Shown here: in pieces, positions 1 through 64,000 of the stretch
How positions within the stretch are numbered: position 1 is the stretch's first letter
Layout: each line of letters begins with the position of its first letter
Assembly: GCF_000018425.1 (NCBI RefSeq)
Contig: NC_010424.1
Coordinates: forward strand, 434,001 to 498,000
Reading direction: 5' to 3'
Length of the DNA: 64,000 bases
Source of the DNA: Candidatus Desulforudis audaxviator MP104C
Lineage (GTDB): Bacteria > Bacillota > Desulfotomaculia > Desulfotomaculales > Desulforudaceae
Notes under the pieces: model-generated
Seen by the model: only the letters and a program-made list of their open reading frames with translations
The model's database searches: none
Told to the model about the DNA's origin: nothing
Made by a program: the position numbers and the translations under genes

Positions 1-698
1 AGAAGAACCCGGACGCGAGGTTACTAAACAGCGCGGTCCGCTATTTTCGTTTTCAAGAACGCAACTTCAAAAAGATTGCGGGGACATTATTTGACTTTAT
101 AAGCCAGGACAAGCTTCTTTTCCCATATCAGAAAGCACACTGCTTTATGGCGTTACGGTATCAGCGTGATCTTCCCTCCGAGGTGTGGAAAGAGGCAAAA
201 CAAAGGCTTCGATCAAAGAAGGAGCATTGGTACGTTCGCCAGCAAGCAGCGATTCTTGTGGGTTTGAAACAGTTAAGTAAGCGAGAACTCAGGTCTCTAC
301 GGAAACTTTACAACGAAGTGGATAACAGAGAAGTTAAGAGGACCTTGATGCAAAGCCTTGCTCAATTACCATGCGAGGATTTGACCAAGTTGGCGAATGA
401 ACTTTTGTATGATAGTGATGCAAAAATGCAGCGACTTGGCCGCTTTTATTTCGGCCTTTTACATGATGATGAAGTCGGTACCCAAAAACAAATTAATTCA
501 CTTTTCGACGATTTTCAGGAAGAGATCCTGATCGACAGAATCTTTGAAGTGGAAGTTATTTCAAAAGCAGGAAAGCGAACTACAAGACAATATCTTCTGC
601 AAAAACTCAAGAACGTGCAAAATAATATCCGCCGTCCTCTTTTGAAGACAAGAGTTGATTCAATTATCTCACGGTTGGAGAAGGAGATCGAAGCATGA
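1..698 (+). CDS. C-terminal part of an alpha-helical, HEAT-like protein (partial at window edge)
   Basis: The reading frame is open from base 3, so the gene begins outside the window and about 231 residues are visible; the ATG at 147 is internal. The visible part is almost wholly helical, rich in Lys/Arg/Leu, with HEAT-like spacing (YVRQQAAILVGL, then repeated helix pairs). Its stop overlaps the start of the following helicase gene by 4 bp (ATGA at 695-698), so the two are probably translationally coupled. Helical HEAT-like C-terminal domains are known in Abi-type reverse transcriptases, which would suit a defence operon, but no polymerase motif lies in the window. That identity is only a guess. 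Confidence 0.6.
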   Translation, partial: KNPDARLLNSAVRYFRFQERNFKKIAGTLFDFISQDKLLFPYQKAHCFMALRYQRDLPSEVWKEAKQRLRSKKEHWYVRQQAAILVGLKQLSKRELRSLRKLYNEVDNREVKRTLMQSLAQLPCEDLTKLANELLYDSDAKMQRLGRFYFGLLHDDEVGTQKQINSLFDDFQEEILIDRIFEVEVISKAGKRTTRQYLLQKLKNVQNNIRRPLLKTRVDSIISRLEKEIEA

Positions 699-3600
699 AA
701 ACATCCGCCGTGGCTTGCGTTCGCCACGTGGTCGATGAATACCGCCGCTTTCTGCGAACGTCATATCGATTTCTTGATGATCATCTGCGCCAGCAATTCG
801 AACAGCACTTGTCCCGAGTGGATGTGGTTGTCAAGGGGCCTTATGTGACCCTCTCGCGGGACTTTGAGCGCGGTGCGACCTTGGATGAACTCGTGGAAGC
901 GGGCCGGGCCGAGCCGGACCTACTCAAAGCGCGCTGGCCGTTTGGTGATGAGCGGTTGTATCGCCATCAGGAAGTGGCCTTTGAGGCCGGTCGGGCCGGT
1001 CGGCCGTTTGTGGTTACCACCGGCACCGGCTCTGGTAAAACGGAGGCGTTTCTGCTGCCGGTATTGGACGGGATCACGCGCCGCAAGCGCGAGGGCATTA
1101 GTGGTGTTCAGGCCGTACTTCTGTACCCCATGAACGCTCTGGCCAACGACCAACTGGAACGACTGAGGCGCTTGTTGCGCGGAACAGGCCTGGATCTCTC
1201 CTTTGCTCTTTACACCGGCGACAGCGACACGGCCTCCCAAAACTTGACCGAGCAACCCGCTGAGACCGAACGTCTAACCCGGGTCCATATCCGCCGTGCT
1301 CCGCCGGATATCCTCCTCACCAACTACAAACAACTGGAGTTTCTCTTGATCCGTACCGGGGATCGTGCTCTATTTACGCCTTCCCTTCGTTTCCTCGTGC
1401 TGGACGAGTTGCACTCGTACCGGGGAGCATTGGCCACGGAGATCGCCTGCCTTATTCGTCGCTTGAAGACACATGCCGGGTTGAAACCGGGGGAACTGAT
1501 CGGAATCGGCACGTCGGCGACGGTGGCTAGCGGTGCCGGTGGCGCTCAAGCCTTGGCGGATTTCGCTACTATCCTTTTTGGTGAAGTATTTCAAGAAGAG
1601 GACATCATTGCCGAAACCACGGTTCCTCCGGCGCGGTATGACAATCTCTGGACACCCCCGTCACCCGCGTTGAATGAGGATTTCCTTCGTTCCCTCGACT
1701 ATGAAGACACAGACGCAGTCATTGCTCTGGCTGAGCAACTTACGGGCCGGGCGTGCGCAACGGATGGTCCGGTTGCAGAGCGTATTGGAGCCGTACTCAG
1801 GAGCAATGCCGTTGTGCAAACCATCGAAGAAGTCTTTGCCAAGCCAGCATCCCTGGCAGACGCCGTTATGACATTGCGTAAGCGTTTTCCAGATCGGGCG
1901 AACCAGCCGGAGGAAACCGTCCGCCTCGAGGTGGAGGCCTACCTGCTGGTAGGAAGCATAGGCGAAGAGGAACACCCTCCCCGCCTCCGTCTAAAATTGC
2001 ACACTTTCTTTCACGGAGTCTATGACGTTTCACTTTGTTTGAATCCGGCTTGCCGGGCCTTGGTACCGCAGGGAGGTACAGAATGCCCCAAGTGTGGTTC
2101 GGCCGCCCGTCCGGCTGCCCTGTGTCGCACCTGCGGACAGGATTTTGTAAAGGTGCGTTTTGAGCGTGCGGATGACGACCTTCCGGTGGGCACCGGAGAT
2201 TTCTTCAGCGATGACCAAACCGGCTTTTTAACCCACCAAGTTCACGAGCTTTCTGAGGCACCGGGAGTTGCCGATGAGGAAGAAGAGTCCGAGGCAGCAC
2301 CTACACTGCGACAGCCTCGTCGGCGGAAGGATGCCGAAGCACGTCTTGATCCAGTTTCGGTTTGCGTCGGGTGCGGAAGGGTTCTACCCGAAGGTGCTTC
2401 TTGTTCCGTCTGTAATCGGGAAGGTGTGAGGTATCTCCTGCATCGGGGTGCGCTGCACACCTGTCCGGCCTGTGGCGACATCTATACCCGGGGCGACATT
2501 GTTACTCCCCTGCGTACCGGAACAGCCTCCACAGTCTCCGCCCTTACGACGCACCATTTGGACTTATTACAGGGTGAAGACCGTAAGCTTCTAGTTTTTG
2601 CGGATAACCGGCAGGACGTGGCGCACCAGGCTGGATATACCGCCGACAAACACCGTTCTTTCGCACTACGGCACCTGGTAGCCCACGAAGTCAGGCAGGC
2701 GGGTGCAGATGGCATTTACCTGCAGGAACTGCCTCAGCGTCTATTTGACGAATACTTGAAGCTTGGCATCATCAAAGGACGGCCGACGAGGCCGGAACGT
2801 CAGCGTTGGCTGGATGCCATCACCTACGAGTTGGCAAACGAATTCACACGCTATACCCGCCAGCGCGCTTCTTTGGAGAACCTAGGGCTCGTAGCGGTCG
2901 AGTATGAGTACTTGGAGGATTTGTGTAAAGAAGATACTTTTGTCGAAACAGCGTCTAACGCGAACCTGGATGTTTCCACGGCCGTGACCCTGGTTCGTGC
3001 AATCTTGGACATCATGCGCCGAAATCGTGCTGTGGATTATGATTTCTTCCAGGATTATGTAGATCCAAATAGGAAACGGCGTTATCGAGAACTCGAAGCT
3101 GAACCGTACAACGTGCGTTTTCCCGAACGTGATCGGAATGCAAAGGGGGTTTGTCCTGGACCGGCCGGATCACATCAGAAAATCGCGATCGGGAAACATC
3201 CTTGGCTTCTACCAGGAGAATCCACGCGCAGGCCAACTGACTGCTGTACAGAAGGTCACTGCGCGAATCATCGGGACCCGCAGTGGGGCCGAGGTCTTTC
3301 TGAGAGCTGTTATCCCCATGCTTGTGCGGCTGGAATTACTCGTTCCGGTTCTCAACTTCCCTATTCCCCAGACCGAGAGAATTGGTTCGCTCAGGGTTTT
3401 GCAGATCAACCACAACGTTATTCGGTTGGTTCAACCCGAGGATGGGTATCGCTGTAACGCCTGTCAAACCTGGAGACCATACGACTTTCCGACTTGCCCC
3501 ACGCCTAAATGCAGCCAAGGACAATTACAGCCGGCGCTGCTTGAGTGTGACAACTACTATGTTCATCTCTATACGAGCAGACCACCTCGAAGGCTCGCCG

Positions 3601-5942
3601 TTGCGGAACACAGTGCTCAAATTCCAGGTGAGGAGCGTGCCAAGCGCGAAACATCCTTCAAGGAAGGCAAGCTCGATGCTCTCATCTGTACGCCCACACT
3701 TGAACTCGGTGTGGACATTGGTCCTCTTGTGACCGTTGCACTCAGAAACGCTCCTCCGACACCGGCCAACTACGTTCAGCGCGTGGGCCGTGCTGGTCGC
3801 CGGTTGCGCATCGGGTTTGTATCCACCTTTTGCGCAGGTGGGGCCCATGACCGGCATGCTTTCGAAAACCCTGCTTGGCTGGTGGCCGGACACTTTGCAC
3901 CCCCGCGACTTCGTCTGGATAACCCCCGGATTGTGGAAAGGCACTTACGGTCATTCCTCCTCGAGTCGGTACGGGCACAACTTCCACAATTGATGGGCGA
4001 CTTTCTCGACGATGTGCGCTCTCCCGGTCGGGCGAAGCTGGAGGTATTGAATGACCTATTTGAGGAAATACGGGTTAACGCCGGAGAACTTACTGGCCAG
4101 TTGGTACAGGTTTTTGCTCCTGACCAGGCGGTTGGCAGAACAGATCGCTACGGTTTTGCCGAGTGCGAGAGGCTTGTAGAAGCTTTCCCCCAAGACTTGA
4201 AAACCGTTCTGGAAAACTGGTGGCACCGGGTTCAGCAACTGGATCGGGAGTTTCGCCAGTATTCAGCCGTAGGTTCGCCGGTCCATGATATGAAAAAGGC
4301 CGCGGCAAGGCAGCGGGCCTTCAAGGAGATTACGCAAGATCCAGAACGTGCTTATACGCTGAACTACTTTTCTACACAGGGTCTTTTGCCTGCCTATCAG
4401 TTCCCCGTGGACACATTCAGTTTGGATCCTGGGGTGGTGGATACTCCGACGCTCTTCCGGCACGCGGCGGTGGCCATTGAAGAATTCGCACCGGGTAATT
4501 TTGTCTATGCTAATGGACATAAGCTGCGATCAATCCGCGTTCTTTTTGCTGGCGGTCCTGGTTCGTCCGGAGAGCGGCCGGGCCGAAGTGACGCCGAGAC
4601 GGCGGGACGGTTGCGTTCTTTTCAATTTTGCGAGCGTTGCGATGAAGTGGTTGACGATATCCGAAACAATTGCCCGCACTGCGGAGCTACCATGCCGAGA
4701 GCGGTGGAATGCGTTTTCGTAGATGCCTTCGAGGCCGAGGAGTCTTTGCGTATCGGATCTGATGAGGAATCAAGACAACGCCAGTACCATATAAGGCGTG
4801 AAAGTCTTGTCAGACGAGAGGACCAGCAGTGTCGTCTCTACCCCTATCCTTTTGTGCCCGTTGAATATCGCCAGCTTGCCGAGGTCTTAATTACAAACTG
4901 GGGGCGCTCCGACTCGAAAACGGGCGATGGGATGCGGTTCTGGCTATGTCCGGATTGTGGACGCCACTTAGATCGTGATCCTTCCAATCCACAACATGCA
5001 AGCGCCATTCAAAAATGGCGGGAGAACCATACCCGTCTATGTTCTGGTGAACCGGTCCCTCTTGTATTGGCGTATCAATTTCACACAGACTGCATAGTTT
5101 TGAATGTTCCGAGCCGGCAAGACACAAGAACCATCGGGCGCACGACACTGTCTCCGACCACAGTAACCCTGGCCGAAGCCCTGCTTGCGGGAGCCGGTGA
5201 TCTTCTGGAACTTGAACCTTACGAGCTTGCGGCGTTTCCGAGGCTTTCTCCCGAAGGTCAGACGGTAGAGGAAATCGTTATTTACGAAACTGTACCTGGA
5301 GGAGCGGGTTACGTCGAAGAAATTGCCCGCCGCTTGCCGGAAATTGCAGAGGCTGCCCGGGAACGGCTTTACGGCCATACCTGTGCAAAGGCGTGTTATC
5401 TCTGCCTTAAGCACTACCGTAATCAGCGTTGGCATCCTTTCTTCGACAAGGAACGCGTCAGAGACTTGCTGCTCACGATCTCGAAGATGGAATCGGTTGA
5501 ACCGATTGAGGCCACGGGTGGGTCGGCAATTAAGTTTCTTTATGACCAACTGGATCAGCGCCGGTGTGAGCTCCAAGAAGAGGGGAGACCCCCGGGACAT
5601 CAGAATGTCCAGTCTCCTATCGAAAAGCGTCTTTTTGAGGCATTGTGCGGGATAGCCGACTTACCCTCGCCCATGGCTCAATATGAATATCGCAAGGATG
5701 GTAGGCTTATTACCATACCGGACTTTGCGTACCCGGACGCCAAGATTGCGGTTTTCTGTGACGGCTTTGCTTTTCACGGAAACCCGGACACATTAGAACT
5801 TGATGCGAAGAAACGAAACCAGATGCAAAGTGATGGATGGATAGTCCTTACCTACTGGGGCAAAACGATCATGCGGGATGCCGAAGCCTGCGCACGGGAG
5901 ATTCTATCGCTCTACAAGCAAAGAGTGGAAGAGAGTCGATAA
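695..5942 (+). pseudogene. SF2 helicase with DUF1998-type region and Vsr-like nuclease domain, frameshifted
   Basis: A protein of about 1750 residues read in two frames that join at a run of five G (3145-3149); removing one G restores NAKG-FVLDRP continuity. The N-terminal part has Walker A (TTGTGSGKTE, residues 108-117), a DEAH-box variant DELH (237-240), motif III-like GTSAT (272-276) and several CxxC pairs. The second part has LELGVDIG and the SF2 motif VI QRVGRAGR (near 3778-3801), more CxxC pairs and a cysteine cluster typical of DUF1998 (near 5385-5415). The last ~110 residues resemble Vsr/DUF559 PD-(D/E)xK nucleases (IPDFAYPD, VFCDGFAFHG, LTYWG). Such helicase-nucleases are found in defence and repair loci. 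The frameshift may be real, programmed or a sequencing error. Confidence 0.85.
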
Positions 5943-5947
5943 AGCAG

Positions 5948-6436
5948 ATGGCTTTATCGGTGTTTTTGAAATTCATGGATAAGAACAGTCGTTGGCTGCC
6001 TGATTTTAAGGCGGCGCTTGATAAGGTGGTGCCGGATACAAGGGATTCCCAGGTGCAGAAGGTCGGGGGCTATCTGGTAATAAAGCTGTTGCATGGTTAT
6101 GAGAAAGGGGAGCACCGGTTTGACGCTTCCCAGGAGTCGGACGGTACGCTAAGGGTGCTTGGTCTGCCGGCCGCGCTTTACCAGGACTCCCCGCCGACCT
6201 TGCTGGCCATAGAGGAACCCGAGTTGACCATTCATCCCGGTGCGCTGGCCGTGCTTGCGGACGTAATGAAGGAAGCCGCCGGGCGGACCCAGTTGTTATT
6301 GACCACACACAGTCCGGACTTGATCAGCCGTCTGCCGGTTCATGCGTTAAGGGCGGTCGAGAAGCTGGACGGTGTCACCTTGATCAGTGATATTGACGGA
6401 ACCAAAAGAATGGATGGGCTTAGGTATGGGCCTTAA
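5948..6436 (+). pseudogene. C-terminal fragment of an AAA_21/RecF-like ATPase
   Basis: This 162-residue frame contains only the distal half of an ABC/RecF-type ATPase: Walker B LLAIEEPELTIHPG, the switch-like histidine motif TTHSPDLISRLP, and no Walker A. Related AAA_21 proteins are about 350-450 residues. It begins 6 bp after the helicase stop and ends 17 bp before mcrB, so a larger gene has probably been lost by deletion and its 3' end now sits in the defence cluster. Read-through from upstream would only add antisense-like sequence, so the ATG at 5948 is the natural left limit of what is recognisable. Confidence 0.7.
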
Positions 6437-7523
6437 GGAGCGATGATGCTGGATGATGCAAACACTGCAAGAAGAACTCCTCAAAATGTATCAGAAGATG
6501 ACTGCTGAGGGGAAGCTGGCTTCGGCGGCGCGGTTGGCTGCGTACTATGGCACTTTTCGGCGGCGGTTCGGGCCAGCACAACTGGCAAGCCTGGACGGGG
6601 AGGCGCTGCTGGAGACCATTCACAATCACAGCAATCCGGACAGCCTGGTTTACTGGCTGGAGTTCAAGGATGACGAGGAGTTTCCGGCTTATTTCGGGAG
6701 TATCTACGGCGGCAGTGCGCTGAAGTTCGGTATTTACCGCCGGAAAGAGACCGGGGCGTGGGTGACGGGCAGCCCGGTTGAAACGCGCGAGCTGTCGCTG
6801 GATGAGGCGGTGGCCGTGGCCCGGAAGCACCGGGATCAACTCGTGGCCGGTGCCGCGCTGCTGGAAGGCTTACCCCGCAACGCTTCGGATGAGGATTACC
6901 TGCGGCTGCAGCAGGAGATGGACGCGCAGTGTCCAAACGTGGGCAATACGGCCTGGGGTCACAAGTATTTCAGTCTGCTGTATCCGGAGAAGCTCGATTT
7001 CTTCCATGTTGCCGATTACCAGCGCTTCCACCTGATTAAGCTTCTGCAGGAGCCACCGGAGGGCGAGGGCCGTTACCTGGCGGCCGGCCGGTTCGTGCGC
7101 TTGGCGGCGGAACTGGGGCTGCACCTGAACCATTTAGGTCACTTGCTCGTGATACGCAACGGCCGGCCGTACCGCTACTGGCGGGTGGGCACCAGCGACG
7201 AGACCGAGCCCCGGAACCGCTGGGACCTGATGCGGGACGGCGGCCTGGTGGCAGTCGGGTGGCCGGACCTGGGGGATCTGTCCGGCTTCTGGGAGAACCG
7301 CGAGCAGCGGGAGAAGTTGCGCGCCCTGATGCCCAGAAGTATCCCAATACGCCGCAGGCGGTGGGCAACCAGACCGCACAGCTCTGGAATTTTCTTTTTG
7401 GTATGGTGGAGGGGGACCTGGTGCTGGCCTGCGACGGGGCCGTGGTGTTGGGAATCGGGAAGGTGACGGGCGGTTATTTCTTCGAACCCCATTCAGACTT
7501 TCCCCATCGCCGCTGGGTGAAGT

Positions 7524-9316
7524 AAGCCATTTGCGATGTTCGGGAGAAAAGATAAATAGGCTGTTTTAGAGTTGCGGAAAAAACATTTTACCCCGGTCCA
7601 ATCCGGATTTTATGCGGTTTGCAGGGATGGGTAACGGGCGGATCGGCAAAATTGACCCCAAGGGAGAAAAGCGGAGAAAAAGCGAAGGAGAATGAGAAAT
7701 AAGAAGGGAAAACCCCCTTTTGTGGAGAATCCTTTTTGTAACCACCAAAAAAGAACCACGAAGGAGGTTTCCCTTATGGCCATTATACCACAACAGCGGC
7801 TTTTTGGGTGGCAGGAAATCGACGAACTCGGTGACTTGGAACGTTTTTTGCTTGTAGTGAACCACCTGCCCGATGAGCAGTTGATGCAAAAGCTGGAGAG
7901 AGAGCGTGGTAAGGGACGGGATGATTACCCGGTGCGGGCGGTTTGGAACTCCATCCTGGCCGGGATCGTATTTCAGCACGTGTCTGTGGAGAGCCTGCGG
8001 CGGGAACTCTGCCGGAACGGCCAGTTGCGGGAACTTTGCGGTTTTGATCCGGCCCGGGGCGAGGATGCCGTTCCGCCTTCTTACATATACAGCCGCATCT
8101 TGGTGAAACTGATGCGGCACGCCGACGAAGTGGAAAACATATTTACGCGGCTGGTGGATGAAATAAGAGTGCTGCTACCGGATTTCGGTCGAATTTTGGC
8201 CATAGACAGCAAAGCCGTCAGCAGTCTGGCCCGGGGCAAAAAGCGGGATGAAGAAGAGAAGGTCCAAAAGCCTGACGGGCGCCGGGACACCGATGCGGAC
8301 TGGGGCCGGAAAACATACCGGGGGCGTAAGAAAGGCGGCACCCTATGGGAAAAAGTTGTGTGGTGGTTTGGCTACAAACTCCACCTTGTAGTTGACGCTG
8401 TTTATGAACTGCCGGTGGGATTTGCGGTGACAAAGGCATCGGCCAGCGACGTGAAAGAGGGACATATACTCATTGATCGGGTGGCGAAAGAGCATCCGGA
8501 GATTGTGGCCCGCTGCGAGGCATTGGCGGCGGACAAAGCCTTTGACGACATCAAGCTAAACGTGAAACTCTGGGACGAATACCGGATCAAGCCCGTGATT
8601 GACATCCGCAACACGTGGCGGGACGGCGAGGAGACGTGGCTTGTAACCGGTAAGGAGAACATCGTTTACGATTACCGTGGAACGGTTTATTGTTGCTGCC
8701 CCGAGACAAACAAACATCGCGAGATGGCCTTCGGGGGATTTGAGAAAGACCGGGAAACCTTGAAATACCGCTGTCCGGCCCGGCACTACGGAGTAGAGTG
8801 CCGGGGCATGGAACAATGTGCCGCAACCGGTGGGATACGTATTCCCCTGGTGGAAGACCGGCGGATCTTCACCCCGCTGGCGCGGTCCAGCTACAAGTGG
8901 AAAACACTCTACAAAAAGCGTACGGCGGTAGAAAGGGTAAATGCCCGCCTGGACGAGGCCTACGGATTTGAAAAGCATTTCATTCGGGGCTTGAAGAAGA
9001 TGAAGCTGCGTTGCGGGTTGGCCCTGATGGTGATGCTGGCGATGGCCGTGGGCCGACTGCGACAAAAACAAGGAATAGACTTAAGGAGCCTGGTGAAGGC
9101 GGCCTGACGGGGCTCAACCGGAAAACAGATTACCTGCCAAGAGACGCCCAGAGTGGCGCTGGGGTAAGTTTGCCCTTTGGCAGAGCGGCATAGTCTATAT
9201 ACTCCATTTACCCCAATATTAGGTTGCTAACTGTGTTTTGTGGCTTGGGGAACAGCCGGTGCCGGGTGTGGGCGTTGCCTTGTCGGGACCAAAAATGCTT
9301 ACAACGCAAAACGCTG
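7524..9316 (+). mobile_element. Insertion sequence, copy 1 of 3 (1793 bp)
   Basis: Boundaries come from comparing the three copies in the window (also 32954-34746 and 37745-39537), all exactly 1793 bp. The ends are imperfect inverted repeats: AAGCCATTTGCGATGT at the left and CAGCGTTTTGCGTTGT as the inverted right end, 12 of 16 matching. The element is flanked by the 5-bp direct repeat GAAGT (7519-7523 and 9317-9321), and excising it restores mcrB. It carries one transposase gene. The copies differ at only a few silent positions near 8356-8410, so the burst was recent. Confidence 0.95.
7776..9107 (+). CDS. DDE transposase of the 1793-bp IS (copy 1)
   Basis: A 443-residue transposase that should cut and rejoin the IS ends. 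The ATG at 7776 is preceded by a strong AAGGAGG (7761-7767); an upstream in-frame ATG at 7692 lacks a ribosome site. The N-terminus (LGDLERFLLVVNHLPDEQL) resembles the DUF772-type domain of IS4/IS5/IS1182 transposases. Candidate catalytic residues are LAIDSKAV (first Asp), AADKAFDD (second Asp) and TAVERVNARLDE (Glu). A cysteine-bearing insertion lies between the last two (CCCPETNK, CPARHYGVECRG). The frame is intact and probably functional. Assignment to a precise IS family is uncertain. Confidence 0.9.
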   Translation: MAIIPQQRLFGWQEIDELGDLERFLLVVNHLPDEQLMQKLERERGKGRDDYPVRAVWNSILAGIVFQHVSVESLRRELCRNGQLRELCGFDPARGEDAVPPSYIYSRILVKLMRHADEVENIFTRLVDEIRVLLPDFGRILAIDSKAVSSLARGKKRDEEEKVQKPDGRRDTDADWGRKTYRGRKKGGTLWEKVVWWFGYKLHLVVDAVYELPVGFAVTKASASDVKEGHILIDRVAKEHPEIVARCEALAADKAFDDIKLNVKLWDEYRIKPVIDIRNTWRDGEETWLVTGKENIVYDYRGTVYCCCPETNKHREMAFGGFEKDRETLKYRCPARHYGVECRGMEQCAATGGIRIPLVEDRRIFTPLARSSYKWKTLYKKRTAVERVNARLDEAYGFEKHFIRGLKKMKLRCGLALMVMLAMAVGRLRQKQGIDLRSLVKAA

Positions 9317-10534
9317 GAAGTGGCTCAGCCTTGACGAATGGCAGATGCCGGTGCACGAAGAATTACAGAGCACCTTCCGCGAGTTCCGCAAGCATGCGGT
9401 CAACCGGGTGGAGGTCGAACGGCGCCTTCTGGAGGCAGAACGCCGTGAGCGAGAGAACGGGGAAAAACCACCAACGGTAACCACTGTTCCCGCGCTGGAC
9501 GGCATCCCCGGGCGCATTCAGAAAGTGCTGGAAAGAAAAGGCCAGGTGGTGCTTTACGGCCCGCCGGGGACCGGCAAGACCTATTGGGCGGAGATTACGG
9601 CATGTCAACTGGCGGCTTACCATGCTTTTGGCCGCGGTTTCGAGCGCCTGACCGAGGAAGAAAAGCGGCAGATCACCGGTAACGGTGAACAGCCGGGGCT
9701 CGTGCGCATGTGCTGCTTCCACCCGGCTTACGGGTATGAGGACTTCCTGGAGGGCTACCGGCCGGAGACCAGTGAGGGACGGATGACTTTCGTCCTGCGA
9801 TCTGGCGTTTTCAAGACGCTTTGCGCCCAAGCCATGGACAATCCCCGTTATCGTTATTATCTGATCATTGACGAGATCAACCGGGGGGACATCCCCCGGA
9901 TCTTCGGCGAGTTGCTGACCGTGCTGGAGAAGTCCAGGAGAAACAGGCAGATCATTCTGCCCCTGAGCGGCGAGCTGCTGCGGGTTCCAGAGAACGTCTT
10001 TATCATCGGAACGATGAATACGGCGGACCGTTCGATCGCCTTGATGGATGTGGCCTTGCGGCGGCGATTCGGTTTCGTGGAGCTGATGCCCGATCCGGCG
10101 GTGCTGGGTGATGTGGTGGTGGACGGCATCCCCCTGGGGCCGTGGCTGGAAGCCCTGAACCAACGTATTTGCCGGCATATCGGACGGGACGCGCGCAATC
10201 TACAGGTCGGTCATACGTATTTGATGGACGGTTCTCGCCCGATCACCGATTTTGAGAAGTTGTTCCGCGCCCTGCGGGAAGATCTGCTGCCGCTGCTGGA
10301 GGAATACTGCTACGAGGACTACACGACCCTGGAACGTATTATGGGCCGCGCTCTGGTGGATGTTGCCAATCAGCGCATCCGGGATGAGCTTTTCGAGTCG
10401 GATCAGAAGGATAAGCTGGTCCAAGCCCTGCTGGCGCCGTGCCCGGAGGTGGCCGCCTCTTCTCCGGCCGTGCAGGCGGAACAGGAGCAATCAGCGGAGG
10501 ACGAGTCTCCGGAAGACGAAGACGGGGATGGGCA

Positions 10535-11842
10535 ATGACGGTTGTGCCGGTAATGCTTGGGGAATGGGAAGAGCTGTCACCCAGCGGGGACAGCCCGACG
10601 AGGGGTCTGTCTTTCCGGCGGGAGCCGGCTGCCCGCGCATTGGCGGCCGACTTGGCCGAATCCGGGAAATTAGAGATCCGGGAATTACTGAACGGCCTGG
10701 CCATTCAGTCCAAGTCCTTTGTGGGCACCATCCGTCTCGGTCCGCTGCAAGTGACCATCCGGCCCAAGATGACGGGTTTTCCGCTGGTTGCCCTGCTCCG
10801 CTACGCCTACGGATTGCGCAATCTCTTTCTTTATGGACAGGTTGAGATGGAAACAACGGATCGGCCTTTTCAAGATTTGCTCCTGTCCCAATTGTCCGCC
10901 GAGGCGGCCGAATTACTTTCCCGGGGTCTGCACCGCGCCTACCGGCCGCGACATGAATTAATGGCCAGCCCGCGCGGCCGGGTGAACTTTCAACGGTTGG
11001 CGCGTACGGGAGGCGTCCGACAGTCGGCATTGCCTTGCTATCATCATCTCCGGCTCGCGGATTGTCTGTCCAACCAGGTGCTGGTGGCCGGCCTGCGCTT
11101 CGGCGCCGGGTTGACGGCCGATCTCGAATTGCGAGCGCGTCTCCGCCGGTTGGCGGCGGTATGCGGTGAGAACGTCACCCCGATCCGTCTGGATTACCAC
11201 GTCTTCGCCCGGCTCGAACGGGAGGCCAATCGGCTGACCCGCGCCTACGAACCGGCTTTTCGGCTGACCAAGATCCTGTACCGGGACGCCGGTGCGGGTT
11301 TGGGCCGGGAGGCGGGTGGACTTCCAGTTCCGGGATTCTTGTTTGATATGAACCGGTTTTTCCAGGCCGTCCTGTCCCGTTTCCTGCACGAGAATCTGGA
11401 TGGTTTCCGGGTGCAGGATGAGTACCGGCTGCAAGGCATGTTCGCCTACGTTCCCGGTTTTAATCCGCAGCGCAGGCAGGCACCGGCCCCGCGCCCGGAC
11501 TTCGTGGTTTTCCGCGGCGGCAGGGTAGCGGCGATTCTGGACGCCAAGTACCGGGATCTCTGGGAAAATGCGCTGCCCCGGGATATGCTCTACCAGTTGG
11601 CGCTGTATGCGTTGAGCCAGGGCGGGGGCATGCGGGCCGCTATTCTTTATCCCACTCTTGACCCCCGGGCGTGTGAGGCGGTAATCGAGGTGCGGGAGCC
11701 GGTTCACGGTATGGGACGGGCGCAGGTGATCCTACGCCCGGTGGTTATTGATGAATTGGCGGAGATGGTATCCCTGTCCGATCCGGCAACTGCAAGAAGG
11801 CGGAAAGAATACGCCCGTCATTTGGCCTTCGGCGAAAAATGA
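10535..11842 (+). CDS. mcrC: McrC, nuclease subunit of McrBC
   Basis: A 435-residue protein that would supply the endonuclease activity of McrBC. Its ATG overlaps the mcrB stop (ATGA at 10535-10538), the usual coupling for this pair. The N-terminal half matches McrC ([20 protein letters not shown]). The C-terminal half has the PD-(D/E)xK core [20 protein letters not shown], with D-(x)n-DAK as catalytic residues. The frame is intact although its partner mcrB is disrupted, so translation depending on coupling may be low and restriction should be absent. Confidence 0.92.
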
Positions 11843-12022
11843 GCTTGTCTTAGTGGACGCGGCGTTCAGCATAATTGGCACCGGGTGGAAGCACATGTTG
11901 GATAAGAGCGTTCGGAGAAACCGGGGAAGTCCGGGAAAGACTGGCGGATTTGTGTGAGATGCGGGTGGAAGGAGATGACCATGAGCCGGTTGGGGTGCTT
12001 TTTTTGCACCGGAACGCCAACC

Positions 12023-12418
12023 TTATCGAACATCGCCAAAGCTATCCTGAGGCTCCAGCAATCGCTGCAGCCCGTGGCAAATGGGTTGGTATGCATCGGT
12101 CCGGACAGTACCGAGATAGGCGGCCACCCGCTCCAAACCCAAGAACCGAACCTGGTCCAGCAGCACGATGGAAGCTGACGGCAGTCCTCCGGCACCGGCC
12201 GGCAACCGGGGATAAAGAGCCGGACTGCGTTCAGCCCATAGCTGTCCGCGGTCTGTGGTCAGTGGAGCAACCAGGACCACCGGAAAGCGTGGTTCACCCA
12301 GGACTTCCGGCAGCCCCAATACCACCGCCGGCTGTGCACCGTGCTGTTCATGTCCGGGGGGAATGTGTTCCGGAAAACGAACCACAACGATGTCCCCGGG
12401 GGCCAGCCTTTCAGCCAC
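12023..12418 (-). CDS. MazF/PemK-like toxin
   Basis: A 131-residue protein with the PemK/MazF fold signature: N-terminal GDIVVVRFPEH, then QPAVVLGLPE and a central VVLVAPLTTD strand. Members of the family cut mRNA as growth-arrest ribonucleases. It overlaps the preceding gene, a helix-turn-helix protein, by 8 bp, as expected for a toxin following its antitoxin. The C-terminal part (SIVLLDQVRFLGLERVAAYLG) fits the usual dimer-forming helix. The exact RNA target cannot be seen. Confidence 0.8.
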   Translation of the reverse strand: MAERLAPGDIVVVRFPEHIPPGHEQHGAQPAVVLGLPEVLGEPRFPVVLVAPLTTDRGQLWAERSPALYPRLPAGAGGLPSASIVLLDQVRFLGLERVAAYLGTVRTDAYQPICHGLQRLLEPQDSFGDVR

Positions 12419-12767
12419 GACGTTTGCCGCCTTCTACTACGGGTCCTTTGCCGGGTATATAGCTGATCCGTTTTCCCTGGGGCGGTCCCTGCGGGCCCCA
12501 ATCATATGGTTCTGTTTCACCCAGACGGGACAAGTCGGTATCAAGCCAAACTGCGTCTTCCGGCTCTGGTCCAGTCCCGTAACCACCTTGTGACCGCAGA
12601 CGACCGTACAGGTAGTCGTCCAGAGCGCCGCCCGGAATACGCCAGTCGCGGCCGAGTTTGGCTGCAGGAAGCCGGCCGCTGCGCAGGAGTTTATAGATGG
12701 TGTTTACGTGCACCTTGAGATAGGCGGCGGCTTCTTCTGGTGTGTACACCATAGACACATACATCAC
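12411..12767 (-). CDS. Excisionase-family HTH protein, probable antitoxin
   Basis: About 118 residues. The N-terminus is a MerR/excisionase-type winged helix-turn-helix ([20 protein letters not shown], then [16 protein letters not shown]). The rest is Gly/Pro-rich and probably disordered, as in antitoxins that wrap a MazF partner. It overlaps the MazF-like gene by 8 bp, so the pair is likely one operon with autorepression. Possible starts are GTG 12767, ATG 12764, GTG 12758 and ATG 12752; GAGG at 12767-12770 suits the 12758 start best by spacing. Confidence 0.75.
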
Positions 12768-12796
12768 CTCTTGTTATCATAATATGCTCCGTGTTA

Positions 12797-12931
12797 CTCG
12801 GTGTCAACAAGCCGGACAACCTGGCCAGCGGGGTTACCCGGGCCTGCCGCTTCGAACCGGACATCAACGTCACCTATTTGGAAATGGCCAATCACTACGG
12901 CACCGTAATCCTTTTCACCGGAATGCGCTGA
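12797..12931 (+). pseudogene. IS21-family istA fragment
   Basis: A 44-codon frame reading [20 protein letters not shown], then [15 protein letters not shown]. This matches the catalytic-core stretch of IstA transposases (PDNLKTGVTKA..YEPD.NPTYLEMA.HYG). Everything on either side is gone. It shows that an IS21 element once occupied this site before the neighbouring IS1202-like insertion. Confidence 0.65.
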
Positions 12932-13052
12932 CAAGGCTTTTAACGACGTTAGTGATGTGCCTGCCTGTCAATAGCCAGTGAAAATGTCACCCTAAAACAC
13001 ACTAACTTGGACTGAGAAAATGTCACCTTTGAAACCGCCGTCCAAGATTATT

Positions 13053-13130
13053 CCTCTCGCCTGTTGGCCGTCAAGGGCAAGGGCTACGCCGCCGCGGATG
13101 CGGCCCCTTGACGGCCGGCCAGGCGAGAGG
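13053..13130. repeat. Long inverted repeat inside the IS1202-like element
   Basis: Left arm 13053-13077 (CCTCTCGCCTG, then TTGGCCGTCAAGGG) pairs with right arm 13104-13130 almost perfectly over about 25 bp, leaving a loop of about 26 bases. It lies 35 bp beyond the transposase stop. It may act as a terminator or as protection from readthrough transcription into the transposase, but there is no T run next to it. Confidence 0.75.
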
Positions 13131-13164
13131 TGACAGGTGACTCAAGGGTTTCAAGGTTGCTCAT

Positions 13165-14519
13165 TTAAAAGGCGTACTTGCGGAAGCGCTTTCTCTTGGC
13201 TTCCAGGTACGCTTCCACTGGTGTTGAAGGCTTGGGCGCTATGGGAGAAATCTGGCGCCAGGGATGATCCGCAGTCACCGGAGCAGGTTCCCGGCGGGGC
13301 TTGGCTTGACGGATCTCCGCCTTAGGTGCCGGCTGGGGAACGAACTCCCTTAGCGAAAACACCTTATCGCCATACTTGGCGCTTATCGTCCCGTCCAGAT
13401 GAGTAAGGACCGTAACCTTCGCCCTGGGCGCCAGGCTAACTGCTTGATCTTTGACATCGATAAGCTGGTAAGTCTTACAGTGAAACGAGATCGTGGAACC
13501 ATTGGAAGCCGTACGCTCTTCCCGAAAGGCAATAATCTCGTTGAGCCGTTCACTGGTGGGTGTGGGTTTAAAGGCCGGTTCCGGATCGGCGGCCCAAACG
13601 GCGAAGCGGGCGTTGAAGCGCTCAATAAAGACCGGGAGAAAGGCGTTCGCGTCTTCAATGTTGGAGATCCCTCGCAGGCGCATCTCTATCACCAGACGGC
13701 TCTGCAGGGTTTCCCACAAACGTTCTATACGCCCTTTGGCTTGGGGAGAGCGTGCCTGAATATGATTGATTCCCAATTCCTCCAGGGCCTTACCGAACTG
13801 GGTCAGGGCAACGGTTTTGCCGGCCAGCTCCTCATCAATGGACAACTTGTCCTTCTTCGGTGAGAAGAAGATGGAGTGGCCGTCCGTATAGAGGCTCACC
13901 GGGATTCGTGATTTATGACCGTTAGGTTTAAGACCATCAAGTAACCGTACAGATCCTCTTCGGGCCGGAACCAAAGTGCCAGGATCTTACCGGTGGCGTC
14001 ATCAATATTACCGTGGAGGCAGGCCTTGGGGCCACGATCTTCAAACCAGGCGTACGGGCTGGCGTCGCTTTGGACCAAAAGCCCTTCTTGAGGCATGCGC
14101 TCGCGGGAGCGCCGTTTCCGCCGCTTGGCTCGGCGGCTGTGCCGATTCTTGATACCGGCCTGCTTGAATATGCGACGCAAGCTGCGGCCCGAGATCGAAA
14201 TTTCATATAGTTCCTCAAGCAGCTCAGCCATATGCTCGCAACTTGCGTCCTTGAGTTCTTCTGAGGCGAGGCTGATGATCCGGTCCCGGACGTCGTGGGT
14301 TATAGCGTGTTTTGGTTTACGGCCTCGGTTTTTGTGGACGAGGAAAGCCTCGCCCTCCTGTTTCATTCCTTTCTTGAGGCGCATAACCTGACGTTCGCTG
14401 AGACCAAGGAGGACGGCAGCCTGCCGAATGGATACCTTGCCTGCAAGGACCCGTTCCATAATACCTAGTCTCCTGGCTTCCTTGGGTTTCAAGAAAACGT
14501 CTCCCTTCATGGGTGACAT
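13165..14519 (-). pseudogene. ISNCY/IS1202-like transposase, frameshifted
   Basis: Two frames together make a DDE/integrase-core transposase of about 450 residues. The N-terminus has a helix-turn-helix (SIRQAAVLLGLSERQVMRLK). The core has VQSDASPYAWFEDRG (first Asp), LYTDGHSIFF (second Asp) and ARSPQAKGRIERLWETLQ (Glu). One base is missing near 13903-13909, where NHESR stops in one frame and GIPVSLYTDG-type sequence resumes in the other. Start is ATG 14519 or 14510. The element cannot move without help. Confidence 0.85.
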
Positions 14520-14582
14520 TTTCTCAGACCGCTTATGAGGTGACAATATCACAGGCCAATAGCAGTTAGTGATGTGCCTGCC

Positions 14583-14611
14583 TTGACCCTTTAGCGTTAA
14601 AGAGTTATAAT
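14583..14611 (+). promoter_or_regulatory. SigA-type promoter of the first vapBC-like operon
   Basis: TTGACC (14583-14588), 17-bp spacer, TATAAT (14606-14611), 23 bp before the antitoxin ATG. The first T of the -35 box is the last base of the 19-bp repeat left by the IS1202-like insertion. Confidence 0.75.
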
Positions 14612-14634
14612 GCATAGGTAGGAGGTGGTGTGCA

Positions 14635-14871
14635 ATGGCCGAGAAGATCAGTGTGTACGTGGATAAGGAACTACATCGTGTCCTCAAATCAGCGGCAAGT
14701 CTCCGGGGGAAGTCCTTATCGGAATTTATGGTTGAGGCGGCGTTACGTGCGCTTCATACTCCGGACCGGAAGACGGCTTCTGCTGCAATGGACCGGATCC
14801 GCGGTTCAATAAAAGGCACTGTTTCCACAGAGGAGCTTCGTGATATGCGAAACGAGGGAAGACGGTGCTGA
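14635..14871 (+). CDS. Ribbon-helix-helix antitoxin (VapB/FitA-like)
   Basis: A 78-residue protein. Its N-terminus KISVYVDKELHRVLKSAA is a beta strand followed by helices of the RHH (CopG/Arc) DNA-binding fold; the C-terminal tail should bind the toxin. TAGGAGGTGG (14619-14628) is a strong ribosome site. The stop overlaps the GTG start of the PIN-domain gene by 7 bp, so the two are co-translated. Autorepression at the promoter just upstream is likely. Confidence 0.85.
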   Translation: MAEKISVYVDKELHRVLKSAASLRGKSLSEFMVEAALRALHTPDRKTASAAMDRIRGSIKGTVSTEELRDMRNEGRRC

Positions 14872-15296
14872 TCCGGAGTTTTGTTGTTGATACGTCAGTG
14901 GCTTTGTCTTGGCTCCTACCGGGAGAAGATACTCATAGGACTTTGCCGTTGCGTGATTATGCTGTAGAAAACCCCCAAGTCGAGTTACTTATTCCGCCGA
15001 CCTTTTGGTATGAAGTAGCAAATGTCTTATGGGTAGCGGTACGGCGGAATAGAATAATACAATCTGCCGCTATAGAAGCCTTGAAGTCCCTCTTGGAGTT
15101 TCGACTTGATGTTTGGGTGGCTGATCCGGTTACCAGCCTGTCTCTTTCCTTCGATCAGAACCTTGCTGTATATGATTCCGCTTACCTGAGTATAGCGGTG
15201 GAACGCAACGCAGCACTATGGACCATAGATAAAGCTTTGGCCGAGGCTGGTAAACGCTTGAATGTCCTTGTTGAGCCCGCTGCAGAACATAGCTGA
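14865..15296 (+). CDS. PIN-domain toxin (VapC-like)
   Basis: A 143-residue PIN-domain ribonuclease from a GTG start within the antitoxin gene. Acidic residues of the active site are visible: FVVDTSVALSWLLPGE near the N-terminus (Asp9), WYEVANVL in the middle (Glu), and YDSAYLSIAVE plus LWTIDKALAE near the C-terminus (Asp). VapC toxins cut tRNA or rRNA; this one's target is unknown. The frame is intact and paired with an RHH antitoxin. Confidence 0.88.
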   Translation: MLIRSFVVDTSVALSWLLPGEDTHRTLPLRDYAVENPQVELLIPPTFWYEVANVLWVAVRRNRIIQSAAIEALKSLLEFRLDVWVADPVTSLSLSFDQNLAVYDSAYLSIAVERNAALWTIDKALAEAGKRLNVLVEPAAEHS

Positions 15297-15305
15297 ATGT
15301 TCTTG

Positions 15306-15362
15306 CTGGCCGTTTTCGGCGCCAAGGCGCCGGGTACCCCGGTATTTGTGCCGGGCGGCGTA
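15306..15362 (+). pseudogene. NiFe-hydrogenase large-subunit-like scrap (repeat copy 1)
   Basis: Fifty-seven bases reading LAVFGAKAPGTPVFVPGGV in one frame, nearly identical in DNA to 21895-21947, where a longer remnant is present. The string resembles the large-subunit motif LA.FGGKAPH..VFVGGVT. No other hydrogenase sequence is recognisable here, and the rest of 15297-15580 holds nothing I can support as a gene. Confidence 0.5.
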
Positions 15363-15581
15363 TGCTGTTCGCCGTGAAAGGCACCGCCGAGGGGAAAACG
15401 CACGTTGACCCGGCGGTAGCCGGCAAATCAAAAAGTACCGCGATTTTCCGTGCAAGGGTTATCAGCCTCCTTTTTACGCTCTAGACAGGATTTGCCAGTA
15501 TCAAGGACGATCTTTCACGCCGAGATAATCCTTTAACGCGTTCTGCAAGATATGGACGAGAGGTTTTTACCCCAGCGGTTC

Positions 15582-15610
15582 TTTACTACTGGAACCCGCT
15601 GTAGTATACT
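15582..15610 (+). promoter_or_regulatory. Promoter and probable operator of the second vapBC-like operon
   Basis: TTTACT (15582-15587), 17-bp spacer, TATACT (15605-15610). The -35 box lies inside an imperfect inverted repeat, AGCGGTTC...GAACCCGCT (15574-15600), a plausible site for autorepression by the AbrB-type antitoxin. Confidence 0.65.
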
Positions 15611-15647
15611 TTTCATATGGCAAACTGCAAGCGGGAGGTAAGGTTCA

Positions 15648-15893
15648 GTGCAGAAGGTCACTATTTCCGAAAAAGGACAAATCTCCATCCCGGTTTCCTT
15701 ACGCAGGCGGTACGGTTTGAAGAAGGGCGACAGGTTGGCCGTAGAGGAGGCCGATGGCGCCATCGTGCTGCGTCCCCTGCCACGGCACCCCTTGCTGGCC
15801 CTTAGGGGCAGGCTGAAGGGCGCGGATGGAGAGAGGTTGACAGACCTGTTGCTTAAGGAGCGCGCCGCGGACAGGGAGCGGGAGCGGCGTTGA
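15648..15893 (+). CDS. AbrB/MazE-type antitoxin
   Basis: An 81-residue protein from a GTG start with GGGAGG 5 bp or so further upstream. The first 45 residues are a SpoVT/AbrB swapped-hairpin domain (VTISEKGQISIPVSLRRRYG, then LKKGDRLAVEE). The charged C-terminal tail probably contacts the toxin. Its stop overlaps the TTG start of the PIN-domain gene by 4 bp. Confidence 0.85.
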   Translation: MQKVTISEKGQISIPVSLRRRYGLKKGDRLAVEEADGAIVLRPLPRHPLLALRGRLKGADGERLTDLLLKERAADRERERR

Positions 15894-16300
15894 GGCCCCG
15901 GAGGTTCGTTTTCGACAGCTACGCTGTGCTCGCGCTGGTGGAGGATGAACCGGGAGCGCAGGTGGTGGCCGAAATTATCGCCGATGAAGCGGCGGAGCTG
16001 TACCTGAGTGCGGTCAGCCTGGGAGAAGTTTACTACATTCTCTTCCGAAGGCAGGGCGAACCGGTGGCGGAAGAGGTGGTGCGCGGCGTTATGCAGGAGG
16101 AATCGCTTACCACCGCCGAGGCCTCGTGGTTGAGGGTAAAGGACGCAGCCCGCATCAAAGCGGGAGGCGGGCTTTCGTATGCCGATGCTTTTGTTTTGGG
16201 GCTTTCTCTGGAACTCGAGGCACCGGTGGTCACCGGCGACCCCGAGATCCGGGCGGCAGCCGGGAGACTCGGCGTAAAAGTCGTCTGGATCGGCAGATAG
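15890..16300 (+). CDS. PIN-domain toxin (VapC-like)
   Basis: A 136-residue PIN ribonuclease with TTG start. Visible motifs are FVFDSYAVLALVEDEPGA (Asp8), SLGEVYYILFRRQ (Glu), LSYADAFVLGLS (Asp) and PVVTGDPEIRAAA (Asp), covering the four-acid active site. Coupled to the AbrB-type antitoxin just upstream. This combination of an AbrB-type antitoxin with a PIN toxin is a common VapBC variant. Confidence 0.88.
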   Translation: MRPRRFVFDSYAVLALVEDEPGAQVVAEIIADEAAELYLSAVSLGEVYYILFRRQGEPVAEEVVRGVMQEESLTTAEASWLRVKDAARIKAGGGLSYADAFVLGLSLELEAPVVTGDPEIRAAAGRLGVKVVWIGR

Positions 16301-16508
16301 GCTGACCGAAGCATGTGACGATAGGAAGCGAACCTTCACTGGCTGGCCGCCTGGGCCCTGGCCCTTCTTCTGTCGGTTGCGGGACAGTGGGCGGGACTGC
16401 GGGTCGGAGAGAAAAACTGACGGGAAACGGCGGAGAATAGCAAAAGGCTGAATGGGGTCAGATGGCTGCCGTTCGGGTTTCCTTTTTGACAAGTGACCGT
16501 TTTTGCTG

Positions 16509-16537
16509 TTGACTTTTGCATCCGGCCGTCTTAAACT
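16509..16537 (+). promoter_or_regulatory. Promoter of the nifV leader
   Basis: TTGACT (16509-16514), 17-bp spacer, TAAACT (16532-16537). It predicts a start near 16544 and an untranslated leader of about 275 nt before nifV. Confidence 0.6.
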
Positions 16538-16571
16538 AATCCGTAGATACAGTGAAGTGTCTGCAAGCGAT

Positions 16572-16600
16572 GGCGCCCTGGAAGGGCGCCTGTTGTTTTT
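16572..16600 (+). terminator. Terminator-like hairpin 1 of the nifV leader
   Basis: GGCGCCC (16572-16578), loop TGGAA, GGGCGCC (16584-16590), then TGTTGTTTTT. It lies only about 30 nt after the predicted transcript start. Confidence 0.75.
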
Positions 16601-16680
16601 GGGGCGTCGACATCGCCCCCGGCGGCCGCCCGAGGCGGTGCGTTAAACGGTAAGGAAGCCAGAAAGCCCGGGCACCGGTG

Positions 16681-16719
16681 CCCCGCAAGACTGCCGTGCG
16701 CAGTCCCCGGGGTTTTTTG
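16681..16719 (+). terminator. Terminator-like hairpin 2 of the nifV leader
   Basis: A two-part stem: CCCCG (16681-16685) with CGGGG (16708-16712), and GACTGC (16689-16694) with GCAGTC (16700-16705), followed by TTTTTT. Confidence 0.7.
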
Positions 16720-16745
16720 TTTCCCGGAGCGTCCGATGGGCAGTG

Positions 16746-16795
16746 AAGCCCCTGAGGCGACGTATATGTGGCCGTCCGGGGGCTTTCTGTTTTTC
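16746..16795 (+). terminator. Terminator-like hairpin 3 of the nifV leader
   Basis: AAGCCCC (16746-16752) pairs with GGGGCTT (16779-16785), with a 26-nt apical part, followed by TCTGTTTTTC. It ends about 25 bp before the nifV start. Confidence 0.6.
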
Positions 16796-16819
16796 TAAAC
16801 ACGGTTGAGGAAGTGCTTT

Positions 16820-17725
16820 ATGCCGCAAGTCTTTCTTGTCGATACCACGTTAAGAGACGGAGAACAGACCCCCGGCCTGGTGTTCTCCACCGAGGAAAAG
16901 GTGGCTGTTGCTTCCGCCCTGGATCGGTTGGGGGTAGAGTTGATTGAGGCCGGTATTCCGGCCATGGGGGTCGACGAACAGAAGGCCGTCCGTGCGGTCC
17001 TCGGCGCCGGCCTCCGTGCCCGGGTCCTGGCCTGGAACCGCGCCCATCCGTCTGACATCGAGGCCTCGCTGGCCTGCGGCGCGACTTGCCTGCAAATTTC
17101 TTTCCCCGTATCGGACATTCACCTGCAGCATAAGCTGGGGCGGACGAGGAGTTGGTTACTGGCGCGGCTGGAGGAAGTGATGGCGCTGGCTGTCGCCCCG
17201 GGACGAGAGGTTGCGGTGGGAGCCGAAGATGCGTCCCGGGCTGACCCGGCGTTCCTGCGCCTCTTTGCGAAAAAGGCGGAAGAAGCCGGGGCCTGCCGCC
17301 TCCGGTACTGCGATACGGTAGGGGTGCTTGACCCCTTCCGGTCGCGGGACGCCGTATCGGATCTGACGCACAAGCTCAACATCCCTTTGGAGTTTCACGC
17401 CCACAACGACTTCGGCATGGCGACGGCCAACACCCTGGCGGCCGTAAAGGGCGGGGCGGCCTACCTCGACGTGACTGTCAACGGTCTGGGCGAACGGGCC
17501 GGAAATGCCTCGCTAAGCGCGGTCGCCCGCGGGCTCCGGCAGTTCTACGGGATGGAAGTCGTCCGTGAGGAAACCGAACTGGCAATGCTGGAGGGATGGG
17601 TAAACTCCGTTAGAAAGAGAGCTGCATTCTTCAGCCGGGACTACGGGTTGACTCTGGGGGCTTTTAACCGGGCTTTGCGAAACGGAGAACAGACGAGATA
17701 TCGGTTGGCCACCGGCACTCTTTAA
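16820..17725 (+). CDS. nifV: NifV-like homocitrate synthase
   Basis: A 301-residue member of the DRE-TIM metallolyase family, which condenses acetyl-CoA with 2-oxoglutarate to homocitrate for the nitrogenase FeMo cofactor. LVDTTLRDGEQTPG carries the metal/substrate Arg-Asp, and FHAHNDFGMATANTLAA supplies the His-x-His metal ligands; GLGERAGNASL is the usual signature. The chain is about 80 residues shorter than typical NifV, lacking the communication-type C-terminal region. GAGG 9 bp upstream supports ATG 16820 over TTG 16805. modABC follow, fitting a molybdenum/nitrogenase role; a related acyl transferase activity is possible. Confidence 0.8.
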   Translation: MPQVFLVDTTLRDGEQTPGLVFSTEEKVAVASALDRLGVELIEAGIPAMGVDEQKAVRAVLGAGLRARVLAWNRAHPSDIEASLACGATCLQISFPVSDIHLQHKLGRTRSWLLARLEEVMALAVAPGREVAVGAEDASRADPAFLRLFAKKAEEAGACRLRYCDTVGVLDPFRSRDAVSDLTHKLNIPLEFHAHNDFGMATANTLAAVKGGAAYLDVTVNGLGERAGNASLSAVARGLRQFYGMEVVREETELAMLEGWVNSVRKRAAFFSRDYGLTLGAFNRALRNGEQTRYRLATGTL

Positions 17726-17736
17726 AACTATTCGGG

Positions 17737-17853
17737 ATGAAACAGACCATGCAAAAGGCGGTAGCAGACTTCCGGGAGTTTATCGTTGTGGTCGCCAACG
17801 TTCCAGTCCTGGACGAGGAAGCCTTGTCGATGTTTACGTTGGCCTTGCTCTAA
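17737..17853 (+). CDS. Possible 38-residue small protein
   Basis: A short open frame (MKQTMQKAVADFREFIVVVA...) between nifV and modA. It has no convincing ribosome site, though it ends 31 bp before modA. It could be a remnant or a leader peptide. I do not recognise it. Confidence 0.25.
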   Translation: MKQTMQKAVADFREFIVVVANVPVLDEEALSMFTLALL

Positions 17854-17884
17854 TTGTATGTGCTTGGAAAGGAGATGGGGGTTT

Positions 17885-18676
17885 GTGAAGAAGGTTGTTG
17901 CTTTTATGGCTACGCTTTTAGTTCTTGCGGGACTCCTGGCAGGCTGCGGGAGTCCGGGTAAGGAACCGGCGAACGAAGCGGAAGCGGTGGGTCTAACTGT
18001 TTCGGCTGCGATAAGCCTTAAGGATGCCGTTGAAGAACTTGCAGCCATTTACACTGATGAAAACCCTGCGATAAGTATCACATTCAACTTTGCATCATCC
18101 GGAACCCTGCAGAAGCAAATTGAAGAAGGCGCCCCGGTGGATCTGTTCATCTCTGCAGGAATGAATCAGATGGACGCCCTGGCCGAAAAAGGGCTGATTG
18201 TTAAGGACTCACGCCGGGACATCCTGGGCAACGAGCTTGTCCTTATCGCCGGGCAGGAAAGCACACTTACCGGGTTCTCCGGCCTGACTGACGGGAGTGT
18301 CGCCAGAGTTTGCATAGCCAACCCGGAAACGGCGCCGGTGGGCAAGTATGCCAGAGAAACCTTGACCACCTTTGGGCTTTGGGACGAACTCCAACCCAGA
18401 CTGGTATTGGCCAAGGATGTCCGCCAGGTCCTGACCTACGTCGAGACCGGCAATGTTGATGCGGGTCTAGTCTACCGCTCCGACGCCATGGCCGGGCAGG
18501 GCATCAAGATCGTGGCCGTAGCGTCGGAAGACTCCCACGGACCTATTGTCTACCCGATGGCTATCATCAAGACAACCAAACACCGGAAAGAGACGGAAGC
18601 TTTTGCGGCTTTTCTTGCGAGCGATGAAGCCGCCAAGATCTTTACCGAACACGGCTTTAAGCCGCTCGGCCGGTAG
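17885..18676 (+). CDS. modA: ModA, molybdate-binding lipoprotein
   Basis: A 263-residue periplasmic-type binding protein of the ABC molybdate (or tungstate) importer. GTG start with AAGGAG about 8 bp upstream. The N-terminus has a lipoprotein signal with lipobox LAGC (Cys at about residue 21). The mature part matches ModA: AAISLKDAVEELAAIY, FNFASSGTLQKQIEEGAPVD and PETAPVGKYARETL. modB starts 11 bp downstream, so modABC form one operon, likely with nifV upstream. Confidence 0.93.
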   Translation: MKKVVAFMATLLVLAGLLAGCGSPGKEPANEAEAVGLTVSAAISLKDAVEELAAIYTDENPAISITFNFASSGTLQKQIEEGAPVDLFISAGMNQMDALAEKGLIVKDSRRDILGNELVLIAGQESTLTGFSGLTDGSVARVCIANPETAPVGKYARETLTTFGLWDELQPRLVLAKDVRQVLTYVETGNVDAGLVYRSDAMAGQGIKIVAVASEDSHGPIVYPMAIIKTTKHRKETEAFAAFLASDEAAKIFTEHGFKPLGR

Positions 18677-18687
18677 GTGGCGCAGCG

Positions 18688-19371
18688 ATGTTGGAATATG
18701 CGGTCGACTGGCATCCGGTGCTGCTTTCCCTCCGGGTGGCCCTGATTGCCGTCATCGTTGTCATCGGCCTGGCGTTGCCCCTGGCTCGCCTGCTCGCCCG
18801 GCGGGAATTCTTCGGGAAGGACGTGCTTGAAGCGGCGATAACCCTGCCGCTGGTGCTCCCGCCTTCGGTGATCGGCTACGGCCTGCTGATGCTGGTCGGC
18901 AAAAACGGCGTGATCGGCCAGTTCCTGGACAGCCTGGGGATCACGCTGGTCTTCACCTGGTGGGCGGCCGTGCTGGCCTCTACCGTGGTCGCCTTTCCCC
19001 TGATGTATCAGAGCGCCACGGCGGCTTTCAAGAGCGTTGACGTCAACTACGAGAAGGCGGCGAGGACTCTGGGAGCTGGTGAAACGCGAGTCTTTCTTAC
19101 GGTTACGCTGCCCCTAGCCTGGCCCGGGATTCTTGCCGGGCTCGTTCTCTCTTTCGCCCGTGCTTTGGGCGAATTCGGCGCTACGCTGATGGTGGCAGGA
19201 AATATTCCCGGGCAGACACAGACTGTTCCTCTGGCCATCTACTTTGCCGTTGAGTCGGGGGACAACGTTACAGCCGGGAGACTTGTTGCCATCATTACCG
19301 TTTTCAGCTTCGCGGTTGTTTTTTGGGTGAACCGCTGGGCGAAACGGCACAACCGCAGGGACGGTGAGTGA
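18688..19371 (+). CDS. modB: ModB, molybdate ABC transporter permease
   Basis: A 227-residue inner-membrane permease with about five hydrophobic segments. The EAA loop that docks with the ATPase is visible (EKAARTLGAGETRVFLTVTL, then PLAWPG), as is the ModB-typical ARALGEFGATLMVAGNIPGQ. The length matches the family. The modC start overlaps its end by 8 bp. Confidence 0.93.
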   Translation: MLEYAVDWHPVLLSLRVALIAVIVVIGLALPLARLLARREFFGKDVLEAAITLPLVLPPSVIGYGLLMLVGKNGVIGQFLDSLGITLVFTWWAAVLASTVVAFPLMYQSATAAFKSVDVNYEKAARTLGAGETRVFLTVTLPLAWPGILAGLVLSFARALGEFGATLMVAGNIPGQTQTVPLAIYFAVESGDNVTAGRLVAIITVFSFAVVFWVNRWAKRHNRRDGE

Positions 19372-20032
19372 GATGCTAGAAGCCAGTTTCGGCAAAAAAC
19401 TCTGGCACTTCGACCTCAGAGTCAGACTGAAGGTCGACAGCCAGATTGTGGTGCTCCAGGGCCCGTCAGGAGCGGGGAAGACCACCGCTCTGCACTGTCT
19501 TGCCGGGCTGCTGCAGCCGTCGTACGGTTCCATTGAGCTGGATGGAACAACCCTGTACTCGTCGTTGAAGGGGATCAATATTCCGGCCCGCCGGCGGGGC
19601 GTGGGTTATCTTTTTCAGGACTATGCGCTCTTCCCGCATATGACGGTGGGCCAGAACGTGATGTACGGGTTTAAGAGTCAAAAGGCCAGGACTGCGAATG
19701 GCCGCCTGAAACCCGTTGACTTATTGGATGCCTTCGGTGTCGGACATCTGGTTCACAGGTATCCCGGGCAGCTCTCCGGCGGGGAAAAGCAGCGGGTGGC
19801 CCTGGTCAGGGCGCTGGCCACACAGCCGAAGCTGCTCCTCCTGGATGAACCTCTGAGCGCGCTCGACAGTGACACCCGGGCGAGATTGCGGCGGGAATTG
19901 AAGCATTTGCAGCGGGTATGGCGGATTCCTTTCATCCTTGTCACTCACGACGATGAGGACGCGCGGATCCTGGGGGACGTCATCATCCACCTGGAAAACG
20001 GGCGGACGAGACAAAACGCTGCCGCCGGTTGA
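19364..20032 (+). CDS. modC: ModC-like molybdate ABC transporter ATPase
   Basis: A 222-residue ATPase with Walker A GPSGAGKTT, Q-loop LFQDYALFPHMTV, signature LSGGEKQRVALVRAL, Walker B LLLLDEPLSALD and switch His VTHDDEDA. It is about 130 residues shorter than enterobacterial ModC because it lacks the C-terminal TOBE/MOP molybdate-sensing domain, so it should not be feedback-inhibited through that domain. GTG start inside modB indicates coupling. Confidence 0.9.
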   Translation: MSEMLEASFGKKLWHFDLRVRLKVDSQIVVLQGPSGAGKTTALHCLAGLLQPSYGSIELDGTTLYSSLKGINIPARRRGVGYLFQDYALFPHMTVGQNVMYGFKSQKARTANGRLKPVDLLDAFGVGHLVHRYPGQLSGGEKQRVALVRALATQPKLLLLDEPLSALDSDTRARLRRELKHLQRVWRIPFILVTHDDEDARILGDVIIHLENGRTRQNAAAG

Positions 20033-20166
20033 GCGCCGGCGACCTGCCCCGGCGGGGCCTGTTGAAATACTTCGCCTGCCCAGCACTCCTGCTTTACGTG
20101 TGCAAGGCGCCACTGAAAAGCAGCATCCGGAAAATGATACTTCCTCCTCGCTTCTGTGCGGGGAAT

Positions 20167-21624
20167 TCAAGGACTTTTTCCTGCGCTTCGATCCTCGAAT
20201 ATCCCCAGGGCGTTGTTTCTCGTACCAGTATTGGCCAAATTAGAAAATGCTTCTACTGCTCTGGCTGCTACGTTACTTCTAACCAATGTACCCGGCCCGC
20301 CTACGCAACCGCCTTCGCAGGCCATACACTCAATGAAGGTAAATTTATCGCTGTCGGCTGTCCTTGTGCCTTTTAGGGCATTTGCTGCCGATCTAAGGGC
20401 AGCCAGGCCTTGTTCTATTCCCTGTACTTGTAACACTTCCATAGAAACGTCAGGCAAGTGCCGGGTAACCGCAGCACTGACTCCTCCGGCCTTTGCAAAC
20501 AGCCGACCGTAAGGCGAAGCATCGTTCATGTCAGCAGGAACATGATTGGCCGGATCAATGTCCGATGCTGCAAATAACGCAGACAGCTCTTCAAAGGTTA
20601 AAGCCATGTCAATTTCACCGCCCAATGTTGCTTCGGCCTTTTTTGCAATACATGGGCCGATAAATACTGTAGTAACTTTGTTAGCGTACCGTTCTTTAAC
20701 TAACCGACCGGTAACTCTCATTGGAGAGAGAGTGTCGGAAATCTTTCCTGCTATCTCAGGTAGTTTAATGGTTACAGCTTTGGCCCAGGCGGGGCAACAA
20801 GAATTGGTCATCAATTTACTTTCAGGGTGGTTTCTTATTTCTTCCGCCTCCTGTTTGGCCACCACGTCCGCTCCCAATGCTGCCTCCACAACGCCATCAA
20901 AGCCAAGCTTCAAAATTGCGGTTTTTATGTGACCCGGAGTAGCCTTTGGGCCAAACTGTCCGGGAAGGGACGGAGCTACAATGGCCACCATGGGTTGCTT
21001 TTTAACCCTCAGAGCTTTAGCTACATCTAGTATTTTCGAAGTGTCCGTGATGGCGCCAAAGGGGCATACAGCAACACACATACCGCAGGAAACACATTTA
21101 TCCAGATCTATAACTGCTCGTCGGCATTCATCAACCTTGATAGCGCCCATGTCACAGGAACGCTCACAAGGACGAGAAATTTCTACAATAGCGTAATATG
21201 GACAGTTTTTAGCACAGATACCACATTCCACACAAGAATCGTTATCTATATATGCCCGGTTTTGAAGTACTGAAATGGCTTTTTTGGGACAACTGTTACG
21301 ACAAGAGTGGGCAACGCAGTTTTGACAGGCATCGGTAACAAAGTATTTATTTAACGAACAACCATTGCAGGCCTCGGGAATAACCGTCACAACTTGCTCT
21401 GATGCCTCCAGCCCCGTTATAATGCGAATCTGGGCCTCTGCGACGGCCCTTTCTTTATAAATGCAGCAACGATAGCGGGCCGGCCCATCGGGAATCATTT
21501 CCATAACCATATTCCTTATAACCTCGTCGGTCGGTTGCTCATCCAGTGGTTTATTAAGAGCCCAACGAGCAACTCGGGTAAGAATATTCCGCCGCAACTT
21601 GGTTATTTCTGATACTGGATTCAT
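20167..21624 (-). CDS. [FeFe]-hydrogenase, monomeric ferredoxin-linked type
   Basis: A 485-residue protein. Residues about 85-215 hold cysteine-rich ferredoxin-type cluster motifs (CVECGICAKNCPYYAI, CVSCGMCVAVCPFGAI and others). The C-terminal H-cluster domain shows L1 TNSCCPAW, L2 GPCIAKKAE and L3 ECMACEGGCVGGPG, close to the canonical TSCCPxW, MPCxxKxxE and ExMxCxxGCxxGG. It fits group B-type [FeFe]-hydrogenases, which evolve or take up H2 with ferredoxin. L1 has Asn where Ser is usual before the first Cys. It is monocistronic and opposite in strand to modABC, with no maturases in the window. Confidence 0.9.
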   Translation of the reverse strand: MNPVSEITKLRRNILTRVARWALNKPLDEQPTDEVIRNMVMEMIPDGPARYRCCIYKERAVAEAQIRIITGLEASEQVVTVIPEACNGCSLNKYFVTDACQNCVAHSCRNSCPKKAISVLQNRAYIDNDSCVECGICAKNCPYYAIVEISRPCERSCDMGAIKVDECRRAVIDLDKCVSCGMCVAVCPFGAITDTSKILDVAKALRVKKQPMVAIVAPSLPGQFGPKATPGHIKTAILKLGFDGVVEAALGADVVAKQEAEEIRNHPESKLMTNSCCPAWAKAVTIKLPEIAGKISDTLSPMRVTGRLVKERYANKVTTVFIGPCIAKKAEATLGGEIDMALTFEELSALFAASDIDPANHVPADMNDASPYGRLFAKAGGVSAAVTRHLPDVSMEVLQVQGIEQGLAALRSAANALKGTRTADSDKFTFIECMACEGGCVGGPGTLVRSNVAARAVEAFSNLANTGTRNNALGIFEDRSAGKSP

Positions 21625-21862
21625 CTATTTTTTCCCTTTCGGATTGGATTTGTCCACTCCTGGAAGCGGTAGGATAGGAATTTGTTTTTGATGGAGAGAG
21701 CATAGCAATAGCCACAAAGCATGTCAAGTGTACAAAATACTTCATTCAAATACATGATTTTACATGAGTATGCGCAAGACAGCGCAGAGTTGGCAACATT
21801 CAAAGAGAGAATCGGCAGGCGTTCAGCATGTGCAACCATTTGCCGTCCAGATTAAAGTGAGG

Positions 21863-22061
21863 CTCTGGAGATGCGGCGCAGGGCCCACGAACGGCTGGCC
21901 GTTTTTGGCGCGCGCCGGGTACCCCGGTATTTGTGCCGGGCGGCGTAACCGGAGCATTGGACCACGGGATGATCGAGCGGGGGCTCCGGATCCTGGATGA
22001 ACTGAGCTATTTCATTGAAAACCAATACCTGGCCGATGCGTTTTTGCTGGCTGATACATAA
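21863..22061 (+). pseudogene. NiFe-hydrogenase large-subunit-like remnant (repeat copy 2)
   Basis: Reads EMRRRAHERLAVFGA, shifts frame through a 4-base loss near 21908, then PGTPVFVPGGVTGALDHGMI and ERGLRILDELSYFIENQYLA to the stop at 22059. This resembles the internal H-cleft-side region of NiFe-hydrogenase large subunits, but both catalytic CxxC motifs are missing. The segment 21895-21947 is duplicated at 15306-15362. Confidence 0.55.
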
Positions 22062-22137
22062 TCTTAAAGCCGAGAGAGAAGTGCCGTTAGGCGGCGTCCG
22101 AGTACTATTGACCTGACGCTCAAGAACACGGAGTAAT

Positions 22138-22166
22138 TTGACAGGTAGTGATTACATGATAATATA
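22138..22166 (+). promoter_or_regulatory. SigA-type promoter of the third vapBC-like operon
   Basis: TTGACA (22138-22143), 17-bp spacer, AATATA (22161-22166), about 30 bp before the antitoxin start. Confidence 0.7.
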
Positions 22167-22196
22167 TCTGTAAGCATGTTAAGGATGGTGGTCCAG

Positions 22197-22445
22197 GTGA
22201 TTCGTACCCAGGTGCAACTGACGGAAGAACAGGTACGCAGGATTCAGCAGTTGGCGGCTGACAGGGGTGTATCCATGGCGCAGTTGATCCGTGAGGCGGT
22301 TGACCTATACACCTGTTCAAATGCTGCTCTGAGCCGCGAGGAGCAGGTCAGGCGTGCCATAGCGGCGGCCGGCCGTTTCCGCTCAGGACTGCAGGATCTG
22401 TCCGTTGAACATGACAAGTACCTGGCGGAGGCCTTTGAAGAATGA
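22197..22445 (+). CDS. Ribbon-helix-helix antitoxin (VapB-like)
   Basis: An 82-residue RHH protein: RTQVQLTEEQVRRIQQLAAD, then RGVSMAQLIREAVDLY. The GTG at 22197 has AAGGATGG about 9 bp upstream and gives the standard antitoxin N-terminus; the ATG at 22176 would add seven unlikely residues. The stop overlaps the PIN-domain gene by 4 bp. Confidence 0.83.
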   Translation: MIRTQVQLTEEQVRRIQQLAADRGVSMAQLIREAVDLYTCSNAALSREEQVRRAIAAAGRFRSGLQDLSVEHDKYLAEAFEE

Positions 22446-22867
22446 TGGTCTACCTCGACACGTCCGCGATCCTGGCCGTCCTCGATGCCGATGACCAGTA
22501 CCATAACGTCGCCAAAACCCAATGGAAATCGCTGTTGCACAGTGACACAATCCTGGTCTGCAGCAATTACATACTTGTGGAGACCTATGCCCTGGTGCAG
22601 CGTCGCTTGGGAATGGGAGCGGTGAGGTTGCTTTCCACGGACATCGAGCCGATCGTCCGGGTGATCTGGGTGGATGAACAAACTCACCGGCGGGGGGAAG
22701 CAGCGGTGATTGCAGCTCAGCGCAAGGAGCTGAGCCTGGTGGACTGTGTGAGTTTCGTAGTCATGCGTCAAGCCGGGATTCGAGAGGCATTTACCTTCGA
22801 CCGGCACTTTGCGGAACAGGGTTTCACCTGTCTTCCGGGTGGGTTGCCGAGCACCCAACAAGAATAG
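22442..22867 (+). CDS. PIN-domain toxin (VapC-like)
   Basis: A 141-residue PIN ribonuclease. Acidic positions are VYLDTSAILAVLDADD (Asp6), YILVETYALVQRR (Glu), LSLVDCVSFVVM (Asp) and AFTFDRHFAEQGF (Asp). It is the third RHH- or AbrB-paired PIN toxin in 8 kb. A terminator-like hairpin follows. Confidence 0.87.
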   Translation: MMVYLDTSAILAVLDADDQYHNVAKTQWKSLLHSDTILVCSNYILVETYALVQRRLGMGAVRLLSTDIEPIVRVIWVDEQTHRRGEAAVIAAQRKELSLVDCVSFVVMRQAGIREAFTFDRHFAEQGFTCLPGGLPSTQQE

Positions 22868-22944
22868 CGTCTGAGAGCAAATGGCTCCATTTTGAAATTG
22901 ATTGGAATCAATGTTATAGCTCACCGTACTGACAGGTTCACCTT

Positions 22945-22979
22945 GGACATATGCCAGTACGATAATGTCCCCTTTTTTT
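22945..22979 (+). terminator. Terminator after the third vapBC-like operon
   Basis: GGACAT (22945-22950) pairs with ATGTCC (22965-22970), followed by a run of seven T. A second inverted pair (CGTACTG/CAGTACG) overlaps it, so an alternative fold is possible. Confidence 0.5.
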
Positions 22980-23005
22980 CATCCGGTGTGCCACTATTTT
23001 AGGTT

Positions 23006-23557
23006 CTACTTAATCTTTTTGGAAATCGCCTTAAACTCCTCAGTGCCAGCAACTTTTAACAGTTGAAATAAAACTGTCTCGGTGCATGTAATTGCAGCGC
23101 CTGCATCACGCATGAATTCAATGCCTGTCTTCCAGTTTTCCTTTGCCCTTGAGCAAACTGCATCCCTTACAATGTGGACATTAAAGCCTTCCCTTAAAAG
23201 ACCGATGCATGTCTGAAGCACACATATGTGGGTCTCCATTCCGGTCAGGATAATGCTCATTTTATCCAACTTCTTTATTTCGTTTAAGAAATTAGGCTCC
23301 TCGCAGCAGCTAAAGGTCAATTTTTCGATGGGCTGATATACCGGCAGCTGCTCCTTTATTTCAACCAATGTCCGGCCGAGGCCTTTGGGATACTGTTCTG
23401 TCACAACTATCGGGATATTAAGCATCTTTGAGAGTTCGATAAGGTGAAGGCAGTTCTTAATAACCTCATTCTTAACCTTCATTGCCGCAGCTAGCCTATC
23501 CTGAATATCGATAATCACTAGGGCGGCGTTAGTTTTGTCTAAAAAGAACTTACCCAT
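23006..23557 (-). CDS. Isochorismatase-family cysteine hydrolase
   Basis: A 183-residue alpha/beta hydrolase of the isochorismatase/nicotinamidase superfamily. The catalytic triad is visible: Asp in ALVIIDIQDRL, Lys in PIEKLTFSCCEE, and Cys in GMETHICVLQTCIGLL. The length is standard. The substrate cannot be told from sequence. It stands alone and its AT-richer base composition differs from its neighbours. Confidence 0.85.
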   Translation of the reverse strand: MGKFFLDKTNAALVIIDIQDRLAAAMKVKNEVIKNCLHLIELSKMLNIPIVVTEQYPKGLGRTLVEIKEQLPVYQPIEKLTFSCCEEPNFLNEIKKLDKMSIILTGMETHICVLQTCIGLLREGFNVHIVRDAVCSRAKENWKTGIEFMRDAGAAITCTETVLFQLLKVAGTEEFKAISKKIK

Positions 23558-23673
23558 AATAATAAAACCCCCCAGCCAAGTAAATTTAGTCCATTATAAC
23601 ATCTGAAAGCAGGAATGATATAGGCCTTGTCGTATAGTTATCCCTGCTATGTACAAGGTCGGGGGGCGAGTGC

Positions 23674-26235
23674 TTGACACTCCGGAAAAAGACCCTGATG
23701 ATTACGGGGGCGATGCTCCTTGGCCTGCTGGTCGTGTTGTATACAGCCGCCCACTTGATCCTCCTGAGTAGTTTCCTGGACCTGGAAAGGGCCAGGACAC
23801 ACGACTACACCGAGCAAGTGCTGAGTCTCGTCACGGCCCAACTGGACGAACTCAGCAGCGGGGTCGGCGACTGGGCCGCGTGGGACGAGACCTACGCCTT
23901 CATCGTGACCGGCGATCCCGAGTATGTGCGCCGGAACATCCCCGATGCCACTTTTGAGGAGCTCAGGCTGAACCTGATGCTTTTTGCCGATGCTTCCGGC
24001 CGGGTGGTCTTCGGCCGGGCCTTTGACCTGCGGCGCGGACAGGAAATGCCGGTACCCGGAAGTCTTACGCCCCACCTTGAGAGCGGCAGTCCCCTGCTGG
24101 GCCATTCCGACCCGGAGAGCAGCGTCACCGGGGTGGTCCTTCTGCCGGAAGGGCCGTTGTTGGTGGCTTCGCGCCCCATCCTGACCAATGAAAGGCAGGG
24201 CCCGGTCCGGGGGTCGCTGGTCTGGGGCCGGTTTTTGGACGATCAGGAAGTTGCGCGTTTGTCCGAAGTGACGCACCTGGATCTCTCTGTGCGCCGCGTG
24301 GATGACCCGGAACCACCCGCTGACTTTGAGGCGGCGCGCGCCCTTTTGTCCCACGAGGTACCCATCGTCACCCGGCCGGTGAGCAGTGAATCCGTTGCGG
24401 GATACGCGCTGCTGGAGGACATCTACGGCGACCCCGCGCTCATCTTGAAAGTGGACCGTCCGCGGTTGATCTACAAACAGGGCCTGGCTACCATCAACTT
24501 CTTTGCCTGGTCTCTCGTGGCAGGCGGCCTGGTAATCGTCGTGGGCACAATGTTGCTCCTGAAGAGCCTGATTCTGTCCCGGTTGGAGCACTTAAACGAC
24601 AGGGTTGAAGAGATCGGCAGAAGCGGCGACCTTTCGGCGCGCGTTGCGATTCCCGGAGATGACGAACTGTCGAACCTGGCCGGGGCCATCAACCGGATGC
24701 TGACGACCTTGGAGCAGTCCGGCCGCAAACTGCAAGAGAGCGAAGAGCTTTACCGCAGTCTGGCGGAAAGGCTCCAAACCGCACACCAGCAATTGCAGGA
24801 CATCATCGAGTTTTTGCCGGACGCCACCTTTGTCGTCGACCGGGATAAGCGGGTGATTGCCTGGAACCTGGCCACCGAAAGAATGACGGGGGTTTCAAAG
24901 GCCGAGATTCTCGGCAAGGGTGACTATGCCTACGCCGTACCCTTCTACGGGCGGCCGCGACCCATGCTGGTCGATCTCGTGGTAGGGGGGGACCCGGGGG
25001 TTGAGTGGCAGTACCAGGGATTCGAGATCAAAGGCAACACCTACTACGCCGAGGGTTTCGTTCCTTCCGTCTACGAGGGGCGGGGCGCTTTCGTCTGGGA
25101 GAAGGCCTCGCCGCTTTTTGACAGTCAGGGGAATATGGCGGGGGCGGTCGAAACCATTCGCGATGTGAGCGAGCGCAAGGAGGCAGAGGAACGGCTCAGA
25201 TACCTGAGCCTGCATGATCCGCTCACCGGGATCTACAACCGGGCCTACTTCGAGGAGGAAATGCGGCGCCTGGCGGGCGGACGCTTCGCACCGGTGAGCC
25301 TCATCGTGTGTGACGTGGATGGACTCAAGCTGGTCAACGACAGTCTGGGACACGAAACCGGAGATGCGCTGCTCAGGGCGGCCGCCGGGGTTCTGCAGCA
25401 GGCTTTCCGCGAAAGTGACGTGGTGGCCCGGGTGGGGGGAGACGAGTTCGCCGTAGTGCTGCCGGAGAGCGACAAAACGGTGGTCCAGGGTGCCTGTCAA
25501 CGAATCCGGGAGGCCGTGGAGCGCCACAACCTGCTCCATCCGGAACTTCCTTTGAGTCTGTCCGTTGGTTTCGCGGTCACCAACGAAGACACCGGCAGCC
25601 TGAACGATTTGTTCCGGGAAGCCGACAACAACATGTACCGGGAAAAGCTGCACCGCAGCCAGAGTTCGCGCAGCGCGATCGTCCAGGCCTTGATGCAGAC
25701 CCTGAAAGCCAGGGACTACATCACCGAGGGGCACGGAGACCGCTTGCAGGACCTGGTCCTGCGCATGGCCGAGGCTCTTGGCCTGCCTGAGCGCACGGTC
25801 GGCAACCTGCGCCTGCTGGCCCAGTTTCACGACATCGGCAAGGTGGGCATTCCCGACCGCATCCTGTTCAAGAAGGGGCCCCTCACCCCGGCGGAAAGGT
25901 CCGAAATGCAGCGGCACTGTGAGATCGGCCACCGCATCGCCCATTCCGTCCCGGACCTGGTGCACATCGCCGATCTGATTCTCAAACACCACGAGGCATG
26001 GGACGGGGAGGGCTACCCCCTGGGGCTCAAAGGTGAGGAGATCCCCCTGGAGTGCCGCATTCTGGCCATTGCCGACGCCTACGACTCCATGACCAACGAC
26101 CGCCCCTACCGGAAGGCGCTGTCACACGCGGAAGCGATTGCCGAGCTGGAACGGTGTGCCGGCACGCAGTTCGACCCCGAACTGGTGCGGCTGTTCGTGG
26201 AAATCCTGCAGTCTTCAGCGGCAAGTACGGCGTAA
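23674..26235 (+). CDS. Membrane c-di-GMP signalling protein: CHASE4-like, HAMP, PAS, GGDEF, HD-GYP
   Basis: An 853-residue protein from a TTG start. A membrane segment (8-30) precedes an extracytoplasmic CHASE4-like sensor (SSGVGDWAAWDETYAF), a second membrane segment (about 270-295), a HAMP linker and a PAS domain (about 370-490). The GGDEF domain has an intact VARVGGDEFAVVLP active loop. The C-terminal HD-GYP domain has FHDIGKVGIPD, LKHHEAWDGEGYP and AIADAYDSMTNDRPY. It could therefore both make and degrade c-di-GMP; which activity dominates is not visible. A c-di-GMP riboswitch lies 13 kb downstream. Confidence 0.92.
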   Translation: MTLRKKTLMITGAMLLGLLVVLYTAAHLILLSSFLDLERARTHDYTEQVLSLVTAQLDELSSGVGDWAAWDETYAFIVTGDPEYVRRNIPDATFEELRLNLMLFADASGRVVFGRAFDLRRGQEMPVPGSLTPHLESGSPLLGHSDPESSVTGVVLLPEGPLLVASRPILTNERQGPVRGSLVWGRFLDDQEVARLSEVTHLDLSVRRVDDPEPPADFEAARALLSHEVPIVTRPVSSESVAGYALLEDIYGDPALILKVDRPRLIYKQGLATINFFAWSLVAGGLVIVVGTMLLLKSLILSRLEHLNDRVEEIGRSGDLSARVAIPGDDELSNLAGAINRMLTTLEQSGRKLQESEELYRSLAERLQTAHQQLQDIIEFLPDATFVVDRDKRVIAWNLATERMTGVSKAEILGKGDYAYAVPFYGRPRPMLVDLVVGGDPGVEWQYQGFEIKGNTYYAEGFVPSVYEGRGAFVWEKASPLFDSQGNMAGAVETIRDVSERKEAEERLRYLSLHDPLTGIYNRAYFEEEMRRLAGGRFAPVSLIVCDVDGLKLVNDSLGHETGDALLRAAAGVLQQAFRESDVVARVGGDEFAVVLPESDKTVVQGACQRIREAVERHNLLHPELPLSLSVGFAVTNEDTGSLNDLFREADNNMYREKLHRSQSSRSAIVQALMQTLKARDYITEGHGDRLQDLVLRMAEALGLPERTVGNLRLLAQFHDIGKVGIPDRILFKKGPLTPAERSEMQRHCEIGHRIAHSVPDLVHIADLILKHHEAWDGEGYPLGLKGEEIPLECRILAIADAYDSMTNDRPYRKALSHAEAIAELERCAGTQFDPELVRLFVEILQSSAASTA

Positions 26236-26483
26236 AGGACATACTTTCTAGTGATTGCCGATCTTGAAGATGCACGGCCGGGTGATTTCATGCATTCGGT
26301 AGGGGAAACAACATCGGGCATACGGTGATGTTCATCGAATGGCTCGTTCCTTGATGGCGCCGGTTTGAACCGGAACCCTTGCCCAAGGTTTGTAAAGCCG
26401 CGGAATCTCGGCCGCAAGGGCGGGTGGTCGACCGGATTTGGGTAGGGATTACCGACGAACGCTTTTCCCAGAGGTGGAAAACA

Positions 26484-27272
26484 GTGAAGCGGGCCTGGCT
26501 CCGTTTTTACGCCGAGTTGAACGAGCTTTTGCCGGCGGAAAAGCGGTGGAAAACCGGTTTCCCCGTGTCCTTTTGGGTACAGCCGACCGTCAAGGATCTG
26601 GTGGAATCCCAGGGTGTTCCCCACACCGAGGTGGCGCTGGTGCTGGTCAACGGGGAGCCGGCGGACTTATCCCGGCCGGTCGGGGACGGCGACCGGGTCA
26701 GCGTGTACCCGGTCTTCAGAACGATCGACGTCGGCCCCCTGAGCGGACCGAATGCCGGTTTCCCGTTTCCGCCGCGTTTCGTACTGGATACCCACCTGGG
26801 GCGGCTGGCGGCTTACCTGCGCCTGGCCGGGTTCGACACCTTGTACAGCAACCGCTTTGAGGACGTGGAACTGGCCGAGATCGCGGCGCGGGAGAAACGT
26901 GTCGTTCTTACGCGCGACCGGGGGCTCTTGAAGCGGAACAGGGTGACCCGGGGCTACCTGGTGCGGGCGAGTGATCCAGCCAGCCAGTTAGCCGAGGTGC
27001 TGGCGCGTTTCGATCTTGGCGGGGCCATGGTTCCCTTCAGCCGTTGCCTGCCCTGTAACGGCGTTCTGGAGCGGATGCCCCGGGAGGAGGTCTTGGAGCG
27101 GGTGCCGCCTCGCGTCCGGGAAGATTTAGATGTCTTCTACCGCTGCCCCGACTGCGGCCGGGTCTACTGGGACGGCACGCACTGCGCGCGCATGCGCGAT
27201 CTTCTCCGGAAGGCCCGGCATTCGGCCGCCGGGTCCAGGGAAAGTCCGTCTGTTGAAGGCCGCTTGCCGTAG
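26484..27272 (+). CDS. Mut7-C RNase/PIN-like protein with ubiquitin-like N-terminal domain
   Basis: A 262-residue protein. Residues 1-85 resemble the Mut7-C ubiquitin-like domain (AWLRFYAELNELLP, VNGEPADLSRPVGDGDRVSV). The rest is the Mut7-C domain: FVLDTHLGRLAAYLRLAGFD with conserved Asp, VVLTRDRGLLKR, then a zinc ribbon (CLPCNG and CPDCGRVYWDGTHC). The family is thought to act on RNA but is poorly characterised. GTG 26484 with GAGGTGG upstream is preferred over the longer open frame. Confidence 0.85.
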   Translation: MKRAWLRFYAELNELLPAEKRWKTGFPVSFWVQPTVKDLVESQGVPHTEVALVLVNGEPADLSRPVGDGDRVSVYPVFRTIDVGPLSGPNAGFPFPPRFVLDTHLGRLAAYLRLAGFDTLYSNRFEDVELAEIAAREKRVVLTRDRGLLKRNRVTRGYLVRASDPASQLAEVLARFDLGGAMVPFSRCLPCNGVLERMPREEVLERVPPRVREDLDVFYRCPDCGRVYWDGTHCARMRDLLRKARHSAAGSRESPSVEGRLP

Positions 27273-27346
27273 GGTTTCGTATTGTTCTTCGTCAATATTC
27301 CACTTCGCAATTCTTCCAATCCGCTTTCCTGTATGGATTTCCATGC

Positions 27347-27544
27347 AGCAAAATCAACCTGCTCACCCTCGGCCTGTTCACCCTGGTCATTAACGCCTGG
27401 ATGGTGCTGCTGGCCGCCAAATTGATTGCCGGACTGACCGTGCCCGGGTTCTGGCCGGCCCTGGTCACCGCCCTGGTGGTGACGCTGGTCAACCTGGCCT
27501 TGAACCACTGGCTCCGGCACCGCCACTATATCCGGGTGGTCTGA
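27347..27544 (+). pseudogene. Phage-holin 4_2/YvlD-like membrane protein fragment
   Basis: Sixty-five codons without a start: KINLLTLGLFTLVINAWMVL, then LAGLTV-type and FWPALVTALVVTLVNLAL to a stop at 27542. Two membrane segments match the C-terminal half of the YvlD/phage_holin_4_2 family. The 5' part has been lost; the break is at about 27345. Confidence 0.65.
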
Positions 27545-27550
27545 TCGCCA

Positions 27551-28291
27551 TTGTTCGGCATCGACAGTATTAGACATATTCTCCAAAGGGTATCCGTGCC
27601 AGGGGCACGAATTGACTATGAGTTTCCGGAACACCTGGCCAAAATGGACCGCTGGCTGGATGATAAACGCTTTTTCACACCGTTCCAGGACAAATACCAC
27701 CAATTTTGGGGGCGGCCTTCCGTGCCGGCGGAAACTTACTTGCGTATGAGGGCGCTCCAGCAACAGTACGGACTCAGCGACCGGGAACTCTGTGATCAGG
27801 TAGGGGATCGGCTCAGTTGGCGCCGGTTTTGCCGGATTCCCTTGAACAAACCGGTACCCCACCCCAGCACTCTGTCAAAGATCCGGCAGCGGCTGGACAC
27901 CAACGGGAGCGACCATATGGCCGAGCTGAACGAGCACTTGGTTCGCAAAGCGGCGGAAGAAAAGATCATAAAGAGCCGTAACAAAGTGCGGGTGGACACT
28001 ACCGTGGTCGAGGCCAACATCCACCATCCCACCGACTCCGGCTTGATTGCGGACACGGTACGGGTGGTGACACGCTTGGCGAAAAAGATCCAAGCCGTTG
28101 CTGGTGACACCGGTACGGCCATCCGGGATCGCACGCGCAGCATCAAGAAACGAGTCCTTGAAGCACGCGGGTTGGCCGAGTGCATAGAAAAGGTCTTGCG
28201 GCTTGGGGATATTAATTTGATTGGCAATGAAGCCGAATCAAAACGGTGGCTGGATAAGTACATTTTGCCTCCGGATTATGCCATAAACTAG
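27551..28291 (+). pseudogene. Transposase N-terminal fragment (DUF772-type)
   Basis: 246 codons from a TTG start. FWGRPSVPAETYLRMRALQQ and GLSDRELCDQVGDRLSWRRF are the DUF772-type N-terminal domain; KVRVDTTVVEANIHHPTDSG gives the first catalytic Asp of a DDE transposase. The protein stops before the second Asp and the Glu, so about half of the enzyme is missing. It starts 7 bp after the broken YvlD-like frame. Confidence 0.8.
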
Positions 28292-28338
28292 GGAATGGGT
28301 TGCCGGTGGATCGCGGTGGGGTAGCCCTGGGGGTCGTG

Positions 28339-29289
28339 TTACCGCGGGTGCAGGACAAAACCGCGGACGACGTACTGTTTCCAGTCGCTGAAGGCCCAGA
28401 TCCAGTCCACGGCGTGGACCGGGGTAAAAAGGCCCGCCAGGTTTTCCGGCACCGCCCCGACGTTCTTGAGGTGGCTGTGGCCACGCAGCAGTTCGTCGAC
28501 CGCAGCCGGATCAATCGCTTCCGAATCCAACGCCAGAGGGGCCACGCGGCCGGCCAATCCCAGCCGGGCCGCGTTCCACTCCAGGATGTCCGTGGCGAAA
28601 GCGACGGCGCCTTCGGGCTCTACGCTCCGGTGCATATGTTCGCCGAGCCGGTTGGACAGGGCCCGGGAGATGTCGGCAGCGTGAGCGTGTATCCGGTCCC
28701 AGAGGGGGGAGTCAGCCGCAACGGCCCGGATGAAGGGCACGAACAGCTGGGTGGCGACGCAGACGGAGACCACCAGGTCGTAGCCGTGGTCGAGTTCGGG
28801 CGGCGGCAGCGACCGGATCTTTTTCCGTAATTTCCCGAGGTATTGCACCAGTTCCGGCCAGCGGCCGCGCCGGGCGAGGCGGGCGATCGCCTCCGCGGTG
28901 CCCGAGGCATGCAGCCCGGTCAGGTCGCCCGCCAGCAGGCGCAAACCGGCCCTTTGCCGGGGTGACAGCCTGGCGGCGGCCGCCGCCAGCGCCGATTCGT
29001 CGAGGTCGAAAAGCGTCACCTCGGTGAAAGCGTCGGCCAGGTGGTCCAACGGGATGTCGTTGCAGTTGCCCGCCCCCAGGACCAGGCACCTCTCCCACCG
29101 AATTCCGCCGGCGGCTTGATCCACGAGTCGTTTTACGAGGTCCCGGTGCCGGGCCCACCGGCCGTGAAAGGGCCGGGAAGCTTCGTTGCCCAGGCACAGC
29201 AAGAACCGGTATGCATCCCAGTCGGCAATTTCTTTGCCGCAGCATTGCAGGAATGTGCCCCCGGCAATGCAGGAACACTGGTGGGACAA
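28339..29289 (-). CDS. SAM-dependent methyltransferase-like protein
   Basis: About 316 residues. A Rossmann-type SAM-binding start is visible (RCLVLGAGNCNDIPL, followed by VTLFDLDESAL with an acidic residue ending strand 2), and LVVSVCVATQLFVPFI fits strand 4. The C-terminus ends in WIWAFSDWKQYVVRGFVL. Substrate unknown. The N-terminus is cysteine-rich (CSCIAGG.FLQCCGKE), reminiscent of a SEC-C type metal motif. The TTG start at 29289 is uncertain. Confidence 0.65.
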   Translation of the reverse strand: MSHQCSCIAGGTFLQCCGKEIADWDAYRFLLCLGNEASRPFHGRWARHRDLVKRLVDQAAGGIRWERCLVLGAGNCNDIPLDHLADAFTEVTLFDLDESALAAAAARLSPRQRAGLRLLAGDLTGLHASGTAEAIARLARRGRWPELVQYLGKLRKKIRSLPPPELDHGYDLVVSVCVATQLFVPFIRAVAADSPLWDRIHAHAADISRALSNRLGEHMHRSVEPEGAVAFATDILEWNAARLGLAGRVAPLALDSEAIDPAAVDELLRGHSHLKNVGAVPENLAGLFTPVHAVDWIWAFSDWKQYVVRGFVLHPR

Positions 29290-29416
29290 CGCCTTCGTTC
29301 ACCCTTTCCCCGGAAAGCTTTCATCCGCCCGAATTGTAACACGCCTCCCACGCCAAGGTCGAACTGCGCGGCCCCAATCTCCCCAGTGACTTTCAGCACC
29401 AACCACGGATGGATCC

Positions 29417-29701
29417 TCACATTTTCGTTCTAAGGTACAGGTACGACCCGACGATTCCAACTACGGCGGCCGCCAGTTCCATTATGGTCCGTATGGTCCG
29501 TGTTGAAACCGTTCCGTCCTGTACCAGTTCCTTGGTCCAGAACCAGAACACTACGGCCAGCACGGCGTAGAACCCGGTGGAAACGGCCTGGTGGGTCATT
29601 GCCTGGAGTCTTTCGTCCAGATCTTTGCTTCTTCTTTTGATCCGCCGTTCCCAGCGCCCGGCCCGGCGGCCGGGCGCACCTTGTCCGGCGCGCGGCGGCA
29701 T
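29417..29701 (-). CDS. Small membrane protein, unknown
   Basis: Up to 94 residues: a basic N-terminus, a helix, then two hydrophobic segments (FYAVLAVVFWFWTKELV and IMELAAAVVGIVGSYLYL). I do not recognise a family. An internal ATG (MTHQAVSTGFYA) may be the true start. It follows the serine protease gene on the same strand by about 120 bp. Confidence 0.5.
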   Translation of the reverse strand: MPPRAGQGAPGRRAGRWERRIKRRSKDLDERLQAMTHQAVSTGFYAVLAVVFWFWTKELVQDGTVSTRTIRTIMELAAAVVGIVGSYLYLRTKM

Positions 29702-29822
29702 TCCAGAGGGAGCCCCGCTCCATGGCGCTCAGGCGGCGGTTACGAGACACACACGCGCGGTGGCGTTGAAGCCGGCCGCCCCCGTGCGCTGACGCGCTTG
29801 AGGTACGGGTGGGTACCGGAGG

Positions 29823-30848
29823 CTACAGGGCGACCCCCAACAGTCCGAGCACGTTCTGGATCCGGTTGCAGACCGTGGCCCGGTCGGAACCAGCAAAAAG
29901 CAAGCCCACCGCCTGGTTTTGCCCATTCAGGACGAGGGAACCGCTGTCTCCGGGGCTGCTCATCGGGCCGGTCAGGAATTGGTCCGTAAAGACGGCGGAG
30001 CGTCCACCGGAAAAGCCCACGATCATCCTGACTGCCACGTGTGTGACCTGCCCGTGTGTGAGTCCGGTGGTGCGCCCGCTCTTCTTAACGGCCATTCCCG
30101 GTTTGGCTTCGACCACGCCCTGCACGGCGCCGATTTCCAGAATTTCCGGCTGCACCTCCGCCGGGTCCAGCGGGGCGGCCAGGGCGGCGTCCACCAGGTT
30201 CTCCCCCGATGGCTGCTTAAAGACCTTGACGAAATAGTCCGGCCAGAAGAGGCCGACCAGGCGGTTCAAAACGTTTTCAAACCGGCGCGCCGTGGGACAA
30301 CTGGGTTCCTGGCTTTGGCTTGCGAAACGGATCGGAATGAATTTAACGAGTCGTCCGATGGTGTCCGTTTCAGGGTTGCCCTTGTCGTGAACGCCCGGCT
30401 GGACGATCGGGTCCCCGACGGCGCACCGGCCGTCGGTGCCGTCGGACTCGTTGGCGAGCACGTGGTTGTTGGACAGGATCAACAACCTGCCGGTGGACGG
30501 CTCGGAGACAAGGGTCCCAAGGGTCCCCGCCGTGACCCGGATATGCCCGATGCTTACCCCCGGCGGTACGGGTCTCCACCTTTCGGTGCGCCCGGCGTGA
30601 ATCTGAATCTGACCGACTTCAACCACGTCGGTGGGCACATCATCCAGCTTTTTGGGAACCAAGGCGGCCGCTGGCACCGCCTCCGGCGGCAGCTTCGCGC
30701 TGACAAAGACCGCCAGGCACCGTTCCGAAGTGGTTTCTTGGCCCGTGACTTTGTATCCCAGTCCTACCCCGACGACATTCGGAAGGGACATGAGTCGGGG
30801 GTGGTAACGCTCAAGCAGTCGACGGTGGTCTTTCATTTCCCCCCACAC
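29823..30848 (-). CDS. Trypsin-like (S1-fold) serine protease
   Basis: A 341-residue protein. The triad is recognisable: His in LILSNNHVLANES, a candidate Asp in LVDAALAAPLDPAE, and Ser in MSSPGDSGSLVLNGQ with the oxyanion GDSG motif. There is no clear signal peptide; it starts MWGEMKDHRRLLERY and has an N-terminal region NVVGVGLGYKVTGQETTSE found in cytoplasmic-type S1-like peptidases. It may act inside the cell or leave by another route. Substrate unknown. Confidence 0.82.
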   Translation of the reverse strand: MWGEMKDHRRLLERYHPRLMSLPNVVGVGLGYKVTGQETTSERCLAVFVSAKLPPEAVPAAALVPKKLDDVPTDVVEVGQIQIHAGRTERWRPVPPGVSIGHIRVTAGTLGTLVSEPSTGRLLILSNNHVLANESDGTDGRCAVGDPIVQPGVHDKGNPETDTIGRLVKFIPIRFASQSQEPSCPTARRFENVLNRLVGLFWPDYFVKVFKQPSGENLVDAALAAPLDPAEVQPEILEIGAVQGVVEAKPGMAVKKSGRTTGLTHGQVTHVAVRMIVGFSGGRSAVFTDQFLTGPMSSPGDSGSLVLNGQNQAVGLLFAGSDRATVCNRIQNVLGLLGVAL

Positions 30849-31164
30849 CTTTCCGGAATGGAAATATCGCCCTAATTGGTTGTGGCTACAATGTATGTGG
30901 GAGAGGCGCTGTTGGTGAGGCCGAAAGGTTCCCCTTCCGGTTATACCTTCCAGGATTCAGCAAGCAAGCTCCACCTGTGACTGATAGTTACAGATACCCG
31001 CCCCTTGTGCACGCAGGGGGCATCTAGTTCTTATGGACAAGGATTTCCCGGCCTTGGGCCATTTCCGGCGATGGTATATTGTGTGAGTAGGAGTGGGCAG
31101 CGGCCGGCTGAGCGGCCAAAAGTACGCAAATATCAGTCCGTTATAGGGTAGGGAGGTGATTTCC
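30849..31164. other. Noncoding gap before the DUF1659 gene
   Basis: No gene I can support. It has a possible -10 box (TATATT near 31076) and a strong ribosome site, GGGAGGTGA, at 31151-31159 for the next gene. A GC-rich hairpin may form around 30993-31023. Confidence 0.5.
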
Positions 31165-31362
31165 ATGGTGGTGGATGCGATTCCGGTAACCAGCGTGATC
31201 GTGGCCCGGTTCGCCGTGGGCTTGGACGGCGAGGGAAACCCGGTGTTCCGCACCCGGCGCTGGTCCAACGTCAAGCCCGAGGCCGCTGATCAGGCCGTGT
31301 ACGACGCGGCGCTGGCTCTGGCCGGCCTGCAGGTGCACTCGCTGAACGCGGTGCAGCGCTAG
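31165..31362 (+). CDS. DUF1659 protein
   Basis: A 65-residue protein matching DUF1659: VDAIPVTSVIVARFAVGLDG, then RRWSNVKPEAADQAVYDAAL. These small Firmicute proteins usually sit beside a DUF2922 gene; none is present here, so the pair has probably lost its partner. Function unknown. Confidence 0.8.
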   Translation: MVVDAIPVTSVIVARFAVGLDGEGNPVFRTRRWSNVKPEAADQAVYDAALALAGLQVHSLNAVQR

Positions 31363-31395
31363 GTGACCAGCGAACTGGTCGAAGCCTAAAGCCTC

Positions 31396-31503
31396 GGGGT
31401 ATCCGGGGGTACCCGCACTGAAAGGGGACAGTCCCCTTCGGGCCTTAGGGGGACTGTCCCCCCAGGGTACCCGCTTTAGCGGGTCAGCGGGTCGGCCGGC
31501 CCC
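31396..31503 (+). repeat. GC-rich palindromic element, copy A, with nested hairpin
   Basis: Contains the element core GGGTACCCGCTTTAGCGGGT then CAGCGGGTCGG (31465-31495), in which ACCCGC-TTTA-GCGGGT forms a small hairpin. A second hairpin is inserted on its left: GGGGACAGTCCCC and GGGGACTGTCCCC around a short loop (31424-31462). Other copies are at 42503, 42817, 44062 and 44243. This one adjoins a broken GHKL ATPase gene. Confidence 0.75.
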
Positions 31504-31974
31504 GATCTCCATATGTGGAGTCGGCCGGCGTCGCTCCGGAGGTTGCTGTGGATGCGGTGGTTGCGGAAAAGGAAATCAAGCTGCGAATTTGGATAACGAC
31601 CCGGGCATCAAGCCGGAGGTTGTCCGCCGGATTCTGGACTTCAACGTCAGGGTATCGGATAAGGCCGTCTACCGGAGCCCGACCCGCGGGGCGCAGGGCA
31701 ACGGCCTGAAAACTGTGCTGGGCATTCCTTACGCGTTGGGGAGCAACGCTCCGGTACTGATTGAGGGTCAGGGAATCCGGCACGTCATACGGGCTTGGGC
31801 GGATCCGGCGGGCAACGTCCGGGTGGATCACCGCGAGGAACAGAGCGATGTGGCCCGGGGGACACGGTTTACGGTCCGCGTGTCGGCGGAAGACCAGAAC
31901 TTTTCGGTGGTGTATTGGGCGGAGGCGTTCGCAGTGTTCAACCCGCACGCTTTGGAAAAAAATCGGGGTTTTTG
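31504..31974 (+). pseudogene. GHKL (topoisomerase VI-B-like) ATPase fragment
   Basis: The frame starts without an initiation site as ESAGVAPEVAVDAVVAEKEI, loses one base near 31588-31592, then reads DNDPGIKPEVVRRILDFNVR (the N/G1 ATP-binding region) and SPTRGAQGNGLKTVLGIPYA (G2 region). This matches TopoVI-B-like ATP-binding proteins. The N-terminal N-box is lost at the left break, next to repeat copy A, and the C-terminal transducer is lost after 31974. Confidence 0.7.
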
Positions 31975-32297
31975 AAAATCGCGAAGTTGAGAGTAAGACA
32001 TCAGGGGGCAGCAGTTTCGGGGATGCCGGTGTCCGGAGCCAGGGCCGAGGCCGGAGGAGGACGATATGCTGGGTCAGGAGGCAGGCGCGCCGCGCCGCAG
32101 AGGGCGTTGCCACCGGCGGATCTGGAGGCCCGATATCGGATGTTGGTATTTCTGCTTCACCTGTGCCGGGATGCGGCGGAGTTACAAGTGGAAACCGCCC
32201 GTGATAGGGGTGATGTGGATGTTGACAGTAGCGATAAGTTAAAGATCATCGTGGAAAATGTCCCGGCGTATACAGCAACGGCTCATGCGTCTAGTCA
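31975..32297. other. Unassigned stretch between two gene remnants
   Basis: Open frames run through it, one reading PPADLEARYRMLVFLLHLCR, but none shows a recognisable domain or ribosome site. It is probably degenerate coding sequence. Confidence 0.4.
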
Positions 32298-32608
32298 GCA
32301 CAGGGACTTGTGGAACCGGCCCTGAAGGGCGTGCTCCGCCGGATCGGGATTGAACCCCCAAGCTGCACGACGTGGGTGGCCTCCTGCTCGAATTCCGGGA
32401 CCGTCTGCCGCCGGAAGTGGCCGCCGAAGCGGCCATTTTAGCCCGGATCTCCAAGTGGCTCCGCAAGGAGCGAGAGTTCTCCTTCTACGGAGACATTGAT
32501 TTCATTCCCACCGAGGAGTACACCGAATCCGACGCCGCAAGGGCCATTCGGGACGCCAACTTCGCGGTGGAAACGGCGCGCAAGGTGATCCCCGCCCGGG
32601 ACCAGTAG
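32298..32608 (+). pseudogene. HEPN-domain protein remnant, frameshifted
   Basis: Reads AQGLVEPALKGVLRRIGIEP, loses one A near 32355-32362, then KLHDVGGLLLEFRDRLPPEV and YTESDAARAIRDANFAVETA. This is the helical C-terminal part of a HEPN protein; such proteins pair with MNT nucleotidyltransferases as toxin-antitoxin systems. The N-terminal helix and the partner are missing. Confidence 0.7.
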
Positions 32609-32620
32609 CTGAGGATAAGG

Positions 32621-32667
32621 TCTCTGAACCTCCCCATGGCTAAAGCCGGCTAAAGCCGGGGGCTTGC
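32621..32667 (+). mobile_element. IS200/IS605-type end remnant
   Basis: The string TCTGAACCTCCCCATGGCTA followed by AAGCCGG.CTAAAGCCGGGGGCTTG resembles the subterminal hairpin at the right end of IS200/IS605 elements that carry tnpB. No tnpA or tnpB remains nearby. Confidence 0.45.
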
Positions 32668-32953
32668 GGCGGAAAGGTTTTTCGTCAGTGGGATTCCCCG
32701 TCCCAACTTAATCCGTTCAGGTCCAGTTTGCCGTCCTGCAGCAGGCGGGCCTTGAACAGCCTCATCGGTTGGGGCAGGCGGTAGCTTCGTGGGCCAACCT
32801 GCACCACCACGTCCGCGTGTGCTCGGGCGATGCTTATTTTCCGGTTTTCAGGTACCGTGATCCGGGTGGTTACCCCCAAGAGCGACCCGGCTTCTTTGAC
32901 GTAGACGTTTCCCTTCGCGAGAACGAACCCCCCGCGCAGCACTCCATTGATAT

Positions 32954-34746
32954 AAGCCATTTGCGATGTTCGGGAGAAAAGATAAATAGGCTGTTTTAGA
33001 GTTGCGGAAAAAACATTTTACCCCGGTCCAATCCGGATTTTATGCGGTTTGCAGGGATGGGTAACGGGCGGATCGGCAAAATTGACCCCAAGGGAGAAAA
33101 GCGGAGAAAAAGCGAAGGAGAATGAGAAATAAGAAGGGAAAACCCCCTTTTGTGGAGAATCCTTTTTGTAACCACCAAAAAAGAACCACGAAGGAGGTTT
33201 CCCTTATGGCCATTATACCACAACAGCGGCTTTTTGGGTGGCAGGAAATCGACGAACTCGGTGACTTGGAACGTTTTTTGCTTGTAGTGAACCACCTGCC
33301 CGATGAGCAGTTGATGCAAAAGCTGGAGAGAGAGCGTGGTAAGGGACGGGATGATTACCCGGTGCGGGCGGTTTGGAACTCCATCCTGGCCGGGATCGTA
33401 TTTCAGCACGTGTCTGTGGAGAGCCTGCGGCGGGAACTCTGCCGGAACGGCCAGTTGCGGGAACTTTGCGGTTTTGATCCGGCCCGGGGCGAGGATGCCG
33501 TTCCGCCTTCTTACATATACAGCCGCATCTTGGTGAAACTGATGCGGCACGCCGACGAAGTGGAAAACATATTTACGCGGCTGGTGGATGAAATAAGAGT
33601 GCTGCTACCGGATTTCGGTCGAATTTTGGCCATAGACAGCAAAGCCGTCAGCAGTCTGGCCCGGGGCAAAAAGCGGGATGAAGAAGAGAAGGTCCAAAAG
33701 CCTGACGGGCGCCGGGACACCGATGCGGACTGGGGCCGGAAAACATACCGGGGGCGTAAGAAAGGCGGCACCCTATGGGAAAAAGTCGTGTGGTGGTTTG
33801 GCTACAAACTCCACCTCGTAGTTGACGCTGTTTATGAATTGCCGGTGGGATTTGCGGTGACAAAGGCATCGGCCAGCGACGTGAAAGAGGGACATATACT
33901 CATTGATCGGGTGGCGAAAGAGCATCCGGAGATTGTGGCCCGCTGCGAGGCATTGGCGGCGGACAAAGCCTTTGACGACATCAAGCTAAACGTGAAACTC
34001 TGGGACGAATACCGGATCAAGCCCGTGATTGACATCCGCAACACGTGGCGGGACGGCGAGGAGACGTGGCTTGTAACCGGTAAGGAGAACATCGTTTACG
34101 ATTACCGTGGAACGGTTTATTGTTGCTGCCCCGAGACAAACAAACATCGCGAGATGGCCTTCGGGGGATTTGAGAAAGACCGGGAAACCTTGAAATACCG
34201 CTGTCCGGCCCGGCACTACGGAGTAGAGTGCCGGGGCATGGAACAATGTGCCGCAACCGGTGGGATACGTATTCCCCTGGTGGAAGACCGGCGGATCTTC
34301 ACCCCGCTGGCGCGGTCCAGCTACAAGTGGAAAACACTCTACAAAAAGCGTACGGCGGTAGAAAGGGTAAATGCCCGCCTGGACGAGGCCTACGGATTTG
34401 AAAAGCATTTCATTCGGGGCTTGAAGAAGATGAAGCTGCGTTGCGGGTTGGCCCTGATGGTGATGCTGGCGATGGCCGTGGGCCGACTGCGACAAAAACA
34501 AGGAATAGACTTAAGGAGCCTGGTGAAGGCGGCCTGACGGGGCTCAACCGGAAAACAGATTACCTGCCAAGAGACGCCCAGAGTGGCGCTGGGGTAAGTT
34601 TGCCCTTTGGCAGAGCGGCATAGTCTATATACTCCATTTACCCCAATATTAGGTTGCTAACTGTGTTTTGTGGCTTGGGGAACAGCCGGTGCCGGGTGTG
34701 GGCGTTGCCTTGTCGGGACCAAAAATGCTTACAACGCAAAACGCTG
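32954..34746 (+). mobile_element. Insertion sequence, copy 2 of 3 (1793 bp)
   Basis: Same ends as copy 1. It is flanked by an 8-bp direct repeat ATTGATAT (32946-32953 and 34747-34754), not 5 bp as for copies 1 and 3. Merging the flanks restores the FapA-like reading frame VDINGVL. It differs from copy 1 at three silent positions near 33787-33840. Confidence 0.95.
33206..34537 (+). CDS. DDE transposase of the 1793-bp IS (copy 2)
   Basis: Identical in protein sequence to the transposase at 7776-9107, with the same AAGGAGG ribosome site and intact frame. Confidence 0.9.
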   Translation: MAIIPQQRLFGWQEIDELGDLERFLLVVNHLPDEQLMQKLERERGKGRDDYPVRAVWNSILAGIVFQHVSVESLRRELCRNGQLRELCGFDPARGEDAVPPSYIYSRILVKLMRHADEVENIFTRLVDEIRVLLPDFGRILAIDSKAVSSLARGKKRDEEEKVQKPDGRRDTDADWGRKTYRGRKKGGTLWEKVVWWFGYKLHLVVDAVYELPVGFAVTKASASDVKEGHILIDRVAKEHPEIVARCEALAADKAFDDIKLNVKLWDEYRIKPVIDIRNTWRDGEETWLVTGKENIVYDYRGTVYCCCPETNKHREMAFGGFEKDRETLKYRCPARHYGVECRGMEQCAATGGIRIPLVEDRRIFTPLARSSYKWKTLYKKRTAVERVNARLDEAYGFEKHFIRGLKKMKLRCGLALMVMLAMAVGRLRQKQGIDLRSLVKAA

Positions 34747-36494
34747 ATTGATATCTACGTCCCCCCGGCGATGACGGTACAGTGGTATATTCCTTTCCCG
34801 AAGATGAACACCCGTCCTGTCGCTTCAATCCGACTGTTCACCGCATAGGGCAGACTGGCGTCGGCACAGGAAGTGGTCTCGTTTTCGAGACAACTGCAAA
34901 TAAAACTGCTCTTGTGGTACAACTCCTCCAGATCCTGGATATCTCCAAACTGAACCACGCCGGTAAAGTTCCTTTCAAGCAGGTTAACAAGATCCTTCAA
35001 TTCGTCGGGCATGGCCGGCACAGTTTTGCGAATCCTAGTGCAAAGATCGTAAACCTGGGCGCGCAACCGTGGAAATCTCACTTCGATGAGATTGAGTACC
35101 AGCAAGTTAAAGGTGACGTTCACTTCCTGAAAAACCGGCGATTTCATCAGCTCGCGGGCTAGGTGGATAAGCAGTTCCAAGCTCTGTGTAATCTGCTCCA
35201 GTTGGGGCCGGATTGTTTGGAGCGAGCAGCATAACGAACACCCGGCCTGCAGGTTGCTGGCAAAAACATTGCCTCCGACTTGGAGGTGACCGACCGCTGC
35301 AATCTTCGCTTGGTTGACTGTGCCGGCAACCAGCACGTTTTCGGCGGCCTCTACAGTCATCCCCTCGCCTACGTTCCCTTTGATGTGCACGTTGCCCCGA
35401 AATCGGATGTTCTGATCCTGGGGAGTCAGGTCACCCTCATGGACAAAAACCGGCTGAACACTGAAGACAACCCTGTTCCGGCTGACCCTGGCCGTCGGCA
35501 GCCCGCTGGTGGTCGCCACCACCCGCAGTCCCTCGTCAAGTAACCGGGTTCCGGGACCGGCTATGAGTTCGATGCTTTCCTGCTTGGGGGGAAGGATCAC
35601 ATCGCCCCGTACCGTGTTCCCAGGTTCCCCCGGTGTACCCCGCCTCAGCACGGCCAGACAGTCACCCGCTTCAACCGACTGCAGTTGCCTGATTTCCCGA
35701 AAATCAAACGGCTCTCCCCGATCACCATCCTTTTCTACAAAGGGGCTCAAAGCGAAAAAATACTCCACCCGATCCGGTTCACCCGGCCGGGGAGGCCTAC
35801 CCCGGGCCACCAGATAGCTACCCTCGACCGGCTGATCGAATATCTCCTTGAGATACGGATAGTTGATTCCAAATCTCACACCTTTGCGGTTGATTAAGTC
35901 CAGCGCCATTTCTTTTGTCGGCGGGATCACCTCGCGAATCCGGGCTTCGGCCTCCAGCATCAGGTTGAATTGGGGACCCTGGTCTGCGGGCACGTACTCC
36001 AAGACCCGACCGCACTTGATGGTCAAATGAGCTTCCAACCCGTCCGGACTGATCTCCAACTGCAGTTCCGGTTCCAAATGTTCCACGACGGGTTCCACTA
36101 CGATTTGGTCGGCCTCTGCCAACAGGGCCATCCCCGTAACCGGTTGGCCGTTTATCAATAACTGCAGCTTGTTTGTGGCCCCGATCCGGGCCCGGCGCCC
36201 ATCCCCAACCGGGTTCCGAACCTGTACCCGACCTCCTTCGATCCACACCAGTCCGTGGTTACCTCCGTCGGTCAGCGGAGAATCCTCTGCCGGGGCCGTA
36301 CCGCCCGGAGTGTGGGTGGTCTGCACGGGTGATCGATTTCGACCGGCTTCCGGTTTAGAGGAAGGGCCGGCGACCGTTTCCGGTCCTTCAGGCCGGACCT
36401 TCACTCCAGGTTCGGCTTTGGTATGAAACAAGCTTTTTAGGAATGCCTTCAGTTTCTTTTCCGTGTCTTGACCGGACACTCAAACCACCCCCTC

Positions 36495-36527
36495 CAAAAA
36501 ACAAGAAGACTACCGCCAAGGTAGTCC
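36495..36527 (-). terminator. Riboswitch expression-platform terminator
   Basis: On the minus strand GACTACC-TTGGC-GGTAGTC is followed by TTCTTGTTTTTT. It lies between the c-di-GMP aptamer and the FapA-like start, so ligand binding should decide readthrough. Confidence 0.85.
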
Positions 36528-36546
36528 ACAATCCCAGTGGCGGCCC

Positions 36547-36622
36547 GGCGGTCCTGGCTTTCGCCTGAAAGCTTTAGACCCGTAGCTTTGCGTCCCTGGC
36601 TTTCGCCAGGTTTGCCCTTTCT
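36547..36622 (-). promoter_or_regulatory. Cyclic di-GMP-I (GEMM) riboswitch
   Basis: The minus strand reads AGGGCAAACC, then GCGAAAGCCAGGGACGCAAA and GCTACGGGTCT, then a second hairpin GCTTTC.GGCGAAAGCC. These are the conserved P1b GNRA tetraloop, the ACGCAAAGCC-like junction and the tetraloop-receptor of GEMM-I aptamers. A promoter lies just upstream and a terminator just downstream, before the FapA-like gene. Confidence 0.92.
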
Positions 36623-36657
36623 AGGAAAACTCGCAATTCCATATCTAGTTAATCAAA

Positions 36658-36686
36658 AACATATCTTTTGTGATGATACTTGTCAA
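36658..36686 (-). promoter_or_regulatory. Promoter of the riboswitch transcript
   Basis: Minus strand: TTGACA (36686-36681), 17-bp spacer, TATGTT (36663-36658). The predicted start lies about 25 bp before the aptamer. Confidence 0.7.
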
Positions 36687-36822
36687 CAGGACGAAAATGG
36701 CCCCCTGGGCAACCGCCTGCCAGCGCGCCCAGAGGACTCTTGAGGTGTCGAAAGGTGTGGAAAATATTAAGGAATCCCTGATACGGCGCATACTGTCTCC
36801 GTGAATGGAGTAGAGATTGGAA

Positions 36823-37119
36823 ATGAGTAAGGGTTTGGTGGTGCTTTGGGGCGGGGTTCTGGTAAGCTTGATGCTACTGGCGCTGCTAGCGTTCTTCAGC
36901 CTTTTCCCCCCGGAAATATCGTCTAAAACACTTTCCTATTTTGAGCGGGCTCAGGTGGAACAAGGGCGCGTCTACGCCCAGGCGCGTTACCTTTCGTTTG
37001 CGGCGGGCCAGGCGCTAACGCTCCTGGTGCTGGCGGCGGCGGTTTTCCTCTTTCACCGGGGCTGGGTGCCAGCAGCCGGTGGCCAACCCGTATGTCCAGG
37101 TGGCCGCGTACGTTTTTGA
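36823..37119 (+). pseudogene. N-terminal fragment of an M48-type membrane peptidase
   Basis: MSKGLVVLWGGVLVSLMLLA is a membrane segment, followed by YFERAQVEQGRVYAQARYLS and FAAGQALTLLVLAAAVFLF, the N-terminal layout of M48/CAAX-type peptidases. The zinc site (HExxH) is absent and the frame collapses at about 37075. The following 37080-37210 holds a stretch reading IVDVETTGLPPGQ that may be a shred of a DnaQ-type exonuclease. Confidence 0.6.
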
Positions 37120-37213
37120 AGGTGGCCGCGGGATTGACCTGGACCTTGGAATCGCCGGCATCGTGGACGTCGAGACCACCGGATTGCCGCCGGGACAGAC
37201 GAGGTGGTGTCTG

Positions 37214-37669
37214 CTACCGGTCGTAGACCACACAGGTTCCGGCGATGAGGTCGTGCAGGCCGCGCTTGTCCTTCTGGAAGGCCACCAGCACAAAGCCCAG
37301 CCCGAGAAGGAGCGCGCTGACCGTATAGCCCAGCAGGTACCTCAGCAGCGCCTTCCCGTAGCCGAATTCCCGCCGGCCGGGGTAGGTGACGATCTTGATC
37401 CCCATGATCTTCTTCCCGGGCGTCTTTCCGTCCCAGTTCACCCAGAAGGCAGTGGTGACGGCGACCCAGAGTACCAGATTTACGAAGTCGGCCCGGCCGG
37501 AGGCCTCCCCGCCGGTGTACCACTCCCAGCCGAACAGGGCGGAGACGAAGATGGTGATGGGAATACCCAATATAAAGCCATCCAGAATCGTGGCTGCCAC
37601 CCGGACCCAGAAACCGGCGTATTGTACCGACGGCTCCCGGTCGGTGTCGAGCTGGTCCTGATCGTACAT
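37214..37669 (-). CDS. RDD-family membrane protein
   Basis: A 151-residue protein with the RDD signature: YAGFWVRVAATILDGFILGI with R/D in helix 1, a second hydrophobic segment, GKTPGKKIMGIKIV, and KRGLHDLIAGTCVVYDR at the end. Three to four membrane helices. RDD proteins are small membrane proteins, some linked to ion transport; the role here is unknown. Confidence 0.88.
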   Translation of the reverse strand: MYDQDQLDTDREPSVQYAGFWVRVAATILDGFILGIPITIFVSALFGWEWYTGGEASGRADFVNLVLWVAVTTAFWVNWDGKTPGKKIMGIKIVTYPGRREFGYGKALLRYLLGYTVSALLLGLGFVLVAFQKDKRGLHDLIAGTCVVYDR

Positions 37670-37744
37670 ACCTTTAAACCCTCCCGGTGATCACAATACT
37701 ACCACAATGTATGCGGCCGCCCGCGGTCTAGACCAGCCTGTGTC

Positions 37745-39537
37745 CAGCGTTTTGCGTTGTAAGCATTTTTGGTCCCGACAAGGCAACGCCCACACCCGGC
37801 ACCGGCTGTTCCCCAAGCCACAAAACACAGTTAGCAACCTAATATTGGGGTAAATGGAGTATATAGACTATGCCGCTCTGCCAAAGGGCAAACTTACCCC
37901 AGCGCCACTCTGGGCGTCTCTTGGCAGGTAATCTGTTTTCCGGTTGAGCCCCGTCAGGCCGCCTTCACCAGGCTCCTTAAGTCTATTCCTTGTTTTTGTC
38001 GCAGTCGGCCCACGGCCATCGCCAGCATCACCATCAGGGCCAACCCGCAACGTAGCTTCATCTTCTTCAAGCCCCGAATGAAATGCTTTTCAAATCCGTA
38101 GGCCTCGTCCAGGCGGGCATTTACCCTTTCTACCGCCGTACGCTTTTTGTAGAGTGTTTTCCACTTGTAGCTGGACCGCGCCAGCGGGGTGAAGATCCGC
38201 CGGTCTTCCACCAGGGGAATACGTATCCCACCGGTTGCGGCACATTGTTCCATGCCCCGGCACTCTACTCCGTAGTGCCGGGCCGGACAGCGGTATTTCA
38301 AGGTTTCCCGGTCTTTCTCAAATCCCCCGAAGGCCATCTCGCGATGTTTGTTTGTCTCGGGGCAGCAACAATAAACCGTTCCACGGTAATCGTAAACGAT
38401 GTTCTCCTTACCGGTTACAAGCCACGTCTCCTCGCCGTCCCGCCACGTGTTGCGGATGTCAATCACGGGCTTGATCCGGTATTCGTCCCAGAGTTTCACG
38501 TTTAGCTTGATGTCGTCAAAGGCTTTGTCCGCCGCCAATGCCTCGCAGCGGGCCACAATCTCCGGATGCTCTTTCGCCACCCGATCAATGAGTATATGTC
38601 CCTCTTTCACGTCGCTGGCCGATGCCTTTGTCACCGCAAATCCCACCGGCAGTTCATAAACAGCGTCAACTACAAGGTGGAGTTTGTAGCCAAACCACCA
38701 CACGACTTTTTCCCATAGGGTGCCGCCTTTCTTACGCCCCCGGTATGTTTTCCGGCCCCAGTCCGCATCGGTGTCCCGGCGCCCGTCAGGCTTTTGGACC
38801 TTCTCTTCTTCATCCCGCTTTTTGCCCCGGGCCAGACTGCTGACGGCTTTGCTGTCTATGGCCAAAATTCGACCGAAATCCGGTAGCAGCACTCTTATTT
38901 CATCCACCAGCCGCGTAAATATGTTTTCCACTTCGTCGGCGTGCCGCATCAGTTTCACCAAGATGCGGCTGTATATGTAAGAAGGCGGAACGGCATCCTC
39001 GCCCCGGGCCGGATCAAAACCGCAAAGTTCCCGCAACTGGCCGTTCCGGCAGAGTTCCCGCCGCAGGCTCTCCACAGACACGTGCTGAAATACGATCCCG
39101 GCCAGGATGGAGTTCCAAACCGCCCGCACCGGGTAATCATCCCGTCCCTTACCACGCTCTCTCTCCAGCTTTTGCATCAACTGCTCATCGGGCAGGTGGT
39201 TCACTACAAGCAAAAAACGTTCCAAGTCACCGAGTTCGTCGATTTCCTGCCACCCAAAAAGCCGCTGTTGTGGTATAATGGCCATAAGGGAAACCTCCTT
39301 CGTGGTTCTTTTTTGGTGGTTACAAAAAGGATTCTCCACAAAAGGGGGTTTTCCCTTCTTATTTCTCATTCTCCTTCGCTTTTTCTCCGCTTTTCTCCCT
39401 TGGGGTCAATTTTGCCGATCCGCCCGTTACCCATCCCTGCAAACCGCATAAAATCCGGATTGGACCGGGGTAAAATGTTTTTTCCGCAACTCTAAAACAG
39501 CCTATTTATCTTTTCTCCCGAACATCGCAAATGGCTT
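37745..39537 (-). mobile_element. Insertion sequence, copy 3 of 3 (1793 bp)
   Basis: Same ends as copies 1 and 2, inverted in orientation, and flanked by the 5-bp direct repeat GTGTC (37740-37744 and 39538-39542). It lies between the RDD and NADAR genes and breaks no recognisable gene. Confidence 0.95.
37954..39285 (-). CDS. DDE transposase of the 1793-bp IS (copy 3)
   Basis: Same 443-residue protein as the other two copies, intact. Confidence 0.9.
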   Translation of the reverse strand: MAIIPQQRLFGWQEIDELGDLERFLLVVNHLPDEQLMQKLERERGKGRDDYPVRAVWNSILAGIVFQHVSVESLRRELCRNGQLRELCGFDPARGEDAVPPSYIYSRILVKLMRHADEVENIFTRLVDEIRVLLPDFGRILAIDSKAVSSLARGKKRDEEEKVQKPDGRRDTDADWGRKTYRGRKKGGTLWEKVVWWFGYKLHLVVDAVYELPVGFAVTKASASDVKEGHILIDRVAKEHPEIVARCEALAADKAFDDIKLNVKLWDEYRIKPVIDIRNTWRDGEETWLVTGKENIVYDYRGTVYCCCPETNKHREMAFGGFEKDRETLKYRCPARHYGVECRGMEQCAATGGIRIPLVEDRRIFTPLARSSYKWKTLYKKRTAVERVNARLDEAYGFEKHFIRGLKKMKLRCGLALMVMLAMAVGRLRQKQGIDLRSLVKAA

Positions 39538-39551
39538 GTGTCATTCCGGTT

Positions 39552-40037
39552 TCACCGGCCGCCGCCCGTCTCTTCCGCCCGCAGTTCATCCCGGAGGCGC
39601 ATCAGCAAAACTCCGAGCCGGTTTTTCCCGGTGCCTTGTTTGCCGATTCCCCAGTGGTAGTCGTCGGGGGAATCGTGCACCAACTCCTCGTTACCGGTGG
39701 CGAGCAGTTTTTCACGCAGTTCGGGATGCTGAGTGAATTTCGCCCGGAGCGCCCTCAGCATCACGTCTTCCTGAACCGCGTCCCAATCGGCCCTCAGGGG
39801 CAGGTCTCGCCGTCCGCCTTCAATGGCGGCCATTTTGGCGGTGGCCTGGCAGCGCACGTGCTCGCGAAGGGGGATGGTTTTTCCGCTGCTGTAAGTGATT
39901 TCGGCGGTCTCGTCAAACTTGTTGGCTTGATAATAGTGCTCCACGGTCGGCCAAAAACGGCCGTCCAGCTCAAAGCCGTAGGCGGAAACGGTATTCATGA
40001 AGCCGTAGGGTTCAAGCGTCTTCCAAAACCTGATCAC
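39552..40037 (-). CDS. NADAR (YbiA/RibX-like) protein
   Basis: A 161-residue protein matching the NADAR superfamily: PYGFMNTVSAYGFELDGRFW, TVEHYYQANKF, and DYHWGIGKQGTGKNRLGVLL near the end. Members cleave N-glycosidic bonds of riboflavin intermediates or reverse ADP-ribosylation of guanine; which applies here is unclear. GTG start with GGGAGG upstream, overlapping the end of a small frame at 40034-40282. Confidence 0.88.
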   Translation of the reverse strand: MIRFWKTLEPYGFMNTVSAYGFELDGRFWPTVEHYYQANKFDETAEITYSSGKTIPLREHVRCQATAKMAAIEGGRRDLPLRADWDAVQEDVMLRALRAKFTQHPELREKLLATGNEELVHDSPDDYHWGIGKQGTGKNRLGVLLMRLRDELRAEETGGGR

Positions 40038-40282
40038 CGGCAGGCCTCCCTATCCCTCTGAACTTCGGGGATCACGGACTCGTTGGCAGTAGTATTCGAC
40101 GTGATCCAGGGTTTTCCTCCCTCTTTGGTGCCGGCTGACCTTACGGCCGGGGGCTGGCCGACTTTGCCGGGGTTAACCAAACCGTATTTTACCAGTGACA
40201 TAATCTTAGCGGACAGGCTTGAAGTTGACAAGTACTCCCGCCAGCGGCCTGCGCCTTCCGGGGCGGTTCCACAGAGGTACAT
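40034..40282 (-). CDS. Possible 82-residue protein, unknown
   Basis: A frame that begins 10 bp after the L,D-transpeptidase stop and ends overlapping the NADAR GTG (TGA/GTG), the spacing of coupled genes. No domain recognised and no clear ribosome site, so it may be chance. Confidence 0.3.
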   Translation of the reverse strand: MYLCGTAPEGAGRWREYLSTSSLSAKIMSLVKYGLVNPGKVGQPPAVRSAGTKEGGKPWITSNTTANESVIPEVQRDREACR

Positions 40283-40291
40283 CCGTAAGCC

Positions 40292-41092
40292 TCAGGGGAT
40301 GATGTCCACCGTGGTGCCGACCGTTACCAGCTCAAAAAGCTCCACGATGTCTTCGTTTCTCAAGCGTACGCAGCCTCCCGACGCGTGGGTGCCGATCGAG
40401 TCCGGCTCGTTGGTCCCGTGAATGCCGTACTTGATGCCGCCCGGTGCCCGCGGGTCGTTTTCTCTCCGCCGGTCTTTTTCGCAGGGGACCGCCAGTCCCA
40501 GCCAGCGGAGCCCGAACCGCGGGTCGGAATCATTGTCTCCGGGGAGGGAAACCTTGTTCACAACGGTGAATGTCCCTTCGGGAGTGTATTCCGGCCGTTT
40601 GCCGGTGGCCACCGAGTAGATGACGGCCAACTCGCCTCCCTGGTAAAAGTAAAGCCGGTTGGCGCTCTTGTTGATGATGATGCGGTCCCCGCCGCTTTTC
40701 GGGCGCGGGTAGACGGCCAGCAGCCGGGCATCCGGTTTGGTGCGGACCAGGTACACCTCGCCGCCGGTGACGACTTTTAGTCCGTCCACCACCGCCCAAC
40801 CCAGCAGGGGCAGCTCCTGCGCGGTCTTGTGGTGCAGCCTTTGCACGGTCTGGATTTTACCCGCGCTCACCGGCAGGCGGAACTCAGTCCGCGCAGCCTG
40901 ATTCCGCACCGTAACGCCGCCGGAGCCGGCGAACACCAAGTTTTCCCCGTCGCGGTAAACGATCTCTGCCCTGGGGAGGGGACGTTTGTCCGGCGGGAAA
41001 TGATAATTCCACGGCTTGAACTGGCCGGCGGCAACTAAGAGGATGGCCAGCCCGGCCAGCAGTCCGGCCAGGACGTACAATGCTCTTTTCAT
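40292..41092 (-). CDS. L,D-transpeptidase (YkuD domain)
   Basis: A 266-residue exported protein: an N-terminal membrane anchor (LYVLAGLLAGLAILLVAAG), an extracytoplasmic spacer, then a YkuD domain from about residue 145 (IIINKSANRLYFYQGGELAV). The catalytic motif is intact: YGIHGTNEPDSIGTHASGGC followed by VRLRNEDI, with His and Cys nucleophile. These enzymes make 3-3 peptidoglycan cross-links, often in spore or stress-related walls. Confidence 0.92.
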   Translation of the reverse strand: MKRALYVLAGLLAGLAILLVAAGQFKPWNYHFPPDKRPLPRAEIVYRDGENLVFAGSGGVTVRNQAARTEFRLPVSAGKIQTVQRLHHKTAQELPLLGWAVVDGLKVVTGGEVYLVRTKPDARLLAVYPRPKSGGDRIIINKSANRLYFYQGGELAVIYSVATGKRPEYTPEGTFTVVNKVSLPGDNDSDPRFGLRWLGLAVPCEKDRRRENDPRAPGGIKYGIHGTNEPDSIGTHASGGCVRLRNEDIVELFELVTVGTTVDIIP

Positions 41093-41245
41093 CGACTCAC
41101 CCCCGAGTATTTTGGCAGCCGCGGGGGCTTCTTACTAAGGCAAAGAGAGGAAAAAACGCGCAATGTGCGAAGATAGACAAAAGAGCACGAATCTTCCAAG
41201 ATGCCCGCGAGGCGATAACGAGCGCTACGGAAGGGGGAATAGAGG

Positions 41246-42112
41246 ATGGACGGAATGACCTTCTTTGAACAGCTGAACGCAAGCGTGCAGACGTATCTCT
41301 TGGACGTTGCCTTCTGGCTGCGGGCGGCCGAAGTCACGGCCCGGGTGCTGGTCATTATCGTCGCCGCCCACCTGATCGTCCGGTTGGCGCGCAAGGCCAT
41401 CCAGAAGCTGCTCAAGCAGCGGGACAAGGGCTTGGTCAAGGTGGATGAGAGGCGGCTTGGCACGGTCAGCGCGTTGCTTGGCAACGTCGTCGGCTACGTC
41501 GTGTACTTCGTGATGGTACTGATGATCCTCGCGCAGTTGGGCTTCAACCTGGGTCCGGTCCTGGCCGGCGCCGGCATTATCGGGCTGGCGGTGGGCTTCG
41601 GGGCGCAGAATCTCGTGCGGGACGTGATCAGCGGACTTTTCATCATCCTGGAGGACCAGTACGCCGTCGGCGACTACGTTTCGATCGGCAACTTCACCGG
41701 CACGGTGCAGGAGGTGGGCTTGAGGGTCACCAGGATCAAACAGTGGACGGGGGAAGTACACTTCATCCCGAACGGGACCATCACCCAGGTCACCAACTTT
41801 TCCAAGGAGAACAGCGCCGCGGTGGTCGATGTCGGCGTCGCCTACGGGGAAAAGATCGACGAGGTCACCCGGGTGCTGGAAGCCCTGCTGGCCCGGTTGA
41901 GGATGGAGACCGAGGACATCGTCGGCGAGGCGAAGGTCATGGGCGTACAGGCCCTTGGCGATTCGGGCGTGGTCTTGCGGGTGATGGCCGAGTGTAAGCC
42001 CATGACCCAGTTTGACGTGGCCCGCAAGCTACGAGCGATGATCAAGGCCGAGTTTGACGAGAAGAACATCGAGATCCCTTACCCGCGGATGGTGGTGTAC
42101 CAGCGCGAGTAG
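41246..42112 (+). CDS. Small-conductance mechanosensitive channel (MscS family)
   Basis: A 288-residue protein, the length of E. coli MscS. Three membrane helices; the pore helix reads GPVLAGAGIIGLAVGFGAQN followed by LVRDVISGLFIILED, the MscS hallmark. The beta domain (YVSIGNFTGTVQEVGLRVTR) and C-terminal alpha/beta domain follow. It should release solutes on hypo-osmotic shock. Monocistronic. Confidence 0.92.
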   Translation: MDGMTFFEQLNASVQTYLLDVAFWLRAAEVTARVLVIIVAAHLIVRLARKAIQKLLKQRDKGLVKVDERRLGTVSALLGNVVGYVVYFVMVLMILAQLGFNLGPVLAGAGIIGLAVGFGAQNLVRDVISGLFIILEDQYAVGDYVSIGNFTGTVQEVGLRVTRIKQWTGEVHFIPNGTITQVTNFSKENSAAVVDVGVAYGEKIDEVTRVLEALLARLRMETEDIVGEAKVMGVQALGDSGVVLRVMAECKPMTQFDVARKLRAMIKAEFDEKNIEIPYPRMVVYQRE

Positions 42113-42241
42113 GCCCGGCGGCAGGAAAATCGGTATTATCGGCGAAGTGTGCTTTAGTTGCAGTTAATCAACGATTATGGATGCCGTCGCACTAGCGCGG
42201 GAGAAATCGAATTTGGAAAGGGATGAGGACTTATCCACCGT

Positions 42242-43657
42242 TTGTCCGCCGCCACACTCCTGCTTCCGGTTCTTGTGTGCCTGATGCTTTTTCTGGCGCC
42301 GGCCGGGCCGGCCGGCGCCACAGCCTTGAGCTATGATGTCGGCGTGGTCATCAACGCCAGTCTCCTGAGCATCCCGGCCCATGATCAGCAGGCCTTCATC
42401 AAGGACGGGCGGGTGTACGTACCGCTGCGCGCGGTCGGTAAAAACCTGGGCTGTGAGGTGGAGTGGATCAGGGAAACCAGGCAGGTGGTCATCACCTCCC
42501 GGGGCCGACCCGCTGACCCGCTAAAGCGGGTGCCCCCGGGTACCCCGGCGGCGGCGCTTCCCGGCCGGACGGGTGACCGACAGCGGGTGCAGATCGTGGT
42601 GGACGGGCAGATCAAGGAGTTTTCCGCCGACTACGGCGAGCCCTTCATCACCGCTGCGGGGCGGACGGTGGTCCCCTTACGGGCGGTGGGCGAGGCGCTG
42701 GGCTGTGAGGTGGACTGGAACAGTGCCACGCGCTTGGTGACCATCCGGTCCAAACCCCAAGCCCCGCCGCCCAGCCGCGGTCCGGAGGAGTACGGGGAAA
42801 CCAGGCCTTCGCCGTCGGGGTACCCGGGGGCACCCGGGGGTACCCGCTTTGGCGGGTCAGCGGGTCGGCGGGTCGGCCTGCTGCAGGAACTGGCCGAGTA
42901 CCGGACCAACCTGCGCCTGCTGGATGGCACCTTCATCAACTCGGCAGAACTCGTGGACAAGGACGAAGAGAACTTCAGCCAAGCCCAACTGGACCGCTTC
43001 CGGAGCGACTTGGATGATCTCAGAAAGTACGATGCGCGGGTCAGGCTCCCGGACGGCCGCGAATGGGCCACCGCCGAACTCACGATACTTGGGCCGGCGA
43101 TCGCGACCGCCGACCAGCTGCGCGCCTGGCTCGAGGCTGAAGCCCGGAAGCGCGTGAGGACTGAGCAGTGGGGGCGGGAGTTCGTCCCCTTCCCGGACCT
43201 GGTGGACCTCTACCTGCGGATCGGCGCCGAGTACGGCGTCCGCGGCGACCTGGCCCTGGCCCAGGCGGCCAAGGAAACCGGCTACTGGCAATTCGGCGGT
43301 GACGTGCAACCGGACCAGAACAACTTCTGCGGGCTCTGGGCGACGGGCACCGCCTTGACCGGCGGGGAATCCCTGAACGGGGCCGATCCGGCCCTGGTTC
43401 GCCTCGAGGCGGGCCGCCACGGGGCGACATTTGCTACCCCGCAAGCCGGGGTCGAAGCGCACATCCAGCACCTGTACGCCTACGCGACCACGGACCCCCT
43501 GCCGCCTGGCAAGGTCCTCCTGAGCCCCCGGTTTGTCTATGTGCAGCGCGGGAGCGCTCCGACCTGGCAGGGGCTGAACGCCAGGTGGGCGGTTCCCGGG
43601 ACGACTTACGGCCAGAGCATCATCCACGACTTCTGGCTGAAAGCCCTCTACTACTGA
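42242..43657 (+). CDS. Exported stalk-domain protein with glucosaminidase-like C-terminus, carrying two palindromic-element insertions
   Basis: A 471-residue protein from a TTG start. Signal peptide at 1-30, then two copper-amine-oxidase N-terminal (stalk) domains, each ending in PLRAVG..LGCEV-W. The C-terminal 150 residues match a glucosaminidase fold (GDLALAQAAKETGYWQFGG, candidate catalytic Glu). Two GC-rich palindromic elements are translated in frame, at 42503-42550 in the linker between the stalk domains and at 42817-42876 in the linker before the C-terminal part. It probably binds and trims cell wall. Confidence 0.8.
   Translation: MSAATLLLPVLVCLMLFLAPAGPAGATALSYDVGVVINASLLSIPAHDQQAFIKDGRVYVPLRAVGKNLGCEVEWIRETRQVVITSRGRPADPLKRVPPGTPAAALPGRTGDRQRVQIVVDGQIKEFSADYGEPFITAAGRTVVPLRAVGEALGCEVDWNSATRLVTIRSKPQAPPPSRGPEEYGETRPSPSGYPGAPGGTRFGGSAGRRVGLLQELAEYRTNLRLLDGTFINSAELVDKDEENFSQAQLDRFRSDLDDLRKYDARVRLPDGREWATAELTILGPAIATADQLRAWLEAEARKRVRTEQWGREFVPFPDLVDLYLRIGAEYGVRGDLALAQAAKETGYWQFGGDVQPDQNNFCGLWATGTALTGGESLNGADPALVRLEAGRHGATFATPQAGVEAHIQHLYAYATTDPLPPGKVLLSPRFVYVQRGSAPTWQGLNARWAVPGTTYGQSIIHDFWLKALYY
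42503..42550 (-). repeat. GC-rich palindromic element, copy B (in frame)
   Basis: CCGACCCGCTGACCCGC-TAAA-GCGGGT followed by GCCCCCGGGTACCCCGG. Translated as RPADPLKRVPPGTP in the host protein, the same peptide as in copy E in another gene. Confidence 0.85.
42817..42876 (+). repeat. GC-rich palindromic element, copy C (in frame)
   Basis: GGGGTACCCGGGGGCACCCG, then GGGGGTACCCGCTTTGGCGG and GTCAGCGGGTCGGCGGGTCG. Opposite orientation to copy B. Translated as GYPGAPGGTRFGGSAGRRVG. Confidence 0.85.
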
Positions 43658-43980
43658 TCGGGGCCTTTTCCCTCAGCGCGGCTCGGCAACGGTCCGCTCC
43701 GGTGCCTGCGAGCACGGCGCCCAATGTCCATCCCCCGGGTCTTGGGCTTTAAGGTTCCGAAGTATGTGCGGCTTTCCGGGTCCGCCCGGATGGCGGAGGT
43801 ATTAAACTTGGCCTGGTGTAAAAGGCCGACCGGAAGCTCCCGGGCCTGATAACCATCGTCAGCCGGTCCTATGCCGGTTTTTTCCTGTTTCCGGGCGAGT
43901 GCCAAGCCAACCCCACTTAGTTACAATAAATGGGTGTAATGTAAAACATTGCATTCAGAGGAACTTTTATTGACGGGTGG
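43658..43980. other. Noncoding gap between two wall-protein genes
   Basis: A 41-codon frame at 43724-43849 (MSIPRVLGFKVPKYVRLSGS) has no ribosome site and I do not support it. A weak hairpin with T run, CCGGTCCTATGCCGG-TTTTTT (43865-43885), could end transcription. The c-di-AMP riboswitch often found before such genes is not visible. Confidence 0.45.
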
Positions 43981-44733
43981 GTGTTGGTTCTGAGTTCCAC
44001 GGGATGGCACACGCTGACCCCCCGGAACAGGAACACCTGTGCCAGGGTATCGCTGACCGACGGGGTACCCGCGTCAGCGGGTCGGCCGGCGCAAGATGTG
44101 AAAACAAGCCGGGGTGCCCGTGGCCTGTTATTGATCTCGGGTCTGGCGGTGGTGTTCCTGCTTGTGTGCGGCACGGCCTTTTTCGGGTTCGGGGGTACCG
44201 CCGGGCAGCCGGAACCCATGGTGATGGCGGTGGCCGAAGCGCCCGCCGACCCGCTGACCCGACCCGCTGACCCGCTAAAGCGGGTACCCCCGGGTACCCC
44301 GGGCGGGTACCCCCGGGTACCCCGGATGCCCGACCGGGTGGACCGTTCCAAGGAAGTCGACCCGGGCCCGCTCCTGGAAACCACCACCCAACAGTCAGCC
44401 CGGGCCGAGCGGTTGGAGACGGAACCGGCCGCCCGGGGCGGGGGGCGGTGGCTGGCGATGCTCGCCACGGCCTACACCCCGGATTGCGGCAACGGCGACG
44501 GCTACACCGCGACGATGACCAGGCCGCGGATCGGGGTCATCGCGGTCGATCCCCTGGTTATTCCCTACAAAACGTTGGTCTACATCGAAAAGTATGGATA
44601 CTTCCGGGCCGAGGACACCGGCGCGGACATCAAGGGCAACCGGATCGACATCTACATGGAAACCAGGGCGGAAGCCCTGGAGTTCGGCCGGCGCTGGGTG
44701 GACGTCAAGGTCATCGGGAAAATAGAGGAATGA
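43981..44733 (+). CDS. 3D-domain (Sps/YabE-like) membrane protein carrying two palindromic-element insertions
   Basis: A 250-residue protein from GTG 43981. A short cytoplasmic N-terminus, one membrane helix (LLLISGLAVVFLLVCGTAFF), a linker, then a C-terminal 3D domain: MLATAYTPDCGNGDGYTATM, IAVDPLVIPYKTLVYIEKYG, FRAEDTGADIKGNRIDIYME, with the three Asp for which the fold is named. Such domains act as lytic transglycosylases on peptidoglycan. Elements at 44062-44090 and 44243-44326 lie in the cytoplasmic tail and the linker. The true start is unsure because copy D lies near it. Confidence 0.8.
   Translation: MLVLSSTGWHTLTPRNRNTCARVSLTDGVPASAGRPAQDVKTSRGARGLLLISGLAVVFLLVCGTAFFGFGGTAGQPEPMVMAVAEAPADPLTRPADPLKRVPPGTPGGYPRVPRMPDRVDRSKEVDPGPLLETTTQQSARAERLETEPAARGGGRWLAMLATAYTPDCGNGDGYTATMTRPRIGVIAVDPLVIPYKTLVYIEKYGYFRAEDTGADIKGNRIDIYMETRAEALEFGRRWVDVKVIGKIEE
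44062..44090 (+). repeat. GC-rich palindromic element, copy D (short, in frame)
   Basis: GGGGTACCCGC-GTCAGCGGGT-CGGCCGGC, a short version lacking the TTTA hairpin. Translated as GVPASAGRP ahead of the membrane helix. Confidence 0.7.
44243..44326 (-). repeat. GC-rich palindromic element, copy E (extended, in frame)
   Basis: The core is partly duplicated: CCGACCCGCTGACCCGACCC, then GCTGACCCGC-TAAA-GCGGGT, then two repeats of ACCCCCGGGTACCCCGG. Translated as ADPLTRPADPLKRVPPGTPG in the linker after the membrane helix. Confidence 0.85.
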
Positions 44734-44740
44734 GGGGCTT

Positions 44741-45718
44741 TCACCGGGCCGGGCCGGTTGCCTTGAGGGCGCGCGGCGCGGTTGCCGTGCCGTTGACGTA
44801 GCGGTCCCGGAAGACTCCGGCGACCCCGAGCAGGATCAGGGCCGCGCCCCCGACGGTCCACGCGGTGATCGCCTCGTTCAGAATCAGCCGGCCCAGGATC
44901 ATCGCGATGACCGGGTTCACGTAGGCGTAGGTCATGACGATGTTCGTGGGCAAACTGCGCAGGGCCCGCACGAACGAGGTAAAGGCGAGAAGGGACCCGA
45001 AAACCACGAGGTAGCCCCAGGCCCACCAGGCGGCGGGCGTGGGGTTCGGCAGCGGCTCGTTGAAGATCAGGACGAGCACAAGAAAACCGGCTCCGCCGAA
45101 GAGGTGCTGGTAGGCGGAACTGGCGATGACGCTCATGCCCACCGGTCTCCGGTTCTGGATCAGGGAGCCGATCCCCCAACTGACCGGTGCGGCCAGCAGG
45201 GCGATGACGGCCAGGGTGTCGGCCCGCGTACCGGTCGCCAGTACGGGGGCGGTCAACAGGACGAGGCCGGCGAAGCCGATCAGCAGTGAACCGGCCAGGA
45301 GCCAGGAGGGCGGTCTGCGGTCCAGAAAGGCCATCATGACGGCTACCCAGATGGGCGTTGAACCGACCAGAAGGGCGGCGTAGGCGGAATCGGCCCGCTG
45401 TTCGGCCCACATTACCAGCCCGTTTCCCCCAGTCCAAAGCAGGATGCCCGAGACCGCGAGGACGAGCAGTTCTTCCTTTGTCGGCCGGAGGCGGCTCCGG
45501 GTCAGGCCGGCCCAGAGCAGCAGCAAAACCCCGGCGAGCAGCACGCGCATGGCCCCCATGATGAAAGGGGGAAAACCGCCGCCTTCGCCCACGGCCACCC
45601 GGATGGCCAGGTAGGTGCTGCCCCAGACGACGTACACCACCAGCAAGTCGAGATAGGCGGACCAGCTTTCCCTTCCGGTCGGGTTGGAATCGCCGGTGGC
45701 GGTTGGCGCGGCGCTCAC
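44741..45718 (-). CDS. EamA/DMT-family transporter
   Basis: A 325-residue membrane protein with ten predicted helices in two EamA repeats (LLVVYVVWGSTYLAIRVAVG opens the first; SSAYQHLFGGAGFLVLVLIF lies in the second). The first repeat ends with the usual EQRADSAYAALLVGSTPIWV. Members export amino acids or metabolites; the substrate is unknown. Monocistronic. Confidence 0.88.
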   Translation of the reverse strand: MSAAPTATGDSNPTGRESWSAYLDLLVVYVVWGSTYLAIRVAVGEGGGFPPFIMGAMRVLLAGVLLLLWAGLTRSRLRPTKEELLVLAVSGILLWTGGNGLVMWAEQRADSAYAALLVGSTPIWVAVMMAFLDRRPPSWLLAGSLLIGFAGLVLLTAPVLATGTRADTLAVIALLAAPVSWGIGSLIQNRRPVGMSVIASSAYQHLFGGAGFLVLVLIFNEPLPNPTPAAWWAWGYLVVFGSLLAFTSFVRALRSLPTNIVMTYAYVNPVIAMILGRLILNEAITAWTVGGAALILLGVAGVFRDRYVNGTATAPRALKATGPAR

Positions 45719-46011
45719 GTCCGGTCTTTGCCTCCCAGAGTCTGCAAAATAATAACTCCTATTGTATAGTGAGCGGAACTGGCACGGTCAAAGGAAATTT
45801 GTTGGTGCAATTTTTTTCCTGTGCACTCACAAGAAGGTAATCCTGCCGTTTTTTCTGTTTAGCCAATTCGGCCAGGTCCGGGATGTGGGCCAGGGCCACC
45901 AGCGCGGTTGCCGCAAGTCCACGACTCTGATAATCAACGCCTCCGATGCAGTGGAAAAGGTCTTAGGACACTCTAATTATAATACAGAATACAGAGGGCG
46001 GCGGCCCGGTG

Positions 46012-46782
46012 CTAAAAACCGAGCAATTTGTGCACGCCCAGGAGCTTGCCGGACATCACCAGCACGGAAACCACCAAGAACACGCGGATCCATTTGTCCC
46101 CCTTGTGCACGGCAAACGCGCTGCCCAGGTAGGCCCCGATCCCGTTGCCAGCAGCCAGGGCGAGGCCGAGGATCCAGTCCACCTTGCCGCTCAGCACAAA
46201 GACCAGCAGCGAGGAGAGCATATAGATGGCCGTGACGAACACTTTCAGGCTGTTGATCTTCACCAGCGACATGCCGGTGATCAGCGCCAGGGCCGCGATG
46301 ATGATGAACCCGACGCCGGCCTGGATGAAGCCGCCGTAGAAGCCGACCCCGAAGAAAGCGAGCGCGGCCGCCGCGAGGCGCAGCGGGGTGAAGTTTTCCA
46401 CTTCCGCTTTGAGGAAGTATTTCTCCGGCCGCACGATGATCAGCACCATCACCAGCAGCATCACCATCGCCAACACCTGGTTGAACATCTCGTCCGAAAG
46501 GGAGATGGCGAACCGGGCCCCGACGATGGAGCCCAGGACCGCCGGCACGCCCAGGAAAATGCTGAGCTTCGGATAGAAGAAACCTTTCCGGCGGAAATAG
46601 CCGACAGCCACGAGGCTCTGAACCATCAGCGCCACGCGGTTCGTGCCGTTGGCCACCGCCGAGGGGAGCCCGGCGAAGATGAGTACCGGCAGCGAGATCA
46701 GGGAACCGCCGCCGCCCACGGTATTCACAAACCCGGCCACAATACCGGCGACAAAAATGAGCAGTATCTGTATTTCGCTCAA
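46012..46782 (-). CDS. TauE/SafE (TSUP) family membrane transporter
   Basis: A 256-residue protein with about eight membrane helices. The family signature GFVNTVGGGGSLISLPVLIF is near the N-terminus, and GGFIQAGVGFIIIAALALIT opens the second repeat. TSUP proteins carry sulfite, sulfoacetate or other organic anions. It follows the GntR regulator on the same strand by 39 bp and may be its target. The 293 bp beyond its stop (45719-46011) hold no gene I can support. Confidence 0.87.
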   Translation of the reverse strand: MSEIQILLIFVAGIVAGFVNTVGGGGSLISLPVLIFAGLPSAVANGTNRVALMVQSLVAVGYFRRKGFFYPKLSIFLGVPAVLGSIVGARFAISLSDEMFNQVLAMVMLLVMVLIIVRPEKYFLKAEVENFTPLRLAAAALAFFGVGFYGGFIQAGVGFIIIAALALITGMSLVKINSLKVFVTAIYMLSSLLVFVLSGKVDWILGLALAAGNGIGAYLGSAFAVHKGDKWIRVFLVVSVLVMSGKLLGVHKLLGF

Positions 46783-46800
46783 GTCAACTCTCCTCTCCCA

Positions 46801-46823
46801 AAAAAGGGGCCAGGCCCCTTTTT
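46801..46823. repeat. 23-bp A5-GG...CC-T5 palindrome
   Basis: AAAAAGGGGCC, a central A, and the exact reverse complement. It could act as a terminator in either direction between the GntR and TSUP genes; it reaches into the last codon of the regulator gene. The same architecture recurs at 56574-56596. Confidence 0.75.
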
Positions 46824-47523
46824 ACTTTTCCTGACTTTTAGTCGCGTTCCGGGCCACTTCCTGGAGGTAGGCGTGCCGGGACCGGTTGACGTGCTCGCGG
46901 GCGACGTGCTCGGCCAGGTCACCGTCCCGGAGCCTGATGGCGGCCACCAGCCGCCGGTGTTCATCAGTGGCCTCGGCCAGGCGCCCGGGGTGGGCGTAAC
47001 CCACCCGCACGCAGAGATCGATATGGTCCGCGAGGGACGTGACCATATCGTACAGGCGGGGACTTTCGGCCGCCTTATAGATTACGTGGTTAAATTCCCG
47101 GTGGACACTCTCCAGTTGGCACGTGTCCCCCCGGTCCGCCAGGGCTTCGATCTGTTCTAGCAGGGCCTCGAGCTGCTTCAGCCGGCCGGGGCTGATCCGC
47201 TCGGCGGCCATGCGTGCGGCCAGACCCTCCAGCACGGCCCGGATGCGGTAGATCTCTTGCACTTCTTGGCTGTCCAGCCGGGCTACCACCGCTCCGCTGT
47301 GGGGCATATGGTATACCAAACCCTCCTGTTCCAACGCTCGCAGAGCTTCCCTTACCGGAGTTCGGCTGACCCCGAGCTCGGCGGCGAGTTTCCGCTCCAC
47401 CAGCCGGTCCCCGGGCGCATACCGGCCTTCAAGCAAGGCCCGGCGCAGGTTCTCGTAAACCCGGTCCCGCACCTGATCGGCGCTTTCCGTCCCGGCAGCC
47501 GGGTGGTGCTGGTCTTCAACCAC
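46822..47523 (-). CDS. GntR-family (FadR/FCD) transcriptional regulator
   Basis: A 233-residue regulator: winged helix GDRLVERKLAAELGVSRTPV plus REALRALEQEGLV at residues 38-75, then an all-helical FCD ligand domain with metal-site residues (HREFNHVIYKAAES, TDEHRRLVAAI). A perfect palindrome lies 35 bp before the start, a likely autoregulatory operator. The TSUP gene downstream suggests control of uptake or export of an organic acid or sulfonate, which is inference. Confidence 0.9.
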   Translation of the reverse strand: MVEDQHHPAAGTESADQVRDRVYENLRRALLEGRYAPGDRLVERKLAAELGVSRTPVREALRALEQEGLVYHMPHSGAVVARLDSQEVQEIYRIRAVLEGLAARMAAERISPGRLKQLEALLEQIEALADRGDTCQLESVHREFNHVIYKAAESPRLYDMVTSLADHIDLCVRVGYAHPGRLAEATDEHRRLVAAIRLRDGDLAEHVAREHVNRSRHAYLQEVARNATKSQEK

Positions 47524-47557
47524 GCCTTACACCCCCGTTTCCTACGTACAAATACGT

Positions 47558-47579
47558 ACAAAATGGTATACCATTTTGT
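47558..47579. promoter_or_regulatory. Probable GntR operator
   Basis: A perfect 22-bp palindrome, ACAAAATGGTA and its reverse complement, with core TGGTATACCA, the form bound by FadR/FCD regulators. It lies between the divergent regulator and DNA methyltransferase genes, 95 bp before the latter. Confidence 0.75.
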
Positions 47580-47674
47580 CAATTCTAGCGCGGCCGGCAG
47601 GACAATGCAAGTGGTCTATTGAAAAAATAAGCGGAAACCAACGTTCTGTCTCCAAATTATGAAAGGCTGGATCA

Positions 47675-48451
47675 ATGGACGGCAAGACCTGGCTGCGGTA
47701 CTCCATCAGCATCTGGGACGACGTGCTCAAGGACCGGGAGGAGCGCGGCTACAACCACCCGGCGATGTTCCCGTCCCGGCTCACCGACCGCCTGGTGGAA
47801 ATCTTCGGCCGCAAAGGGGGCGGCCTGGTGCTCGACCCCTTCATGGGCAGCGGCAGCACGTTGTATTCGGCCTACCGCCACGGTCTCGCGTCTGTGGGGT
47901 TCGAACTCTCCGCCGGATACATCGACATCGCGCGCCAGCGGCTGGCGGCACTGGGAGCCGAACCGGGCGTGCCGCACTACCCGCGGATCATTCAGGACGA
48001 CAGCCGGCGGCTCCTCAACTACGTGGCCCCGGCCTCCGTGGGGCTGTGCGTGACGTCTCCGCCGTACTGGGACATTCTGAACCAGCGGCGCACCGCCGAC
48101 GGCAAAACCATCCGGAACTACGGGAGCGACCCGGACGACCTGGGCCGGATCAAGGACTACGGCGAGTTTTTGGACGCCCTGCAGGTTGTCTTCGCGGGGG
48201 TGCGGGAGACAATGGTCACGGGAGCCTACTGCGTGGTGGTGGTGATGGACATCCGGAAGAAAGACGACTTTTTCCCGTTGCACATGGACCTGACCGCCAG
48301 GCTCCGGGACACCGGACTCACCCTGGACGACATCATTATCTGGGACCGGCGCGCCGAGTACAACAACCTGCGCCCCCTCGGTTATCCCCACGTCTTCCGC
48401 GTCAACAAGGTACACGAATTCATTCTGATTTTCCAGAAGCGGGCGGGCTGA
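47675..48451 (+). CDS. DNA N4/N6 methyltransferase, orphan
   Basis: A 258-residue site-specific DNA methyltransferase. SAM motif I VLDPFMGSGSTLYSAYRHG lies near residue 52 and catalytic motif IV CVTSPPYWDILN near residue 127; the TSPPYW form suits N4-cytosine or N6-adenine amino-methylation. Motif I before IV is the less usual order for the SPPY group. No restriction nuclease adjoins, so it may be regulatory or a relic. Its 3' end overlaps the convergent next gene by 32 bp. Confidence 0.87.
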   Translation: MDGKTWLRYSISIWDDVLKDREERGYNHPAMFPSRLTDRLVEIFGRKGGGLVLDPFMGSGSTLYSAYRHGLASVGFELSAGYIDIARQRLAALGAEPGVPHYPRIIQDDSRRLLNYVAPASVGLCVTSPPYWDILNQRRTADGKTIRNYGSDPDDLGRIKDYGEFLDALQVVFAGVRETMVTGAYCVVVVMDIRKKDDFFPLHMDLTARLRDTGLTLDDIIIWDRRAEYNNLRPLGYPHVFRVNKVHEFILIFQKRAG

Positions 48452-49046
48452 ACTCCCAGCATCCGAAATCACCCTGTTCAAAATAGCCGATCAGTTGAAG
48501 GCCGGCCGTTTCGGCTTGGGCCGAGAGATCGGCCTGCAGGAACTCCTTGTAGTGGCTTTTTTCGAGCCACTCAACCAAGGCGTAGCGCAGCCGGTACCGC
48601 CCGGGGGCGTAGTCGATGACCACCACCCGCTCCGTAGCCAGCCGGCCGACCCTGGACAGCAGCAGGAGACGGTCGGCGGGGGCGAATACGTGCAGCAGGA
48701 AAGCGGCGAAGCAGTAGTCGAAGGTGCCGTGGTCCTCCGGGGTGAGGTCAAAAGCGTTCATCTGCCGGAAGGTCACGTTCTTGAAACCGCGCCGAGCTAT
48801 CTTCCCGGCGGCCCGTTCCAGCATCCGGGAAGAGAAGTCAATGGACATCACCCGGGCCATTGCCGCGGCGAGGGAGACGGTCAGGTTCCCGGTGCCGCAC
48901 CCCACCTCCAGGGCCGACCTACCGGGGCTGATTTTCAGCCGCTTTACAATCTGGCGGTACGGTTTGATGTTGTGACTGGCGACCAGATCGTATACGGGAA
49001 CAATCCGGTCGTAGAAGTCGACCGGGGTCTGGATGACTTTTTTCAC
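48420..49046 (-). CDS. Class I SAM-dependent methyltransferase
   Basis: A 208-residue enzyme of the UbiE/methyltransferase-11 type: ALEVGCGTGNLTVSLAAAMA (SAM motif I), MSIDFSSRMLERAAGKIARR (post I), and DYCFAAFLLHVF (motif II/III). The substrate is unknown. It converges with and slightly overlaps the DNA methyltransferase gene. Confidence 0.85.
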   Translation of the reverse strand: MKKVIQTPVDFYDRIVPVYDLVASHNIKPYRQIVKRLKISPGRSALEVGCGTGNLTVSLAAAMARVMSIDFSSRMLERAAGKIARRGFKNVTFRQMNAFDLTPEDHGTFDYCFAAFLLHVFAPADRLLLLSRVGRLATERVVVIDYAPGRYRLRYALVEWLEKSHYKEFLQADLSAQAETAGLQLIGYFEQGDFGCWEFSPPASGKSE

Positions 49047-49274
49047 GGGCGCGGATCACCCCCCTTGGCTTTCCCCTTGCCTGTTTCCAGTAGTTTAACA
49101 CAGCTTGTCCTTCTTCGTGAAAAGAATCTCGCCGGCTGCAGGGGCGCATTCGGCCGCGCACTAATCCTTACGATCACCGGGTGGCGCTTTTTCAACAGGG
49201 TCTGCAACCAATTCCTCCGTCTGGACGTCTATTAACATATGAGGTAAGGTATAGCAAGAAAGGCGGGATAATCT

Positions 49275-49685
49275 TTGGAATTCCCGAAGTCAACTGAGGG
49301 TATGCCGCCGGACAGGCCCTCCCGGAAGAGAAGAAGGCTCAACCCGTTCTGGAGACAACTCGGGCTGGTGGCCGGTTCATTGGCCGTGTGGGGTGGGCTG
49401 TTGTACGGCGCCTACTACTATGCTACCGACTACATCGACACTTCCATCCGCACGGTCCAGGAGAGCAACGCTCTGCACGTGCAATCCCTGGCCGAGCGGC
49501 TGGACGCCATTCAGCTTGAGGTTGCAGAGGTTAAGGAGACGCTGGCCGATACCGACCAGGTGCTGGCGCGGTCCGATCAGACCCGGGAGGCCCTGAACCA
49601 GAGGATCAGCGAACTCGACCGTCAGTTGGGACGGTTGGAAGAGAGCCTGAACATCTTGAGGAAGTCGCCTGATGCGCCGCGTTAA
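49275..49685 (+). CDS. Membrane-anchored coiled-coil protein, unknown
   Basis: 136 residues from TTG 49275. A basic N-terminus (RKRRRLNPFWRQ), a membrane helix (LVAGSLAVWGGLLYGAYYYA), then a long heptad-patterned coiled coil to the end. Its last 14 bp overlap the NAGPA-type gene, so the two are co-translated and may form a membrane complex. Confidence 0.65.
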   Translation: MEFPKSTEGMPPDRPSRKRRRLNPFWRQLGLVAGSLAVWGGLLYGAYYYATDYIDTSIRTVQESNALHVQSLAERLDAIQLEVAEVKETLADTDQVLARSDQTREALNQRISELDRQLGRLEESLNILRKSPDAPR

Positions 49686-50709
49686 CCTGTTCTTCTTCTT
49701 TCTCGCAGCGCCCCTGATCGGGGTGTTGATTGCCGTTTCTTCCTTCAGCCGGGGGGCGCAGGGCCTGGAGCTGCCGGTTGCCGAGCTTCAGCCGGCCGTG
49801 GGGCTATTGGCGGACGGGGTGTACCAGCTACGCTACACGGTCGGCTCCGTTCACGAATCCCTGGAGGAACAGCAGCAGCGCTACGAGGAGCAGCAGGAAC
49901 TCCTCAGGACCCTGGCCGCCAAAAGCGCCGAGCACAAGCAGCTTTCCGACGACATCTATGAGCAGCACATCCTGGACAAGCTGGGGCCGCCGGTCCGCGT
50001 ACACCGTTCGGCGCGGGTGGAGGTCAAGATTTTTGAACTAAAGGGGATCGGGTACCGCGGCTACATCGCCAAGGTCAAGCCCTTCGACCCGGGTGTGCTC
50101 CGGGTGACGTACCGGGAGGGGCCGGGTGAAACCACCAGTGAGGCCGTCCGGCGCACCGGGGCGGTCTTGGGGGTGAACGGGGGCGGTTTCTACCGGGCTC
50201 CGGTTGACGGGCTGATGCACACCCTGCCCATTGGGAACACGATGGTGGACGGAAAACTGGTCGGGGGCTTCCAGCCGCCACGCGAAGACCTGTTTTTCGC
50301 TGGCTTTGACGGCCGGGGGCGGCTCGTGGGCGGAATCTTCAACGACCGCACGGCCTTGCTGGGTACAGGCGCCAGGCAGGGGGTCAGCTTCGTGCCGATC
50401 CTGATCAAAGACCGCCAGCCGGTGCCGATCCCGGAGAAGTGGCGGAACCAGCGGCAGCCGCGCACTATCCTGGGCGAGTACGCCAACGGCGACCTGATCA
50501 TGATCGTGGTCGACGGGCGGCAGGCCGACTGGAGCAGCGGGGTGACTCTGGAGGACCTGCAGGTGACGCTGATCAAGTTCGGAGTGATCGACGCCTACAA
50601 CCTGGACGGCGGCGGATCGAGCGTGTTCGTGTTCGGCAACCAGATCCTGAACCGCCCCTCGGACGGCCGGGAGCGGGTGGTGGCCACGAACATTGTGGTT
50701 TTGCCGTAG
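49672..50709 (+). CDS. NAGPA-domain (phosphodiester glycosidase) protein
   Basis: A 345-residue exported protein: membrane anchor/signal (LFFFFLAAPLIGVLIAVSSF), a coiled coil (about 55-105), then a NAGPA/DUF2233 domain with VLGVNGGGFYRAPVDGLMHT, ILGEYANGDLIMIVVDGRQA and the signature YNLDGGGSSVFVFGN. Bacterial members act on exopolysaccharide or wall sugars. The coiled coil may pair with that of the upstream gene. Confidence 0.87.
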   Translation: MRRVNLFFFFLAAPLIGVLIAVSSFSRGAQGLELPVAELQPAVGLLADGVYQLRYTVGSVHESLEEQQQRYEEQQELLRTLAAKSAEHKQLSDDIYEQHILDKLGPPVRVHRSARVEVKIFELKGIGYRGYIAKVKPFDPGVLRVTYREGPGETTSEAVRRTGAVLGVNGGGFYRAPVDGLMHTLPIGNTMVDGKLVGGFQPPREDLFFAGFDGRGRLVGGIFNDRTALLGTGARQGVSFVPILIKDRQPVPIPEKWRNQRQPRTILGEYANGDLIMIVVDGRQADWSSGVTLEDLQVTLIKFGVIDAYNLDGGGSSVFVFGNQILNRPSDGRERVVATNIVVLP

Positions 50710-50823
50710 TGTCGAACAAGGTGCTAATTTGTCGGACAATAATTTTACAATATAAGCAGGAATTAACATTGAAGATGGCGAAAACAAAACGAGAGACAGT
50801 TTATGTGTCGGGTGCATGAAGAT

Positions 50824-51417
50824 ATGTCTCAGCTCAGAGCCCTTGCCGTCAACCTTTCCCGGGAAAGCGGCCGGAATGTCGACGTTATCGAGTACGGCCT
50901 GAAAGTCGGCCTGTACAATCTAGGTGGGATGTTCGGCGTCGCTGGCGTGGGTTGGGCCGCCGGGGTGCTGCCTTACGCGCTGGCTGGCTACGTTGCCTCC
51001 GGGACCATGCGGCTGGCCGGCGGCGGGGGACACACCACCACGCCGGTGCGCTGTATCATTCTGACCAGCGTCCAGTTCGGCCTGGTGGGGTTGATCGGGT
51101 ATCACGTCGGTCCCCTGGTGGCGGGACCGCCGCTTTACGGGATTTCGGCCGGCATACTTTTATTCCTGATGTACACCGTGCTCCGGTTTGCGCCTCGGGA
51201 CACGCCCAACAAACCCATCAGCAGGGAGCGGGGACGGAGGCTGAAAAGGTGGGCTGTAATCGTCTGGGCGTTCTGGGCCGGGGTAATCGCTTGGGCGCAG
51301 GTTGCGGGGGTTTCCGCGGCGTTGGTGCTTCCGGTGCTTCTGGGACTGGGTGTACAGGGTCAGGCCCTGGTGCCCGAACCTCAATCAAAACAATGTGGGG
51401 GAGGTGAGAATCGATGA
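50824..51417 (+). CDS. agrB: AgrB-type peptide-processing membrane protease
   Basis: About 197 residues (an ATG at 50803 would add seven). Multi-pass membrane protein with the AgrB catalytic motif GGGGHTTTPVRCIILTS, giving the His and Cys. AgrB trims and cyclises the AgrD prepeptide into a (thio)lactone signal. The stop overlaps the agrD start (ATGA at 51414-51417). The gene opens a four-gene coupled cassette. Confidence 0.88.
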   Translation: MSQLRALAVNLSRESGRNVDVIEYGLKVGLYNLGGMFGVAGVGWAAGVLPYALAGYVASGTMRLAGGGGHTTTPVRCIILTSVQFGLVGLIGYHVGPLVAGPPLYGISAGILLFLMYTVLRFAPRDTPNKPISRERGRRLKRWAVIVWAFWAGVIAWAQVAGVSAALVLPVLLGLGVQGQALVPEPQSKQCGGGENR

Positions 51418-51542
51418 AAAGAAGTCTTTTCATTCTCCTGGCCGCGGCGGCCGCCTGGATGGCCCTGATCAGCACCGCTTTTGCCTGTAATTTTACCTGG
51501 TACGAACCGGAAGTCCCGGACGTACTGCGTGAACGGGCATGA
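51414..51542 (+). CDS. agrD: AgrD-type cyclic lactone autoinducer prepeptide
   Basis: A 42-residue peptide: an amphipathic hydrophobic leader (KRSLFILLAAAAAWMALIST), then the core AFACNFTWYEPEVPDVLRE with a single Cys and the acidic, Pro-containing tail typical of AgrD-type peptides. GGGGAGGTGAG is a strong ribosome site. It overlaps agrB upstream and the next gene downstream by 4 bp each. A ring starting at the Cys (CNFTW-like) is inference. Confidence 0.85.
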   Translation: MKRSLFILLAAAAAWMALISTAFACNFTWYEPEVPDVLRERA

Positions 51543-52003
51543 CAGACTTAATGACCTTTTATGTTTACGGCCTGGCCGAAACCCTGGCGTTGGTGCTGCT
51601 GTGTACGGCCTTGCTGGGGGCGGCCTGGAAATGGCCCAGGTTACTGCCGGTTACTGTCCTGTATTTTGCCGGCGTACTTGCGGCGCGCGGCCTGCCCCTG
51701 CATTTCGGAGCCCACACCGTGCTGGCTGTCATCATCCTGGCGCTGCTGGTGTCCGCGTTGTTCTCCATTTCCGTCGGCCGGACGGTAGTGGCCGCCAGCA
51801 TCAGCGTGGTCTTGCTGATTGTATTTGAATTGGCCGGTATGACCATAGTGAGGAGCCTGACCGAGGTCGACCAGGATCCGGGCCTGTGGCTTCTGGGCCG
51901 CCTACCGGTTGTCGCGCTGCTCCTGGCAGCGGCGTTGCTGGTGCGCCGCCGAAAACTGACGCTTTTTCCCGGCAGGGCTGCCGGTGGGGATCGCGGGGCA
52001 TAG
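51539..52003 (+). CDS. Membrane protein of the agr cassette, unknown
   Basis: A 154-residue protein of about five membrane helices with almost no soluble part (LVLLCTALLGAAWKWPRLLP, VVAASISVVLLIVFELAGMT). Coupled to agrD by ATGA and ending 37 bp before the kinase gene. It resembles the membrane half of an AgrC-type receptor without its kinase, so it could be a split receptor; this is inference. Confidence 0.6.
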   Translation: MTDLMTFYVYGLAETLALVLLCTALLGAAWKWPRLLPVTVLYFAGVLAARGLPLHFGAHTVLAVIILALLVSALFSISVGRTVVAASISVVLLIVFELAGMTIVRSLTEVDQDPGLWLLGRLPVVALLLAAALLVRRRKLTLFPGRAAGGDRGA

Positions 52004-52040
52004 TCCGTTATGCCCCGTTGTCCTTGATTGGGGGTACCGT

Positions 52041-53600
52041 GTGAAAAACGACTTTGAGCCGGACAGCATCTTCGAGCGGTATGTCCGGGAAATCACCGAA
52101 CTGTCCTGGGGTGCCCACCTCTTACTCCTGCTGGCCTGCTCTCTTCCTTTGTTCTTGTTGTTCGTCGGGGACGGACCGGCCGACTCCCGTCCCGGTTTTA
52201 CCAGGCAAACTGATATCGCGTTGCCCACCCTGGCATGGGTGATCCCGCTGTTGGCCGTTCTGGTTTTTCTCCGCCTGCGCCAGGCAAGGCTCCCCAGTGC
52301 AAGACCGGCGGGCGTTGAACAGGTCGTTCTGCTCGTCGTGATCTGCGTCTGTGTGCTGACGCTGACGCTTGGGCAGGGGATGTTTTTCCTGGCTCTGGTT
52401 CCCGTTATCCTCGTCAGCCTGAACTACGGGAAGCGGCTGGGAATGGCATGCGCCGGTGTGCTGTGCGTGCTGATTACGGGATACGTTTACCTTTCCGAGG
52501 AGCTGGCGTATTCGGAGGTCTTTGTCGCTTCCGTGATCATCCTTATGTCGGCGGCCTATTTGATCGGCGGCATCACCGACATGAACCGGAGCCTGGTCGG
52601 TGAACTGGACCGGCAGCGGACGACCTTGAAAAACCTGATCGACGGGCTTCCGTTGGGCATTTGCGTGGTGAATGAGTCCGGGGCAGTGACCTACCGCAAT
52701 CACCACATCGGCCCGGTCGAGGAGAGACTCTGTGCGCTGCTGGTGGTGTCTCCGCGGGACTTTTACAGCCCGGCCGAGGCCGACCCGAGTGTCACGGGCA
52801 TTGAAATCGAATTTGAAGACCGGCAGTACCGCGTGCGCCGGACGGTACAGCGCTCCGACACCGGGGAAGATATGGTCTTCATCCTGGAAAACGTGTCCGA
52901 AACGTGGCGACTGGAACAGGAACTCCGCCGGTCGTCGTATCTGGCTTCCGTCGGGGAAATGGCGGCGGGCGTGGCTCACGAGATCCGCAACCCCCTGACG
53001 GTGATCAGGGGATACGTTCAGCTGCTTTCGGAGAAAAAGGGAGAGGGCATGGATGCCTTGAAGCCCTACTATCAGACCGTGCTTGACGAAATCGACCGCC
53101 TGACTCAGATCATCCACGACTTTCTGAATCTGGCCAGGCCGCAGGCGGTGAGCAAGGTTCCGCTGAATCTGAACGAGGTGCTGACCGGTGTACGCCATCT
53201 CCTGGAAACCGAGGCCCTCCGCCGGGACGCGAATCTGGAGATCGAATTGGACTCGTCTCCGGTGGAGATAAACGGGGATCCCGCAGGCTTGACACAGGTT
53301 GTGTTCAACCTGGTCGGCAACGCCTTCGAGGCCGCCGGCCGGGGCGGGAAAGTGAGGGTGCGGACCTACCAGCGGCACCACCGGGCCTTTCTGGAAGTGG
53401 TGGACAACGGTCCGGGAATCCCGGATGACCTGAGGGAGAAAGTGTTCGCCCCCTTCTTTTCCACCAGGGCCATGGGTACCGGCCTGGGCCTGGCCATTTC
53501 CCGGCGGGTGGCCCTGGATCATGGGGGGACGCTTACCTGCCGTTCCGAACCCGGTGACACCCGTTTCATCCTGCAGATTCCCATGCGTCCGCAAAGCTAG
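52041..53600 (+). CDS. Membrane sensor histidine kinase of the agr-like cassette
   Basis: A 519-residue kinase from GTG 52041. About six membrane helices (residues 30-190), a PAS-like region, then HisKA ([20 protein letters not shown], phospho-His) and a complete HATPase with N box [14 protein letters not shown]1 [10 protein letters not shown] and G2 [11 protein letters not shown]. It resembles sporulation kinases rather than HPK10-type AgrC. No response regulator follows, so its partner lies elsewhere. Confidence 0.88.
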
Positions 53601-53868
53601 TTGGTTCCCCCTGAAAAATCCCGAAAGCCAAGCGGCCCCGCCGATTTCCCTCGACCCCGCACCGTTTCCCTGAATCTCCGGTTCGATCCCCTGGAAAAGG
53701 AATATCCGCGAGATAACCTCGCTGGCGGGGGATGTATTTTGGCCTTGTGAACCGGCGGGCAGGAGAAACGGCGGGGGACCGCGAACTCTTTGGTATAGTT
53801 CCCGGCAAAGACAGGCATGAGGGGGCGCCGGGTATTGCCGGGTATTTTTTTTAAGGAGGACTTGCAGA

Positions 53869-54405
53869 ATGGATCGAGCGGCAAGGCCCATAGTGGTGCT
53901 GTTGTTGATCGGATTGCTCGCGTTTTCGGCGGGCTGCGGGGGCTCCAGGGCGGTGGTGCCGCCGCCGGTGACCGCCGAGGTGACCGTGTACTTTTTCCTG
54001 AACAGCGATGGGACGACCCTGGAACCGGTGGTCCGGGAGGTAACTCTGAAGGAGGACACCCTGGAGGCGCGTTTGCGCGCCGCAATGGAAGAACTCTTGA
54101 AAGGACCTTCCGCAGAGGAGGTCGGCCGGCTGTACAGCCAGTTGCCGGCTGACGTGAAACTACTGAATGTGGAGGTGAGCCCGCCGTACGCCACTCTGAA
54201 CTTCAGCGCGGAGCTGGAGCAGATCGGCGGCTCGGCCAGGGTGCTCGGCGTGCTCCAGCAACTGACCTATACGGGCACCGAGTTTGAAGAAATCACCGAC
54301 CTGATCCTGGAGGTGGAGGGAATACAGGTCGGCACCGACGAGCACCCGTTTGCCGGAGAAGGAATGCTCTTCGATACCCTTACGCGTCAGGAGGCGGGCA
54401 AATAA
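53869..54405 (+). CDS. GerMN-domain lipoprotein
   Basis: A 178-residue lipoprotein: signal with lipobox SAGC (Cys about 24), then a GerMN domain (VTVYFFLNSDGTTLEPVVRE, MEELLKGPSAEEVGRLYSQL, LEQIGGSARVLGVLQQLTYT). GerM proteins work in spore wall and germination functions. AAGGAGGACTTGCAG before the ATG is a strong ribosome site. A terminator follows. Confidence 0.9.
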   Translation: MDRAARPIVVLLLIGLLAFSAGCGGSRAVVPPPVTAEVTVYFFLNSDGTTLEPVVREVTLKEDTLEARLRAAMEELLKGPSAEEVGRLYSQLPADVKLLNVEVSPPYATLNFSAELEQIGGSARVLGVLQQLTYTGTEFEEITDLILEVEGIQVGTDEHPFAGEGMLFDTLTRQEAGK

Positions 54406-54481
54406 ACCCTCCACCGGAGCTTGAAAGCCACCAAGTGGGGAGTGGGGCAAAGCATCGGGTTTGACAACCGGACAGGGTGGA

Positions 54482-54516
54482 GAGGTGGGACTCTTTAAGG
54501 ACCCACCTCTTTTTTT
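54482..54516 (+). terminator. Rho-independent terminator after the GerMN gene
   Basis: AGAGGTGGG and CCCACCTCT form a 9-bp stem followed by at least six T. Confidence 0.88.
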
Positions 54517-54549
54517 GTCATGGGTATAGAAGATGATAAATCCTGCGAT

Positions 54550-55389
54550 TTATCGGCGCAGGGTGATCGGGATTTCAAAGTCTCCTTCGACGGAGCCGTC
54601 CTTGGGGCTGTAGGTGAAGACGCGCAGGACCAGTGCCTCCGGCGCTTCCGCCGGCAACTCCACAATTTCCTGGAAATGGCCCCAGTCGCCCTGGGCTCCA
54701 GTCGTGAAATGCTCCAGCAGAGGTTTCCCATCCCTGGTCTCCACCCGGTAGTTGACGTTGCCTTCGAAGGTGTTGGCAATGCCCCGGAAGACGAACTGGT
54801 CGGGCACCGTGCTGTCCGGCGCCGGGGCGAACACGCGGATGCCGCCCCGGCCGGCCACGATGGGTTCCAGATGGTCGATGCCCAGCAGGGTGGGTACACG
54901 GGGCCACTCGACGGTGGTGTCGAACCGGATCTCCCGGTCCGTGGGCGCGGTCACCACCAGGTCGTACGGGTAGGTAAACGCCTGGGTTACCGGTTGGCCG
55001 GGCGGCGGGTCGAGAAGGTCAACTTTCACCACCAGCGCCTCCGGAGTTTCCACAACATTGGTGATGTTCACGTGGTGACCGCCGGTCGGCTTTTCACCGT
55101 AGGTGACCAGAATGTACAGGTAGTTGCCGAACAACCTGGACTGGCCGAGCATGATCTGCCGGGAGTTGTCAACCCAATTCCGGATCTCCACCGGGAGGGT
55201 ATCGTAGGCGGGACGGGCGAAGCCCCCGCTCAGGTTGTAGGCAGGCTTCGGCGGATCGGCCGGACCCGGCGGACCGGGCTCCGGAGCGGGTGCGGGACCC
55301 GGACCGGGCCGAATCGCGCACCCGGTAAGCAGGGCTGTGATCAGCAGGAGAGAAAGGACGAAGCGACAGGCACCGGTTTTAAGCAGCAT
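54550..55389 (-). CDS. Lipoprotein with PrcB- and Gmad2-like domains
   Basis: A 279-residue lipoprotein; ATG 55389 has AGGAGG at 55399-55404. Signal with lipobox LTGC, a Pro/Gly-rich linker, a PrcB-like protease-complex domain (GNYLYILVTYGEKPTGGHHV), then a Gmad2 immunoglobulin-like domain (IRVFAPAPDSTVPDQFVFRG). Gmad2 domains occur with GerMN in sporulation/germination proteins, matching the convergent neighbour. Confidence 0.85.
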   Translation of the reverse strand: MLLKTGACRFVLSLLLITALLTGCAIRPGPGPAPAPEPGPPGPADPPKPAYNLSGGFARPAYDTLPVEIRNWVDNSRQIMLGQSRLFGNYLYILVTYGEKPTGGHHVNITNVVETPEALVVKVDLLDPPPGQPVTQAFTYPYDLVVTAPTDREIRFDTTVEWPRVPTLLGIDHLEPIVAGRGGIRVFAPAPDSTVPDQFVFRGIANTFEGNVNYRVETRDGKPLLEHFTTGAQGDWGHFQEIVELPAEAPEALVLRVFTYSPKDGSVEGDFEIPITLRR

Positions 55390-55542
55390 AGAAGCAAACC
55401 TCCTCAAGAACGCTGGGTTTTGGGTTAGCATGTGCATTGGACCGCCGGACCAAAGATGTCCCGGTAATTCATAGACGAATTACATAGGGGCAAAGGTTTC
55501 GTATTTTTCGCTGCCTTTTGCACCGGATCTTGTTTTTGGGCT

Positions 55543-56328
55543 TCAGTTGTCCGGAGCGCAGCCAAAGAGGCCTTGGGCTTGGCGGAGGTGGGTTACTTGC
55601 GTCCAGTGGTATCCCAGGAGACGGGCCCCCGCGGCGTCTACGGCAACCGGGTCCGTTCCGGCCACGATCATGCGGGCTGGCGGGTCCAGGGGTACGCCCC
55701 GGAGGTGCGAGCCGCGCAGGCCCACCGCGCCGTCGATTACGGCCAGGTTTATCGGACAGTAGAGGTTGATGTCCAGGATAGCCCGGTTAAGGTCGGTCTG
55801 GTGCACCCGGGATTTGCGGAAGCTCCAGAACCCGCTGAACTCGCTGGCCGGGCAGATGCCGATCATGTTTTTCAGGCTCAGGGTGACGGTGGTCATGGAG
55901 TGTTCTTTGAGTACGGGCACGGAGATGACAAAGGCACCGTCCAGGATGGTGGGCAGGGGGAAGCGGTCATACAGCACGGCCCGGGGATCACTTTTTATGG
56001 TGAAACGCGCCCGGTCCAGGTCTACCAGTCTGATGCCCAGACGCCGGGCCATTGCCTGGTAGCCGAGTATCTCAAAGCACCGTTCGGTGTCCGTGCCGCC
56101 GGAGCCCTCGGCCACCACCACCTCGGCGGGGGACCGTTCCAGGCAGAAGCGGGCTACGGCCTCGACGCAAGCAACGTTGGTGGTCACCGGGGGCGGTTCC
56201 GGCAGTACCAGGTTGGGCTTGATCACGATCCGCCGTTGCCGCTGTAAGACCGACTCCAAGCCGAGGCGCTTGAGCGCATCCGTCACGGAGGTCTCGTAGT
56301 TCCGGAATTGCAGGCTCACCACGCCCAT
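55543..56328 (-). CDS. DUF362 protein
   Basis: A 261-residue protein with DUF362 features: RIVIKPNLVLPEPPPVTTNV, SPAEVVVAEGSGGTDTERCF, FVISVPVLKEHSMTTVTLSL and DPVAVDAAGARLLGY. Many homologues carry a C-terminal ferredoxin domain; it is absent here. Biochemical role not established. Confidence 0.87.
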   Translation of the reverse strand: MGVVSLQFRNYETSVTDALKRLGLESVLQRQRRIVIKPNLVLPEPPPVTTNVACVEAVARFCLERSPAEVVVAEGSGGTDTERCFEILGYQAMARRLGIRLVDLDRARFTIKSDPRAVLYDRFPLPTILDGAFVISVPVLKEHSMTTVTLSLKNMIGICPASEFSGFWSFRKSRVHQTDLNRAILDINLYCPINLAVIDGAVGLRGSHLRGVPLDPPARMIVAGTDPVAVDAAGARLLGYHWTQVTHLRQAQGLFGCAPDN

Positions 56329-56520
56329 CTCATCACCCTCTCCATCCTAACCAAAAACCCGGCGCCAATCAACAATAGGGGTCACTAAGAAGGCCAAAAC
56401 CAAGAATTGCCGTAATGGCTGGCTAAAGAAATCCCTTTTTGAAAAATATGGGGTTAAGACAATAGGTCAAAGAAAATCAAAAAGTTAATCCTGATCCCTA
56501 ACTCGAAGAGATAGTTAGGA

Positions 56521-56554
56521 AGGGGTCAGGCTCCTGGCTGGGAGGCTGACCCCT
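56521..56554. repeat. Hairpin repeat of the GGGGTC...GACCCC class
   Basis: AGGGGTCAGGCTCC and GGAGGCTGACCCCT, a 14-bp stem with one mismatch and a 6-base loop. It lies in the 268-bp gap between DUF362 and clpB, which holds no gene I can support. Confidence 0.7.
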
Positions 56555-56573
56555 GAGACGAAAGTCAAAAGGT

Positions 56574-56596
56574 AAAAAGGTGTCTGACACCTTTTT
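56574..56596. repeat. 23-bp A5-GG...CC-T5 palindrome, clpB terminator
   Basis: AAAAAGGTGTC, a central T, and the exact reverse complement, directly abutting the clpB stop. It would work as a terminator on either strand. Same architecture as 46801-46823. Confidence 0.8.
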
Positions 56597-59185
56597 CTAG
56601 GCCGGGGTGAAGAGGAGGGTGCCGTTGTCCCCGAGGGTCACCCGGACTTCCTGGCCGGGGGTGATTTCCCCGGCGAGGATGCTCTTGGCCAGGGGGTTTT
56701 CCAGGCGCTTCTGGATCACCCGCTTCAGGGGCCGGGCCCCGTACACCTGGTCGTATCCCTCCCGCGCCAGCAGTTCCTTGGCCTCCGCCGTGACCTCCAG
56801 GGTGATGTTCTGTTTGGCCAGCCTGGCGGCCAGGCGTTCCAGCTGGATGTCGACGATGGCCTGCAGGTGCTCCGCGCCCAGCGGCTCGAACACCAGGATC
56901 TCGTCGATCCGGTTCAGGAACTCGGGCCGCAGGTGCTGCCGCAGGGTCTCCAGGACCAGCCCCTCGATCTCCGTCCGGGGCCGCCCGGCCATTTCCCGGA
57001 AGTAGTGGCTGCCCACGTTGGAGGTCATGATCACCACCGTGTTAGTGAAGTCCACCGTCCGGCCGTGCCCGTCGGTCAGCCGCCCGTCGTCCAGGAGCTG
57101 GAGCAGAATGTTGAACACCTCCGGGTGCGCCTTTTCCATCTCGTCGAAGAGCAGCACGGCGTAAGGCCGGCGGCGCACCGTTTCGGTGAGCTGCCCGCCT
57201 TCCTCGTACCCCACGTACCCCGGGGGCGCCCCGATCAGACGCGCGACGGCGTGCTTCTCCATGTACTCGCTCATGTCAAACCGTTGCAGGGCGCGCTCGT
57301 CGTTGAACAGGAACTCGGCCAGCGCCTTGGCCAGTTCGGTCTTGCCCACCCCGGTCGGCCCCAGGAACATGAAGGAGCCCATCGGCCGGTTCGGGTCCCC
57401 AATGCCGGCCCGGGCGCGCCGGATGGCGTCCGCGACGGCGGTCACCGCGTGGTGCTGCCCGACGACCCGGCGGTGGAGGTTCTCCTCGAGCCGGATCAGT
57501 CTCTCGGTTTCGCCCTCGAGCATCCGGGACACCGGAATGCCGGTCCACTTGGCCACGATCTCGGCCACGTCCTGCTCGTCGACTTCTTCCTTGAGCAGCC
57601 GCCCGGGCCGGTTCTCGAGGCGGGTTTTCAGTTCGGCCAGCTCTTTCTGGAGCGCGGGAATGATCCCGTAGCGGATTTCAGCCATCCGGGTGAAGTCGGC
57701 GTTCCGCTCGGCCGCCTCGTCCTCGGTCCGGGCGTCCTCGATCCGCTCCTTGAGCAGCCGGCCCTGCTGGATCAAGTTCTTTTCCTCGTCCCACAACGCC
57801 TGGAGCTTCGCCAGCCGCTCTTCGGCGCGTGCCTTTTCCTCTTCGAGTCGGGCCAGCCTTTCCCGGCTGGCTTCGTCCTCCTCCTTGAGGAGGGCCTGGC
57901 GCTCCACTTCCAACTGGCGTACGCGCCGGTCCACCTCGTCGATCTCCGCCGGCCGCGAGTCGAGTTCCGTCCGGAGCTTGGCGGCCGCCTCGTCAATGAG
58001 GTCGATCGCCTTGTCGGGCAGGAACCGCTCGGTGATGTACCGGTCCGACAGGGTGGCGGCCGCCACCAGGGCGGAGTCCTTGATGCGCACCCCGTGGTGC
58101 ACTTCGTACCGTTCCTTCAACCCGCGCAGGATGGCGATCGTGTCGGCCGCGTCGGGCTCTCCGACGTACACCGGCTGGAAGCGCCGTTCCAGCGCCGGGT
58201 CCTTCTCGATGTGCTTCCGGTACTCGTCCAGAGTGGTGGCCCCGATGCACCGCAGCTCACCCCGGGCCAGGGCGGGCTTCAGCATGTTGGCGGCGTCGAT
58301 CGCTCCTTCGGCCTTGCCGGCCCCGACCAGGGTGTGCAGTTCGTCAATGAACAGGATGATTTCACCGTGGCTCTCGGTGATCTCCTTGAGCACCGCCTTC
58401 AGCCGGTCCTCGAATTCGCCCCGGTATTTCGCCCCGGCCACCAGCGCGCCGATATCGAAGGCGAGCAGGCGCTTGTTTTTCAGAGTTTCGGGAACGTCCC
58501 CGGCGTTGATTCGCCGGGCGAGTCCCTCGGCGATCGCCGTCTTGCCCACGCCGGGCTCGCCGATGAGCACCGGGTTGTTCTTGGTGCGCCGCGACAGGAC
58601 CTGCATCACCCGCCGGATTTCGTCGTCCCGGCCGATGACCGGGTCCAGTTTGTTCTGGGCGGCGAGCTTGGTTAGGTCCTGGGTGAACCGGTCCAGCGCC
58701 CGATATTTGTCCTCCGGGTTGGGGTCGGTCACCCGCTGCGTGCCCCGAACCTCCTTCAGTGCCTGGAGGATCCGGTCGGGCGTCACGCCGTGCTGTTTCA
58801 GGAGCCCACCCGCGTTGCCGCCGTCGGGGCCGGCCAGGGCCAGCAAAAGGTGCTCGGTGCTCAAAAACTCGTCCTTGAGCTTGCCGGCTTCCGCCCAGGC
58901 CTGCTCCAGCACCTTCTGTACGTTGGGCGTGACGTATACCTGCCCGGTGCCGGCGCCGGACACCCGGGGCTTGCGCTTCAGTTCCTCCCGGAGGCGCTCC
59001 AGGAGTGCGGCCGGAGTGACCTCGAGGCGGCCCAGAATCAGGTGCACCGTACTCTGTTCCGGTTGCAGCAGGCCGGCCAGCAGGTGTTCCGAGTCGATCG
59101 CCTGGTGATTGTACTGTTCGGCCGCGGCCCTAGCGGCCTCAAACGCTTCCTGGGCCCGGATGGTCAGTTTATCCAACCGCATCAT
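56597..59185 (-). CDS. clpB: ClpB disaggregase
   Basis: An 862-residue Hsp100 of normal length. N-terminal Clp_N repeats; NBD1 with Walker [16 protein letters not shown] and Walker [11 protein letters not shown]; the ClpB-specific coiled-coil M domain (about 400-530); NBD2 with Walker [19 protein letters not shown] and [14 protein letters not shown]-terminal D2 small domain. It refolds aggregates with DnaK/DnaJ. ATG 59185 (or 59182) has GGAGGG just upstream. It is last in a heat-shock gene cluster. Confidence 0.96.
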
Positions 59186-59222
59186 AATCCCTCCTGATTG
59201 AATGCCTTTTTGACCGCAACAT

Positions 59223-60182
59223 CTATACAACCAGACCCGTGCGCGGGTTGAACCGGGAAACGTGCCGCAGTTTCTCGAACAATTCCTTCTCCTCGGCGGT
59301 GGGCCGCTCCGGGATGCGGATTTCCAGCCGGACCAGCAGGTTACCGGGCGGCTTGCCGTCCGCGCCCGGGAGCCCGAGCCGCTTCAGCCGTAAGATGGTG
59401 CCGTTTTGGCTGCCGGGGGGAATGTTTACGCTCACCGTCCCTTTCAAATAGGGGAATTCTACCTTGGCACCGAGGGCGGCCTCGGGTACCGTTACCGGGA
59501 GCGTGCATTCCAGGTCCCGCCCCTTCAACGCGAAGAAGTGGTGGGGCCGCACCCGGATGTGCACGTAAAGGTCACCAGCCGACCCGCCGTAAGCACCGGG
59601 CTGACCCCCGCTCGGCACCCGGATCCGGGTTCCGTCCTCGGTGCCCGGCGGCACCCGGAGCCGGAAAGTCTGCCCGTTGAAGCTGAGCGTCTTCTCGGTG
59701 CCGTGGAAGGCCTCCCAAAGAGTGATTTCTACCGTGCCTTCCAGGTCCGCGCCCCGGTAGGCGCTGCGGCGGGCGCCGAAAACGTCCCGGCCGCCGAACG
59801 GGCCTTCCGTTTCTCCGGAAAAGAACATCCGGAAGAACTCGCTGAACCCGTCAGCACCCTCGCCCCCGAAGGTGAACCGCACCCCCTGGCCGCCGTTTTG
59901 GCTCCGCCCCCAAGGCCCGGCGTGCCGGAAACCGCCATCGGCCCGGTGAAAACCGAACGCTTCGTTCCAGTCTTTGGGAATCTCGTCGTACTTCGCCCGC
60001 TTGTCCGGATTGCCGAGCACCTCGTAAGCCTCGCTGATTTCCTTGAAACGGGCGGCTGCGTCCCGTTCCTTGCTCTGGTCGGGGTGGTATTTCCGCGCCA
60101 GCTTGCGGTAGGCCGCCTTGATCTGCTTCTGATCGGCTTTCCGGTCCACACCGAGAATGGCGTAGTAATCCTTGTATTCCAA
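59223..60182 (-). CDS. DnaJ-family co-chaperone (CbpA-like)
   Basis: A 319-residue J protein: J domain at 1-70 ([20 protein letters not shown], with HPD in [11 protein letters not shown]), a Gly/Phe-rich linker, and two DnaJ_C beta domains ([40 protein letters not shown]). It lacks the zinc-finger domain, so it is CbpA-like rather than DnaJ proper. AGGAGGTG lies upstream. It sits 37 bp from clpB. Confidence 0.92.
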
Positions 60183-60308
60183 TCCGGCACACCTCCTTCA
60201 CCAGGTATTATTTAAGGCATTAATCTAATTAAGGGAAAAGCGAGGGGGCAGAGACCTCCTCGCCACCAAAAAACAAAGTCGGGGGAGAGTGAGCCACCTC
60301 AACCAACG

Positions 60309-60746
60309 CTATTCTGCAAGAATTTCGATCTGCTTCGGCCGCGACTCATCGGACTTGGGCAGCACAATCTCCAGCACCCCGTTGCGCAGGGTGGCCTTGA
60401 CGGCGTCCTGCTTCACCGGAACGCCGATGGTGAAACTCCTCTGGCACGTTCCGTACGGCCGTTCCAGCCGCAATTGCCGGGAGTTCTCCGGCACTGTCTG
60501 CGCCCGTTCCGCCTGGATTACGAGCTGGTTCCCGAGAATCTGGATCTTGATATCTTCCTGCTTCACCCCGGGCACATCGGTGTAGACGATCAGACTGTCC
60601 GCCGTCTCGAAAAGGTCGACGCTGCCGAACGTTTCGTGGTAGTCACGCTCCACGGAGCGGAGCAGGCTTTCGTCAAACAGGCGGTTCATGGCCCGTTGCA
60701 GGTTCTGCATGTCACGGAACGGATCCCACCTCATCAAAGCCATCAC
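60309..60746 (-). CDS. Hsp20/alpha-crystallin small heat-shock protein
   Basis: A 145-residue protein with the alpha-crystallin domain (VDLFETADSLIVYTDVPGVK, IKIQILGNQLVIQAE) and the A.L.NGVLEI motif (VKATLRNGVLEIVLPK). It holds unfolded proteins without ATP. Its start overlaps the hspR stop by 4 bp. Confidence 0.93.
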   Translation of the reverse strand: MMALMRWDPFRDMQNLQRAMNRLFDESLLRSVERDYHETFGSVDLFETADSLIVYTDVPGVKQEDIKIQILGNQLVIQAERAQTVPENSRQLRLERPYGTCQRSFTIGVPVKQDAVKATLRNGVLEIVLPKSDESRPKQIEILAE

Positions 60747-61093
60747 TTAACACCTCCGGATGAATTGTTGTTGGCACCTGAACTCCCCCGACCTTGTTCC
60801 CTTTCCTGTTTTTCGTGTGACCCCGTGATCACCGGCCCCAGAATCTCCTCCAGTTGGAGGATAATCCGCACCCCGGCCAGGTTGACCCCCTTCACCTGGG
60901 TCAGGTAGCGTACCCTCTGGATCAGTTCCAGGTCCGCCTGCGAATACAGCCGGATGTTGCCCCTGGTCCGGGCCGGCCTGATCAGGCCGCACTCCTCGTA
61001 GATACGGAGCGTCCGAGGGTGGATCTCCAGCATTTCGGCCACTATCCCAATCGCGTATACAGGCTCTCTATCACTGATCCTGACCACTAGCAT
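60743..61093 (-). CDS. hspR: HspR-like MerR-family heat-shock regulator
   Basis: A 116-residue repressor: PVYAIGIVAEMLEIHPRTLR followed by IYEECGLIRPARTRGNIRLY is the HspR-type MerR helix-turn-helix, then a coiled coil (VRYLTQVKGVNLAGVRIILQ) and a polar tail. HspR represses its own chaperone operon together with DnaK. It heads the cluster, which fits autoregulation; the typical HAIR inverted repeat is not obvious at the promoter. Confidence 0.88.
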   Translation of the reverse strand: MLVVRISDREPVYAIGIVAEMLEIHPRTLRIYEECGLIRPARTRGNIRLYSQADLELIQRVRYLTQVKGVNLAGVRIILQLEEILGPVITGSHEKQEREQGRGSSGANNNSSGGVK

Positions 61094-61128
61094 AACCCCC
61101 CTGACATTAGCCTATCTACTAAATCAAT

Positions 61129-61157
61129 TGTATATAACCTAACAATATTATTGTCAA
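61129..61157 (-). promoter_or_regulatory. SigA-type promoter of the heat-shock cluster
   Basis: Minus strand: TTGACA (61157-61152), 17-bp spacer, TATACA (61134-61129), 36 bp before the hspR start. Confidence 0.75.
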
Positions 61158-61454
61158 GCAGCCTGGGTTTTTATTCATGCCCGTATTTTCGGCCGGCCGG
61201 CCCAGCTGGTGCAAACAACTTTAGATCACTTGACCGCACGTCTTCTTTTGACAAAAAACGGCCCAGGAAAGCGTTTCCCCCGGACCGAAAGGAGATGAGC
61301 ATCACGAGCGCTTCCGCACTGATTAATGACATCGATTCGTCCGGCCGAGGAGGGATTCTGTTCCGGCCTGTAGAAAAAATTTTTAGTCCGCGCGGTGGGC
61401 ACAGTAAAGTTGACGGATTCCCACCGCAGTGGACCGGAAAGTCAACCACCAGGA
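61158..61454. other. Intergenic stretch before the phosphoesterase gene
   Basis: A frame from ATG 61296 (MSITSASALINDIDSSGRGG) has AAAGGAG directly against the ATG, too close for good initiation, and overlaps the next gene. I do not support it as a gene. Confidence 0.4.
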
Positions 61455-61955
61455 GTGAGCCAGATCATTATCGGCGTCATCGCGGACACCCATATTCCCA
61501 CCCGGGCCCGGACGGTCCCCACTCCGGTGCTTGAGACCTTCGCGCGGGTGAACCTCGTCATTCACGCCGGGGACCTGACCGAGTTGGAAGTGCTGGACGA
61601 ACTGTCCCGCCTGGCGCCGGTCGTGGCCGTGGCCGGGAACATGGATTCGTGGGAGGTCCGGCGAAAGCTTGGCGAAACCAGGCTCCTGGAACTGGAGGGT
61701 TTCCGGATCGGCGTGCTCCACGGGCACGGGGGGTACGGGGGCGTTGAGGCCCGTGTCCTAGCCGCCTTCCCCGAGGCGCATTGCATTGTGTTCGGCCATA
61801 CCCACGCGCCGTACTGCGAGCGGCACGGCGGCGTGCTGCTTTTCAACCCCGGATCGCCTACCGACCGCCGCCGGCAGCCCCGTGCTTCGTACGGCCTGCT
61901 CCATCTCGGGCGGGAGATCAGGGGCGAAATACGGTATCTGGATGGAGGGGATTAG
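61455..61955 (+). CDS. YfcE/MJ0936-type metallophosphoesterase
   Basis: A 166-residue calcineurin-like phosphodiesterase: IGVIADTHIPT (D-x-H), VIHAGDLTELEVLDEL (GD), VAVAGNMDSWEV (GNxD), GVLHGHGGYGG and VFGHTHAPYCERHGG (GHTH) give the complete dimetal site. GTG 61455 is chosen because homologues start just before IIIGVIADTH; GTG 61395 is possible. Substrate unknown. Confidence 0.88.
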   Translation: MSQIIIGVIADTHIPTRARTVPTPVLETFARVNLVIHAGDLTELEVLDELSRLAPVVAVAGNMDSWEVRRKLGETRLLELEGFRIGVLHGHGGYGGVEARVLAAFPEAHCIVFGHTHAPYCERHGGVLLFNPGSPTDRRRQPRASYGLLHLGREIRGEIRYLDGGD

Positions 61956-61958
61956 AAG

Positions 61959-62240
61959 TTGAAACCAAGAACGAGAAAAGTGGAACTTCAGGACGCCGTG
62001 GACATTTTCCTGGACAGCCCGGACATCCTGCCCATCTTCACCGTCAAGAAGGGGGATTACGCCGTCCAGATCCAGGAGCACGAACACCTGTACCTGATCT
62101 TCGAGACCCAGGGCAAGGGCATCGTGATGGGGAAATTGCCACCGGATCTGGTCCGTCTGATCCCCGTAGAGGACGATGAAGCCCACTACGAGGCTCGGGC
62201 CTTTATGATGCGCCGGCTGAAGGAGGCGGGGCTGGCTTAG
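61959..62240 (+). CDS. Conserved-looking small protein, unknown
   Basis: 93 residues from TTG 61959 with GGAGGGG 10 bp upstream, 3 bp after the phosphoesterase stop, so an operon. Mixed alpha/beta (AVDIFLDSPDILPIFTVKKG, EHLYLIFETQGKGIVMGKLP). No family recognised. Confidence 0.65.
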   Translation: MKPRTRKVELQDAVDIFLDSPDILPIFTVKKGDYAVQIQEHEHLYLIFETQGKGIVMGKLPPDLVRLIPVEDDEAHYEARAFMMRRLKEAGLA

Positions 62241-62260
62241 GGCACCCGGACCGCCAAGCC

Positions 62261-62285
62261 GCGGCCCGCCGGACCGGCGGGCCGC
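62261..62285. repeat. Perfect 25-bp GC palindrome
   Basis: GCGGCCCGCCGG, a central A, and its reverse complement. No T run follows, so it may serve as an RNA 3' stabiliser before the terminator at 62321. Confidence 0.75.
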
Positions 62286-62320
62286 GCCGTTGGAAAAGAA
62301 TGGCGGAAAAGCAACTCTTA

Positions 62321-62353
62321 GCACGGACCTGAACCCAGGGTCCGTGTTTTTTT
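62321..62353 (+). terminator. Rho-independent terminator
   Basis: GCACGGACC and GGGTCCGTG stem with an 8-base loop, followed by a run of seven T. Confidence 0.9.
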
Positions 62354-62467
62354 CGGCCGGCGGCCAGACCATCAAGTCAACGAATGGTTGACCCCGGCGA
62401 AGGACACTCTAGTAGTGATTCGTATTTTTGAACGGCCGACCGACGGCCGAGAGGAGGGTTTTGGTGG

Positions 62468-63466
62468 GTGGAACTTATTCCCAGACTAGACCTGTCTGTT
62501 TTCAAGAGAAACCCGGGGGTAAAGGAAGGTCTGGACATTGAAGAGGCTTTTAACCTTTGGCTGCAACTGCGGACGAGGTACCACAACATCGAAGGCATCC
62601 AGATCCATCGGAACTTCATCCACGACCGGGACTTCGCCGTCGCGGTGAACCGGGTCGCGGACGCCTACGACCGGCAGGTCCAGGTTCTTGAAGACGAGCT
62701 CAAGTATTTTGACATAAAAATGCCGGAGAAGCCGGCCAAAGATGCGAAGACTTCCCAAAAGGGGCATTTTATCACCGATGCTTTCATCTACCGGCTGGTC
62801 TCGCGGCAGGTGGTGGAGGATGCCTTCGCGATGAGCCGGGCGGTGCGGACCTCCACGACCAACGACCGTCTCCGGGCGCTCTTCACCGGATTTCTCCGGG
62901 AGCAGTTGGGTGTCCTCGAGGTGTTCATTGAATACGGCAAGGTGAAGGAGTGGCAGGACCCGGCACCTACCTATAAGACCGCCAGGGCGGTGCAAAAAGA
63001 ACAACTGGACGTCGGCGAAGCCTTTCACCTTTGGGACCACCTGTCTTTGCGGTACGACCAACGGCAGTTGACCGATTTCTTCTTGTCGTTTGCGCACGAC
63101 GCGGAATACCAGGCGATCATGCAGCTTGGCCTGAGAACCTTGGACCAGCAGATCGACCGGCTGGAGAAAGCCATGCTCCAGTTTGAAATCCCGCTGCCGC
63201 CCAGGCCGCCGGAATCGGTGAAGGCGCCTGTCGACCCGGAAACCCTCGAAGACCGGTTCACTTACCGGACGCTCACCCGGGGGATCCAGGAGGCCATAGA
63301 CCTCCACCTGAGAGCCATCGTCGAAACCACCAGGAATGATTCCCTGCGCCGGGTATACACCGATTTCCTCTTTACGGAGTTAAGGCTCTTTGACCGGCTG
63401 ATAAAGTACGGCAAGGCCAAGGCCTGGTTGCACACCCCGCCGGCCTATTCCGAGATGGTTTCCTGA
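62468..63466 (+). CDS. DUF3231 protein
   Basis: A 332-residue, all-helical protein made of two repeats of about 160 residues, each opening with a (D)IEEAFNLW / (D)VGEAFHLWDHL helix and later IYRLVSRQVVEDAFAMSRAV / TYRTLTRGIQEAIDLHL. This matches DUF3231, a ferritin-like family common in spore formers. GTG start with GGAGGG 9 bp upstream. Function unknown, possibly spore-coat related. Confidence 0.8.
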   Translation: MELIPRLDLSVFKRNPGVKEGLDIEEAFNLWLQLRTRYHNIEGIQIHRNFIHDRDFAVAVNRVADAYDRQVQVLEDELKYFDIKMPEKPAKDAKTSQKGHFITDAFIYRLVSRQVVEDAFAMSRAVRTSTTNDRLRALFTGFLREQLGVLEVFIEYGKVKEWQDPAPTYKTARAVQKEQLDVGEAFHLWDHLSLRYDQRQLTDFFLSFAHDAEYQAIMQLGLRTLDQQIDRLEKAMLQFEIPLPPRPPESVKAPVDPETLEDRFTYRTLTRGIQEAIDLHLRAIVETTRNDSLRRVYTDFLFTELRLFDRLIKYGKAKAWLHTPPAYSEMVS

Positions 63467-63477
63467 CCTTGCTTTCC

Positions 63478-64000
63478 CTAATCGCTTTTCCCCAGCGCGT
63501 CTTTGAGTGCATCGGCGAGGTTCGAAAAACGGTGCTGAAAACCAAGGGCCTTCAGGCGGGCCGGGAACACGCGCTGCCCGGTGAGCAGGAGGTCGGCCAT
63601 CTCGCCCAGGACCAGGCGCAGGGCGGCGGCCGGCACCGGCAAAAAGGACGGCCGGCCCAGGATCCGGCCCATGATCCGGGCGAACTCGAGGTTGCGCACC
63701 GGGTGCGGGGCAGTCACGTTTATCGGGCCGTGGAGCCGGTCCGCTTTCAGGGCCAGCATAATGGCCGCGGCGGCGTCCTCCAGGTGCACCCACGACATCC
63801 ACTGCCGCCCGCTGCCGAGCGGGCCGCCCAACCCGAGCCGGAAGGGGGTGATCATCCGGGACAGGAGGCCGCCCCCCGGCCCCAGTACCATGCCGAAGCG
63901 GGCCAAGACCACCCGCACGCCGAACCCGCCCGCGGCCCGGGCCTCGGCCTCCCAGGCGACGCAGACGCGGGCCAGGAAGTCGTCTCCGGGACCCGATTCC
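63478..64000 (-). CDS. TIGR01777-type NAD-dependent epimerase (partial, 5' end outside window)
   Basis: The visible 174 residues are the C-terminal part of a YfcH-like SDR protein: RVVLARFGMVLGPGGGLLSR, SWVHLEDAAAAIMLALKADR, GPINVTAPHPVRNLEFARIM, and the DUF1731 tail RLKALGFQHRFSNLADALKD. The reading frame is open to the window edge as ESGPGDDFLARVC. Molecular substrate not known. Confidence 0.88.
   Translation of the reverse strand, partial: ESGPGDDFLARVCVAWEAEARAAGGFGVRVVLARFGMVLGPGGGLLSRMITPFRLGLGGPLGSGRQWMSWVHLEDAAAAIMLALKADRLHGPINVTAPHPVRNLEFARIMGRILGRPSFLPVPAAALRLVLGEMADLLLTGQRVFPARLKALGFQHRFSNLADALKDALGKSD

Follow-up and report, generated by a model that had tools for sequence, protein, structure and literature searches.

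Palindromic repeats within genes are best known from the intracellular Rickettsia, and relaxed selection is the usual reason given for their presence. The palindromic elements of Rickettsia (RPEs) are 105-150 bp long and lie in frame within conserved genes (PMC2229807, PMC10969869). In several free-living species, intragenic GTAG and CGTC REPs with stems of 5-13 bp (GTAG) or 8-9 bp (CGTC) encode 20-30 amino acids in genes, many of them DNA repair genes, and Bacillota is missing from the phyla listed for them (PMC3733652).

The element described here, from Candidatus Desulforudis audaxviator MP104C, resembles the RPEs and the Wolbachia WPE in being a palindrome found both between genes and in frame in conserved, unrelated genes, in being tolerated by the host protein and in having no known transposase (PMC2229807, PMC10969869). 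Unlike the RPEs of intracellular Alphaproteobacteria, it inhabits free-living Bacillota, its core measures 18-22 nt and its copies 28-108 bp (RPEs are about 105-150 bp with terminal inverted repeats), and it is GC-rich and modular, as judged against the published descriptions of RPEs. Of the features that mark an RPE, a dispersed stem-loop and an in-frame insertion absent from orthologues are both found, and the length is not. Like the GTAG/CGTC REPs (PMC3733652), it forms short stem-loops, single or grouped, within genes, and its 6-bp stem falls inside the GTAG range and outside the CGTC range. It differs from them in carrying no unpaired tag at the stem end, in having no RAYT link, and in the large share of its copies that are intragenic, whereas REPs are mostly extragenic. 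Bacterial MITEs (RUP, ERIC, NEMIS) are likewise small, non-autonomous dispersed repeats; unlike them, the element does not end in the long inverted repeats of any known IS, and no target-site duplication is visible at XerC, the cleanest empty site. By sequence, tag and host it is a new family of the RPE/intragenic-REP kind, set apart from RPEs by their descriptions. The first-pass annotation knew of no such element in this lineage, and a non-exhaustive literature search found no description of it in Desulforudis; the broader novelty is reduced by the intragenic REPs already published from free-living bacteria (PMC3733652).

Copies in the window and anatomy of the element

The window, a 64-kb stretch of the D. 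audaxviator genome (henceforth G000), holds five copies (A to E), each at the position first reported, together with the following features.

31396-31503, minus strand: copy A, 108 bp, noncoding, interrupted by a second palindrome
31417-31463, no strand assigned: second palindromic repeat GGGGACAGTCCCC...GGGGGACTGTCCCC, nested in copy A
42242-43657, plus strand: host gene 1, exported protein of 471 aa with Cu_amine_oxidN1 repeats and a C-terminal glucosaminidase domain (Pfam PF07833, PF01832)
42503-42548, plus strand: copy B, 46 bp, sense frame 0, GRPADPLKRVPPGTP
42816-42878, minus strand: copy C, 63 bp, opposite orientation, antisense frame 1, GYPGAPGGTRFGGSAGRRVG
43981-44733, plus strand: host gene 2, membrane-anchored 3D-domain protein of 250 aa (Pfam PF06725 at aa 186-245)
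44062-44089, minus strand: copy D, a single 28-bp unit, GVPASAGRP
44241-44325, plus strand: copy E, 85 bp, composite with 8-nt and 10-nt modules repeated, sense frame 0, PADPLTRPADPLKRVPPGTPGGYPRVP

A scan of the whole 64 kb with a 22-nt core (up to 4 substitutions) returned exactly five cores, and the same scan with reversed and complemented control cores returned none. Host gene 1, which has orthologues in both congeners (G001 and G002), harbours copies B and C, and host gene 2 harbours D and E. As the first-pass annotation had stated, the frame stays open in all coding copies of the window in both orientations, and copies B and E yield one and the same peptide, RPADPLKRVPPGTP. C and D lie opposite to B and E, and the latter two are identical at 43 of 44 nt. 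Copy D is where it was placed, with its frame open, but it is only a single short unit of 28 bp, close to the start of the 3D-domain gene, which is itself uncertain. At the site of copy B the congeners are shorter by 27 and 36 bp; copy C is found in G001 and missing in G002; and at the site of copy D the congeners have a decayed version of equal length. The GGGGACAGTCCCC...GGGGGACTGTCCCC palindrome also occurs within two further noncoding copies (genome positions 1757012-1757115 and 1758204). In an Elusimicrobia MAG (L077), GGGGACAGTCCCC adjoins the same hairpin core. A DDE transposase IS is also present in the window: two identical copies of 1799 bp (32948-34746 and 37745-39543) enclose a FapA-like gene in opposite orientation to each other, and a third copy at 7692-9107 shows 99.8% identity over the transposase ORF.

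The conserved core reads G-ACCCGC-TNAN-GCGGGT-RCCCC and forms a hairpin of 18-22 nt with a 6-bp stem and a 4-nt loop, the consensus flanks being CCG/TG before the stem and RCCCC after it. Longer copies are extended by tandem 8-nt GACCCGCT on one side and 10-nt CGGGTACCCC on the other. In a covariance model built from 37 cores (30 nt, 6 pairs; core GACCCGCTNANGCGGGTRCCCC), 96% of cells hold an intact stem pair. In 5 of the 37 copies both partners of one pair have changed, which argues that the hairpin is kept, some of this paired change being explained by inheritance. G001 and G002 also have an ACCCAC/GTGGGT subfamily. Copies in the window span 28-108 bp and clean insertions 18-36 bp; the smallest, 18 nt or six codons, have most frames open. 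The loops added to proteins range from 6 to about 50 aa and are rich in Gly, Pro and Arg.

Copy number and range

At E 0.1 the model matched 37 places in G000, 30 in G001 and 61 in G002, the latter two being draft genomes and G001 73% complete. The absence of further copies elsewhere in the genome, which the first-pass annotation had named as evidence against its proposal, is contradicted by the 37 copies of G000. A similarity search found about 30 places there, and a 17-nt core with up to 2 mismatches gave 25 matches against one for the reversed pattern; reversed-pattern controls generally gave about 0-1. The copies of G000 are clustered: 11 neighbouring pairs lie less than 5 kb apart where 2.2 would be expected, a number that not one of 5000 simulations reached. 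This suggests local copying besides long-range spread. The CRISPR repeat published for strain MP104C (PMC5217627) occurs 155 times in the same genome.

Outside the genus, no model match was found at E 0.1 in four of five genomes of the same family and in both genomes of the same order; the fifth family genome had one at 0.088, and at E 0.001 none of the five had any. In the class as a whole (113 genomes), matches at E 0.001 were confined to the three Desulforudis species and to G015, which had two. A match in G014 (L059) looks like tmk coding sequence and was rejected as chance, and one in a fumarase gene (L052, VVADPLNRVNTGDNSPP) was judged to be native sequence.

Over 85,000 genomes the exact 22-nt pattern retrieved 22 stretches, and viral contigs gave no exact match to it. 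Two Peptococcaceae MAGs stand out, G066 with 13 model matches and G062 with 14; they probably belong to Bacillota of another class, since they were not among the matches of the class search. In-frame core insertions were found in MurA, RlmH, a Mur ligase and an AsrB-like reductase of G066 and in MnmA of G062 (sites at L224 ~1163 and ~3976, L228 ~1288, L229 ~1393 and L231 ~1391). That the hairpin family spreads between bacterial lineages and is specialised for life inside coding sequence is a doubtful proposition at present. GC-rich matches in Planctomycetota, Myxococcales, Eisenbacteria and Nitrospirae may be convergent, because a single pattern was run against 85,000 genomes. A groundwater MAG of the Planctomycetota (G060) has 165 near-identical core matches against 3 for the control, with GACCCGCTGGCGCGGGTGCC common and at least one match in an open ORF (e.g. 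L094 4610); these cores are possibly convergent as well.

Host genes, empty sites and reading frame

In-frame copies in G000 lie in DnaN, FolD (tail), a molybdopterin oxidoreductase (tail), the two window genes, TopA, XerC, an SbcC-like ATPase, PyrF (start), PyrK, CarB, RuvA, LonB, FlhF, FliF, an MptE-like protein, PabB/TrpE and a zf-HC2 antisigma protein. The CarB, RuvA and PyrF assignments are putative, being our reading of the sequence rather than domain-library matches, and for the SbcC-like protein the libraries match RecF/RecN/Rad50-type ATPases only. Exported wall proteins, seen at first as the typical hosts, turn out to be a local coincidence, most hosts genome-wide being cytosolic housekeeping proteins. 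The placement in tails and linkers holds in part: many sites do fall between Pfam domains (DnaN, FlhF, TrpE/PabB), but several are inside conserved ones, such as the catalytic domain of XerC, the NAD domain of PyrK and TopA in G001. The insert in DnaN, the only beta clamp gene of G000, separates the N-terminal (aa 4-126) and central (152-267) Pfam domains. The DnaN of G001 (L193/L196) has an additional, unrelated insertion, ANASPLPVPFPLTSHHPLPTS, perhaps from a second intragenic repeat family.

Orthologues in distant species with the same peptide at the same place would have spoken against a mobile element, and alignments showed instead that XerC, DnaN and PyrK outside the genus have no insert. 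The 12-aa insert of XerC, GVPGGTRFSGSA, directly before the HxxR motif, is present in G000 alone among 10 genomes; it is missing in G001, G002, five family and two order genomes, and at the DNA level it is a clean 36-bp insertion. No target-site duplication is visible at this clean filled/empty pair, and few other sites are clean enough. The DnaN insert is absent from 7 outgroup genomes and the PyrK inserts from 6. Within the genus, PyrK site 1 is occupied in all three species at differing lengths and site 2 in G001 and G002 only, and further species-specific insertions were seen in a subtilase, an AddA-like helicase, TopA and other genes. The case for recent activity rests on these species-specific sites, because several sites are common to all three species.

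At 22 orthologous coding sites, counted by eye from congener and outgroup alignments, the presence or length of the element varies between species without putting the two flanks out of frame with each other; with indels of random phase, the odds of this would be about (1/3)^22. Exceptions in raw distance are copies C and D (one congener each) and pyrF, and are due to flank mapping, a single-base difference outside the element, or an element at the start codon. Frame preservation is partly by construction where an ORF defines the gene; the flanks were nonetheless scored independently by a hexamer coding model applied to 104 model matches with the element itself left out. Of 64 places with same-strand coding flanks, 51 continue in frame, a lower bound as the model misses real cases (XerC, LonB, RuvA), and 10 of the other 13 have a stop between the flanks, as would be the case where one gene ends and another begins. 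The copies are read in every one of the six frames (antisense 9/14/6, sense 11/9/2), the rarest sense frame (2) being the one closed by the consensus. With TAAAG or TAACG in the loop, the consensus leaves three of the six frames open, and with TGACG four. Three G000 copies are read in consensus-closed frames, and in each exactly that stop is altered (TAA to CAA in the antisigma protein, TAG to CAG in TopA, TGT in the SbcC-like protein). Open frames were not significantly enriched in in-frame copies compared with other copies (P 0.08).

Origin of the copies

We favour, with a probability of about 0.83, a family of short non-autonomous palindromic elements that is copied into coding and noncoding DNA, with tolerated in-frame copies persisting. 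New copies would derive from other copies, over long range and preferentially nearby, and would enter DNA of both kinds, coding and noncoding, whichever way round they lie. Coding insertions that bring a frameshift or stop would mostly be lost, while those with an open frame in a tolerated loop would persist as Gly/Pro/Arg-rich inserts of 6 to about 50 residues, which may later expand, shrink or decay by whole codons. The RPE-like behaviour proposed at the outset is borne out by insertion in frame, in both orientations and six frames, in unrelated hosts, with presence and absence differing between congeners. Changes in length by multiples of a codon were observed directly, as were the copies, their two orientations and six frames, the empty sites, the species differences and the clustering. 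We infer that movement is transposition-like, that the host proteins work, and that the host itself is harmed or unaffected. The analysis turned up neither a transposase for the element nor a target-site duplication or donor molecule, and its clustering and modular growth could reflect repair or template switching instead of transposition.

A conventional REP family that the RAYT or an IS200-type HUH transposase of the genome mobilises, with the coding copies as its tolerated fraction, would fit both the one RAYT and three IS200-like TnpA genes encoded by G000 and the hairpin of 6-bp stem and 4-nt loop, which matches REP anatomy (PMC3733652). It seems unlikely, given that another palindrome, AAAAAGGGGCCTGGCCCCTTTTT, flanks the RAYT gene (genome position 2268649), the hairpins at the IS200 ends are different too, the element has no GTAG or CGTC tag, and RAYT is found in 8 of 8 family genomes, 5 of which lack the element. 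RAYT and IS200 were rejected as mobilisers, their flanking palindromes being unlike the element. The RAYT flank (L163 1150-1488) has its own AT-ended palindrome, AAAAAGGGGCCTGGCCCCTTTTT, twice. Growth in place is suggested by the 8-nt and 10-nt modules, which grow and contract at shared sites, by the clustering of copies and by one insertion at subtilase site 3 that abuts native GCCCGACCC. That slippage or template switching in GC-rich inverted repeats made the copies without any movement between genes is nevertheless quite improbable: stretches of at least 44 nt are near-identical in unrelated genes and new copies occupy sites empty in congeners and outgroups, so copying from elsewhere is needed.

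The Gly/Pro-rich sequence suits loops and many sites are the interdomain linkers mentioned above, as would be expected if selection favoured the peptide as a linker or functional module and recombination spread it for its effect on the protein. Yet six frames in both orientations give unrelated peptides, the hosts have unrelated functions, many of the copies lie in noncoding DNA and congeners differ in which sites are occupied; the empty orthologues already suggest that host function is unchanged without the insert, and selection of this kind is very hard to reconcile with these observations. Chance palindromes or an assembly artefact might be invoked for a GC-rich genome with similar cores in unrelated phyla, but control searches with the reversed pattern give almost no matches, and the three species, each assembled separately, have some element sites in common and others not, so this reading, refuted by controls and congeners, can scarcely be entertained.

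The element, then, is abundant in a free-living lineage of the deep subsurface, including in the sliding clamp, a Xer recombinase and topoisomerase I, and three related genomes display its gains, losses and growth at the same sites. Such a system allows direct study of noncoding mobile DNA as a source of protein segments, of how often these are tolerated and of the agent that copies them. Proteins of sister species differ in extra loops, those of essential genes included.
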